A stretch of DNA of 64,000 nucleotides from Antedon mediterranea. Taxonomy: Eukaryota > Echinodermata > Crinoidea > Comatulida > Antedonidae. Of the stretch, positions 1 to 64,000 are shown piece after piece. The notes below the pieces were generated by a model. That model saw nothing but the letters and a program-made list of their open reading frames with translations, did not search any database and was not told where the DNA came from. The stretch spans positions 372,001 to 436,000 of the forward strand of contig NC_092672.1 in NCBI RefSeq assembly GCF_964355755.1. The letters run 5' to 3'. The position numbers and the translations under genes are program-made. Position 1 is the first letter of the stretch. Each line of letters starts with the position of its first letter.

Positions 1-153
1 TAACTTCCCAAATTTGCTTATCTACTGAATCCCAGAAAATGTCTGACCTTGTGAAAGGGTCATTTGTTGGGTCAAGTTATGTCAAAATGTATTATTTATG
101 TTATCTTAGAACCTGTTTCTATGCGTAACTAAGGATAATTGTTTTTTTAAATA

Positions 154-684
154 CAGTTGAACCTCCCGTAAGTGGCCACCCTCGGGACCTGGAAAAGTGG
201 CCGCTTACGGGCGGTGACCCCTTACGGGAGGTTCTGCCGATAAAGGGCCAAAATCACTTATTATGGCTATATACGATATTCTTAACGAAACGAGCGTCTC
301 AATTTTCCAGCTAATTGTAGGCCTATTATTATTTATAATCAGGTGGTTTAGTATTTTTTAGCATTTTCAGACAAATTTTAAAAACTTTTATCATATGAAA
401 AATGGTCGGTCAAAATCTGTGTAGTTTTCTCATCTCTTCACAGTAATGTTTTTAAAACCTCTTCAAAATAAAGCTAATATATAAAGAAATACAATAAACA
501 TGCACCTCTAATTCATAGGTCCATGCAATAAGTATCACATTTTTCGATTGGCCGCTTACAAAAAATCTCATTTTTAGTATAAAAAGGTGCCCGCAGCTGC
601 TTACGGTAAGCACCAAATGCACTAATTAGATAGGAAGAACAAACAGGCTTTTCAAAGTGCGTCCGTTAAGGGAGGTGGCCGCTG
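154..684. mobile_element. pogo/Tigger-like MITE with TA target duplication
   Basis: A 531-bp non-coding element. Its left end reads CAGTTGAACCTCCCGTAAG and its right end is the imperfect reverse complement (cctcccttaacggacg on the other strand), ending in CTG. TA lies directly outside both ends (152-153 and 685-686), which is the target-site duplication used by Tc1/mariner/pogo transposons. A second copy of the 'cttacgggaggtt' word at about 220-232 makes a short hairpin with the left end. No transposase is encoded, so it is a non-autonomous derivative. The superfamily is inferred from the CAG...CTG termini and the TA only. Confidence 0.6.
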
Positions 685-2461
685 TAAATAAAATATGGGG
701 TTTTCATGAATAAAAATAATCACAGAAGAAAGTGCTTACGAATATGACCTTGTGAAACGGTAATTTGAAAATGCAAATAAGGCATGCCTGCTAATAATCT
801 ACAAATTTAAATTTGTATGAGATAAATATGCAAAATCTAAAGAATATCTCATTTTTAGTTACCATAGTAACTGTTGCTATGCATAACTAAGGGAAATTAA
901 ATAATTATCAGATAATTATTAATTAATAATTAATAATGAATCCAACCATCACAGTAAAAAAAATATAGAATTTAAAACCAATATTTAATAATAAAGTGTG
1001 ATATTTTACATGCTGACCTTAAATGAAATGAAATTTCAAATCAGGGCTTCAATATTTGTTATGTAGCATTAACATACCTGAGTATATCATTGACTTTTGA
1101 TTGGTTCTATTTTGGGGAGGGGAAAGTGGTGGATCAAGGACTTTTAAATAGTTAGGTGGTTGAAGGCGAGGGTCTAAAAACTTAACTTTATGTCCTATCT
1201 TTTGCATTGCAATTTTTAACTTGGGGTGGGTGGGGGCTTGGAGAAAGGGGGAGGGGTGGGATGGAGTGGGATGGAGGAGTTTGAATCCGTCTATTCATTG
1301 GGGCGATGGTAGCGGCAGTGTGGGTGGTGCTTGAATGCATGCATTTGACACTCTATAGTGGATGATCGACCAAAGTGTTGCAGTTTATCTTTTTGTGGTT
1401 ATAGTCGGGGTGGGGGGGGAGGGGTGGTAGTCGAAAGTGGTGGTGGATGGGCATGTGGGATCTGCTTAGGTTAGCAAATAAAAGAAGTAAACAAATGAAA
1501 GAGGAGCTTCAAAATAAGAGAGGAGTAATCTGTTGCAAAGATTAAAATTCACAACGATCTGATAATTTATTCAAATTTCCAGAGGATATAACCTATAAAA
1601 TGACATTAAAACTGGGAATTACAGAATCTATAATTAAAAATTAATTTTTTTTCTCACAACACAACTAGAACTATATAAAACATTAAGAATTTTTCTGACC
1701 AATGAGTTTCAAATCAAATAATCAAAGAAAATAAAATGTTTTTACTAATATACCATGTTTTTTTTTTTATAAAAATGCCTATGTTTCTCGCAACACTGCT
1801 TGTAGATTTTAAATTTACCCCAGTATTTTATTTTAGAAATCAATTATTAAACATTAGAACTACCTATTTGTAATAAATCAGCTAAAAAAATACACCACTT
1901 TGGGCGTTATGGTGAAGTAAAGTTTAGTTGCATTGAACAATTTAAAAAAAGTGAAAAACACCCCTTTTTAAATAAATGGTATCTCCCAAAATATAAAATA
2001 AAAAAAAATAAAAAAATTTGAAACAGGTACACAATGCATTGTTATTATGCATACACTAATTATTTTTTATAATTAAATGAACAACACAAAAATATCGTTC
2101 ATCAAAGTAGTACCAATATCCATTTTAAAAAACCTTAAAAAAAGACAAAATTTGTCAAAAACACAAATTTGGCCGTTGCCATGGAAATATACGTGTGAAA
2201 TAAAAAATACTTCATATTTGATTTCTCTCAACACATATATAGCCATGTGCAAAATTTGAAAGAAATCCATTTTTTTGAGTCTGCCACTTTTTTTGATATT
2301 TCTTTGATTCTTACAGACAATGGCTCTTAAGTATCTTCTTTTGTAAAATAAAAACCATCATCTGATTCCATTATACCAAAACAATTATAATAGAACATCT
2401 TAATACAGTTTCTAAGTACAACCTTAGTATGCCGCTCCTCTCTTTCCTTCTTATTTTGTAG
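685..2461. other. Gene-poor AT-rich sequence with a G-rich block
   Basis: I see no exon that can be supported here. Most is A/T-rich with homopolymer runs. About 1110-1470 is unusually G-rich on the plus strand, with many runs of three to eight G (for example around 1225-1270 and 1405-1425), compatible with G-quadruplex formation. Upstream exons of the adhesion GPCR (its N-terminal ectodomain) may lie here or outside the window, but none is recognisable. Confidence 0.5.
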
Positions 2462-5400
2462 GTCAAACCTTTGCGGGCACATCAGAATCAATGGTAACTC
2501 CGAGAACAAACGGAACACAAGGTACGACACAATAGTTACGATATACAACATAACGACATTTTCAGTACCACATACCTTACTATTTGACTTTAAATAATAT
2601 AAATAAACTTTAATTTTAAAATTGTTTCTCTCTCTCTTACTCTGACAAAACGTGATCTAGGTCCCACTTCAGAGTACACGTCAGAATCAACTTAAAAGAT
2701 AGTCCAACACAAGGCAGGATCATTATATCAGTTACAAAAATCCATACGTTTATACATCAGTCAAAAAACATCTATTTTCACCTAGAAAGCATCTTCCTAT
2801 TTTGACTTTAAAATAAATAATGGCCTTGATTCCATCCAAAATCTACCGTATATAATAATATATAATTACCATAATTATTATGAATAATTTATTTATAATT
2901 ATTTTGTTATATATTTACAGAAATGGATTTTCTAAGTGAAATTTCAAATTTATCCAAGGTATTGTGCAAGTTAATAGCGAAACATGAATAGTTATAACAT
3001 AAAACGTTCATAATTTGAATAACACCTTTTTCAAGGAAAGTGTTTGATTATAACGGATAACAATATTGACTCTATTGCCATATAACCATGTCAAAGATGG
3101 CTTTCATTTATTCATTAGAATATCACTGAGGAAAATGTAGAATATGTTGCTAGAGATTTGGAACAACTCACGTATAGAAAAGAAAAAACAGAAGAGGGTC
3201 TATTACCGGCTGAAATTAAAGAGATCTCACATGTACTAGAAAGCATCGTGCAAGTTAAATCACCAAATCAAAATGTTAGTATCGCAAACAATATTGTCTT
3301 ACATTTACCATCATCATCGTAATAATAATTATCATCCTCTTCATCATCGTTATCGTCATCGTTATTATCATCATTTATCATCATGCTGCACCTCTACCTT
3401 CTCATACTCGTCACAGCATCAACGTAACCAACATCATCACCATAATTATTAACATCTTTATTGTCGACATCATCAGTTTTGATTGTATGATTTCTTTTGT
3501 CGTTTTCGTCTTCATCTATGATCGGCACTGATAAAAACAATCTTTGTATTTGCATAACAGGTGACAGAAGCTGTAGTTGGAACAATGAATACTGTTCTTT
3601 CTTCTAATTCCTCTCCTTTTGGGTTAGAAAAAGCAACCACGTCACAGCTCCTTCAATCTTTAGAACAACAAATCGCTACAACCGCTACCGATGGCCAGAA
3701 TTATACGCAGAAAGAAACTATCATTTCGATTACAACGTTTAATTTTGAACCGAAAGAATTACAGTCAGATGTTGTGTTTTTTGTAAACAATCAATTCTCT
3801 GACATATGTGTTGATGATACTTGTGGAAACAATGATAATGTTATGCGTTATTCTATTACACTTCCAAAGTCAATTTTGCTTCCCAGAACTGGTAGCGTAT
3901 ATTTTTTTTTCTTTTTATAACTAACACTGTTCCCTTCAATTCATTTCATTTTGAATTTAAATATATTTTTGACACAAACTTGAACTACAGTTGGTATTAT
4001 TATTAATCTAAAATTAAAATAGACTGGGTTACAATACTAAATTATTATGGTCGTTGTAACTCGTAGTTTCGGGCAGCTTCTAGGTCGGGATTCACTGAAC
4101 AACCCTTTGAAAATGTTACTTTATACTGAATTTTGTCGTTCTAGGAATTATGAACAACGTGAGCTTCGTCACTGAATTTAATACGAACCTGTTCCAGTCT
4201 ACCATGAAATATTTACAAATATCAGACGTGGTTCTATCAGCTACTATTTACGACGAAAACCTCCCAAATGTATTTGATGAACCAGTTACTGTGGTTTACA
4301 GAATGGCAATGGTATGTACAGTGGAATTATTGTTTTCATTACAATTTAACAGATTTAATCCACTACAGTATATGATGATTCAATGTAGGCCTACCAAAAG
4401 AAACTTTATAGATTGTGCACCTAAGAGATTGCGCACCTAAGAGATTGCGCACCTAAGAGATTGCGCACCTAAGAGATTGCGCACCTAAGAGATTGCGCAC
4501 CTAAGAGATTGTAAGATTGTATCTCAGTATATTATGCATATTATGTTCATTACAGAACAGTACAACAGTAACACCTTCCTGTGTATTTTGGAACGAATCT
4601 TTAAACGAGCTTGGCGATTGGTCAGATAAAGGCTGCAAGTTGACAGAAATCAACTACGAAGGCAGTATAACATGTCAATGTACACATTTAACCAATTTCG
4701 CCATTTTGTTTGTAAGTAAATACTAACTATAATCATTAAGAACACAATCTATGTCATGTACGAGAGTGATGTGACTTTTGTTTTTGACTGTAACTCAGAA
4801 AAAATATAATTTCTATGTACATTTTATATGCAAATGACGATAAATGGAAGTAATTTTGCACTGATGAATGAATGAATGTCAGCAATGTTCTTTTAACTTT
4901 CTTTCTAAACGATTGATACATTATATTTACATAACAGTTTCCAAATGATATGGTTCCAGCTGTCGATCGATTTCTTGAGCTAGTAACATACATAGGCTGT
5001 GGAATGTCCGTCATTTGTCTCACATTAACTATCGTAACCATTCTTTTTAATAAGTAAGTTATTTCGTTTCATTTCTCTTTATTTCGGAATTCATAGAAAA
5101 CAGTACATATTATTTAAAAACTAATCCATCAAAGATGATATCAGCATGTTTGATAGTACATTTGAAATAACTGTTCGTTTGTTCTATTACGTATTCTTTC
5201 TTTATACCAGTCTTTATTCTGAATGATACTTTTAATACATTGCTTTTGAAGTGGCTCAGTACGTAAATCATTCTGAATGATACTTTTAATACATTGCTTT
5301 TGAAGTGGCTCAGTACGTAAATCAACAATATGTAATATAGTAAATTTTAATAAAAATTATTATTAATATAAATTCATTAAGGGACGATTGATAAAGAGCG

Positions 5401-8037
5401 AAATATTTGAACATTTAACGAAAAGCGCCTGCCTGCAATTGTTTCTGTACAAATTAGCTATTTTCACACATATTTAAATAAATTGATAATGTATATTTCA
5501 TATAACAATCATGACTTATTTTCACAGAAAGCTGCGTGTTCGTCCGCCTCAAATCATAATGATAAACTTGTGTATATCCTTGCTGTGTTTGTACCTCATA
5601 TTCATGTTAGGTATTGAGCTACCAGATCCTGGAACAACATCATGTAAATTGGTTGCTGTACTCATCCATTATTTTCTGCTATCCTCTATTGCCTGGACGT
5701 CCGTGGAAGCTATCAATATGTATTACCTAGTTGTAAAGGTATTTGACACGCCGAAATCGTCATTTATATGGATGGGAGCAGTATTTGCTTGGGGTATGAT
5801 TAGCGTTTTCTTTTATTTGTTTATTATTATAGTTCATTCTCTAAAAAAGAATCAGGTACTTTTTTAAAACATTTCTAAAGATCATGTGATTACCCGTGAT
5901 TATACAAATATGATTTATGGTAGAAATCATGACTGCTCACCTAAACAGTACACAATGATACCATAATCATCGTCCTTCTCACCCACAGTACACAGAGATA
6001 CCGTAATCATCGTCCTTCTCACCCGCAGTACACAGTGATGCCGTAATCATCGTCCTTCTCACCTACAGTACACAGTGATACCGTAATCATCGTCCTTCTC
6101 ACCCACAGTACACAGTGATACCGTAATCATCGTCCTTCTCACCCACAGTACACAGTGATACCGTAATCATCGTCCTTCTCACCCGCAGTACACAGTGATG
6201 CCGTAATCATCGTCCTTCTCACCTACAGTACACAGTGATACCGTAATCATCGTCCTTCTCACCCACAGTACACAGTGATACCGTACTCATCGTCCTTCTC
6301 ACCCACAGTACACAGTGATACCGTAATCATCGTCTTTCTCACCCACAGTACACAGTGATGCCGTAATCATCGTCCTTCTCACCCACAGTACACAGTGATA
6401 CCGTAATCATCGTCCTTCTCACCCACAGTACACAGTGATACCGTACTCATCGTCCTCCTCACCCACAGTACACAGTGATACCGTAATCATCGTCCTTCTC
6501 ACCCACAGTACACAGTGATACCGTAATCATCGTCCTTCTCACCCACAGTACACAGTGATACCGTAATCATCGTCCTTCTCACCCGCAGTACACAGTGATT
6601 CCGTAATCATCGTCGCTCTCACCTACAGTACACAGTGATACCGTAATCATCGTCCTTCTCACCCACAGTACACAGTGATACCGTACTCATCGTCCTTCTC
6701 ACCCACAGTACACAGTGATGCCGTAATCATCGTCCTTCTCACCCACAGTACACAGTGATACCGTAATCATCGTCCTTCTCACCCACAGTACACAGTGATA
6801 CCGTACTCATCGTCCTCCTCACCCACAGCACAGTACACAGTGATACCGTAATCATCGTCCTTCTCACCCACAGTACACAGTGATACCGTACTCATCGTCC
6901 TTCTCACCCACAGTACACAGTGATACCGTAATCATCGTCCTTCTCACCCACAGTACACAGTGATACCGTAATCATGCGTCCTTCTCACCCACAGTACACA
7001 GTGATACCGTACTCATCGTCCTTCTAATAATATTTTCCTTTTCTTACATTAATGTAGGTACTCCATTTGTTATAGTGGTTGCTTTACTTCTTATCGAGTT
7101 ATATAGACCTTTTGGAAATTCTACGAAAACATCATTCTATGAAAACGATGCATAGTAAGTAGGCCTAATGTCATTGTTACATGTCTCTCATAAGTGAATC
7201 ATAAATGAAAATATTATTATTTTAACTTAAATGGTTCTGCAAAGATGACTCTAAGAAACTTTCTTCCTAAAACAACAAATATGTTAAATCAATCTTTATT
7301 TGCATTTTCTGTACTTTTATCGTTTCTTGTTGTTTACAGCATTTAATATCATAATGTTTATCTTACAGCTGTTACATAGCAAGTGACGTCACATCATATC
7401 GTTTCTTGTTGTTTACAGCATTTAATATCATAATGTTTATCTTACAGCTGTTACATAGCAAGTGACGTCACATCATATCGTTTCTTGTTGTTTACAGCAT
7501 TAAATATCATAATGTTTATCTTACAGCTGTTACATAGCAAATGACGTCACATCATATCGTCTGGAATACATATGCGTTCTACTGGCTCCGATTTGTTCCG
7601 TCGTCCTCTGTAACTGTATCATCTTTACACGAGTTATCTATAAGCTGTTCATTGTAGGTACAATGCCGTCAAGAAAGCATCAAGGATCGCCGAAAGAAAA
7701 GAAAAAACGAGTTTCAAATTCTATAGCAATATGTCTACTTTTAGGTCTCACTTGGATGTTTGGGTTCCTTTCATTCGACTACCCTGGTAACGTGGTATTC
7801 CTAACTTTGTTCTGCATTTTAAACTCTTTCCAGGGCGTTGCTATCTTCTATTTATTTTGTATCAGAAATGAAGAATGTCAAAACGTCTGGAAAATATGCA
7901 GACGTAAAAAAGTTCACAATCGTATCCATTCAGACGACAAACAAGTAATAATGACCATAACAAACAAAACTATAAATGTAACATCTGCATCGTCAGCATA
8001 TCCAGAACGAAAAATTCTGGTCAACAATTTTCTTTAA
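2462..8037 (+). CDS. Adhesion G-protein-coupled receptor (GAIN-GPS-7TM), 5' incomplete
   Basis: Ten phase-consistent exons: 2462-2521, 2921-2958, 3119-3274, 3561-3891, 4145-4311, 4556-4711, 4938-5053, 5528-5793, 7058-7154 and 7527-8037 (stop TAA), about 632 codons. The first exon is a Ser/Thr-rich linker; the next four look like a GAIN domain. Exon 4556-4711 encodes a textbook GPS: paired Cys and Trp residues followed by [13 protein letters not shown], with autocleavage expected at HL|T. TM1 lies in 4938-5053, TM2-4 in 5528-5793 ([11 protein letters not shown] is the usual TM3 word, joined to [11 protein letters not shown] of TM4 across the intron), and TM5-7 in the last exon ([27 protein letters not shown]). 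The short cytoplasmic tail is basic, then Ser/Thr-rich. Family members sense matrix or cell-surface ligands through a tethered agonist exposed at the GPS. The subfamily cannot be decided without the ectodomain. The first three exons are less certain than the rest. Confidence 0.92.
2640..2830 (+). pseudogene. Decayed duplicate of aGPCR linker exon
   Basis: About 2655-2715 resembles the exon at 2462-2521: both begin after an AG with a GT, share 'acatcagaatcaa'-like sequence and end in 'aacacaag'. The downstream flanks also match (a 'tttgactttaaa' word near 2582 and 2809). The copy has an in-frame TAA and its donor reads GC rather than GT, so it is probably no longer spliced in. Read as a local segmental duplication. 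Confidence 0.5.
3298..3390 (+). repeat. ATC/ATT-type microsatellite
   Basis: Imperfect run of 'catcat', 'cgt' and 'att' triplets inside an aGPCR intron, upstream of the exon at 3561. Confidence 0.6.
4411..4512 (+). repeat. 16-bp tandem repeat in aGPCR intron
   Basis: About six copies of GCGCACCTAAGAGATT lie in the intron just before the GPS exon; the array ends about 45 bp before the acceptor. Confidence 0.85.
5217..5324 (+). repeat. 54-bp direct duplication
   Basis: Two near-identical tandem copies of a segment starting 'ttctgaatgatacttttaat' in the intron between the TM1 and TM2-4 exons. Confidence 0.85.
5945..7026 (+). repeat. 40-bp minisatellite, about 27 copies, with acceptor-like word in each unit
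   Basis: The period is 40 bp, seen directly from recurrence of 'ccgtaatcatcgtccttctc' every 40 bases, with a few point variants and one unit lengthened by extra 'cagcac' near 6825. It fills most of the intron splitting TM4. Every unit carries 'tccttctcacccacag', a pyrimidine tract followed by CAG in the sense direction, i.e. a 3' splice-site look-alike. The true acceptor is downstream at 7057. Confidence 0.97.
7319..7560 (+). repeat. 79-bp triplication spanning an intron-exon boundary of the aGPCR
   Basis: Three tandem copies (starting 7319, 7398 and 7477) each contain a pyrimidine-rich tract, 'atcttacag', and the first 30-odd bases of the last aGPCR exon (CTGTTACATAGCA...). Only the third copy runs on into the open reading frame (TAC|C... 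encoding [15 protein letters not shown]); 79 is not a multiple of three, so using copy 1 or 2 would shift the frame and reach a TGA. Each copy also includes the CRE-like palindrome TGACGTCA. Confidence 0.93.
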
Positions 8038-8369
8038 ATTAACGAATTCTTCTGATACAAAATTAGAATGTTTAAAGCATTGTGTGTTATTTTTCGGACC
8101 ATCAGAGAGCCTGTGTAGTTTTAAGCAAGCCCTGTTTAGTTACCTTTTTGCAAGAACATTCATAACAAAGTTTGTTAAGTGGTTTATCCATCTATGTTTC
8201 CTATGTAATATATTCGGCCCTGGACACATGACAGTCTTGGTGTCCATAGTTTTAAGTACAGTCTTATTTAAATGTTAAAAGTATGTCTATACCTATTTTT
8301 AAATACAATTGCAGTATTACAATACATACACGATAAAGTTTTAAAAGAATTACAATACTTATGTTACCG
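8038..8369 (+). other. Probable aGPCR 3' untranslated region
   Basis: AT-rich sequence following the aGPCR stop. No other exon is recognisable. AATAAA-type words occur farther downstream (for example near 9122 and 9197), beyond a minisatellite, so the true 3' end is not settled. Confidence 0.35.
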
Positions 8370-8412
8370 TAACATTAGGCCTAATGTTATCGTAACATTA
8401 GGCCTAATGTTA
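8370..8412. repeat. Two tandem perfect palindromes
   Basis: TAACATTAGGCCTAATGTTA is a perfect 20-bp palindrome; it occurs at 8370-8389 and again at 8393-8412, separated by three bases. Confidence 0.9.
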
Positions 8413-8525
8413 TAGACGTATTTTGAAATAGAACTTTTATAATTAATAACAATTGTTGTTGTCTACGTTAGCGTTGTCAAAGAAATAATATCGCACAAGT
8501 CATAGAACGATGTTGGTGTTGAAAA

Positions 8526-9106
8526 ATGACATTAAACATAGACTTGCCTTAATGGTCTGCATGCTAAAATGTCATTAAACATAGACTTGCCTTAATGGTC
8601 TGCATGCTATGACATTAAACATAGACTTGCCTTAATGGTCTGCATGCTATGACATTAAACATAGACTTGCCTTAATGGTCTGCATACTATGACATTAAAC
8701 ATAGACTTGCCTTAATGGTCTGCATGCTATGCCATTAAACATAGACTTGCCTTAATGGTCTGCATGCTAAAATGACATTAAACATAGACTTGCCTTAATG
8801 GTCTGCATGCTATGACATTAAACATAGACTTGCCTTAATGGTCTGCATGCTAAAATGACATTAAACATAGACTTGCCTTAATGGTCTGCATGCTAAAATG
8901 ACATTAAACAGAGACTTGCCTTAATGGTCTGCATGCTATGACATTAAACATAGACTTGCCTTAATGGTCTGCATGCTATGACATTAAACATAGACTTGCC
9001 TTAATGGTCTGCATGATAAAATGACATTAAACATAGACTTGCCTTAATGGTCTGCATGCTAAAATGACATTAAACATAGACTTGCCTTAATGGTCTGCAT
9101 GCTATC
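8526..9106 (+). repeat. 40-43-bp minisatellite, 14 copies
   Basis: Units of 'gacattaaacatagacttgc' plus 'cttaatggtctgcatgctat', with or without an extra 'aaa', repeated 14 times with few substitutions. It lies downstream of the aGPCR stop. Confidence 0.96.
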
Positions 9107-9496
9107 GTTTGTGATCTTCGAAATAAATACCTCAATAACCAAAAAGATATATTTCTTCTGTATAGTAAGTGAAAATAATAATGTTCTCTACTATGTAAAT
9201 AAAGCAAGAATTTAGCATTTATTTTTTTTTGTTTTTGTGATTTTTCATCACTTCGTTGGTCTCAACATTCCGCCTACCCTCAAAGTTGCCTTGTAGAGAT
9301 AACAAATGTTATGCATGTTCGTAGAGAAAATTTAGAAACGAAGGATGGATTTATTAATTCAGCAAATCAATATGATGGACAGGACCGAACAGCAATTGTA
9401 ACTAATGACTTAACCAATAATTTTAAACACAACAGCATCTCCACTCCAGTTCCATTCTCAAGAATGCCGCCGTTGTATATGCGTCTATTATAATGA

Positions 9497-9712
9497 ATAA
9501 GTCCATACACCATTATCTAATGCATACGTATTCTGCAAATGAAACTCACAAACCAATCCTACAGTTGTAAATATTTTGTTGAAATCTGCCAAGTCGGCCA
9601 TAAACCATTACGTAATACATGCGTATTTTGATTGGTTGAAGTATCCTGCAAATGAAACTCACGAACAAATCCTACAGTTGTGCATATTTGTTGAAATCTG
9701 CCAATTAAATTG
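9497..9712. repeat. About 100-bp imperfect tandem duplication
   Basis: 9499-9595 and 9601-9712 share 'ctgcaaatgaaactcac', 'atcctacagttgt' and 'ttgttgaaatctgcca' in the same order. The second copy forms the C-terminal part of the unrecognised minus-strand ORF. Confidence 0.75.
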
Positions 9713-10023
9713 TTCATAGAACGTTGGATATTTGCATACCATAACACACCATTCCTCAACTCATAGAGAAGGATTTGTGCGGTTTGTTCGTTTCTGTGAA
9801 GAGAAGCATGAGACACCGCGACAATGTAGGCCTGGTGAGTGACAATCGTGTTAGGGTAAGCCGTCGCCATAATTTTATTTTCTTGCAAAGTTGAATATTT
9901 AATTTGTATTATAATTTCTTTAATATAAATTAATGTTTTGATACACATAAGATGTTCTACCGTGAGAATTATTTTGACTATTTGATTGGTTGTGAGGCTG
10001 GTGGAGTTAGCACGACTTTTCAT
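9559..10023 (-). CDS. Unrecognised 154-codon ORF
   Basis: An uninterrupted minus-strand frame with unremarkable amino-acid composition for a protein; an internal Met (MATAYPNTIVTHQAYIVAVS) is an alternative start. I recognise no domain. The distal part (ICTTVGFVREFHLQ) has a degraded tandem copy immediately beyond the stop, so the frame may be part of a repeat rather than a gene. No clear splice sites, promoter or neighbouring partner were found. It could equally be chance or a mobile-element remnant. Confidence 0.25.
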   Translation of the reverse strand: MKSRANSTSLTTNQIVKIILTVEHLMCIKTLIYIKEIIIQIKYSTLQENKIMATAYPNTIVTHQAYIVAVSHASLHRNEQTAQILLYELRNGVLWYANIQRSMNNLIGRFQQICTTVGFVREFHLQDTSTNQNTHVLRNGLWPTWQISTKYLQL

Positions 10024-10236
10024 TAAAACAGGCTATCTCTGTACATTGACGTTTCGCCTCCGTATAATGTATAGCGATACCAATACATTTATTTACAGGC
10101 TATCTCTGTACATTGACGTTTCGCCTCCGTATAATGTGTATAGCGATACCAATGCATTTATTTACAGGCTATCCTATCTCTGTACATTGACGTTTCGCCT
10201 CCGTATAATGTATAGCGATACCAATGCATTTATTTG
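10024..10236 (+). repeat. About 68-bp tandem repeat, 3 copies
   Basis: Three copies of 'aggctatctctgtacattga' followed by 'cgtttcgcctccgtataatg', ending in 'catttattt'. Confidence 0.9.
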
Positions 10237-10249
10237 AGATTATTATAAA

Positions 10250-11880
10250 CAAAAGACGATTCAATATTTATTCGAAATTCTCGATTTGTTCTACGACATG
10301 ATTTTTCATCACTTGTTGTTGTCGGTATCGCGTATTATTTTGGATTTACTCGTTTAACGTTGCATTAAAAAAGATTTTTCTTCACGTTATTTGTATATTT
10401 TCTCTATAAACTTATATTTTTGTGTCATCGTTTATTTCAACACTGATTTTTAGGTAAGTATATCGAAGCTGGTTCGGTACCAACAGGGTTGATATACAAC
10501 AAATCGATGAGTAAATTTTTATTCGAAACAAGATATTTTTTATCACTTTGATTTTTAGTTTCGTCGTTGTAACCTATATTTTCAATCTTTTAGCGTAACA
10601 GAGAGTTTTTCTTCGAATATGTTCACATTTCGTACATTTTATCCTAATAGGTTTTTTTATCACTTTGAATTTTGCTTTCGTCGATTTTTCTTCTCGTCGA
10701 TTTCTTTTCGTCGTTATAACTGATAGCAAATTGTTTTTATTTTCATCTTTTCTTCGAATAGTTTCACGTTTTTAGATATTTTCTGTACATAATTTTATGT
10801 TTGTGACGTGTGAATGTCGTTTACGGTATTTCAACACTAATAGATGTAGGTAACTACATCGAAGTTGGTTCGGACCAAAATTATGTTTAAGTCGATGCGT
10901 ATTTTTTCGAATTTCTCGGATTTGTTCTGCGACAGGATTCTTTCATCACTTCGATATTTGTTTTCATCGGTTTTACTATCGCGAATTATTTTGATTTTCA
11001 TCGTACCGATACATTTTCTCGAAATAGTTTAACGTTTCATCGTCGTTTCGGTACTTGATGCATTAGGTTAGTATCAAAGTTATTCGGACCGACATTATGT
11101 CAAAAACGGATTGAGGAGTGTGTGTTTTTCCAGTTTCCTGATTTGTTCTGCGACAAGATTTTTCATCCCTCGATTTTTCATCGTTATTACGTATCACGAA
11201 TTACTTTTTCATCTGTTAGCGTAATGGAAAGTTTTTCCATTTCACATTTGTACATTTTGTCATCGTCGTTATTTCGTTATCACAGTATTATTTTGTCATC
11301 ACTTCGACAACTGCGGCGTCTCACATGACGAGTTTATTCCAGATTTGGTCTGCGACAGCATTATTTCATTGTTCAATAATCGCGAATTATGTTTTTTTGT
11401 ATGATTTTCGTAACTAGCTAGTTTTTCTTCGTTTCTCCGTACCTCTTCGATACGCTACGTTTGTTTGTGTTATCGATTTTTTCGAGACTATTTGATGCAT
11501 TAGGTAAGTATCGAAAGTGGTTCGCACCGACATTTTGTTTCAGATTATATACCAACCAAAGAATTGTTTATCCTTCGATGTTTGTTTTCATCGTTATAAC
11601 CTATTTAAAATATTTTAGCGTATATAACCAACAAACATTTTTCTTCGATTTTTTTTAACATTTTCGTACCTTTTCTCTTAATCGATGATCGAAGTTTCGG
11701 TACCAACGAGACGAGTTTTTGATTTGTTCATCACTTCGATTTTTTATTTCATCGTTCTCTTTTTGTTCTTGATCTACTTCTTTATACAGTTACTTCGATT
11801 TTGTTGTCACCTTTATCGTTTATTTATTTTTCTTCTAATCGTAATCGTCTTCCCATTACATTTATTTTAATAATTTAAAA
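10250..11880 (+). repeat. Old, strongly diverged T-rich satellite
   Basis: Recurring degenerate words 'tttttcatcacttcgatttt', 'tcgttataacct' and 'gtaagtatcgaagttggttcgga' (near 10452, 10849, 11064, 11502 and 11685), at spacings of roughly 180-440 bp. This looks like an ancient tandem array of about 200-bp units. Short open frames here are by-products of T-rich composition. No gene is seen. Confidence 0.6.
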
Positions 11881-12318
11881 AAGAGGAGGAAAAAGGTGGC
11901 CTTCACGTGGCCTACCAGTGAAACCTGGGAAACCGACACCTTTATTTTATATTATTATTAAGGCTGCAATTGAGAAAGGTTGGGCTGACAAGGGAGTGGT
12001 AAAACTCCCTGGCTGACCATCCACTAAAATTTGCGCCGTATGTTAAAAGATTATTTTCATCGAGGGGCCTATAAGCACTGTATGCTTATATCCTGGGAAT
12101 CAAGTAAACAAGTAATTAGTTAGAAATTCAAGGTTAAAATCCGTTGGAATAATATTTTATTAACGCGTTACTGAATCTTTGTAATTAATTAACGCGTTAC
12201 ACATCTTATTTGACGAGAATTGACACTCGCCCACGCCTAACCTCAGAGTTCGTTCGTTAGAGGATTTGCGGCGATTTTGAAATGTAGGCCTAAATATTTT
12301 GATATTTTAGTTGTACAA
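11880..12318 (+). promoter_or_regulatory. RAD51C 5' flank with twin TAACGCGTTA palindromes
   Basis: This is the interval before the RAD51C start codon. TAACGCGTTA, a perfect palindrome containing ACGCGT, occurs at 12161-12170 and 12190-12199. Farther upstream are two small hairpins: AGGGAGT/ACTCCCT near 11990-12015 and TATAAGC/GCTTATA near 12068-12092. ACGCGT is the core of MluI cell-cycle boxes in yeast; a role here is inference. No TATA box is obvious. Confidence 0.4.
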
Positions 12319-15300
12319 ATGAACATAGAAAGTCTTCCGTTACCATCGATCATTAGACAAAAGCTCTTTGGAGCTGGTTTTCTTACTCTTGATGATTTTA
12401 ATGGGTTGAAACCGTCTCAACTTTCAAAAGGTAAGCATGTCGCGGTACCTTAAATAACGGCCTAGCTTAGGCCCTGGCCCTATGTCGGATTACTATCTAC
12501 ACACATCGGCTTCCGCCCCAATCTTGCCGGCCCGTGACTAGTCTGTTGTCTATGTTTATGTTCATTCTGATTGGTCAGTTTTGGCTGTTACTTTCCTGGA
12601 ATTAAATATCTCTAGGCTAGAGTAGAAGAGGCTGGTGATGAATGGTTAAAAAAATCTTTTTTTTATTTTAGCTTAATTATAATTTGTTAACAACTTATTG
12701 AAAAGAATGCTTTTTTAATACATTGTCATTGTTGTGTGTGTGATGTTGGTTGGTACTTGACATTCACCAGAGATATTATTTTATAGCGCAATATGCTTTT
12801 ATTTTACCATGAGCCACGAGAATCTTTGTAAATTGTATGTTATTACCATTTTTGTTTTACTTTGAAGAACTTAATAGTTCATTAGAAGAAGCATGTGAAG
12901 TCTTAAAAGCAATTGATGATGTGAATCTGGTCCGGAACACGTTAAAAGATGGCACTAATGGATGTCGGATGGCCTTGGAGATCCTGCAAGAGGAACAAAG
13001 ACAACAAAGCATCATCACCTTCTGTGAAGAGATTGATGATATGTTAGGGGGCGGTATTCCCCTTGGAAAGACGACAGAAATATGTGGTGCTCCTGGTGTG
13101 GGAAAGACACAAATGTGGTTAGTAGAAAATGGTATTACCTCTCTTATATAAATTAACCGTTCCCTTCAATTTCTATTTTTTCATTAATTAATAATTTTTC
13201 AAAAAGAACATAACAAATAGGTTATAACAAAACAAAAAAACAAAAAGAAATAGCTCAAAATCCAAATGACTGGTTAAAACCACAATGCAGAATGAATCAC
13301 TTTCAAGTGGCTCACCAAAATGCAGAATGAATCACTTTCAAGTGGCTCACCAAAATTGAAAATAGTTTTTCCATTTATAATTCTAGTACTGTATGCAATT
13401 TAAACAAATTTACTAACAGTATAACTTAATTTGGATTTACAGTTTCTTGCGCGAGTGTTTTTGTGTAGAAATTGAATTCATTGTTGGGGGTAGCCACGAG
13501 CGGAAAAACAATCATACAAAAAATCTAAATTTTAAAGTAAAAAAGTTGGCTTCTGAGAGTGTGTCCAGTAAAAGAGGTCACAGGGAGACTCAGTTGTAGA
13601 ACAATTGTTTTCACAATCCCCTTTTTTTATTTCTGAGAACAGCATGCAATTGGCAGTTGATGTCCAAATTCCAACCGTTTTTGGCGGAATTGAAGGAGAA
13701 GCTTTGTACATAGACACAGAAGGTAGCTTTATCGTAGAAAGAGCATCGGAGATTGCCACAGCTGTAGTAGAACATTGTGGACGTATAGCAGCAAGCCAAC
13801 AGAATCATGGTAAGCAAACTCCCTCCAAACGATTGGCACAAACTAGTTTGACGAGAAAAGTGTGCCCAAATATGGTAGTGATATGGCATTATCACAATTT
13901 TTTGTCACATACAAAGCTTTATACTTTGTGATTTTTAATTTACATTGCATAATAATTGTAATGCTGTGAAATTCAGATTTTACTGCGATATTTACAAACG
14001 TGATCTTTATGTGAACCTGCATAAAGTTCAGAAATAATGTGCTCTTTAATTCTTTCTAACATACATGAGCAGGTTAGCAAGAAAAAATGTTTTTGTTTTC
14101 ACATTTGTTTTAGATCAACTGAACGCAATGATTACATTTACAGAAGATAGTGTACTGTCTGGAATTCATTACTCAAGATGCCAAGACTTTGTGGAACTCA
14201 TTGCGTTCATAAATACTCTACCCAAGTTCCTCAGCTCACATCCTAAGGTGTTGTTAACATATTGCGTTCATAAATACTCTACCCAAATTTCTCAGCTCAC
14301 ATCCTAAGGTGTTCTTTAACATATTGCTTTCATACTCTACCCAAATTTATCAGCTCACATTATCCTAAGGTCTTGTTTTAACATATTGCATTCATAAATA
14401 CTCTACCCAAATAAGGTCTTGTTTTAACATATTGCATTCATATATACTCTACCCAAATAAGGTCTTGTTGTTAACATATTGCATTCATAAATACTCTACC
14501 CAAATAAGGTCTTGTTTTAACATATTGCATTCATAAATACTCTACCCAAATAAGGTCTTGTTGTTAACATATTGCATTCATATATACTCTACCCAAATAA
14601 GGTCTTGTTGTTAACATATTGCATTCATAAATACTCTACCCAAATAAGGTCTTGTTGTTAACATATTGCATTCATAAATACTCTACCCAAATAAGGTCTT
14701 GTTTTAACATATTGCATTCATAAATACTCTACCCAAATAAGGTCTTGTTTTAACATATTGCATTCATAAATACTCTACCCAAATAAGGTCTTGTTTTAAC
14801 ATATTGCATTCATAAATACTCTACCCAAATAAGGTCTTGTTTTAACATATTGCATTCATAAATACTCTACCCAAATAAGGTCTTGTTTTAACATATTGCA
14901 TTCATAAATACTCTACCCAAATAAGGTCTTGTTTTAACATATTGCATTCATAAATACTCTACCCAAATAAGGTCTTGTTGTTAACATATTGCATTCATAA
15001 ATACTCTACCCAAATAAGGTCTTGTTGTTAACATATTGCATTCATAAATACTCTACCCTAATAAGGCCTTGTTTTAAGATATTGCGTTCATAAATACTCT
15101 ACCCAAATAAGGTCTTTTTTTAACATATTGCATTCATAAATACTCTACCCAAATAAGGTCTTGTTTTAACATATTGCATTCATAAATACTCTACCCAAAT
15201 AAGGTTTGTTTTAACATATTGCATTCTTAAATACTCTACCCAAATAAGGTCTTGTTTTAACATATTGCATTCATAAATACTCTACCCAAATAAGGTCTTG

Positions 15301-18300
15301 TTTTAACATAATTATTGCATTCATAAATACTCTACCCAAATAAGGTCTTGTTTTAACATATTGCATTCATAAATACTCTACCCTAAGGTCTTGTTTTAAC
15401 ATATTGCATTCATAAATACTCTACCCAAATAAGGTCTTGTTGTTAACATATTGCATTCATAAATACTCTACCCAAATAAGGTCTTGTTGTTAACATATTG
15501 CATTCATAAATACTCTACCCTAATAAGGCCTTGTTTTAAGTTATTGCGTTCATAAATACTCTACCCAAATAAGGTCTTTTTTTAACATATTGTGTTCATA
15601 AATACTCTACCCAAATAAGGTCTTGTTTTAACATATTGCATTCATAAATATACTCTACCCAAATAAGGTCTTGTTTTAACATATTGCATTCATAAATACT
15701 CTACCCAAATAAGGTCTTGTTGTTAACATATTGCATTCATAAATACTCTACCCAAATAAGGTCTTGTTAACATATTGCATTCATAAATACTCTACCCAAA
15801 TAAGGTCTTGTTTTAACATATTGCATTCATAAATACTCTACCCAAATAAGGTCTTGTTTTAACATATTGCATTCATAAATACTCTATCCAAATAAGGTCT
15901 TGTTTTAACATATTGCATTCATAAATACTCTACCCAAATAAGGTCTTGTTGTTAACATATTGCATTCATAAATACTCTACCCAAATAAGGTCTTGTTAAC
16001 ATATTGCATTCATAAATACTCTACCCAAATAAGGTCTTGTTGTTAACATATTGCATTCATAAATACTCTACCCTAATAAGGCCTTGTTTTAAGATATTGC
16101 GTTCATAAATACTCTACCCAAATAAGGTCTTTTTTTAACATATTGCGTTCATAAATACTCTACCCAAATAAGGTCTTGTTTTAACATATATTGCATTCAT
16201 AAATACTCTACCCAAATAAGGTCTTGTTTTAACATATTGCATTCATAAATACTCTACCCAAATAAGGTCTTGTTTTAACATATTGCATTCATAAATACTC
16301 TACCCAAATAAGGTCTTGTTTTAACATATTGCATTCATAAATACTCTACCCAAATAAGGTCTTGTTGTTAACATATTGCATTCATAAATACTCTACCCAA
16401 ATAAGGTCTTGTTGTTAACATATTGCATTCATAAATACTCTACCCTAATAAGGCCTTGTTTTAACATATTGAGTTCATAAATACTCTACCCAATAAGGTC
16501 TTGTTTTAACATATTGCGTTCATAAATACTCTACCCAAATAAGGTCTTGTTTTAACATATTGCATTCATAAATACTCTACCCAAATAAGGTCTTGTTGTT
16601 AACATATTGCATTCATAAATACTCTACCCAAATAAGGTCTTGTTGTTAACATAATTGCATTCATAAATACTCTACCCAAATAAGGTCTTGTTTTAACATA
16701 TTGCATTCATAAATACTCTATACAAATAAGGTCTTGTTGTTAACATATTGCATTCATAAATACTCTACCCAAATAAGGTCTTGTTGTTAACATATTGCAT
16801 TCATAAATACTCTACCCAAATAAGGTCTTGTTGTTAACATTTTAAGGTGTAAGACCAGTTTTTAATTCTACAGTTTAATATATTATTCCAAAAAAAATTT
16901 CCAAATAAATATATAAGCAGATAACATATTAATATTTTATTTCTTATTTTAGGTACGAATTATAATTATAGATAGTGTGGCATTCCATTTTCGACATGAT
17001 ATTGACAACTTATCATTGAGAACTCGACTTCTAAATGGACTCGCACAGAATCTTATCAAGCTCGCAATGGAGAATACTATTGCGGTAAGGTGTCTGCTTT
17101 TGTTATTTTTATTTTCAACTTTGTTTATAGAGGGTAACCTATCCAGCTGGACCAATTAATGCCAGTAGATATTTAGGGGCCCTCTTAAATAACAATAAAA
17201 TACATAAAAATGATAAATAACATTTTTATTTATCTTAAATATAAATGGAACAGTCCTCATATTTCAGCACTTACAACAGCCATCAAATAGTACACCCTCA
17301 TATTTCAGCACTTACAACAGCCATCAAATAGTACACCCTCATATTTCAGCACTTACAACAGCCATCAAATAGTACACCCTCATATTTCAGCACTTACAAC
17401 AGCCATCAAATAGTACACCCTCATATTTCAGCACTTACAACAGCCATCAAATAGTACACCCTCATATTTCAGCACTTACAACAGCCATCAAATAGTACAC
17501 CCTCATATTTCAGCACTTACAACAGCCATCAAATAGTACACCCTCATATTTCAGCACTTACAACAGCCATCAAATAGTACACCCTCATATTTCAGCACTT
17601 ACAACAGCCATCAAATAGTACACCCTCATATTTCAGCACTTACAACAGCCATCAAATAGTACACCCTCATATTTCAGCACTTACAACAGCCATCAAATAG
17701 TACACCCTCATATTTCAGCACTTACAACAGCCACCAAATAGTACACCCTCATATTGCAGCACTTACAACAGCCATCAAATAGTACACCCTCATATCTCAG
17801 CACTTACAACAGCCATCAAATAGTACACCCTCATATCTCAGCACTTACAACAGCCATCAAATAGTACACCCTCATATTTCAGCACTTACAACAGCCATCA
17901 AATAGTACACCCTCATATTTCAGCACTTACAACAGCCATCAAATAGTACACCCTCATATTTCAGCACTTACAACAGCCATCAAATAGTACACCCTCATAT
18001 TTCAGCACTTACAACAGCCATCAAATAGTACACCCTCATATTTCAGCACTTACAACAGCCATCAAATAGTACACCCTCATATTTCAGCACTTTCAACAGC
18101 CATCAAATAGTACACCCTCATATTTCAGCACTTACAACAGACATCAAATAGTACACCCTCATATTTCAGCACTTACAACAGACATCAAATAGTACACCCT
18201 CATATTTCAGCACTTACAACAGCCATCAAATAGTACACCCTCATATTTCAGCACTTACAACAGCCATCAAATAGTACACCCTCATATTTCAGCACTTACA

Positions 18301-21300
18301 ACAGCCATCAAATAGTACACCCTCATATTTCAGCACTTACAACAGCCATCAAATAGTACACCCTCATATTTCACCACTTACAACAGACATCAAATAGTAC
18401 ACCCTTATATTTCACCACTTACAACAGACATCAAATAGTACACCCTCATATTTCACCACTTACAACAGACATCAAATAGTACACCCTCATATTTCACCAC
18501 TTACAACAGACATCAAATAGTACACCCTCATATTTCAGCACTTACAACAGCCATCAAATAGTACACCCTCATATTTCAGCACTTACAACAGCCATCAAAT
18601 AGTACACCCTCATATTTCACCACTTACAACAGACATCAAATAGTACACCCTCATATTTCAGCACTTACAACAGACATCAAATAGTACACCCTCATATTTC
18701 AGCACTTACAACAGCCATCAAATAGTACACCCTCATATTTCAGCACTTACAACAGCCATCAAATAGTACACCCTCATATTTCAGCACTTACAACAGCCAT
18801 CAAATAGTACACCCTCATATTTCAGCACTTACAACAGCCATCAAATAGTACACCCTCATATTTCAGCACTTACAACAGCCATCAAATAGTACACCCTCAT
18901 ATTTCAGCACTTACAACAGCCATCAAATAGTACACCCTCATATTTCAGCACTTACAACAGCCATCAAATAGTACACCCTCATATTTCAGCACTTACAACA
19001 GCCACCAAATAGTACACCCTCATATTGCAGCACTTACAACAGCCATCAAATAGTACACCCTCATATCTCAGCACTTACAACAGCCATCAAATAGTACACC
19101 CTCATATCTCAGCACTTACAACAGCCATCAAATAGTACACCCTCATATTTCAGCACTTACAACAGCCATCAAATAGTACACCCTCATATTTCAGCACTTA
19201 CAACAGCCATCAAATAGTACACCCTCATATTTCAGCACTTACAACAGCCATCAAATAGTACACCCTCATATTTCAGCACTTACAACAGCCATCAAATAGT
19301 ACACCCTCATATTTCAGCACTTACAACAGCCATCAAATAGTACACCCTCATATTTCAGCACTTTCAACAGCCATCAAATAGTACACCCTCATATTTCAGC
19401 ACTTACAACAGACATCAAATAGTACACCCTCATATTTCAGCACTTACAACAGACATCAAATAGTACACCCTCATATTTCAGCACTTACAACAGCCATCAA
19501 ATAGTACACCCTCATATTTCAGCACTTACAACAGCCATCAAATAGTACACCCTCATATTTCAGCACTTACAACAGCCATCAAATAGTACACCCTCATATT
19601 TCAGCACTTACAACAGCCATCAAATAGTACACCCTCATATTTCACCACTTACAACAGACATCAAATAGTACACCCTTATATTTCACCACTTACAACAGAC
19701 ATCAAATAGTACACCCTCATATTTCACCACTTACAACAGACATCAAATAGTACACCCTCATATTTCACCACTTACAACAGACATCAAATAGTACACCCTC
19801 ATATTTCAGCACTTACAACAGCCATCAAATAGTACACCCTCATATTTCAGCACTTACAACAGCCATCAAATAGTACACCCTCATATTTCACCACTTACAA
19901 CAGACATCAAATAGTACACCCTCATATTTCAGCACTTACAACAGACATCAAATAGTACACCCTCATATTTCAGCACTTACAACAGCCATCAAATAGTACA
20001 CCCTCATATTTCAGCACTTACAACAGCCATCAAATAGTACACCCTCATATTTCAGCACTTACAACAGCCATCAAATAGTACACCCTCATATTTCAGCACT
20101 TACAACAGCCATCAAATAGTACACCCTCATATTTCAGCACTTACAACAGCCATCAAATAGTACACCCTCATATTTCAGCACTTACAACAGCCATCAAATA
20201 GTACACCCTCATATTTCAGTATATTAATTCACAAAATTGAAATATTAGAGTACACACCTAATTTTGAGGTACACACCTACTGTGTAATTGGTGACAGTGG
20301 CTTAGGCTGCTTTTGTGCTTTCCTGGCAGCTAGTATGATGAAACTATGATTTTTATATTTTCTCTTTGCGTCATGTTTGCTTAACTTGTATAATGTATCT
20401 TTTTTCTCTTTAAGTAATATATATTGTTTGAAGGTTTGCATAGCAAACAGAACTAGATACTGTACGTGGTGTACCGCAAACTTTATATGAAAAAAATTGA
20501 AATCATTGAATTTTTTCAGGTGGTCCTAACAAACCAAATGACAACAAAGTTTGGTGGTGAAGACGGAAGCTCGCGCTTAATTCCTGCTTTAGGAGAAAGT
20601 TGGGGGCATGCTGCGACCATCAGAATGATACTCTATTGGCAAGCAAGTCAAAGGTATTGTTGTCTATAGGAATAATGTCTTAACTGGAGTTATAGTTCAT
20701 AGTTATGAATGTTGGCTATATAATAAATGATAAAACTAAGCACAAATCTTTTTATTTTATCTTTCATCGTTAACCATTACCTTTATTCATTCAATGTCCT
20801 AATTTTGTATACATCTTCTACCTATTTTTGTGTATTATTCTGTTTGTGTATAGATTGTTAACATATATCATACTTATTAATACTATCACCCCATTACATT
20901 ATTTATGTTACAGTAATGCTAACAAATTGTAATACTTCTCTTTCATCTATAACTCTCATCTAAACATGAATCTTGCTTGTACCTAAGAAAGAAGTCTTGA
21001 GCAAATCTATGTTGGTGAATGTAGAACAAATTAAACACTATAAAAAACATTAGTTAATTCATATAGTGTTGTGATCAAAAGTTATTCTATGTTTTATGAA
21101 GAATCGTTATTCCAAATAATTATTAATAAATTAAATAATAAAATATATTTGTTTAGGTTAGCAATGCTATATAAGTCACCCTCAAGACAAGAAAAAACTG
21201 TACCATACCAAGTGGCGGTGAGAAGAATTAGCACAGCTTTCTTTTTTTGTAGATCCAATAGATTGTAAAGTATTAAAATTGGTACTTACTACGACGTTGT

Positions 21301-21896
21301 GCAAACATCCAGTTTGCTTTCGTAAGTATCAATGTCGCAGCAAAACACAGCGCCCTCAAAAAACACTGAGGTGACGTATTGACCAGATGGTAACCAAAAT
21401 CAACAGTCTATTGGATCACAAAAATGACAAATTTTCTTATGTGATATTAGGATCCAACGTAAATTGTTTTTTCTTATATAATATTAGGATCCAAAGTAAA
21501 TTGTTTCTTATATAATATTAGGATCCAAATTAAATTGTTTCAAGATTTTAGAATTAGCACTCTTTCATATATTTCGTCAAAGTATTGTTTTTCCGTTTTT
21601 AATTAATAGTTAATCAACAAACAAGCTAGTGGTAAATACTGTTATTAATATTTACTATTTAAATTTAAAATAAAAAAGAGATTTTCTTTTTATTATAAAG
21701 TATTCCTAGTCCTTTGCTTCTCTTATAAAGTATATATTTTGTTATGGTTTAAATTATGTTTTAAATTCACTTCTTGATTTTTCAGAAATGTGGTATAAGA
21801 AGCAATCCAAGTGAGGTATTTGGACAAAAATGGCAACAAAAGTTAACAGTTGAAGAAAACCCTGCAAAACGCAGAAAAGTGTCGTCAAAGAACTAA
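12319..21896 (+). CDS. RAD51C: DNA repair protein RAD51 homolog 3 (RAD51C), complete
   Basis: Eight phase-consistent exons: 12319-12430, 12868-13117, 13643-13809, 14114-14247, 16953-17084, 20520-20653, 21157-21217 and 21786-21896; 366 residues against 376 in human. This RecA-family ATPase acts in the BCDX2 and CX3 paralogue complexes in homologous recombination, fork protection and interstrand-crosslink repair. The N-terminal helical domain ([11 protein letters not shown]...LKPSQLSK) is followed by Walker [10 protein letters not shown] at residues 111-119, an [17 protein letters not shown] block, Walker B IIIIDS at 224-229, [20 protein letters not shown], and [10 protein letters not shown]...[14 protein letters not shown]. 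The C-terminus is basic (KRRK, 358-361), matching the known nuclear-localisation tail. The start was chosen because it is the first ATG and aligns with the family N-terminus. Introns 4 and 5 are filled by large satellites, and exon 4's weak donor (AAG|GTGTTG) is itself the seed of one of them. AATAAA lies at 22014. Confidence 0.96.
13286..13362 (+). repeat. 37-bp direct duplication in RAD51C intron 2
   Basis: Two adjacent copies of 'aatgcagaatgaatcacttt' followed by 'caagtggctcaccaaa'. Confidence 0.85.
13858..13926. mobile_element. Fragment of the AAAGCTCTGTCTACAC MITE family
   Basis: Contains 'gtgcccaaatatggtagtga' and 'ttttttgtcacatacaaagc', the interior and one end of the short inverted-repeat family found intact elsewhere in this window. 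It sits in RAD51C intron 3. Confidence 0.55.
14203..16845 (+). repeat. Satellite grown from the 3' end and donor site of RAD51C exon 4
   Basis: The exon end 'attgcgttcataaatactct acccaagttcctcagctcac' with its donor is followed directly by two more roughly 55-62-bp copies that still carry 'tcagctcacatcctaaggt', then by about 55 shortened 46-47-bp units 'gcattcataaatactctacc' + 'caaataaggtcttgttttaac'. Each unit keeps an AAG|GT word like the authentic donor. Variant units ('accctaataaggcc ... ttttaagatattgcg') recur near 15057, 15517, 16070 and 16442, showing higher-order duplication. The authentic exon occupies 14114-14247. Confidence 0.97.
17253..20220 (+). repeat. 41-bp satellite, about 72 copies, in RAD51C intron 5
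   Basis: Unit 'tcatatttcagcacttacaa' + 'cagccatcaaatagtacaccc', very homogeneous. Diagnostic variants repeat at exactly 1,271 bp (31 units): 'ccaccaaata' at 17731 and 19002, 'acccttatat' at 18401 and 19672, and 'tttcaacag' at 18091 and 19362. So a 31-unit block has been duplicated. The sense strand of each unit contains 'catatttcag', an acceptor look-alike. Confidence 0.98.
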
Positions 21897-22240
21897 AAAC
21901 TTCACCCTAATGAACATTATTCTTATCAAGTGCTTTCTTTAAATATATAAACACAACAGACACAGAACATGAATTCTAAACAGCCCGGTGATATCTGAAA
22001 TTTAATTTGAAACAATAAAGATTAGGAAGTCTTTGAGATTGAGAAAAAGCCATGTCAACCAAGATTCAAACACAGAACCTTCTGCTTGATATGCAGATGA
22101 CCTAACCATTAGACCACTGGGGCTTTCATGGTATTGTTCAAATTCGATTTGATAGCGACTTATTCTCGGTGTGGTACAGTGGAACAGCACTACTGCAGTC
22201 CCTTTCTTTACATTTATATATACATATATTAGTTCTAAAG
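21897..22240 (+). other. RAD51C 3' untranslated region and flank
   Basis: Follows the RAD51C stop. A canonical AATAAA is at 22014-22019, about 120 bases downstream. A decayed tRNA-like sequence lies on the other strand immediately after it. Confidence 0.5.
22055..22137 (-). mobile_element. Decayed tRNA-like sequence (tRNA pseudogene or SINE head)
   Basis: On the minus strand: 'agtggtctaatggttaggtc' resembles an A-box/D-arm, a five-base anticodon stem TCTGC/GCAGA follows, then 'gtttgaatct' resembles a B-box with C-to-T changes. The acceptor stem does not pair well. A SINE body was not identified. Confidence 0.5.
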
Positions 22241-22244
22241 TTAT

Positions 22245-22332
22245 GAAATTCCCAAATATGGCAGTGATATGACATCATAATGTCAATATAAGGACACATT
22301 TTTTTTGTCCATAAAGTGTAGACAGAGCTTGC
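22245..22332. mobile_element. Partial AAAGCTCTGTCTACAC-family MITE
   Basis: 'cccaaatatggcagtgatat gacatcat' and 'aaagtgtagacagagctt' match the right half of the family; the left terminus is missing. Confidence 0.65.
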
Positions 22333-23097
22333 TTCATAATTTATAAACCATTGGAAAACTTATGTTTATCAAGACAGTTGATATTGATACTGTACTACAG
22401 TTTTTACAGGTTTTGCAGTATAGTATATTTATTGTGTAAAGTACAATCCGCAAAGTTTAGAAAAATCACGGAAATAATATCACTTTTACCTAACAATAAT
22501 ATAAATATTGTAAGGACAATTTTGAAATCAATCGCCTTTAAATTTGTTTATTTTATGTGGAACTAGCAATTATACCCGCCCCAGGGCGGGTTTCAAAATT
22601 AGTTTACAGCCTTCTCAGTACATAACACCCGACGCCAGTATCTGTCTATACTCACCAACATCCACCCCTCAATAACACCCCATACTCTTTCTTAAAAACA
22701 AATTCTTCCCAGTGATGGACAAATTCAATTCAACCTAAGCTTCGAATTGAGAGGAGTATTCATAACTACGATGGGTCTAATAATGGTTGTAGTACGTTGT
22801 AAATTGTGTAAATGAATAGGTGTCATATTGGCTGATAATTAAAATTTGTAATTTAGATACTGCGGGCACCCAGCCTTCTTTCTCCTTTCACCACCCCAGC
22901 CACCATCAACAAACCTTAACTCCTCCCCTGGACAGTTCAAATTTAGTAACTTTTCCTAGTACAATCCAATCATATAGGCTACTTCATTACGCTAGTATTT
23001 TTGCTCCTCCTCCCCCTACAAAAAACACACCCCAGATACACTGGGTGATGTGTTGAAGCTGGTTCCAGTACAATTTATATTATTATCACTCCCAACC

Positions 23098-23400
23098 GTA
23101 TCCGGATATTCACCCCCTGGACATTTACCCCCCGGACAACTACCCCCCGGACAACCACCACCTGGACCACTACCCCCTTAGGACAACTACCCCTTTAGGA
23201 CAACTACCTCCCGGACAAATACCCTCCGGACAACTACCCCCTTAGGACAACAACCCCCTTAGGACAACTACCCCCTGGACAACTACCCCCCGGACAATTA
23301 CCCCCTAGGAACAATTACCCCCCGGACAATTACCCCCCGGACAATTACCCCCCGGACAATTACCACCCAGAAAACTATCCCTTTAGAACACCCTAACCAC
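23098..23400 (+). repeat. C-rich 'ggacaactacccccc' minisatellite
   Basis: About 20 degenerate units of 13-18 bp, 'ggacaactacccccc' with 'cttag' variants. It is inverted relative to the G-rich array at 24520-24815. Confidence 0.9.
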
Positions 23401-24033
23401 CCAGACCATTCAACAACCTGACTCTGCAACTATTAATTAATAACTATATTTTAATTCGTTACTTTGACGAATTACTATTCATTATTGTAAACAAAAGTAA
23501 AAGATTGAACATAAATATAGCCTGGTGGTATAAACTGAAGATTGTCACACATGATCATAGGATAGTCGAACGTATTATATAGTACTCCATGTATTTACTG
23601 TAAAGACTGGGTTCGCTAATAATAATAATAATTTTTGCGTCAGGACAATGCTTCGATAACCACTGGTCTTAAAAGAATTAATTTTTGTCTCAAATTTGTC
23701 ATATATGTATTTTTGTACACTTGAAGAATAATATCACTTTTGATATTTGACCTCAATGTTCACTCACCGAATAAACGTCGATCTTTAAATAAATTCCCCT
23801 CAAATAAACGGTGACCATGTCACTCCTATGAAACATCATATGGAATAATCGGCGTCTATTTCCATTAGATTATACCCCCTCCCATTGAATAAACAACTTT
23901 CTTCCAATAAATGTCCACCTAAAAACCACCTAAACAATAAACAGCCCAGGCCATTTTTTCAATAAATACGGTACTTTAAATCTAGCACATCTAGGGTCTA
24001 GCGTGCTGTTAAACAGAATAATCGGTTAAAAAC

Positions 24034-24459
24034 GGGTGTTTCGAAACTAGAGACCCGAGACCAGAGACCAGAGACCCGAGACCCAATACGAAAAGGGAGA
24101 CCTAAATATAGGAAAAGGGAGACCCATGTACGAAAAGGGAGACCCCACTATACGAAAAGGGAGACCCCACTATACGAAAAGGGAGACCCTAATATACGAA
24201 AAGGGAGACCTAAATATACGAAAAGGGAGACCAAATATACGAAAAGGGAGACCAAAATATACGAAATGGGAAACCTAAATATACGAAAAGGGAGACCCAC
24301 TATAAGAAAAGGGAGACCCCACTATACGAAAAGAGAGACCACACTATACGAAAAGGGAGACCCTAATATACGAAAAGGGAGACCCAAATATAGGTCTCCC
24401 TTTTCGTATTGGGTCTCGTGTCAGGTCTCTGGTCTCGGGTCTCTAGTTTCGAAACACCC
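24034..24459. mobile_element. Foldback/Mutator-like element with 9-bp target duplication
   Basis: Terminal inverted repeats start GGGTGTTTCGAAACTAGAGA and end with the reverse complement. GTTAAAAAC is found immediately outside on both sides (24025-24033 and 24460-24468), a 9-bp target-site duplication. The interior is a tandem repeat of 'tatacgaaaagggagaccc' (about 16 units), so the open frame through it is an artefact. No transposase. Target duplications of 8-11 bp are typical of Mutator-like elements; that classification is inference. Confidence 0.75.
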
Positions 24460-24519
24460 GTTAAAAACAGATGATTTCATTTTTACAGAAACCGGTCCTA
24501 TATTATATTTGTCTACTTT

Positions 24520-24815
24520 TGGATTGGGGGGGGGGGGGGTAGTTGACCGGGGGGTAGTTGACCGGGGGTAGTTGACCGGGGGTAGTTGACCGGGGGGTAG
24601 TTGACCGGGGGGTAGTTATCCTAAGGGGGTAGTTGTCCTAAGGGGGTGGTTGTCCGGGGGGTAGTTGTCCGGGGGGTTGTTATCCTAAGGGGGTAGTTGT
24701 CCTAAGGGGGTAGTTGTCCGGGGGGTAGTTGTCCGGGGGTAGTTGTCCTAAGGGGGTAGTTGTCCGGGTGGTAAACATCCGGGGGGTAACTGTCTAGGGG
24801 GTAGGTGTCCTAGAA
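24520..24815 (+). repeat. G-rich 'gggggtagttgtcc' minisatellite
   Basis: Units such as 'ggggggtagttgtcctaa', the mirror (reverse-complement) counterpart of the array at 23098-23400; starts with a 10-G run. Strong G-quadruplex potential on the plus strand. Confidence 0.9.
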
Positions 24816-25834
24816 CCCTCCCAACCCATAATCCCTCAGTGGCAGTTTTCAAATGTAGTTTAAAACATTCCAAATAAAGTTTCGGTCATGGTGATAGGCC
24901 TACATGCACATCCCCACCCCAAACTCCCATCCGCTTCCCAGGGATGATTAAATACTTTAAAAGTTTCCAACCACAATTCTGGTGTAAGCAAAATCCCCAC
25001 TCTCTCCTGAAACCAAACTCCCAAACCCTATCTCCCAACCCCACTCTCCCACAATGTACGTTTTTTTCCTTGGAGGATTGGTGATGTAGTTGAACACAGT
25101 AACAGTAAACAACATGTGTATGTTCACACAGGTATGGATGTCTGTAATGAGGCAATCCAAGAGACCAATAAATAGCTGGATATGGTTAAAGTACTTTGCT
25201 AAATGTGTAATTGAATAGGTGTCATATTGTTTAATGAATAAAATATGTATATCTATATCTATATTTCACCAAACGCCTTGCTGAGGATAATTCAAATACT
25301 GTAAAACTTTTGTAGTATAATTTTACAATTCGATAGCCTACAACCCCGAGCCCTAGCAAAAATGACATCACAAACCACCACACAAAAACCACCCCCCCCC
25401 CCTCCACCCATTCCACAAAAACCCCAGGAGTCGGGGGAATTTTTTTAAATGTAGTTTAAAACCTTCCGGGTACAATTGCCATCATTTTGATACCCCATAC
25501 CTATGGTTACGTGCAGAAACAGAAATTTGTATAACGAACAAACATCGAAAGTGGGGGTTTTGACCACATTTTGGTTCCTAACTTGGATCCTAGGTGGCGG
25601 ATGATGTTGAAATGTAGCTTAGAACATTCCCGGTACAATTGCGGTCATTTTGATACCCCATATGTAAGATTATGTGCAGTAACAAAAATGTGTATAACGA
25701 ACAAACAAACAAACAGACAGACAAACTCTCTCACTTATAATATAGATACCATTATTATTATTATCGAGAGCTGCACTGGGGGTGAAAGAACTGTATGGCT
25801 TATTCACTGACCGTCAGTGGTTCTAGAGCTGCAT

Positions 25835-27545
25835 TTAAACAACACGGACCAGAAATACGGGATGGAAATGATAAAATGGTTGTCACTCACGGCGACTGAT
25901 AAAAAATAAGGGATGGAAATTACCCAGAGAATGGGTTGAAAACGGCGAGTGATACACAATAAAGGATGGAAATTGCCCATAGAAACCAGTTTTGTCGAAA
26001 AATAAAAGGTTCGAAATTTGGCCATTTTTAACAAAATCCCTGTACTATACTGCCCCGTCATGAAAGAACGACTCAACTGCATAAAGCAAAGTTTTGAGAT
26101 AATCAACAAAACGTGTTCTTGTTTTAACTCTTCACGTGTGTTGATAATATTATTTTGATTAGCATAATAAACATGCGCAGAGGCGACTAATGGGTTCTGC
26201 GCATGTTAATTGTGCTATAACCAGTTTTATCGAAAAATAAAAAGGTCGAAAGGCCATTTAAAAAAAAAATCCCTGTACTGTACAGGGAAATTTTCGAAAA
26301 ATGGCCGATTTTCGACCCTTTTATTTTTTGACATAAATGGTTACTATTGCATAATAAACATGCGCAGAGGCGAATAATGGGTTCTGCATGTCAATTGTGC
26401 TATAGTAACAAGTTTTATCGAAAAATAAAAAGGTAAAAAAGTTGCCCTTTTTTGAAAAATCCCTTTTCGAAAATTGTTTTTCATGTTTCTTGTATTTTAA
26501 CTTTAGTTTTAAGTATTAATAATATTCAATAATAATATCATTACGGTGTTCACATAGTCTCTCCCCGGGGTATTTAATTCTAAATATTCCAGAAATAAAA
26601 TTAATACTCTAATAATAACTACCGGTAACAAGTTTAAGTGAGTATTGAATAAAATAATTATTGACAATTATTCGTAGGCAGTACCAAATTATTTTATGTT
26701 CAAAACAACAACATTACACAGCTTGCTGTGCAATTAACACCATTGTTGTGCACTTGAATGGGTTTCCTATGACATAATAGGTGTTAATATGTCATTTGAG
26801 TTACCGTAGTCTTTGGTGACAATAGTAACACACGCTTGTAATTGAGTGGTATTTTGATTTTTAAATTTCATATTTCTAGTTAAAATGTTGAATATACCAC
26901 AAGGTGTATCATTCCCTAAATAGCCCAAAAAGCTAAAAAAGTGATTTTTGAAAAATGTGTCAGCTGAGTCGTTCTTTCATGACAGGGCAGTATAGTACAG
27001 GGATTTTTTCGAAAATCGCCAAAATATCAGGTTTTTAAAATTCGATTATTATGCGATAATATTGCTATATATGATCATATATTGCATTATCATCTTATAG
27101 TGCCATAGAAACCAGTTTTGTCAAAAAATTAAAGTTTCGAAATTTGACCATTTTTTTAAAAATCCCTGTACTTAGTACAGGGATTTTTTCGAAAATAGCC
27201 AAAATATCAGGTTTTTAAAATTCGATTATTATGCGATAATATTGCTATATATGATCATATATTGCATTATCATCATCTTATAGTGCCATAGAAACCAGTT
27301 TTGTCAAAAAATTAAAGTTTCGAAATTTGACCATTTTTGAAAAAATCCCTGTACTTAGTACAGGGATTTTTTCGAAAATAGCCAAAATATCAGGTTTTTA
27401 AAATTCAATTTATATGCGATAATATTGCTATATATGATCATATATTGCATTATCATCATCTTATAGTGCCATAGAAACCAGTTTTGTCAAAAAATTAAAG
27501 TTTCGAAATTTGGCCATTTTTGAAAAAATCCCTGTACAATGCTGA
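25835..27545. repeat. Nested inverted-repeat cluster around 'ccctgtacagggattttttcg'
   Basis: Three tandem units of about 180 bp start at about 27001, 27181 and 27364, each bounded by the palindromic junction 'ccctgtacttagtacaggg' with 'ttcgaaa' arms. Upstream, a palindrome centred on 'cctgtactgtacagg' lies near 26280, and arms of about 45 bp containing 'gaaagaacgactcaactg' (26036-26080) are inverted at 26961-27003. No coding sequence. Confidence 0.8.
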
Positions 27546-29191
27546 TATACCATGATGTAAAATAATAACAGACAAGTTAGGGTTAGGGTTAAGTTCCTGC
27601 GGCGGAGATAGAAACTAAGACAACATGTACATAATATTATGAAGACATTTTAAACACAATATTTGTTTTTTAGAAATCTTATTGTCATAAAAAACCAGTA
27701 TATTATCAATTTATTATACCTCTAGTCAACTGCTGGTGTGTATACATCTAACTTTGTATACATACGTAACTTCTTCCCCTCCCATTTTCTAACCCACACT
27801 TCATCAATCATGTACCCAAATGATTCCTAATTGGTATTTACAGTTTTTACATTTTACCATTAAATTTAAAGAGTATTTAAGTTCCAGCCTTCTACCACCT
27901 GGTATGACATAATCAATCATTGCTTGATACAAAAAATAAATACATATTTCAATTCAATTCAATTGAAAACCAAAAGTAAAACTATGTATTTTATATTATA
28001 GTAGTTGAATAAGATTGGTTTTTACCTAGTATTAAAACAATCAATAAACATGATTGATAGCAATCACAAGCAATGCTATAAATTATTGGTAAAATTACTT
28101 TCGTTCAATTTCTTCTCGTTGAGATTTAGTGGATACCAACAAAATGTTATTAGATTGTACTTAACAATGCTTACCATTAAACTATGGAATTACTATATGT
28201 ACTGTAAATACGCCTATTGTTAAATCATTTTTTTCTCTAACTTTTATTTTACTCTGGACGCACCTTCATTCAAGAAGTGTGCCACTGTTTCAAAAGTGTA
28301 GCTTCCAAATAAATTATTATTATATTATATCAAAGCGATAAAAAATTAAAAACAATTTTAGTATAAACAATAACCTTACTACAACATTTAAAATGAACCT
28401 CAGTATTTTATGAATAATGGGTTGTAGCTTTATTATGCTTGTTCCAGACAGGCTTTACAATTCCAATAAAATAAATTTACTATACAGTCTATAGAAAATA
28501 TATCCACACTTTAAAATTTAATTTTGTTCAACAAATTACCCATAATATTATATTCACAGACCAGCTGCTCTCTCATCACAAGTATGTCTGTGAAACAACC
28601 CAATATACACAATGATCTAATAAATGCTACATTTTGACAAGTATGTCTGTGAAACAACCCAATATACACAATGATCTAATAAATGCTACATTTTGACAAG
28701 TGTGTCTGTGAAACAACCCAATATACACAATGATCTAATAAATGCTACATTTTGACAAGTATGTCTGTGAAACAACCCAATATACACAATGATCTAATAA
28801 ATGCTACATTTTGACAAGTGTGTCTGTGAAACAACCCAATATACACAATGATCTAATAAATGTTACATTTTGACAATTTAACTAAGAATTAAAACCCAAC
28901 TGTGTGATTAGAAAACTTTAAAAAATTAAATCACTCTTTACTTTGAAAAAATGTTATTTATTTATTATCTTAATGTAACTAGCTTTAGCCTCCTCGTATC
29001 ACAAGGTCATCTTAATGTAACTAGCTTTAGCCTTGTATCACAAGGTCCTTGAGTTTCCTTTTCTCTTATTAAAATGTTTTACTCCTTTTTGTCATGTGTA
29101 TTGTTTTGATGGGATGAATAAAGAGATCAAATAACTAATAAAAGAAAACGTCTTCACTGAGAGCAATAAGATGTCCTAGTATAAATCATAT
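27546..29191 (+). other. Intergenic, no gene seen
   Basis: AT-rich sequence between the repeat island and the 3' end of RILPL. It contains 'ttagggttaggg' (two telomere-like hexamers, 27580), a 59-bp tandem repeat at 28579-28880 and a 37-bp duplication near 28967-29045. Confidence 0.5.
28579..28880 (+). repeat. 59-bp tandem repeat, 5 copies
   Basis: Near-identical units starting 'agtatgtctgtgaaacaacc' at 28581, 28640, 28699 and on at 59-bp steps. Confidence 0.95.
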
Positions 29192-29540
29192 TTATATATA
29201 CCATATAGTCCCTCCTGTGGGTATTGGGACAGCACCAACTTCATCATCTCCACTACTTTCGTCATGTGACGTATCTGGGAGTTCATCTTCAATAACCTTA
29301 CTAACTTGAGGTTTTTTACGTCGCTTAACTTTGCTTTCACCATTTGAGTTATTATTGCTACTGAACTCTGTAAACCCATCAAACCATTCCAAGTCATCCT
29401 CACGTCCGACCCAAGTCAGCTCTGTATTGTTCCTTGGATCTAATGTGTTTGCTCGTGAAGATGTTGGCGATGTGTTAGGACTTGCGAAGAGCAGCTTTTT
29501 CACGTTTGGTGAAACTTTCATTTTTATTACACGTTGGAAT
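29192..29540 (-). CDS. Alternative 3' terminal exon, probably of RILPL
   Basis: Open from a 3' splice site (ggatttaacag|a) to a stop: 116 codons, acidic and Ser-rich, with a basic patch (KVKRRKKPQ) and ELTWVGREDDLEWFDGF. The first base must complete a codon (phase 2), which fits RILPL exon 7 (34206-34156). I do not recognise this C-terminus as a known domain. It could instead be the end of another gene. AATAAATAAA-type signals occur on this strand near 28960. Confidence 0.5.
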
Positions 29541-32500
29541 CTGTTAAATCCAAAAATTAAATTGGAAGACGAAAAAAGACTTGTTATATTTGGGTGGGAT
29601 ATGATTAATTAATGATCCTTGATATTATTAACATAATACCGGTACATAAAATTAAGCATTTACTAAATTATATACACTTATTCTGGAAGACGATATTTAG
29701 TAAACACTTAAGTTGTAATATAAAATTATGAACTATTTTAAACTACATCTCAACATAATGATTTCGCAATGCACCCTTCAAACAATATATATTTTAAACT
29801 AACTGTATATTTCATTTCAAAAAGTTTTTAGCAGAAGCAAAAATTAGTTACTAATTACCAGAAATCAATTATTACTATACTTAGCAAAAATCTGTAATTA
29901 CTTAGCAATGATCATAATAAAATATATTAATTATTATATTTAAGAATACCTTTTACAAACTTTAAAACTATTATACTTGATAATTTTTTTTTTTACAATG
30001 AATGTCCTTAAATGTAAACTACTGAAAAGCCTTAAATGAATGATTTTATGTAAATAAATACAAATCACTGGATTTAGAGTAAATTTTCAAGTTTAAAAAC
30101 TTTAAAATTGAATAACTTTCTTTTTAATATAAAATAATGGCACCAATATTTAGCACAAATTTCTTTGATGAATATATGAATTCAAAATTAATTTTCAATT
30201 TAGAAGGACAATACATCTTACATTCATTCATGTAAAATGGACACACGTTGAAACAATTTTTTTCCAATAAGAAGCAAATTCAATTAAATAAATAAATAAC
30301 TCTATATTACTAAATGAAAATCATCCTTATTTAACCACAGAAAATGTCATTGTCGCTATCCTGGGCTTAATTAAAAAGTGGTTTTTATTTTATTGTATTT
30401 CTAACAATAAAGACATAGACCTCATAAAATCATGTTCAGGTAAAATGCTGTTTTGATGTATATACTGTATATTTCGACAAAACTGGAGTTTTAGTAAAAT
30501 TTTCTTCATAAAAATTTTTTTTTTCATTCCAAATTATTTCCATTACAGTCTAAATGACTTTTCCTCTTGATTCCCTCCTTGATATTTTTTTTTCTTCTAC
30601 TGATTTTTTTCTTTCTTTCATCTGAATATTCTCCACTAGTGCAATACTTGAGGACGCTCGTTCTTCGGTAACATTGCCAATTTCTAAGGATGATTCCGGT
30701 GATGGCTCCGCAAAATGATCTTCTTTAATCTCATTTGCATCATCAATGTCAAAGTTCACAATCTCCCAATCACTTTGTGATCGTCGTGGAGTTGCAGGTG
30801 AGCTACCAGCCGCACTTAGTTCTGATAGCTCCCTCATACTATTGCTTGCATCAAGCATTCCATTAGTCTCTGATGCACCAGGTGTATTTGGTGTTGATCG
30901 TTGTGAAGGAGTTCTAGGTGATTTGGAAGACTTAGACTTTGGAGAAAAAATTAGTTGAAAACTGAAAAATAAAAGAAAATTAGCAAATATATATATATAT
31001 CTATACAACAGCACACAAATTCATGTAAAAAAAAGTGATGCAGTAATTGCATCATGTTATCATGATTAGGTGTTATCATAAGGTGTTAACATTATACTTA
31101 TCATTTTTATCAAGCAGTATCCATTCTTAAATAAAGTATAATTATCAAATATTGTTGTCTGTAAATGTGTTTTAATTATTTGATAAAGTAAAGCTACATT
31201 TACACTTTGTTAAAGTAGCTTAATTTGGTACAATTATGTTAATAAAATAACAAAATATGGACAAAGTGAAATCAAATGAAGTGCAAATTGAACATGTAGT
31301 GAATGAAATACAGACATTTAAATGTAAGTAAAGATGATACACAGTGTTCATGGTATCGGTGCAAATACAGTACTAATTTAATTGTGCAAAGTGTGGTACA
31401 GCTAGACAATTACATTTACTGTACTGTGTATGAAGATTTTAGAAGAATACATTCAGTACATCAATTTTGAAATATGATACCAAATTACATTTGTGTACAA
31501 ATTGTAGTTCACATTATATCAATATAATGTATACTGAAAAAAAAATGCAATTTCATGGATTGTGAGTGTAAGACTTCATATAATTAAGTATTCACTTACC
31601 AGTGTAAGTATAACTAAGCCAAAGCAAATATGTATATTTTGATATTAATTAATTCAGATGTATGCACTGTAAATATATTAATTAATTCAGATGTATGCAC
31701 TGTAAATATATTAATTAATTCAGATGTATGCACTGTAAATATATCTTGAATGAATGAATTGTTTTTTCTAATCTCTCAATTTGTAGTATTATTGTAAAAA
31801 AATTCCTAATTCCAAATAAGCTTCATCATCAACATTGATATATTTTTATGGTTATTACAATATCTAATTTATTTATTTTACTTAATACCATTGTGTGGAT
31901 AAAAACAACCATCAACAATTGGTGCTAATGTATATGTTTTTGTTTAATTTAAGAAGTGTAATAAGTAATGTGTAGTGGTTAACATGCTTGCCTTCCAATC
32001 CCAAGGCCCAGGGTTCAATCCTGACCTAGTGCCAGGGTTGTATCTGACAACTCTTTCAACTATATTCCTTCAGCCTCAAATGATACATTTAAAAATAGTT
32101 TATCTATCCCGTAATTGGCGAGTTACTTGCGTATAAAAAAAAGAAATAAAATAATAATATCCTTGTTCATGCTGTGAAACATTCATAACATACTAGGTTA
32201 TATAAACATGCTTAAATATGTATGCATACAACCTTAAAGCTTGGTTCCCACTAGAACGTAACGCAAGGACGTAAACGCAACGCAAGCGTTTTAACCAATG
32301 ACAAGCGAAGTTATAAAAAGTTAGCAATCACAAGCGAATAAGCCATCGCTTGTGATTGGTCAATTCATTTGCGTTGCGTTACGTCCTTGCGTTGCGTCGC
32401 TAGTGGGAACCACGCTTTCCTTATGAAGGGCTTAGAAGCAATATGGTCTCATTTGGAATTTAGGGACTTCAACTTAGCAATCAATTGTTACTAATTGATA

Positions 32501-35500
32501 TTTTCCAAATTAAAACACTATAAAAAAAGTATGAGGGAGCTTTGAACATATGAGGTCATAATGAAGGTGTACTATGCTCATATGGTGAGTTTGATTTAGA
32601 AATTGTATGATTCAATTCTATGCCTAGATGATGACATGCTCATTTAAGTTGACTTGATGACTTGAAGAAATGACATAAAGCATAATTTACATAAGTCCTA
32701 GATCAGTTCTTTGCAATTTGGTTTATCCAGGTAAGCTAGGCACGACATAGACTAGACCATTTACAAAGCCCTTCATATATCATTTTACTGTAAATAGAAT
32801 TCATTAGTATTTCCATGCTCAAACGAACCTTGAAAGACAATGGTAAATCAGCCAATCGTATTTGATGAAATCCCATCTAAAAATAGTACTACTGAATCTC
32901 ACCTGTATAACTAGTAAATCATAGCATGTATTCACACAACTTAATTAATGCCATGCAATGGTATTTACATAGGTCACATGATCACTTAATGTGCAGAGAG
33001 GCACCCAGGGTATTCAATCTTTTCCAACATCATTTATGTGTTCATTTTTTCTTTTGTTCACATGAAAAAAGAACCCATATAAAGACAATCAAGGTATCAA
33101 GTATCAATTAATGTTTTTATGGTGAAATAAATTGATACCTAATAATTGATTGTCTTTGTACACATGTTCATTGGTGCTGTGTCTACCAATTGGCAAGGAC
33201 AATGTTAAAACATTTTTACAGCAACTGTTTACATTGGATGAATCTAAAAATAATTAAAATTAATTATTAAATTACAAATTTACACCAATGGGATCATGTG
33301 ACAAATTAACACCATTTTTATAAATGATTATTGTCTGGATCTCCATTGAGATCCAGTGATATACCCACAACATTGCCATTTATTCAGTAATATGCCGTTT
33401 GATTTATATTATTGCCACTCAGATTAATACAGTTATACAATCTTGTAAACTAAAGTACATAGATATTGCTTCACATGATCAAAACATAAATATTACATTA
33501 ACATAAAACACAACATTACATCACAACTAAAAACCATACCTCAATAAACCTGTGAAATTACACCACCAATAATTAGGAAAATTATGTAATTTAATATCTA
33601 TTATATTTCAGTACTTTTATTACATTTTCCTTATTTTGAAATCTAAAATCATGTCCGTTGTAAGTTTGTAAGTAAGTTTTCATGTAAGTTTTGAAATACC
33701 AAAAGTGAATTCATGACACTAAATAAATTACTGGTGCCAAATGAAAAACCAATAATTTTCCACATTCCAATTTCAAAATTCTTACAAAACTACTAAGTTT
33801 GTCTATGTTCAATTTGTCCGGAAGTGGTAATTTTCTGGCCTCTAGCTTTACTCTGTGGAAAATACATTATATGTTTTTTTTAAATTGCTTTAAATTTATC
33901 ATTATTTATAATTTAAAAACAAATTTTGTAAGTTGTTTTCATACATTTCAAAATTTATATCAATTTTTTTAAATATTATATTACTATACAAAATATATTA
34001 TTATTTGAAAAAGAAATCAATTTACAGTAAAAAAAAATGTCCAATTTAATATTATTTACATACTTTCCATTAGTAATATCCAATTAATATTAAAACACAA
34101 TTAAAGTTTAGTTTTTAAACAAAATCAGAAAAACACATTAATAATAAAATCTTACAAATTTGAAACTTTAGAAACAGTTTCTGGTTCAAAAAGAGCTCGT
34201 CGAATTCTGAAGGTAAAGAATAACATGAACAGTAAACAAATAGATCAACATATGGTATGACACATTCCGAAGATAAAGCTCTGTCTACACTATCAAACTA
34301 ATTGTGATGTGCCCATATGGACATCATGATGTCATATCACTACCATATTTAAGTATATCACTACCATATTTGGGCACATCACACTTTTCTTGTAGACAGA
34401 GCTTAAAAGCATTCTAATAATTATCCAATATATTAACAACATTTTGATACAATTACAGTGTTTGTTACACATAGCTTACAGTACAAATACATACTTAACA
34501 TTATAATACACCAGTCAACACATAACTACATGCAATTCTGTATTAGTATCTTCAGTAATTATATTAACATACAGTATGGTATTTATTACAATATGACATT
34601 TTTAATTGAAATATATCTAATATTACATAACCCATGTCATTTAACACCTTTTCATAACATTTTTTTTAAAACACAAAATGTATTATATTTCATTAAACCG
34701 TTTAAATAATTAAAAAGTCTTTAACAATAACGTCAAACTTTTAAAAATGTTTTCCTAGTATTTTACCCATGCTACAGAGATGATAATGTGGATAGGAAGG
34801 TAGTAAGTACTAACAGTGTGATTCTAGTATAGTATTATGGGTACATAATGTCAACAATAAAATAATGTAAAATATGATTTATTTATGTCATAAATGAATG
34901 ATATGACACCAGTGATTGATACAATATAAAAAAGGTCAAAGTTGAGAAATTATTTTATAATAATGTCTTAATATTAATAGATGAGTTGTAATTTAATAAA
35001 TATAAATTAAGCTAAAAGCAGCTTAAGTATGTACTTACAATTTCCTGATACCTGAATCTTCAGTTTTTTTAGGTGGGGTTACTTGTTCTGTAGAAAGTAT
35101 AAAGGAATCCTCAACTGGCCTGTGAAAACAACAAATACATTACAATAAACTATCCATTCATTGTTGCTTTACTCAAGTTAAGTTGTACTTAATATTGTTG
35201 CTTTACTCAAGTTAAGTTGTACTTAATTGTTGCTTTACTCAAGTTAAGTTGTACTTAATTGTTGCTTTACTCAAGTTAAGTTGTACTTAATTGTTGCTTT
35301 ACTCAAGTTAAGTTGTACTTAATTGTTGTTTTACTCAAGTTAAGTTGTACTTAATTGTTGCTTTACTCAAGTTAAGTTGTACTTAATTTCATTCAATTCA
35401 TCTTTTATTTCGGAAAAAATAATAAAGTACAAACTTTTCCATAGCTCAAGAACAAATTAGTGTCAACATTATTATAAATATAAATGAAATATATATATAA

Positions 35501-38500
35501 ATAAACCGACACCAAAGTCACTTAAGTACTGAACTAGATTAGAAAACTTAATTGATTATTGAAAATGCAATTTAATGAGGTTTTAAATTAGGGAGGGAGT
35601 TTTCTGATAGGATTTTTAAATAACTACATCTATTAAATAAATTAAAGGACGATTGTGCTAAGAAAGGTGTTGTGATGATAAAAATGTTAATGATAATACA
35701 TTGGTAGTATAATAGTGTTCTATATTGTACAAAAGTAATATCTATTTCACTTCAGTCAAACATCAATATTGGATACAAAACATAAATATCAATTTTTTAA
35801 AGCAATTTCATGGGTTTAATTGATAAATTAGCATCATTTTGTCTACATGTATGTAGAGGTTGAATGACATTTTCACTTTATTAATGACATAGTGTGCTAG
35901 ATAAAATAACTGTTATTGGAAATATTTAACCCAAGGATGAAGTCAATTGTGTAGTGCAATGTTAAACACTTGAATCTCATGTCACTCAATACACTTACAT
36001 AAATAGCAATTAATATACTGGTTGTTGAGTATACTATATAGAGTACTATATTTCAACATGGAGAAATTAGTCTTAAACCAATTCCACCAAGATTTAAACA
36101 CTTCTTGTTTAAACAAGGAAAAAGGAAACCAACTCCTCAACATTACTTAGAATATTGCATTATTTTATTATTATCTGTAATTTACTTTATGGTTTTACAT
36201 TTTTTTTTTTTTTTAGAATTTTTGGTTTTGAGTGACTGGTACAATGTTAGTTCAATTTGGTTTGGAACAGATTGCTCAGCTAAAATTATAAATTCTATTG
36301 AAGAAAATAAACATTACATGCGTAAAATAATCCTTTATTTCAAATAAAAACATAAGAAGGTAACAAACATCCTAGGGAGTAGTAGTAAGCACAGCTGAGT
36401 TAGAAGGTAACAAACATCCTAGGGAGTAGTAGTAAGCACAGCTGAGTTAGAAGGTAACAAACATCCTAGGGAGTAGTAGTAAGCACAGCTGAGTTAGAAG
36501 GTAACAAACATCCTAGGGAGTAGTAGTAAGCACAGCTGAGTTAGAAGGTAACAAACATCCTAGGGAGTAGTAGTAAGCACAGCTGAGTTAGAAGGTAACA
36601 AACATCCTAGGGAGTAGTAGTAAGCACAGCTGAGTTAGAAGGTAACAAACATCCTAGGGAGTAGTAGTAAGCACAGCTGAGTTAGAAGGTAACAAACATC
36701 CTAGGGAGTAGTAGTAAGCACAGCTGAGTTAGAAGGTAACAAACATCCTAGGGAGTAGTAGTAAGCACAGCTGAGTTAGAAGGTAACAAACATCCTAGGG
36801 AGTAGTAGTAAGCACAGCTGAGTTAGAAGGTAACAAACATCCTAGGGAGTAGTAGTAAGCACAGCTGAGTTAGAAGGTAACAAACATCCTAGGGAGTAGT
36901 AGTAAGCACAGCTGAGTTAGAAGGTAACAAACATCCTAGGGAGTAGTAGTAAGCACAGCTGAGTTAGAAGGTAACAAACATCCCAGGGAGTAGTAGTAAG
37001 CACAGCTGAGTTAGAAGGTAACAAACATCCTAGGGAGTAGTAGTAAGCACAGCTGAGTTAGAAGGTAACAAACATCCCAGGGAGTAGTAGTAAGCACAGC
37101 TGAGTTAGAAAATAATGGCGGCTAAACCAATATTCAACATGCTTTTCAACAATTAGCTATTTAATCCTCAATTCATTAAGGGATTAAGCTTAATCCTTAA
37201 TTAACAAGAACACCACCATGTTTTATAAAAGCAACAGCTTGTACCTTTTCTATGTAGGTACAGTATGGTTACTTACCTGTAAGACTCCAACTCATCTTCC
37301 AACTCAAGTGTTCTAAACTTAAGTTCATCTCTTTCTTGTAGCACCGTCTGCAGTTCCTTTAGCGTGAATCGTGGACGGTTAGGGTCACGGAGGTCAATCA
37401 CAATCTTGCCATCTGGTTGGTCAAATTCGACCCCATTAGACTCCTATTAAAGAAATAATACATTTCAAGATGTTGGTCATGACAGATTCTAAAATCCACT
37501 AAAACCTTAAAATTGTATTACTGTATATCCTCTGGTATAATTTCACTCCCTTAGAATACAAAATTTGGCTGGGGGGGGGGGGGGGGGGGTGGATTATACC
37601 CGGAGAATCCCTGATTCATGAAAAAACATGTATTTCTTGTACAAACTCATCTGAACTGGCTGGAGAGGTCTACATCAAGACCAAAAGTCAATACTGGGAC
37701 TATCTCATGGATATGCCGATATACCCGAGGATATACAGTAATTAAAAACAGCAACCACAAGTTATTGTCAACTGTCACAAACCTCAGGTACAGAAGTGTG
37801 TTGGACAGTCTCTATTTCAATACCATGCCGCCCCATATCTTGTGCTAAGGCTTCTAATTTGGTCTGCATTTCTGTCTTCTCTTTTATGACACTCTTCGCC
37901 TGCGAGGCTAAAAGTTCACTTTTCCGACGTAATTGCTGGTTAACTTTTGCAAGACGTGCAACTTGTTCTTGGAGCTAATAAATAATTTTTAAAAACATAG
38001 GAAATAAGTATACAGTATTAATATCAGTAATAAAATTACTTGGCATGTCATTGTAAATATAAACTTAAGATATGGTATTACATTTTATACCCCCATGTTT
38101 TTGTTCCTTTCACATCGTCTAGAAAAACTATGGAGTTTGCACACACATTTGTTTTAATGTATTGGCAAACACATTAAATATATTGTTTTACAAATTTAAA
38201 TTGATCTTCTAATGAAAAATTATAATATAAAAATAAAAATTTGATTTCTTTAGGTACACACTGCCAAGGATTGTCAAGAGTGTTCAAAGCTATTATCCTC
38301 CAGAAAGGTGACAATTCTGATGCACTACAAAAAATCAGTATTGGAAGTCTTTGACATGAAGTGGAATTGAGATAGACTTTTGGTCTGATAGAGCCAGCAG
38401 TTTAAAAATACTTTTTAAATGATCAGTATTATTATTTATTTATTATTATTGAACATTTTTGGAAAAAAAATGTGGACATCTGAGCGGATTTGAACCACGG

Positions 38501-41500
38501 ACCCAGAATCCAAACCACAAGGCTACTGTATATTATAAACACACTTCACTATAATTCATGAGACTATTAGTAATATTACTGTACCATACATTCAAAAGTT
38601 ACTGGTGGTACTAAATTGATCTTCTAATAAAATATTCAAACTTATAATTATATAAGTTTGATTTCTTTAGGTACACACTGCCAAGGATTGCCAAGAGTGC
38701 CCCCAGAAATGTGACAATTCTGATGCTCTACAAAAAAATCATTCTTGGAAGTCTTTGAGATGGAGTGGAGTGGAGTTGAGATGGAGTGGAGTTCAGTTGA
38801 GTTAGGAGTTCAGTTGAGTTAGGAGTTCAGTTGAGTTAGCAGTGGAGTTGAAATAGACTTTTGGTTTGATAGAGCTCTGAGAGCAGTTTAAGAGTGCTAT
38901 ATAATAAATGCTCAGTATTATTACTTATTATTATTGAACATTTTGGGAGAAAAAATCTGGACATCTGACCGGATTTGAGATAGGTAGCTGAGAATCCAAA
39001 CCACGAAGCTACTGTATATTATTTTAAACACACTTCACTATAATTCCACTATAATTCATGAGACTATTATTAGTATTATTAGCAAACATTCAAAAGTTAC
39101 TGGTGGTACTCAGTCATACAATTTTTATATTTGTTGGCTTATCACTGATATTATTTTAATGTCATTGTTTGGTGATATAACTCTGGCTTAGCGTTTAACA
39201 TATATTTGCAATCTGTAAATGATAAGGACTCATGACTAACACACTTGTGATCAAAAGTAGGTCCATACATTATTGCGTCAACTGATAATGGACCTATTAG
39301 ATACAGTAACTCTTCCAATTACAAACTTGGTTAATAATTAAATTTAAATTTCAAACAGACAAATTTTATTTTGTTCAAAATGAGCACAAACGATAACTAC
39401 ACAGAGTATACACTAATAATTCAACAAAACAATGTAGAATATCAGCATAATCAATTTTAATACGTGTTTGCTACAATAATTATAGTAGCAACAAAAAGTA
39501 TAGTAGCAAAATATATACTGTATATTTTGTTAATATACTGATTGCAATATTTGAATAAGAAGTATAAATTGTATTTAAACTAATTAAGTATGTTCTAGCA
39601 CAAACACTTTTTGCACAAACACTTTATTTTTCAGATTTTCTGTAAAGTTATAGGAAGGTCATTAGGACAGTGCAGACATCCCTCAAGGATAGAAACATAT
39701 TCATAATTCTATATATAGACACAATAATAAAGAAAGCAATAGAATTGCTTAATGAGTAATATGACGTCATGTATCAACTAAGGGGCACAATGATTCCTGT
39801 CAATGTCACACACAATGTCATGTCACACAATGTCAAACTTTGAAAACACTTGTTAATTTTCTGATATTAGTAAGTCATAAATCATTGACTAATATTTGTA
39901 TTACCATAGTTGATATAATATTCTTCAGGGTGTTGGAAAGTAAATTTGACAAATTACAGAAATTGTATGACATAAACTAAACTAAATGTTATTGCTTAAA
40001 TTTGTAGTTTCATTTGGTTTTGAATCACTGTTAGTGAGTATTTTAGAAAATATGGTAAAGTCAAAACTTCAGAAACGTGCGAGTATTTGAATGTATCAGC
40101 AACAATTAACTTTGGAAGATAACATGTTTAAAGTCGAGACTTTACAGAATGATTCAAGTGTTTGAAGGATTTAGAACTATTATTAATATTGTGAAGTGAA
40201 ATGTCTACAGTACATAGTATCAAAGCAGACTAGTGAAAACCCTGACTCATGATTCCGATTATCATTAAGAAAGCAAATTTGTATAAATACAATAAGTATT
40301 TGTTGTTCTGCTACTGTATGTGAATTTAAAAAATTACATTTATAAATATTTTAGCTTGTACAATACATTTTTAACTCTTGTAATAATCATAATGACACGA
40401 GTGTGTATGCATGCCATCCATTTTGTGATGGTCCAAATTTGGGGGTGGGGATACACGCTTAAGTACAGACTTACTGCATCAACATCTTGTAACCTTTGTT
40501 GTATTTCATTGTCTTTTGGGGGTGGGGTTACACGCTTAAGTACAGATTTACTGCATCAGCATCTTGTAACCTTTGTTGTATTTCATTGTCTTTTGGGGAT
40601 GGGGATACACGCTTAAGTACAGACTTACTGCATCAGCATCTTGTAACCTTTGTTGTATTTCATTGTCTTTTGCTCGAAGTTGGTCTCTCTGTCGATCTAC
40701 AGCTTCTTTTAATTTTGTTATCATCTGAATTTCTTGACGTTCAGCCACTTAAAAAATACAAACATTTATTTACATTGCAATCTAAAAAAAAAAACAATTT
40801 CTAAAACCAATGAAATTTAATGAATAATTTCTGGAATGAAAAATACTTTTAATCTTTATGAGATGCAATTACTTTTGATATTGTTCATTAATTTCATCAT
40901 TTCACATCACCTAGCAATCTCCAGAGTTTACTAACACCGCATCACACAAAATGCCGATGTTGAACTCCTGAGTTTGCTTGGCAATATGACTATTCATAAT
41001 CAAGAACTATTTGGCAGATATGATTATTTATCAATTTAGAATTACATTAAACACAAAAAAAGTATTTAAAAATTGATAATTAATTCTTTGATGTGAAAAA
41101 CGTGTAGAAATCTTTTTCAAATTATCTATTTTGTTGACACATGAGTTAACCCTTCAACTTGAATAATAACAAACACTTCCGGATGGAAAATGCCTTCAGG
41201 AAGCCATTAACCAGTGGGTTCACTTCCTTTAATTGTCATAAGAAATCTTGTCACTTACAAGACGATGAAATAGATCTGTCATTTCAGAGATCATGTTTAT
41301 TAATGAGTCTGAGAAAAGTGGACAGAATCCGACCCGACTCAAGATCCTATATCTTTCTTGGATCCTGCCTTCTTCCACTGTGAAAATTGGGACTGGACCG
41401 TTTTAGAGGTGTTTACCACCTGTTGGTCCAGATCCTTCACTAACTGAGTTAGTGAGAAGTCGAATAAATAAAAAAAAAAAAATTCCCTAAGATTTATTGT

Positions 41501-44500
41501 TATTTAAATGTTATTTTTTATTTATTCCGTTATTATTGATTCAATCTTAAAAGGAAGTAAATAAATGTTATTTTGAATTTAATTGAAAAAGGAGATAAAG
41601 GGGAAAGATTAGAAAATTATACTGGACAGTTTGGGATTTCAAACCAAGAAATAGGTTAAACTTTTTTTTAAATTACAAAATGAAAATGAAACTACCGACA
41701 ATTTATGAAAACAAATTTGTTTATAATGTTGCACAATGAACTGTTGTTCCTTAATGTACTATTGATATAGGCATTATTTTTTCATCATGTATTATTATAG
41801 TACATAAAGGAACCATTGTTTGATCAAATTGATATTAACAATGCATTAACATGACTGTGAAATCTAGAAATCGTTGATTTGAAAAGTTGATAAAGTAGAA
41901 AAAATAAAAATGTACTGTATGGCAGGTCAAAGTATAGATTGCATTCATCACATGACAACTCAAAATAGAAAGTTCAGATTGACGTATTTGATATTGATTA
42001 TCAAGTATGTTGACATTTAAAATGGGTAGTTGTATTCAACTGCACTGGGATAGCTATTCAAATTCTGGTATCCCACTACTATAGCTAGGATGGCAACTCT
42101 TTACAGAGTATTCAACATCACACATTTTGTGCACTTATGAAGACTTCTACTCTAATCACAGTATCCAACATTACACATCTTGTGCACTTATCAAGACTTC
42201 TACTCCAATCACAGTATTCAACATCACACATCTTGAGCACTTATCAAGAGTTCTACTCCAATCACAGTGATTATCTGTGCCATTTTCTTTAGTTTTTATT
42301 GAGATAGTACCAGGGTATTATTTGGTATTAAAGACAAGTTCCACTTTAAAAAAAATACATACAGGCTGGGGTTCTGTTGATAGAGATGTTCCAACCCCAC
42401 CCCTTCCCTCATTTATAATACATACAGGCTGGGGTTCTGTTGATAGAGATGTTCCAACCCCACCCCTTCTCTCATTTATAATACATACAGGCTGGGGTTC
42501 TGTTGATACCCCACCCCTTCTCTCATTTATAAAGCTCTGTTTACATTATCAAACTACTGTAGTTTGACAAACAAAAGGTGAGATATGCCCAAATATGGTA
42601 GTGATATGACATCATTGTGTCCAATGGGCACATCACATTTTTTTGTCACATAAAGTTTGATAGTGTGGACAGAGCTTTAGACCATTGCCCACAGGAACAT
42701 TGGACTCATTTATTCATTTTTAATAATTTAATAAAAAAAATGATCTACAATTTGTTAAGGTTTGTCATCACTTAATACTTAAATCTATTTTGTAAAACAC
42801 AATGCAGAAAGAGACAATGAACAAAGACATTGCTGCATGCATGAATGACATGAAGATCCACAACCTATGCTGACAAAAGAAATTGAAAAAGAATAGTTTT
42901 TAAAAGGATCCTGGCAACAAAAGATTATCAGACAGTATCAGAATTAGCTGTTTAGTGTTAAAAGGATTGCAAGCAATGTACATACATACAAACTCAAAAC
43001 ATTATCCTAATCAAAAATTTAAAATTGAAAAAAAAAATTAATTGATAATTATCTATTGATATTTTAATATTGTAAATTCAACAATGTTTACTTTGTTAAA
43101 ATAAATTTGAATTGATTTGAAATTAAAATTAGTTTTTATTGGCTGCCTCCCATGTTTAACAGGACAACAAACAAATTCAAGAATAATATGAAACCTCAAT
43201 TCAATATTGTTTAATTTTTGTTTACAGTACCAGTTTAGAGAGTCATTAATAGTTAAAATGATTTAATTATAATTTGAGTTTGTATCAGTTACAGATAGCA
43301 AAAGAAGATAGAAGATTTAAACATTCAAAAGACATGCATGGAATACCTGATGTTGGCCAAGCCATGATAACTGATGGGATAAAAAAAATATCAATTTATA
43401 TAAAAAATACTTAACATGCTATAATATGGTAGTACAGTTTACATACTGTAGTAATTAAGTATTTGAAGGAAAGTAAGCAAGCACTTATTTTAAAGTTTAA
43501 GTAATTACTTTATTTGATTCAGGGTAGTTTTTACTAAAGCTCTGTCTACACTATCATTATCAAACTTTATGTGATAACAAAATGTGATGTGCCCTTATAT
43601 AGACATGATGATGTCATATCACTACTGTATTTGGGAATATCAATACCACATTTGGGCACATCACATTTTTTTGTCAAACTAGTTTGAGTGTAGATAGAGC
43701 TTTAAGTTACTATAAAAATGATGCATTTGGTAACAGGATGATTCACTGTTCAAGTAAATAATACATTTTATTTCAATAAACTTAAAATGTAAGCAAGACA
43801 ATTTGGAATTGTCAATTTCCTCATCATCACATCGGGGACTACAGTAACTTTCTTTAGAAGTCAGTAAACCTCTAGAGTAGGTGTGCCTCAACTCTAAAGC
43901 CATGACATTTTATCTCTAATTAATTGTCATTAATGAGGTCATTCGTAAACACAAAAACCCTTTTCTCACTTCCTCATGACAATAAAAGGAAATGTTTTTT
44001 CTATAATGTAATTTTATATTAAAGTGATTTAAAATGATGATATAAAAACAAAACAATAATTTTGGGTAATACTAATAACAACAAAATGATTACGGTAAGT
44101 ACTTAAAAAGGTGTAAATATAATCCTAAAAACTAAATACACTGACTGTATTTATCAATGAAATGTCAACATGAAAAAGTGCTGACTAAAAAAGACAAGTT
44201 TAACTATATAATTTAATAACCAATTTCAAACTTATAATGTACTGTAAAAGTAACCATACTATCAATTGAGTTTTTCAATTTGTGCTTACATAAACTGACA
44301 CTGACAGAAAGTAAATATATTAGGCATGACTTAATGCTTATAAAAACTATGGAATGTTACAGTTGGTTTCCCCCTTTGAATTCTTAAGTAAAGCTTGCAA
44401 GATTCCTGCCTTTCACACGATTTAAGTTTAAGCCAAAGCATTTGCATAACACAACATAACTCCTTCATAGATTAAAAGGAATAGATCCATTTGCATACGA

Positions 44501-47500
44501 TTACTCAGTCTTTCCAAGATTAAAAAGAACACCAATTTTTAGATTTGCTTATTCTTGGTCTGGTATAAATAACTTTTTATATTTCAAAATCTCTCAAATT
44601 AAAACAATAAAATATTTTCTTCATAAGGAAAACTGGTAGGATTATTCATAACTTTGTTAAAAACCTTTTTATATTTCAAAATCTCTCAAATTACAGTAGG
44701 TACAGTAGGCTAATTTAACATGAGCATGAATTTAGTAAACATTTAAAATTACTTCCAGCCACTCTTTTCCCCATAAGGGAAACGGTGGTGATTATTTATA
44801 TCTTTGTTATACCCAGGGGTAATAGGACACTAGGCTTTTTTTATTCATTAGACCCAAAATAAAAACATCATCCTACCACCACCACCACCCACATAATATA
44901 AAATAAGGGTCACATGTAGGGTCACAGGTAGATCAGACCCAGTGACTTCCTTTCCCTCCCACTTCTTTCCTTACAACGTGACATGTCTGGGTACTGATTC
45001 TTGCGATAACATAATTCCTTAATACGCAATTTTATTAATATTACAGAATAACAACTTCAAAATAATTGAGGATTGCAGTCATTAATTTTCGCTTTTATTT
45101 TTATTTGTGATGTCATCTTAGTGATACAATACAGTGGACCCATTTGTTTCATATTTTAAAAAATGGTTGAAATATAGAAAATCTTAATGGCTTGATATAA
45201 AAATGATTAATATTAATATAGACTCTTAGTATTATGCTTAATTTTAATTCAATTTACTTACATTTTTCTCGGTTTGCAATGCCATCCCTAGTTTGCAGTA
45301 TACCTTTAATTGTTTCATTTTCTGACTGTATTTCTGTTATCTCTTCTAGCAGTTCTTTACTTTCTTCTCTCCATGCTTGCTCAACTTTATTTACTTCCTG
45401 TTTAAAAGAATAAGATAAGACTGATGCTTAGCTAAGATAAGAACGATATTTTGCTCCTATCACTTGTACCATTGTGATGCTTACAGTACTTGCTGATTTT
45501 AAACTTAGAAAGAAAAATTGTTTTAATAAAATAAATACTAGTGTTATTCACTATGTTCATCAACTGTGTTCATCAACTGAAGCATTTCTTTAGGTATTAA
45601 TAGTTGCAATGTTTTCAAATACCAGGCAATACTTTTTAAAAGGAAATCCCTTGTACAGTAATTAAACAATGTGTGTGATAAATTTAAAGGGCTAGTTTGT
45701 GATAATTTAAAGGGCTAGTTTGTGATAATTTAAAGGGCTAGTTTGTGATAATTTAAAGGGCTAGTTTGTGATAATTTAAAGGGCTAGTTTGTGATAATTT
45801 AAAGGGCTAGTTTGTGATAATTTAAAGGGCTAGTTTGTGATAATTTAAAGGGCTAGTTTGTGATAATTTAAAGGGCTAGTTTGTGATAATTTAAAGGGCT
45901 AGTTTGTGATAATTTAAAGGGCTAGTTTGTGATAATTTAAAGGGCTAGTTTGTGATAATTTAAAGGGCTAGTTTGTGATAATTTAAAGGGCTAGTTTGTG
46001 ATAATTTAAAGGGCTAGTTTGTGATAATTTAAAGGGCTAGTTTGTGATAATTTAAAGGGCTAGTTTGTGATAATTTTGTAAAATGTTAAACCGACACATT
46101 GTTGATAGCTAAGTACAAAGTGGCTGTGTGTAGTTTACTTATCAGCGCTCAAATAATTAATCATAATTAAAATTTTAACAAATAGTTTCTCTAAATAATC
46201 TGTCCAATTAGTGAATTTAAAAAAAAACAAACAGTGGAATTAAAGCAGACTAAGAGTACTATTAGATAAGACTGAGCGATTCAATCTTATAATTTCACAA
46301 AATAATTTCACTTTGTTTTGTTGACCTTATTTTAAGCAGATTGAAATGATATAGACATACAATTCAACTGAGATTTATTAATTGAAAATGGCCAAGAATA
46401 TCACATTTTTTATTTTTAAATTAAAGAACGTCAGGGTTTGTTCTCCCAATGGCTCACAACAAAGTTTGATGAAATTATCACACTTTATTTGACACTGTTT
46501 AAAAGTTGGATGACGTCATTTAGAAACTGATTTCTGCTGAGTTGTTATGGTGGATTTTTAACACTTTCAAATTAGTTAAAAATGAAACATTTTGATTGCA
46601 AACATTAAAACATTCATGTTTCTTTCATTAATAATAATTTTGTTGAATTCAATTATTGATTTTATCAAAACAAAAATATGTACATTAATTTCATAAGGTA
46701 TTCTTTAAGCTTGAGCGTGGTAGATGTTATAATCTCCTTTGTATTCTGTACTTTAATTGGAAAATGAAAGTGTGACTACAGATATTCTAATCAAGACAGT
46801 ACCAGGCACTCTGCATTTTGTGTTCAGGTACAATATCCACTTTAATACCTAAATCGTTTAAATGTATTATTTATTTTAAATCATAGTCTAAATCATTCTG
46901 TCATAGAGTATAGTAATGTATTTCTCTATATAGTGCATACAGTATGTGACCTAGTTTAAAGTTGTAATAATTGTACATGGGCATATTGAAGTTTGCAATC
47001 TTTCTGATATTACTGTATGTTCTATTGTGGAGACATTCTCCTGACAAATGGATGAAAATAAAATTAAACAAAATAAAAACATTGCATATGACTAGCCTAA
47101 TATAAAGATCCTAATATAAAGATCTTAATATATAGTATATTATATACTACAGTAGTAGTACTCTAGACAACTAGGTACCTATGACGTATGATGTAAATAA
47201 CTAAAAAAAGTATATGTATTAATTATTAAACACTATGAAATTTATGGAATATTATGAACACCAACATTCAAGAACGACAAAATGAAACAAAAATGCTGAC
47301 CGCTTTCAACCTTGCTATTTCCGCAGTTTTCTTTGCATTTTCGTTCATTAAAACACTTATTCTTTCCTTGCCTTCCTCGGACTCCCCACTACGTGTTTCC
47401 AAAGTTCGTACACACGACTCCAGCTGCTCCAAAACACGGATGATCAGCGGCATCAAATCGGTAACAGCCTCGCTACCATAGTCTTCGATTTGTTTCTTTA

Positions 47501-47558
47501 GTTCTTCGCCGATATCAGCTGCAATTCCATGTACATCTACTACTGTAAGTTCCGACAT
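29192..47558 (-). CDS. RILPL: RILP-like protein (RILPL1/2 family)
   Basis: Minus-strand exons in transcript order: 47558-47301 (ATG), 45397-45262, 40747-40629, 37974-37783, 37443-37277, 35119-35039, 34206-34156 and optionally 33852-33786, then a 3' exon at 30961-30550 or 29540-29192. Joining exon 7 to 30961-30550 gives 471 residues; joining to 29540-29192 gives 450. Exon 1 holds the RH1 domain (ELTVVDVHGIAADIG...LMPLIIRVLEQLE); exons 2-4 are a long coiled coil (MITKLKEAVDRQRDQLRAKD); exon 5 is the RH2 domain (DLRDPNRPRFTLKELQTVLQ), which in this family binds phosphorylated Rab8/Rab10 GTPases to control ciliary traffic and lysosome/centrosome transport. The SGIRKL word after RH2 is family-typical. 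The RILPL1-versus-RILPL2 identity is not resolved. The first donor (GCG|GTCAGC) is weak. AATAAA on this strand lies at 30394-30389. Confidence 0.9.
30550..30961 (-). CDS. Ser/Pro-rich 3' terminal exon of RILPL
   Basis: Follows 'tatttttcag' and runs 137 codons to TAG. It is rich in SP/TP sites (SKSPRTPSQRSTPNTPG), then SQSDWEIVNFDIDDANEI, and ends in a lysine/arginine/glutamate-rich tail. The acceptor also requires an incoming phase-2 exon, so exon 7 joins in frame, whereas exon 8 (33852-33786, ending in phase 0) does not unless another acceptor such as 'tttctccaaag' is used. Confidence 0.65.
31643..31745 (+). repeat. About 33-bp tandem repeat, 3 copies
   Basis: 'ttaattaattcagatgtatg' + 'cactgtaaatata' repeated in a RILPL intron. 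Confidence 0.85.
31966..32155 (+). mobile_element. tRNA-Gly-derived SINE
   Basis: The head 'tgtagtggttaacatgcttg' + 'ccttccaa' matches the D-arm and UCC anticodon loop of the intact tRNA-Gly gene at 58022-58093; the B-box reads 'gggttcaatcc'. It is followed by a non-tRNA body of about 100 bp and an A-rich tail ('ataaaaaaaagaaataaaat'). This is a short interspersed element. Confidence 0.75.
32237..32417. mobile_element. MITE with about 40-bp inverted repeats
   Basis: The left arm 'gcttggttcccactagaacg' + 'taacgcaaggacgtaa' is inverted at the right as 'ttacgtccttgcgttgcgtc' + 'gctagtgggaaccacgc'. An internal 'caatcacaagcg'/'cgcttgtgattg' pair extends the palindrome. Length is about 180 bp. No coding capacity; target duplication not resolved. 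Confidence 0.75.
34275..34406. mobile_element. AAAGCTCTGTCTACAC-family MITE
   Basis: Inverted termini 'aaagctctgtctacactatc' and '...tagacagagctt'; the interior has 'gtgatgtgcccatatggaca'. In a RILPL intron. Confidence 0.8.
35159..35388 (+). repeat. 32-bp tandem repeat, 7 copies
   Basis: Units 'ttgttgctttactcaagtta' + 'agttgtacttaa', starting about 40 bp beyond the acceptor of RILPL exon 6 on the minus strand. Confidence 0.95.
36355..37110 (+). repeat. 47-bp satellite, 16 copies
   Basis: Units 'agaaggtaacaaacatccta' + 'gggagtagtagtaagcacag' + 'ctgagtt', nearly identical (only 'catccta/cataccca'-type single changes late in the array). On the RILPL sense strand each unit contains 'ctactactccctag', an acceptor look-alike. 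Confidence 0.97.
38190..39115 (-). repeat. About 450-bp tandem duplication with tRNA-like word
   Basis: 38200-38620 and 38615-39115 share 'gatttctttaggtacacact' + 'gccaaggattg', 'gtgacaattctgatgc', 'ttggaagtctttgaga', 'gacttttggt' and 'ttcactataattc' in the same order. Both contain a 'tggacatctgagcggatttg' word whose reverse complement resembles a B-box (ggttcaaatcc), suggesting an old SINE inside the duplicated unit. Confidence 0.65.
40444..40670 (-). repeat. 79-80-bp triplication spanning the RILPL exon 3 donor
   Basis: Three tandem copies of 'acttactgcatcagcatctt' + 'gtaacctttgttgtatttca' + 'ttgtcttttg', plus the intronic 'cacgcttaagtacag'. On the minus strand each copy is the 3' part of exon 3 (NEIQQRLQDADA) with its GTAAGT donor. 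Only the highest-coordinate copy continues into the complete exon (40747-40629). Confidence 0.93.
41320..41480 (+). mobile_element. Possible SINE-like tail
   Basis: A GC-richer block ('ggaccgttttagaggtgttt', 'ccacctgttggtccagatcc') ending in 'gaataaataaaaaaaaaaaa'. The poly-A end suggests a retroposed sequence; no tRNA head is visible. Confidence 0.3.
42102..42270 (+). repeat. About 55-bp tandem repeat, 3 copies
   Basis: 'agtattcaacatcacacatc' + 'ttgtgcacttatcaagactt' + 'ctactccaatcac' repeated in a RILPL intron. Confidence 0.85.
42352..42530 (+). repeat. About 62-bp tandem repeat, 3 copies
   Basis: 'aatacatacaggctggggtt' + 'ctgttgatagagatgttcca' + 'accccaccccttctctcatt'; the third copy has an internal deletion. 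Confidence 0.9.
42529..42680. mobile_element. AAAGCTCTGTCTACAC-family MITE
   Basis: 'aaagctctgtttacattatc' at the left and 'tagtgtggacagagctttag' at the right, with the family interior 'gcccaaatatggtagtgata'. Confidence 0.85.
43545..43705. mobile_element. AAAGCTCTGTCTACAC-family MITE
   Basis: Complete element with termini 'aaagctctgtctacactatc' and 'gtgtagatagagcttta', lying in a RILPL intron. Confidence 0.88.
45674..46075 (+). repeat. 23-bp satellite, about 17 copies
   Basis: Essentially perfect repeats of 'gtgataatttaaagggctag' + 'ttt' about 0.3 kb upstream (in transcript sense) of RILPL exon 2, indicating recent expansion. Confidence 0.97.
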
Positions 47559-48094
47559 GATTATCGTAATTACTTTGCAATATTATTGTTTGTTTGATTC
47601 AACATTCTAGAGTTGATTGACGATTACTCACTTTACCGTGTCGTCTGATGTGTGTGTGTGGGACATTCCTCTCACACTTTTGAAAGAAAGGTCAACCAGC
47701 AAGCTCGGGTTTGTTTTGATTGCCATTTACGAATATCACATGACAGGATCAGGTGGCATCAGCTGCCAAAAATTGGCTATATTAAACACGTGAAAATATA
47801 TCAAAATAAAGTATAAACTTTTAAACATTGTTTCTAAACATTTTAAAGTAAAATTGTAGAGCAAGTTAATAATAATAAATAATACGGAATTAATTTATGA
47901 CGGTAAAAAAAGTGGCCAATCACATTTGGCGATTGTAATTGATTGTGCATTGACCAATCAAATTTGATCTAAGGTTTAAAGGGCATTGCGCTTTTTTTTC
48001 GAACTTTGTGTTGTTATACGTAAACATTTTTCAAACCAGTACGTAGGCCTAGTTGTACTTGTATTTACGTTGGATTTACTGTCTTTTTACAAAT
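47559..48094. promoter_or_regulatory. Shared 5' region of RILPL and KMT5A
   Basis: The two start codons face away from each other across 536 bp, so the promoters must lie here or overlap. 'ccaatcaaatttgatc' near 47956 and 'ggccaatcacatttggcg' near 47915 contain CCAAT-type words on the plus strand. A bidirectional promoter is inference. Confidence 0.45.
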
Positions 48095-50863
48095 ATGGGA
48101 AAACGTAACCGCAACAGTAAGTTATATGATAATTGTAATACTTGTGAAACAGTGAAAAGATGTAGCTTAGTTAGGTTTAGTAGGCTAGCCCCGGCTCTGT
48201 CTGATATGCCTAAAAAACACAAAGCATCCAGCAGTGTAGTCGGGGCTCATTGCGACGTTGGTCGTAAAGACTTAGTAAAGGGCCTAGCTCAGTAGTAGGG
48301 GCCTTCACAGAATCCGCCTTAGCTAACAGTAACACCATTCATCGAGACTATACTTTTTTATAACTTGTTTTATTATAATTATTAATAAAACTTGTAATAA
48401 TATCAATAAAAACAAGTTTATTCTGTGTTTAATTTAATAAATTATTTTAAATTTTACAGGTAAAGCTGCCAAGAAGCAAGCAAATGATGCGACGGCTTCT
48501 CCTTCTGGGCCACTCAAGAAATTTTCTCCAAATAGAGAAAGACCAGAAAAAAATGTAAAATTATGTTCACCTTCTGTGTGCAAGAAAAAACAAATTGTCT
48601 CTTATTTAATGAATAATGTACTAACCAATGTTGGATAAATATACAAATGGCTTAAATCATAAAACAAAGAGTTGATAATTTAGTTTTATAGAAAACACTA
48701 CATTTTATAATTTTAATAAATTATAACTTTATATATTTCATAGATTGATGTCCAAATAAAGTCTCCAGCTTCAAGAAAGATAACAGAGTTTTTAAGTCCT
48801 TCAAAGGCAGCAGAACACCCTCCAAAAGAAGGGACTCAGACTTCAACCACAGAATATTGCCACCCCATTGAAGCAATTCCAGCTGGTACGATGAGATGCT
48901 TTTCCTACATACGAGTGCTGATGTTGCCTCAATTTGTTGAAATTATAAACTTGAGTTGGATATCTTGTTGATGACTTTATTTAATATTATTTGAATACTA
49001 TTAATGTGAAATAATGCATTAAAAACATATTCAGCTATTGTGGCTTTCTGTAAGTGAATTGATGACATAAATTAATCACATTTTAATTTCAGGTCTTCTA
49101 ACCCCTGAGAAAACCCCAACAAAGGACAACTTGACAAAAGCCCAAGCACAACCAGAAAAGAAGAAAAACAAGAAGAAACCCTTAGTGAAGGAGCTGTTCG
49201 TTCCATCAACCAATGCCGCTCAAGGTACCGATACAACGCTGAAAAGTGTAGAGGATTGTGCACCGAGTAATTGCCAATTTATGGGGGCTACAAAATCTCC
49301 AGAAAAAAAAAAGCCTTCAAAACCAAGGTATTATTTGCAATCCTCGAACATGTTTTAGAGTTTAGCCTCATAAGGTTTCATTACAAACTTATTTCTGAAA
49401 ATATAAATATTATGGATTCTTTGTTTATGCATTTCAGTAAAAAGAAAGAAGAGAAGCCGCAAACAACAACACTTACCAACTACTTTCCAATTAGGAGAAG
49501 CAACAGAAAGAGCAAACGACAGCTTGCGGTAGGTGTTCTTTATCAAATATTTAATTACATCAAGCTCTGTCTACACTATCAAACTAGTTTGATAAAAAAG
49601 TGTGCTTTCCCCAAATATGGTAGTAATATGATATGTCTATATATGGGCACATCACATTTTTTGTCACATAAAATTTGATAGTGTAGACTGACCTTTACAT
49701 TACCTGTGTATTTTATGAATCAAATTCCTTACTTTTAAACATTTATTCTACAAAATTTTTACCTTTGCGTCTTACTTCATATAGATTGAGAAAAAGCAAA
49801 GAATTGAGGAAGCTATTCTGGAGAAGAAAGAAGAAGGCATTGAGGTAAGGTTTACAAGATAAACATAGGTATAACAATATGTAACATTACACAGACTACA
49901 TGGATCTGGAACCAACTTCCTCGATTCACCCGTTACACTCCATTCTCTTTCCAATTCCATTTTCCCTGAACACTCACCTATTTCGATAGTTATTCTTGTC
50001 ATGTGGCGCTGTGAGACTCCGGTAAAGAATGCATTATAAATGTTTGATTTTTTCTATCCCCCAAAGGTTAAAGACATTGTAGGCAAAGGTAGAGGAGTAG
50101 TAGCCACAAGACACTTCAGTAAAGGTGACTTCATTGTAGAGTATGCTGGCAATTTAATTGATAGAAAAGAAGCAAAACTGAAGGAAGCTGAATACTTACA
50201 AGACACTAGCATAGGATGTTATATGTACTACTTCATCTACAAGAACAAACAATACTGGTAAATAATATCAATACTAATTCATTGTACATAAATATAGCAA
50301 CAAATGTATAAAGCCCTGTTTACACTATCAAACTTTGTGACAAAAAGATGGTAGTGATTTGACATAATGTCCATATCACATTTAGTTTGATTAGTGTAGA
50401 CAGAACTTAAGAAACAAAACACGAAACAATGGATGTTGTACACATTACAATGCACAGTGCATTATGTTTAAATATTGGTGTGTGAACCCCTCCCTATCTT
50501 TACACCACATAGAATACTCCCAAGAAAATAACCTGCTATCTATTTACAGTACTTTACATCTAAGTATTATGTTAATATAAGAATAATGTACTAAGCCACT
50601 CTTAAGTGTGCACTTAATACACCAACTAATTAAACCTGTTTATTTTTTTTAGTGTGGATGCAACAGCAGAAAGTGGCCGTCTTGGCAGACTAATCAATCA
50701 TAGTAAACACGGCAACTGTTGTACAAAACTAACATCAATTGACGACACACCCTACCTCATCTTGTGTGCCTCAAAAGACATAGAAATTGACCAAGAGCTG
50801 CTCTATGATTATGGTGATAGGGATAAGGAATCACTAGAAGCCCACCCATGGTTAGCACTATAG
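48095..50863 (+). CDS. KMT5A: H4K20 monomethyltransferase KMT5A (Set8/PR-Set7), complete
   Basis: Eight phase-consistent exons: 48095-48116, 48460-48554, 48744-48885, 49093-49327, 49438-49528, 49785-49844, 50067-50257 and 50653-50863; 348 residues. The enzyme monomethylates histone H4 lysine 20 on nucleosomes and is destroyed in S phase through PCNA-coupled CRL4-Cdt2. The catalytic SET domain fills the last two exons: GKGRG (221-225), GDFIVEY, GCYMYYF, RLINHSK (291-297) and ELLYDYGD (327-334), with the C-terminal HPWLAL cap. Upstream, LTNYFPIRRSNRKSKRQ (177-193) matches the PIP degron with its following basic residues, and KITEFLSP (51-58) resembles a second PIP-like motif. The lysine-rich N-terminus is otherwise low complexity. 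AATAAA lies at 51463-51468. The start is the only ATG that opens the frame; the tiny first exon (MGKRNRN) is supported by a GTAAGT donor. Confidence 0.97.
49560..49696. mobile_element. AAAGCTCTGTCTACAC-family MITE
   Basis: 'caagctctgtctacactatc' to 'gatagtgtagactgacctt' in KMT5A intron 5, starting about 30 bp after the exon 5 donor. Confidence 0.85.
50310..50410. mobile_element. Shortened AAAGCTCTGTCTACAC-family MITE
   Basis: 'aaagccctgtttacactatc' and 'gattagtgtagacagaactt' termini with an internal deletion; in the last KMT5A intron. Confidence 0.8.
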
Positions 50864-52863
50864 CTGTTTGTGTGTCATTATTTAATAAGTTTAATTCATA
50901 GTTTTTATAATAAATGATAGAATTGCCAAAAACGTTTTATGACTGACGTAGCACAGTAATTACAGTCAAGTCTTTAAATGTGTGTCTAGTATTTTATATT
51001 ATTTAAAATCATGCTTTTTTGTTATAGGTGTTTTTATTTGGTTTAAAAGTTTAATTTTCTTGTTAATCAGAAGATTAGAATCATTTATGATTTAACTGTC
51101 GTTTAAGTTTCAACTAGCATTTAAGTTTCTACTATCAGTTAATATAATTCACTTGGTGCTTTGTATGGTATTATTCTAAATTGCTTTTAAAGTTACTTTA
51201 ATGTTTACCTTTTCTTCAGGTTTACAAAATTACCCTCTATTTTTTATTTAAAGATTTTAGATATTTAAAATAAATAATGGGTATGCCACTGCCAGAGAGT
51301 AATGAACAGTAATCATGCAGGCTGTGTACGCTAATAGTGTAAAGGAGTTATTAGTATGCTATAACCCCTTGATGTAAATAAGCAACAATGCATATAATAA
51401 ATTTGTAAATAATTGTAAAAAGCCATCTCAACCTTAGTGTTGTGTACACACTGTTTTTAATGAATAAAATTTGCATTTTCTAATTACAGTATTTGTCTAT
51501 TTCTGTATTTAAACCTAACCTTGAAATATCAAATAAATGATAGATAGTAAATGCAATCTCAAAAAACATCACAGAGCAATGAGAGAACACAAGATCTACA
51601 CGGCATAACATTTATCTAAAGTACGTTTTCCTCAACACATAAACATTTCTGAGTTGCGATTGGTTTTTCAGCAGCAGTAGACAACACTAACAAAATGTGC
51701 GAATAAATTTGCCTAGTGGAAAAATCTGCTCAATAGGTGACACAAAGACAATTAAATCTGGTACTAACCTCTACTGTCAAATAACAGACCTATGGCATGC
51801 CTTCTAAAAGATTGCATTTCTAATTGTGCACAGACATTCTGATTGACACTAGCCGTTGAGGACACTAACTTCTAGTGGTCAACAGGAGATGACCTATGGC
51901 ATGCTTCATAAAAGGTGTGCTCTTAGTTGTACATTGTATGTGCATTGTAACAATAATCCTACTGGATAAAAAAAGATGGTTAGTAATACACTTTATATAA
52001 TATAACAAAATAATTTGGAATGTGTTTCCAAGATTAGAGAGTACTGTTTCCAATTCTTTGACTTTCTTATGATGATGTTTATATAATAATAAATAAACAA
52101 TTGTTATTAAACTACAACAATACTGTACAAAGAACCAATAATTTTAAAATCTGTTTTATTCATCATCAGAAACACATTAATATTGCACAGGTCATTGTCA
52201 CACAATTAATATTTCATAGTTAATAATATATGCACCTGTTATCATACATAACATAGTAGTTGCAGATTCAGCATAGCAACTATTGAATAAAGATCACACT
52301 CTGACCTGGGGACCACATACCTGACTTGGGGACCACACCCCTGACCTGGGGGCCACATACCTGACTTGGGAACCACACTCCTGTCCTTGGGATTACACCC
52401 CTGACCTGGGGACCACACCCCGCAACTTAGGAACCATACCCCTGTTCTGGGAAACAACAGACCTAGCCTGTGAGATTTTATTACAACAAGGGAATATGTA
52501 GGAAGGCTCACAGCAAAATTACTTGAGCACCATTTTCACATCAATACTGTTATTTACATCATCATTTACCTGATCATGCATAAATGTATATTTTATATCA
52601 AACTTTTGAGTATTACAAATTTGGATTATCAAACAATTGCATAATCAGATATTAAAGTTGAGTAAGTACCTGATTTAAAGTGTTTTGATTATCATACATA
52701 GTGTACATTATTTGTGTAATACAATACAAAAAATAGCCAGTAGTATAAATAGCAAATACATAAACATCAAGTATAAATAGGCATTAGTATAAATAGCCAG
52801 TTTATAAAGAGTAAAATATATTTATTATAAAATTGTACACAAAGCACATTTTTATTTAAAATG
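50864..52863. other. KMT5A 3' untranslated region and intergenic spacer
   Basis: KMT5A and NUDT6 are tail to tail. The first 600 bases are probably KMT5A 3' UTR (AATAAA at 51463). The rest is AT-rich and holds the degenerate 'gacctggggaccacacccct' repeat at 52300-52455. No exon was found. Confidence 0.5.
52300..52455 (+). repeat. Degenerate 20-25-bp C/G-rich repeat
   Basis: About seven imperfect copies of 'gacctggggaccacacccct'. An 89-codon minus-strand frame through it is repeat-derived (VVPKSGMWPPGQGCGPQV). Confidence 0.8.
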
Positions 52864-55430
52864 TTAAATTTCATTATTTTGGTCATAGTTTAACAAAGGT
52901 TCTTCACTATTATTACACTCCTTGATTGAATATAGAAGATGGTATTTTGTATGATCATGTGATAGCACCCTTCGTGGTTTGATTTTAAAAGACCGCCCTC
53001 GTTGGTTTTGATTAATATAATCCTGCGCAAATTGTCTGTTGGCTGCCGATATGTCTGGAAGTGCCACATATTCATCAACCTGAAAGAACATTTGTAATTG
53101 TAATGAATCTTATATACAGGTGGTAAAACAAACACATTTTGGCACACATGGCGTGTCATATTGAAATATATTTATTAACAACTTTGACATACATTATTCA
53201 CATCACATTGGAGGCAGCAATACTATTGGTAAAAATAAACAGTAACTATAACACATAAATTAACTTATTTCTAATTACAGTAATATCAATACGATACAAG
53301 CAAGCATAGTAAAATACTTTAGATAAGTCCATTTATTTATAAAATATGTAATAAATGCAGTTAATAAAGAAATCAATCAATCAATTTATTATTTATTTTA
53401 ATAACTATAAAACATAAATCAACTTATTTGTAATTAATATCATTTCTAATTAATATCAATATGATACAAGCAAGCATAATAATATACTTTAGATAAGTTC
53501 ATTAATACAAGATAAAGTTCCTTGAGAATCTTTGATAGGAAGTGCATGTTAGAAATGATATCTCTAAACTGTATATTATAATGATTGATTGAATATTCGT
53601 CCACTTACGTCCATCCAAATACAGTCAGTAATCTCATGTTTGCAAACTGATATCTCTGAGCTTAAAGCCTTCATTTCACATATGAAGTACAAGTCTGATT
53701 GTCCAAAACGAAATCCATGTTGATGTCGGAATGACACGAGAGATATGAATTCTGAATCAATACCAGTTTCTTCAAACACTTCTCTTTTAGCGGTTACACC
53801 CAAGTCTTCTCCTATAGTGATATAAAAAAATGTAAAAGTAATGATACAAATTGTAGACCATACAAAGGAATACTTAAAATAGTTCATTATACTAAAACAA
53901 TTTAACAACAGGATGCTGAGCTCCGGAGATCAAAGCGTTTATCTGTGGCTGCGACACAATTAGTGTCACACCCCTAAACAGAAACCGCGCGCCACGGAGA
54001 ATAAGTACATAGTACAGTACTGTTGGTATTTGTCGCAGCCAGACATAAGATCAAAGGACTGTTAAAGTTCCTATCTTGGCAGGGTGAGGTCAGTGTCCTG
54101 TTATTAGATTGCCTTGATTATACCATGGAGGAAATTCTTATTTATTTCCTCCATGTAAACCGACCTGGATCAGCCATTCCTCCCGGAAGTTTCCATTTGG
54201 CTTTTTTATGGAATCGTTCTTTCACCAAAAGCACCTGATTAAGTTCATTAACTACAAAACCTGCAACACCTGAAGAGAATTAGCTTTATTATTATCAGTA
54301 TACACATCAATAATGTTTTTATCGAGTACTTCAAAATAAATTCATTGTCATTTGTAAAGCTTTGTCTACACTATCAAACTAGTTTGACAAAAACAGTGTG
54401 ATGTGCCCAAATATATTAGTGATATGCCAAAATTTGGTAGTGATATGCCCAAATATGGTAGTGGTATGACATCATCATGTCCATATTTGGGCACATCCAA
54501 TGCTTTTGTCACATAAAATGTGATAGTATAAACAGAGCTTTATACCAAGTAGTCACTCCTACCTACGTAATGTGTTGTATAACCTGGAAGCTGATTAGGC
54601 TCATTTGTTGGTAGCCATTTTATCATCATAACATAATCTTTCTGTGCATGATGAAAAACAAAGCCATGCTAGATGGAAGAAATGCAAAAGGTAGAAATAA
54701 TATGGATGACATCGGTACACAGTGTTTCCGAATTAGGTGTTTATAAAACAATGGGTTAAAAATGGAGGGTCTAATACACACAAAAAAATGGTTAAAAAAT
54801 ATTTTAATTTGCCATTTTAATTGCAAGGTTTATATTAAATACACTGAAGCAGCAAAAACACTTAATAAACAAATGGAAGGTATTAAATATAGAAGAACAT
54901 TAAATAAAAATATTAAAAGCAGAAGAAACATAGATAAAACATGTGGAATATTAAATATAGAATAGGAAATAAAAAACATTAAACAAAATGAAACACAAAA
55001 TTTAAGAAAAAGCTCAGCTGCATATGAGCCTAACCCATGTGCAAATATACTCCAGCGAGGTTCTGCACGGTATAGGAAGATGATGATGATGAATGTTTAG
55101 TCTTCTCCGACAACCTGCTGCTTGGTATTACCTTGACGGCTTTAGCTATATATATTGAACACTCTATTGCAATGTTCAGCCATACACCTCGAATTCCTTG
55201 CTCCTTCCATTCTTGTAAAGAATCTATCAATGAGAAATAATATTTTAGGATTTTCTGTAAGGTTTGTTTAATTCATGGTTAATTGAAGTAAATAATTAAA
55301 TACTAAAAATGAGTACAGATACTCACATTGAAGACGATCACTGAACCCAGATTCAGATTTACATTTTTGATCCTGAACATTTACTATAATGCCATTGAAA
55401 ATGTCTTTCTTGCCCTCAAATGCTTCCATC
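52864..55430 (-). CDS. NUDT6: Nudix hydrolase NUDT6
   Basis: Exons in transcript order: 55430-55327, 55223-55132, 54668-54563, 54269-54165, 53811-53609 and 53079-52864; 274 residues from ATG 55429, against 316 in human, so a 5' coding exon may be missing or the family N-terminus is shorter here. The ATG directly follows 'ttcttttag', so a non-coding or short first exon upstream is likely. Family features: VWLNIAIECS, GFVFHHAQKDYVMMIKWLP, LPGYTTHYVGVAG, WKLPGG and a perfect Nudix box GX5EX7REVFEETGI (residues 131-153) split by an intron after G136. NUDT6 proteins hydrolyse nucleoside-diphosphate-linked substrates; the physiological substrate is uncertain. In vertebrates this gene overlaps FGF2 antisense; here its 3' neighbour is KMT5A instead. 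Confidence 0.93.
53240..53505. repeat. Spaced direct duplication in NUDT6 intron
   Basis: 'taatatcaatacgatacaag' + 'caagcatag' with 'actttagataagt' near 53281-53328 recurs near 53452-53500. Confidence 0.7.
54356..54543. mobile_element. AAAGCTCTGTCTACAC-family MITE with internal triplication
   Basis: 'aaagctttgtctacactatc' to 'aacagagctttata'; the interior word 'tgcccaaatatggtagtgata' is repeated three times, making it longer than the other copies. Confidence 0.85.
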
Positions 55431-56102
55431 CTAAAAGAAAAGGGAAACAATGAATGAAAAAAATCATATGATCAATAAGCTACACAGTATTGAATTTAAT
55501 TTAAATACTAGAATTTAGATAAGATTAGATATATCATCTATCATTGTTGAATTGAATGAGGTAAGTTATTTCAATTGTTAAAGTTTTAGACATTAAAGAA
55601 ACCAAATAGAAAAGAAATTGTGCCAAGGAAGGCAAATTCAAACTACTGTAGCCTAGTAGGCCTGTAAACTGTGAAAGATAATCCAGCATAAAATGCGGAT
55701 TCTACTCCATTCTCCATGCACATTCAACCAGTGGAAGAGGTCGACTACTCCACCATCATTCTAGCCTATCTTAATCTTAGTTTAGTATCTAGTGTTTTCT
55801 GATAATACTGTAGTAATAATAATTTAAATTTAATTAATTGGAAATTGTAGAGTTTAAATACCTGAACCATCGGCTAGGTTTTTACTATCTTACGTCAACA
55901 ATTGTCCCCACCCTCTGCTGCTCATTAAAATACTGTACCACCAATCTGATTTTGTGTTTATATGACACGGTTCACTAAACACATCGTTTCGTTATTTACA
56001 ATTACCCGTGATCCTGTTGATTGATGACACTTTTTGTGGTTTTCATTTCTGATTAAGAAATTTATAAAGGTTAAAAATAAATTCACGATTTTGTAATTAA
56101 AC
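55431..56102. promoter_or_regulatory. Head-to-head region between NUDT6 and CDK2AP
   Basis: About 670 bp separate the divergent start codons; both 5' UTRs and promoters must lie here. AT-rich, no TATA box placed convincingly. Possible non-coding first exon of NUDT6. Confidence 0.4.
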
Positions 56103-57378
56103 ATGGATATTTCGAGGGCTAATAGTGAGTTTTAATTTAAATGTTATTCTAAGGATTATAATCTACAACATAACATACATATTTATTTATTAATACGATA
56201 TAATACATGTGATAACATCTTTGATCAGTATATATATGACTCGAGAGCTAGCTAGGCTAGCCTAGCCTAGCCAAAACTGGTCATTTCGTAGGAGATGAGT
56301 GCGTGCTTCCTCCTTGAACAAAGCATATTAATATTGACGACATAGGCTTTAGCCTGTGGGTTGTGCGCCATGCATTAAAAAAAGGTGGTCCAAAATTCGT
56401 AGCATTAAAATAAGAAATTCATGTAAAACTTTTTTTAATAAAGAATACAAAATTAATTTAATTATTTTTTATACAATACAATCATTGCATAATTTGTTAT
56501 TAATATTAATTAGGGCCTAGGCCTAATATTAAAAATGTAATTGTTTTCGATTTTAAAGGAAATTCACCTGCTATTATAAGGAATGAGGTTAAGCCTAAGC
56601 AATCCGTATACCAACATCATCTGAACGGTGAAAGAACAGCAGCACAGGTGGCTGTAGCCAGAGCTCTGGGACAGCAGGGAAGCGGACATTCATCCTCAGG
56701 TAAAAAGGTCAATACATCTTCTTGATCCACAGATGGCTCAGGGTGTGTCAGAATAGCTGTGCCACTGATGACACGCTGCCTTCATGCTTGACGATCCTGT
56801 GCCAACCTAAACTCTTTCCACAGCTCTACTGCATAGACAATTATATAAGGAGTGGCAGTCTTCCAAAAAAATATTTTTTTAAATATTTCTTTCTCTGTTT
56901 ATTCCTCTAGCACAACAAGTACAAGTTTCACAGCAAAGGGTATCTGCTCCACAGAGCAAGTATGCAGAGCTATTAGCAGTTATTGAAGACATGAGTAGAG
57001 ATATAAGACCAACATACGCTGGAAGTAGAACGGCAACAGAACGACTGAAAAGAGGTAAACAAATAACATTTCAAAGTATGTGCACATTCCTGATGATAAT
57101 TATTAACGATCGAAACGTCGAATCATGGCTTGCCTCTCGTTATTTGGAGTCAGTTTTATACTATAATGTTATTTAAACATAATGAGTGCATCTACTGGTT
57201 TTTACACATTTTATGTTCTACAATTTATGCAGTACTGTACCTAGTTTATATAAGCAACAAAGAAAACTGATTTATAAATTGGATATTTACTGTAACTATT
57301 TATTTTTCAGGAATCGTCCATGCCCGAGCTCTAGTTCGTGAATGCCTTGCAGAAACAGAACGTAGTGCACGCACATGA
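56103..57378 (+). CDS. CDK2AP1: CDK2-associated protein / DOC1 (NuRD subunit), complete
   Basis: Four phase-consistent exons: 56103-56124, 56559-56699, 56911-57054 and 57311-57378; 124 residues (human CDK2AP1 115, CDK2AP2 126). The C-terminal half is nearly invariant in the family: [34 protein letters not shown], then [20 protein letters not shown]. It forms the dimeric helical module that binds chromatin-remodelling NuRD; the TER motif (118-120) is the reported CDK2 contact in the mammalian protein. The N-terminal half is Gln/Ala/Ser-rich and divergent. CDK2AP1 and CDK2AP2 arose within vertebrates, so this is probably the single pre-duplication orthologue. AATAAA is at 57577-57582. Confidence 0.95.
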
Positions 57379-58021
57379 CACCTCAACATGCTAACACAAT
57401 ACCTAATTTAAGAAATAAACTAAAGAATATTCCTCCCCTCCCCCATTACATAACAACTAAGAGGCCCTAGAGCTTGAGCAGCCCCAACACAACTACCCAG
57501 CGTTGGAGGGCCCATTATGAGTGCTAACTTTTCCACCTGCATTATGCCACTACTGGCTATGGTGTTTCCTTATTCTAATAAATGTATAACCTTGTTTATT
57601 TACTATATTTCTTGGTACTGAATCAGAATATTTAACAATTGTTAGCATTTACGTATACTGCATCATGTTTGTAATAAAAATAATTGTTGAGTTAGTAAAA
57701 GAATTCTTCTTGTGTCATTACGGAGGTGGGGAGGAGTGTAATACAATACAGATAATTAAAAAAAAGATATTTTACTTTGGAATACCAGATGTAGCTAAAA
57801 GAAATGTTAATTGGAAAAACACTACTATAACTTACAGTCTGCCACAAATAGTTTGATATATACAGTAGTAGTACCATACTATTAAAGTTGTTGTCAAGCA
57901 AAATAAAAACATATTCTTTGAATCCATAAAATAATTGGCTTGACCATAATTCATTAAAAAAATACTATAGGATAAGTAATAGTAAAATACTAGCTAATTT
58001 ACAGAAGAAAAAAAAAAACTG
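57379..58021 (+). other. CDK2AP 3' untranslated region and spacer
   Basis: A polyadenylation signal AATAAA sits at 57577-57582, about 200 bases after the stop. Downstream to the tRNA gene the sequence is AT-rich without recognisable exons. Confidence 0.5.
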
Positions 58022-58093
58022 TGCGTCGGCCGGGAATCGAACCCGGGACAATTGCTTGGAAGGCAACTATGTTAACCACTACACCACCGACGC
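58022..58093 (-). tRNA. tRNA-Gly (anticodon TCC)
   Basis: A complete cloverleaf on the minus strand: acceptor stem GCGTCGG/CCGACGC, D-arm with TGGTGTAGTGG (A-box), anticodon stem-loop GTTGC-CTTCCAA-GCAAT with anticodon TCC, T-arm CCCGGGTTCGATTCCCGGC (B-box) and discriminator A. No intron, no encoded CCA. A run of 12 T follows on the transcribed strand, a pol III terminator. It reads GGA codons. Confidence 0.96.
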
Positions 58094-59174
58094 ATCTGGG
58101 AAATGAACGTTTCCATTTGATAAAGTCAGTAAAATGCTGGTCTATTCCATTTGGCAAATAGGTACATAAATTGAGATTTTAATTTTACAACATTGAGGGC
58201 GCCATAGCCTATAAAGTTTTAACAAATCAGAATAAACAGTAAAAGCGAGTAATCTTACCTTATTTCGTATTTACAATAAATTGACAAAGACCAAGGCACG
58301 TGTTTTCTTTTAGGAAAAAATTTCGACTTTTTATTTCAAATGTAAATTTTTTATTGTAGGCTTACCATTTACATAACTTGCTTTAAAAAGCATGTTTGAT
58401 TTCAAATAAAGGAACAGAATGTATACAATCTCTTCACCTGTACCTCCTAATCTATGATCATTATTGAGGCCAAATTTACATTCCCCTGGCTCACTTTAAG
58501 CAAGGGTGACAAACAGGTGTGGTGCTTTAGTGTCCAACAGGTGTGGCGCTTAGGCGACCAACAGGTGTGGCGCTTAGGCGACCAACAGGTGTGGTGCTTG
58601 GGTTCTCTAGAATAGTACCTGTAAACACTAGTGAATAAGTACATATAGATATCCTATACATTACAGAAGGCATGAAAAATATGTACTTGCTAAATTGTCT
58701 ACACAAATTTACAATTTTATTCCTTGAATTCGACCTGGAGGAAGACCAAGTGTAAACAAATTATTAATCATTCATGAATTAATATGGAAACATTTCAATT
58801 ATGACACCAAGAAGAAATACTAAATATGGTTTCCTATCTAGCTAGGAACAATTACTACAAAACAACATTAAAAGCAAATTGTATTCACATTATCACCAAT
58901 TATAGAAACCCTACAAGATTATAGGTCCTAAAGTTCATTTCTACTACACTAAAAAACAAGAATTTACAAAAAAACTGACTTTTTGGGAAAGCCCAAGGCT
59001 GCCCGGTTTTGGTTCAGTTGACTGTATATCATTTTTGGATGATTCCTTCACAATCAACTTGAAACATGTCTTATTGTTTTACAGCTGAGAGTTTTCACTC
59101 TAAAACAAATTGTGGGTAAACTTTTGAAGTTTTATTTAATTTGGTAGAATAGAAAAGACACAATAGTTGGCTTA
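58094..59174. other. Spacer between tRNA-Gly and PRPF19
   Basis: AT-rich with no gene. Contains a 24-bp repeat at 58508-58606 and the PRPF19 polyadenylation signal (AATAAA on the minus strand at 59136-59131). Confidence 0.5.
58508..58606 (+). repeat. 24-bp tandem repeat, about 4 copies
   Basis: 'aacaggtgtggcgcttaggc' + 'gacc' with variants. Confidence 0.85.
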
Positions 59175-62100
59175 TTACAAGCCATAGAATTTGAGACTCC
59201 TGTCCATTCCAGTGGACGCCAGGAAGCCTGCATGTTGTCCAAAACGTACACCAGTAGCCAATCCATTATGGTCTGTGAAAGAACAACATATCATCATTGA
59301 AAACATAGTACTGTACTACCATACTTATACTTACTTATTTTTATCCAAAAAAAATAAATCAAAACATAAATCGTTGAATATAAATATCTATATTTACATT
59401 TGTATACTACAAGCTTAGGATGCTATAATTTGAATATGATTGGTACTTAAGTATGGATAGTTACCTGTAAGTACAGCCAGCTCCTGCCACTGTTTACACA
59501 GGTAAACACGGACATCAGATCCTGCTACAGCTAGGTAAGTACCACTCTGATCAAATGACAAAGATTTCACCTGAAAAACAAACACATCTCTTTCTTTCAA
59601 TTCAAAATTGTCATAATAAACTATTTAATAATTCAATGTTGCAATAAAATAATTCATGAAACCATAGTAAAAACATTTTTTCTTAACTTAATGAAAAATT
59701 TCTAAAGTAATAAATGTGTTGCTCACCTCATAATGGCTATCCAAAGCAATGTTCTTAAAGTTCTTCAATTTCCGCAAATCCCAGAGTTTGACAACGGAGT
59801 CATCAGCAGCAGTTGCCAGATAATAACCATTCTCAGAGAATGAGATGGCAGTGATTGGTCCAGAGTGACCTGGGAAATTGGCAACATTGGTTCGCTCTTT
59901 AAGATCCCAAATCTTGATGACACTGTCACCGGTACCGGTCCCAAAGATTAAACCATCAGGATGGAATTGGGCACATGTCAATGCTGCAATAGAAAAAGAC
60001 TTTTACATTATTGGTCATTAAGTACAGTGAGACATTCAGTAAATGTAAAAAAATAAATATTTGCTGTACAAAGTATAGTTTTAAGTCTTCCTGAATATGT
60101 AGTGCTATTTATTTTGTTATAAAAATTCTATTAACAGGCGATTATAATAAAAATAAAAATATAATTAGACCTGACTTGTACAGTGTTTTTCTACATGTTG
60201 CTAGACACAAATTAAAGAATAATAATTTCTTACCATGCCCAATGGAATCATCAGACACTTTAGTAAGAACACGTCCAACATTGATATCCGAGAATGCCCA
60301 GTGACGATCCTCAGAACAACTCAGCATGTAGTCACCGGTAGCATGAAGACTAAGCCCAGTCACAGCACCATCGTGAGCACGGATTGTCTGAGCACATGAG
60401 CCGCTCGCAACAGCCCATACACGAATGGTTGAATCAGGAGAAGATGAGAAAACAACATCCTGAAAAATAATTTTAATTTTGGTTCTTTTTTCGGCAGGCA
60501 ACTTTTATTTCATATATGATACACAATCGATGTTTAAATTATATTACACAGTCTGAGGTTAAAAGATTATAGAAAATATTTTGATATTGTGTTGAAATCT
60601 AAATATGATGAAACAAATAAGTATACAGAGAAAATTGATATTACAGAGCTAATAATAATTGATAATAATGACAATTGTTTGACATTTCTACATTCCTTGA
60701 CAATATTAAAATTACATGGTTCTGATATAAGGAGTTACTTAATACTTTAACAGTTACAATATGTAATGGAAAGGATACATTACAAAAACATTGTAAAACC
60801 AGTAATTTAATTATCTAAAAAACTACAATTTAACAACAATAGAATAAATACAAAGAATGGAAACAAAATGCTTTGAATTGTTCACCTTGTTTGGATGGTA
60901 GATAACATGGTTGACCTTCTTTGTGTGACCTTTTAAGATAGTCTCCACTTGTTCAGTCTCCTTGTTAAACACCACCACGTTACGATCAGCACCACCAGTC
61001 AGAATCTTGTTGGTGTTGGCAGCCTGGATATCCAAGGCTAATATACCAGGATTACTAGCGCTATGTAAACCCTATGGAACACAAACTCAAATAATCATCT
61101 AAACATATTATAAATTTCACAAAAATCGGTTGTAAAATAACAACCGATAGATATTCTCAACCCTACTTCATTTCCTTTTAAAAACACATATTAGCCGTGG
61201 TATTTATTCACCATGCAAGCCATTTGACATCAAAGAAATTGGGGCAGATTGGGGTTATTAAACTTACTGGATGCGAAGATTGGGCACGGAAACTGCGGAT
61301 CTCTTCGGCGGGCATAAGGTCTTCTGGAACCTTTTTACCACGTTTCTTACGCTCCGCAGTAAGCAAGGCAGCTTTGTCTTGTAACTGAAAAAGGAGAGAA
61401 AATCAAGATAAATATCCTAAATCATTAATTTCATAATCATGTATAATAAAACAAAAACTACAGGTGAGAATCAATATCGTAAGGCATTTAATGAAAATGC
61501 AAACAGTATTAAAATTATGCGACATGTTTTGAGAAATCTATTCTCATCATCAGAACTATAACCAACACCAGTATGAATACACCTACTTAACAGTTGTATT
61601 TAATTGAGGCAATAATATCTGGTACATTTTAGGACATATTCATTGGATTAAAATTAAGCAAAAATAAAGCAGCACCTTTTGGATGACCTCTTCTGACATG
61701 CCAATCATCCCGGCTTCCTCTGCTTCCATTGGTTCAGCCAGCTGACTGGGTTGTACCATACTCCCAATAGGAGCAATACCTGGTGCTGCCTGGGGTTTCA
61801 GAGTAGCCAGCGCTGGAAACAAACATATGCAATATGTTTTATTTATTTAATACTATCTTTTTTAATAATGGGTTACCTATCCAGTTCCAGTAAAGGAATT
61901 ATCATCAAAGGTATACAGATACATACAAACATGTAACGTAGTGAACAAAATCAACTATATCTGTACATAAAAATTTGATACAGTAGATATATAATACAAA
62001 CAAAATAAACTTTTCTATAAATAAATCGTTTAGGTTGGAATTTAAAAGAGTTAATGTCAACAATGATATTTTCAGAATGAACCTGACTATGTTCAAATGT

Positions 62101-63774
62101 AATTACTTTAAACTAAAAGATACCATTCTAGATTACAATTAACATCTTAGAAAAGTTTTCAACAAAAACAATTAAGGACCTACAACTCTTTATAACTTGC
62201 TATAGTGAAGTATCACAAACACAAACCGGTAAAGAAATTTCAAATAACAATTTATTTAAACCACTGGTGGCAGCATCCAAATTCATGAAACTGCAGAATA
62301 AACTTTTAAATCTAAACTAAATGGCTTTTATTACAAAAAAACCCCATTTTAGTTTCATTTACTAAAAATAATCTACTAAAATAATATCTTCAAAGAACTT
62401 GCACGCAAACTCTACTTTCAATTGAGATAAAAACAATTTAATTTGTAATCTAAAACAAAAATGCGCGATAGAAACCAAGAATAAAACTAGTACTAAAATG
62501 TCTACAAAACGCTTGTGTAAACAACATTACTGATTTTAAAACAGTGTGGAAACAAGTGAAACTATCATATGCTTATCATACAATGATTTTTTTAATTTAG
62601 GCAAATTTCCAAGGATAACCATAAGTGAATTAATTCACTATCCTTCTTAATTAAAGGCCAGGTGCGGGCAAAAAATTTCTATTGATCATACATTCCAATA
62701 ATTATCGATCTATAGTTTCCCCTATGTTTCATAATTTTTGGGATTTTATTTGTGTTACAGGAGCTTGTTGAAAATTAGCACTTTCATATCAGTGGGGGGA
62801 TAGTTCAAATTACACAGTCAAATCTCTATTCTTTTGTACACAAATTTTGAAAATAGAAAGGCATTTTAAAAAGCTATGAAAAATAAACGGTGTGGTAAAA
62901 AATGGTATCAGATGACTAAATATAGGTAATATAACTTGAATTTTACATTTCTGGTATTTTTTATTCAACTTCAGAATTTTATTTTCATGCTATTTATAGC
63001 AAAAATTATCCACCGTATATCCACCATCTTTTTTCACCTTCTAGGGAGTCACCAGACATTTTATTACATTATGTTAACTACCTACTGTAACTACTGAAAA
63101 AAAGGTCTTCCTGTTTTTTTTGGCAGAATTTTGCCAAATTTTGTATTTGACCATATTAAGGGAAATTCATGGTTTTTCGTCTTGATTTCTGTTAAAACTA
63201 TTTGATTTATGTACAATTAACCAGATATTATATTTAAAATTCATGCCTGTACCTGAGCTTTAAAGGTGGCAATCTGTTTACAATACAAACATACACATGG
63301 TGCTCTACATAAACAAAGTCATATTACTATTAGTCTTTGGGATTGTAAATTGTCATTAGAACAAATCCTGACATGACAGGACTTGATTGAACCAAGCACC
63401 CTTTGATTGGTAGCCGGCATCATAACCACCAAGCCACAACTTCACTCCATACTGATGGTTGGCAACATTTACCAGTGGTCAATTTCAAATAGTTTTTTTG
63501 AATGGACAAACAATAATAATAAACAGAACAGGAAAAAACAAATCTACCCACAAACCTTCACGAGCTGCTGTCACTTCCTTCGTAAGTCTAGCAATCACAC
63601 GACAAGCTGCGTCATGTTGATAGAGGGCGTGAGAGAGTTCCTGACGGGCTGTTTGTAGTTGTTGACGTAGGGTGAAGCTGTGTAACATACAAGCATCCCA
63701 TTCATCCTGGAGAAGCTTAAGAATTGCTGGGATACTGGTGGCCGTAGGTGGACGAGGCTTCACTACTGGGCTCA
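59175..63774 (-). CDS. PRPF19: Pre-mRNA-processing factor 19 (PRPF19), U-box exons outside window
   Basis: Exons in transcript order: 63774-63556, 61812-61676, 61384-61268, 61071-60886, 60459-60234, 59983-59727, 59570-59465 and 59272-59175 (TAA); all phases agree, giving about 447 residues of an expected 500 or so. PRPF19 is the tetrameric E3 ubiquitin ligase of the NineTeen spliceosome complex, also acting at RPA-coated DNA damage. Present: the [20 protein letters not shown] helix and [20 protein letters not shown] coiled coil for tetramerisation, then the seven-bladed WD40 propeller ([42 protein letters not shown]-type blade, [47 protein letters not shown]). The N-terminal U-box (about 56 residues) must lie above 63774, probably beyond the window end. 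Confidence 0.97.
61820..63370. other. Long PRPF19 intron
   Basis: The interval between the exons at 61812 and 63556 is AT-rich intron. No extra exon or long repeat is visible apart from the tRNA-like sequence at its upper end. Confidence 0.5.
63365..63442 (-). mobile_element. tRNA-derived SINE head
   Basis: Minus strand reads 'gcttggtggttatgatgccg' (A-box-like), 'gctaccaatcaaagg' (anticodon-loop-like) and 'tgcttggttcaatc' (B-box). The unrelated sequence beyond is the presumed SINE body. In a PRPF19 intron. Confidence 0.55.
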
Positions 63775-64000
63775 CTGTCAATGTAAAAACATGGTTAATA
63801 ATACAGTACATACATTCATGTTGCTGCACATTAAAATTTCTTTTTTTGTTTCAATGTTTTGTTTAATCCTTTGGATTGTATTTTTTTTATTAATGTTAAT
63901 TTTCATAATTGTAGTGTACTGTCATAGTTACAGAAAAAAACAGATTATCATGGTAAACAGGACAGGCTTTATTTTTAAAATGTTGTATAAATATTTTGTT

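Follow-up and report, generated by a model that had tools for sequence, protein, structure and literature searches.

A minisatellite probably born from the end of a coding exon fills nearly all of intron 4 of RAD51C in the crinoid Antedon mediterranea

The window, a 64,000-nucleotide stretch of the Antedon mediterranea genome (assembly GCF_964355755.1, contig NC_092672.1; C3:372001-436000), carries the RAD51C gene on its forward strand, together with two further genes, adhesion-GPCR and RILPL-like, in which tandem repeats cover the edge of an exon (Table 1). The G+C content of the sequence examined is 33-34%. The spliced RAD51C product aligned with human RAD51C (PDB) at an E value of about 1e-112, and the part encoded by exon 4, whose terminus reads HPK|VR, was gap-free, with the correct frame and length. 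Two introns of the gene harbor large arrays, in introns 4 and 5, which together account for approximately 5.6 kb of the 8.9 kb spanning exons 1 to 7. That of intron 5 (17255-20219; 41 bp x 72, 98% matches), within which a block of approximately 1271 bp is repeated, is unrelated to the array of intron 4; it was checked for derivation from an exon, and no exon origin was visible.

Table 1. RAD51C exons and exon-edge arrays of the region; positions are those of the window unless preceded by C3.
Feature	Position	Strand	Description
Adhesion-GPCR array	7318-7560	+	79 bp x 3.1 over 3' splice site and exon start
RAD51C exon 1	12319-12430	+	tblastn and spliced translation
RAD51C exon 2	12868-13117	+	tblastn and spliced translation
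RAD51C exon 3	13643-13809	+	tblastn and spliced translation
RAD51C exon 4	14114-14247	+	Acceptor TTTTAG, donor AAG|GTGTTG at 14248; tblastn and spliced-protein alignment
Intron 4 array, unit 1 (founder copy)	14200-14260	+	61 bp: last 48 bases of exon 4 and 13 intron bases; GTGTTGTTAACAT
Intron 4 array, units 2 and 3 (long copies)	14261-14384	+	62 bp each, exon-derived part kept; donors GTGTTC and GTCTTG
First in-frame stop past exon 4 donor	14305-14307	+	TAA in unit 2
Intron 4 array, units 4-56 (53 shortened units)	14385-16840	+	43-50 bp, mostly 46 or 47; 17 bp of exon-derived part gone
Non-repeated rest of intron 4	16841-16952	+	112 bp; donor-like AAG|GTGTAA at 16844; acceptor TTTTAG ends at 16952
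RAD51C exon 5	16953-17084	+	tblastn; spliced translation aligned to human RAD51C
RAD51C exon 6	starts 20520	+	Donor GTATTG
Further RAD51C exon	near 21155	+	
RILPL-like array	40438-40672	-	77 bp x 3.1 over exon end (QRDQLRAKDNEIQQRLQDADA; KLKEAVDRQRDQLRAKDNEIQQRLQDADA) and donor GTAAGT
AKAP10-like array	C3:561474-561799	-	44 bp x 7.5 over exon end (EAQSDAMVLYDK) and donor TAA|GTAAGT
TMEM219/248-like array	C3:608221-609503	-	108 bp x 11.9 over last-exon acceptor (Pfam E=0.09 only); probably exon-edge-born

Unit decomposition resolved the intron 4 array into 56 head-to-tail units at 14200-16840, and since its non-array part is so short, the 2705-bp intron is nearly all array. The first-pass annotation, made from the sequence alone, had placed the array at 14203-16845, with the exon end correctly located, and had described an exon tail and its donor followed by two longer copies and about 55 short units; this layout holds, with 53 short units counted. 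Application of TRF to the shortened units returned a period of 46, 53.4 copies, and 95% matches. Their two commonest forms, one of 46 bp (16 units) and one of 47 bp (13 units), are classes of identical sequence which hold 29 of the 53, while units 1 to 3 on the exon side are distinct; the array has thus undergone concerted evolution in its interior, with the boundary units left out. When aligned with unit 2, the short form was found to be without 17 bp, TTTCTCAGCTCACATCC, the ends of which are ambiguous by 1 base. The loss of an exon-derived segment had been recognized in the first-pass annotation, which put it at 12 bases. Two substitutions, AAG>AAA and TTC>TTT, separate unit 2 from unit 1 across the 48 exon-derived bases; both fall at third codon positions and are synonymous if read as codons. 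So small a number does not permit a test, and the change may have occurred in either copy.

A search of the whole assembly (354 Mb, 18 contigs) by BLAST with the exon end produced 42 matches, all within the intron 4 array, with E values for the short units of about 1e-6 to 1e-12; the local alignment score between exon tail and unit was 26, against a maximum of 19 over 1000 shuffles. The similarity of the unit to the exon tail, the absence of which had been named beforehand as grounds for discarding an exonic origin, is therefore far above chance. When a 26-base core of the unit was sought with up to 3 mismatches, 50 forward matches were found in the 354 Mb, again all within this array, with no match on the reverse strand and none for a backwards control. 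Neither BLAST nor the core search of the 354-Mb assembly thus detected the array unit outside RAD51C intron 4.

Because exon 4 is conserved RAD51C coding sequence of the right length, the exon is taken as the source and the array as the derivative. The sequence common to exon and units would equally be expected had a satellite come first and later overwritten or converted the exon end, an order of events which we consider virtually discounted: the RAD51C residues encoded by the exon part are conserved and align with human RAD51C free of indels, the 17 bp that the short units lack are present in the exon, and the unit was not found elsewhere in the assembly. The proposal that the array originated from the exon end and its 5' splice site is accordingly upheld, the exon being conserved as protein and the array private to the RAD51C locus. 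The word "satellite", under which it was first described, is not appropriate. Satellite DNA in the strict sense has its unit at many loci, whereas every core match here lies inside one array, which makes these 2.6 kb at one locus a minisatellite.

The arrangement of the units also bears on the claim that the birth of the array can be read in order, which stands in part. Long copies are confined to the place next to the exon, and both GTCTTGTTTTAACAT and the donor GTCTTG of the short units are already present in unit 3. On the other hand, unit 3 bears indels of its own and is therefore regarded as a cousin of the short form and not as its immediate parent, and the GCG of the exon, which is GCA in units 4-18, is encountered again in units 19, 29, 41, 42, and 50. 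A multi-unit pattern, consisting of two 47-bp units, a CCCTAATAAGGCC form, and a GCG..TCTTTTTTT form, occurs in units 16-19 and again in units 26-29, with an altered version near units 39-41 and 46-49. Such recurring patterns indicate, from the sequence, that units spread as blocks, and, with GCG scattered distally, the place of a unit in the array gives no age. Tandem arrays are often mis-sized, and it may be asked whether mis-assembly made the copy number or the long copies; the distinct, non-random variants of the units, their multi-unit blocks, and the presence of similar arrays with different units in several genes render such an artefact highly improbable. While the copy number could be off, the existence and origin of the array would stand regardless.

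The region examined for arrays of the same build extends over 264 kb (the window and 200 kb downstream), representing one region of one chromosome. The adhesion-GPCR array covers a 3' splice site, and translations indicated that, of its three acceptors, only the third (before 7527) continues the 7tm_2 frame; the spliced protein matched Pfam 7tm_2 with E=2e-14. The real exon is thus preceded by two array copies, which could serve as decoy acceptors. A 16-bp array at 4410-4511, inside an intron of the GPCR gene, also ends in CCTAAG and was set aside. The RILPL-like array covers a donor, of which the middle copy is decayed and reads GTAAAT. The exon by itself gave nothing usable against Pfam and PDB, and the exon upstream of the array matched Pfam RH1 (E=4e-20; 47268-47579); the gene is presumably RILPL-like, its neighboring minus-strand exons matching RILPL1, with four exons in order.

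Approximately 125 kb past the window end, the AKAP10-like array likewise covers a donor, and its repeats reach almost to the next exon, YFSLQATDPLGF. Among its seven extra copies, five share an identical GTAAGT, a further one carries GC, and the final copy is broken. A PDB search with its exon was empty and Pfam returned RGS with just E=0.03; we take the gene to be AKAP10-like from this weak RGS match and from the next exon. The reading frame makes it clear that the two pieces are consecutive coding exons. Two more arrays are probably also born from exon edges: the TMEM219/248-like one, whose last exon resembles the C-terminus of TMEM219/248, and one of 72 bp x 2.8 that spans an unnamed exon's donor.

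Four homology-backed and two probable exon-edge arrays were thereby identified among the 61 arrays with a unit of at least 25 bp in the 264 kb. By a rough estimate, based on 61 arrays, a unit of about 55 bp, and an assumed one exon edge per approximately 600 bp, chance placement would be expected to yield 5 to 6, versus the 4 to 6 seen. No preference for exon edges is needed to explain the counts, since arrays placed at random could be about equally numerous there.

Other repeats of the region were recorded in passing. A 105-bp (35-codon) x 8.9 array at C3:479800-481530 lies in a 577-codon open frame and is probably an in-frame coding repeat. The octamer TAGGCCTA occurs 9 times in the window, against 0.6 expected from base composition. 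Arrays of CCCCCGGACAACT, ATACGAAAAGGGAGACCC, and GGGGGTAGTTGTCC follow one another in the same order at 23112-24810 of the window and, approximately 128 kb further, at C3:522741-524452, a cluster suggestive of a dispersed composite repeat whose end arrays are inverted.

The closest parallel to the RAD51C array is provided by the "mirages" of amphioxus, tandem repeats which span exon-intron boundaries, both 5' and 3', with units of 10-72 bp in Adh3 and of about 150-160 bp in the globins BflGb6 and BflGb9, many of which carry AG/GT; RT-PCR indicates regular splicing, and boundary units escape homogenization (PMC3087553). Troponin C and PGBD5 represent further cases (PMC3902484). In the RAD51C array, too, the unit spans a real exon-intron boundary (unit 1 being the exon 4 end with its donor), the extra copies are intronic, and AG/GT is kept in many but not all units (AAG|GT in 49 of the 53 short units, AAG|GC in 4). 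As in amphioxus, 5' and 3' boundaries of several genes are involved, namely, the donors of the RILPL-like and AKAP10-like genes and the acceptor of the GPCR gene. It differs in being large (56 units, 2.6 kb), in occupying nearly the whole intron, and in an internal deletion by which much of the exon-derived part was lost ahead of amplification. Judged by its architecture, it would therefore belong to the mirage class, which may then reach beyond Branchiostoma, a G+C content of 33% being unlikely for that genus. Introns are also gained through tandem duplication of AGGT-containing segments (PMC4974935; Rogers 1989, cited in PMC3087553), in which, as here, a segment with a splice signal is tandemly duplicated and copies end up intronic; the RAD51C case differs in that an existing intron was lengthened, and nothing points to a new one.

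Donor strength was evaluated with a human-type position matrix of approximate values; on this scale the RAD51C exon donors score 7.2 (exon 1, GTAAGC), 1.4, 5.1, 0.2 (exon 4), 4.3, and 0.7 (exon 6, GTATTG). Of these six, the exon 4 donor has the lowest score, in line with its first description as weak, and that of exon 6 is nearly as weak. The assertion that each unit retains AAG|GT applies to all short units except the four with AAG|GC. The donor GTCTTG is present 46 times (in unit 3 and 45 short units) and scores -3.5, GTCTTT occurs three times (-2.3), and in four cases GT is replaced by GC, which is not a normal donor. GTGTTC, found once (unit 2; -0.1), is comparable to the real donor, the level of which is reached only by one GTTTGT unit (1.5) and by the GTGTAA site at the array end (0.1). 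Estimates of U1 pairing energy (-5.2 for the real donor, -4.1 for GTCTTG) agree with the matrix scores, and together they indicate that the majority of unit donors fall short of the real exon 4 donor in strength. To speak of dozens of potential donors, as was done at first, is consequently an overstatement. The human IFI6 (6-16) minisatellite, reportedly described by Turri et al. in 1995, is said to have units with consensus-like donors, more than one of which is used. It resembles the RAD51C array as an exon-end minisatellite with donor-like sequence in each unit; most RAD51C unit donors, in contrast, are poor and far from consensus-like (GTCTTG, -3.5, versus 7.2 for GTAAGC of exon 1).

The array might nonetheless be considered a regulatory decoy-donor device, in which the unit donors bind U1 away from the real site or serve for splicing at some rate, such that mRNAs extended past exon 4 and prematurely stopped would lower RAD51C dosage, perhaps according to copy number. 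The retention of AAG|GT in 49 of the 53 short units, the real donor being the weakest of the six scored, and the stop encountered at 14305 upon read-through are what such a device would entail. However, the commonest unit donor, GTCTTG, is without a purine at +3 and scores far below the real donor, the AKAP10-like gene has five copies with donors identical to the real one, from which decoys seem to be tolerated, and published mirages are reported without mRNA change (PMC3087553, PMC3902484). We therefore regard this function as improbable. An effect of the array on RAD51C level is possible, with nothing in the donor scores or the sequence that would support one.

We propose instead, with a probability of roughly 0.9, that the array is an intronic minisatellite born at an exon edge, of the amphioxus mirage kind, which arose by duplication, a 17-bp deletion, and subsequent block spread. 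The founding event would have been a short tandem duplication extending from the last 48 coding bases of exon 4 across the 5' splice site into 13 bases of the intron. The exon body would remain joined to the first (outermost) copy alone, later copies would be intronic from the start, and the mRNA would stay intact while the first donor remained in use. With the extra copies intronic and the exon-joined site in use, duplication of the splice site would be nearly neutral and the array free to expand. Reading frames are intact in all four array-bearing genes, which is counted as support for this geometric model. A later internal deletion of 17 bp, presumably in a copy whose donor was already GTCTTG, would then have generated the 46/47-bp unit, which is believed to have spread by unequal exchange or strand slippage, both being possible, several units per block, until intron 4 reached its present length.

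On this evidence, the RAD51C array would constitute a new, large example of an already known mirage architecture. Minisatellite origins are seldom readable, and this one is a readable case: with the founder identified by a conserved exon, the source, direction, and deletion step can be stated from the sequence. A broader proposition, which we offer tentatively and hold to be rather unlikely, is that introns here grow steadily by duplication at exon boundaries (approximately 1 in 10-15 arrays with a unit of at least 25 bp in the 264 kb), probably outside cephalochordates, and that the copy amplified in RAD51C was a splice-weakened one (GTGTTG -> GTCTTG); if so, selection on decoy donors would shape which copies may spread. 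The arrays also bear on the way in which introns gain length from the exon edges that border them, and they carry a caution for annotators, by whom intronic copies of exon ends may be mistaken for exons. The main interest lies in their recurrence and in the range of donor decay, from strong in RAD51C to almost none in the AKAP10-like gene, whose array would be a good place to examine the choice among several equal donors. With no fewer than four arrays of this build in 264 kb, the genome would offer a natural experiment on the choice that the spliceosome makes among tandem donors and acceptors.
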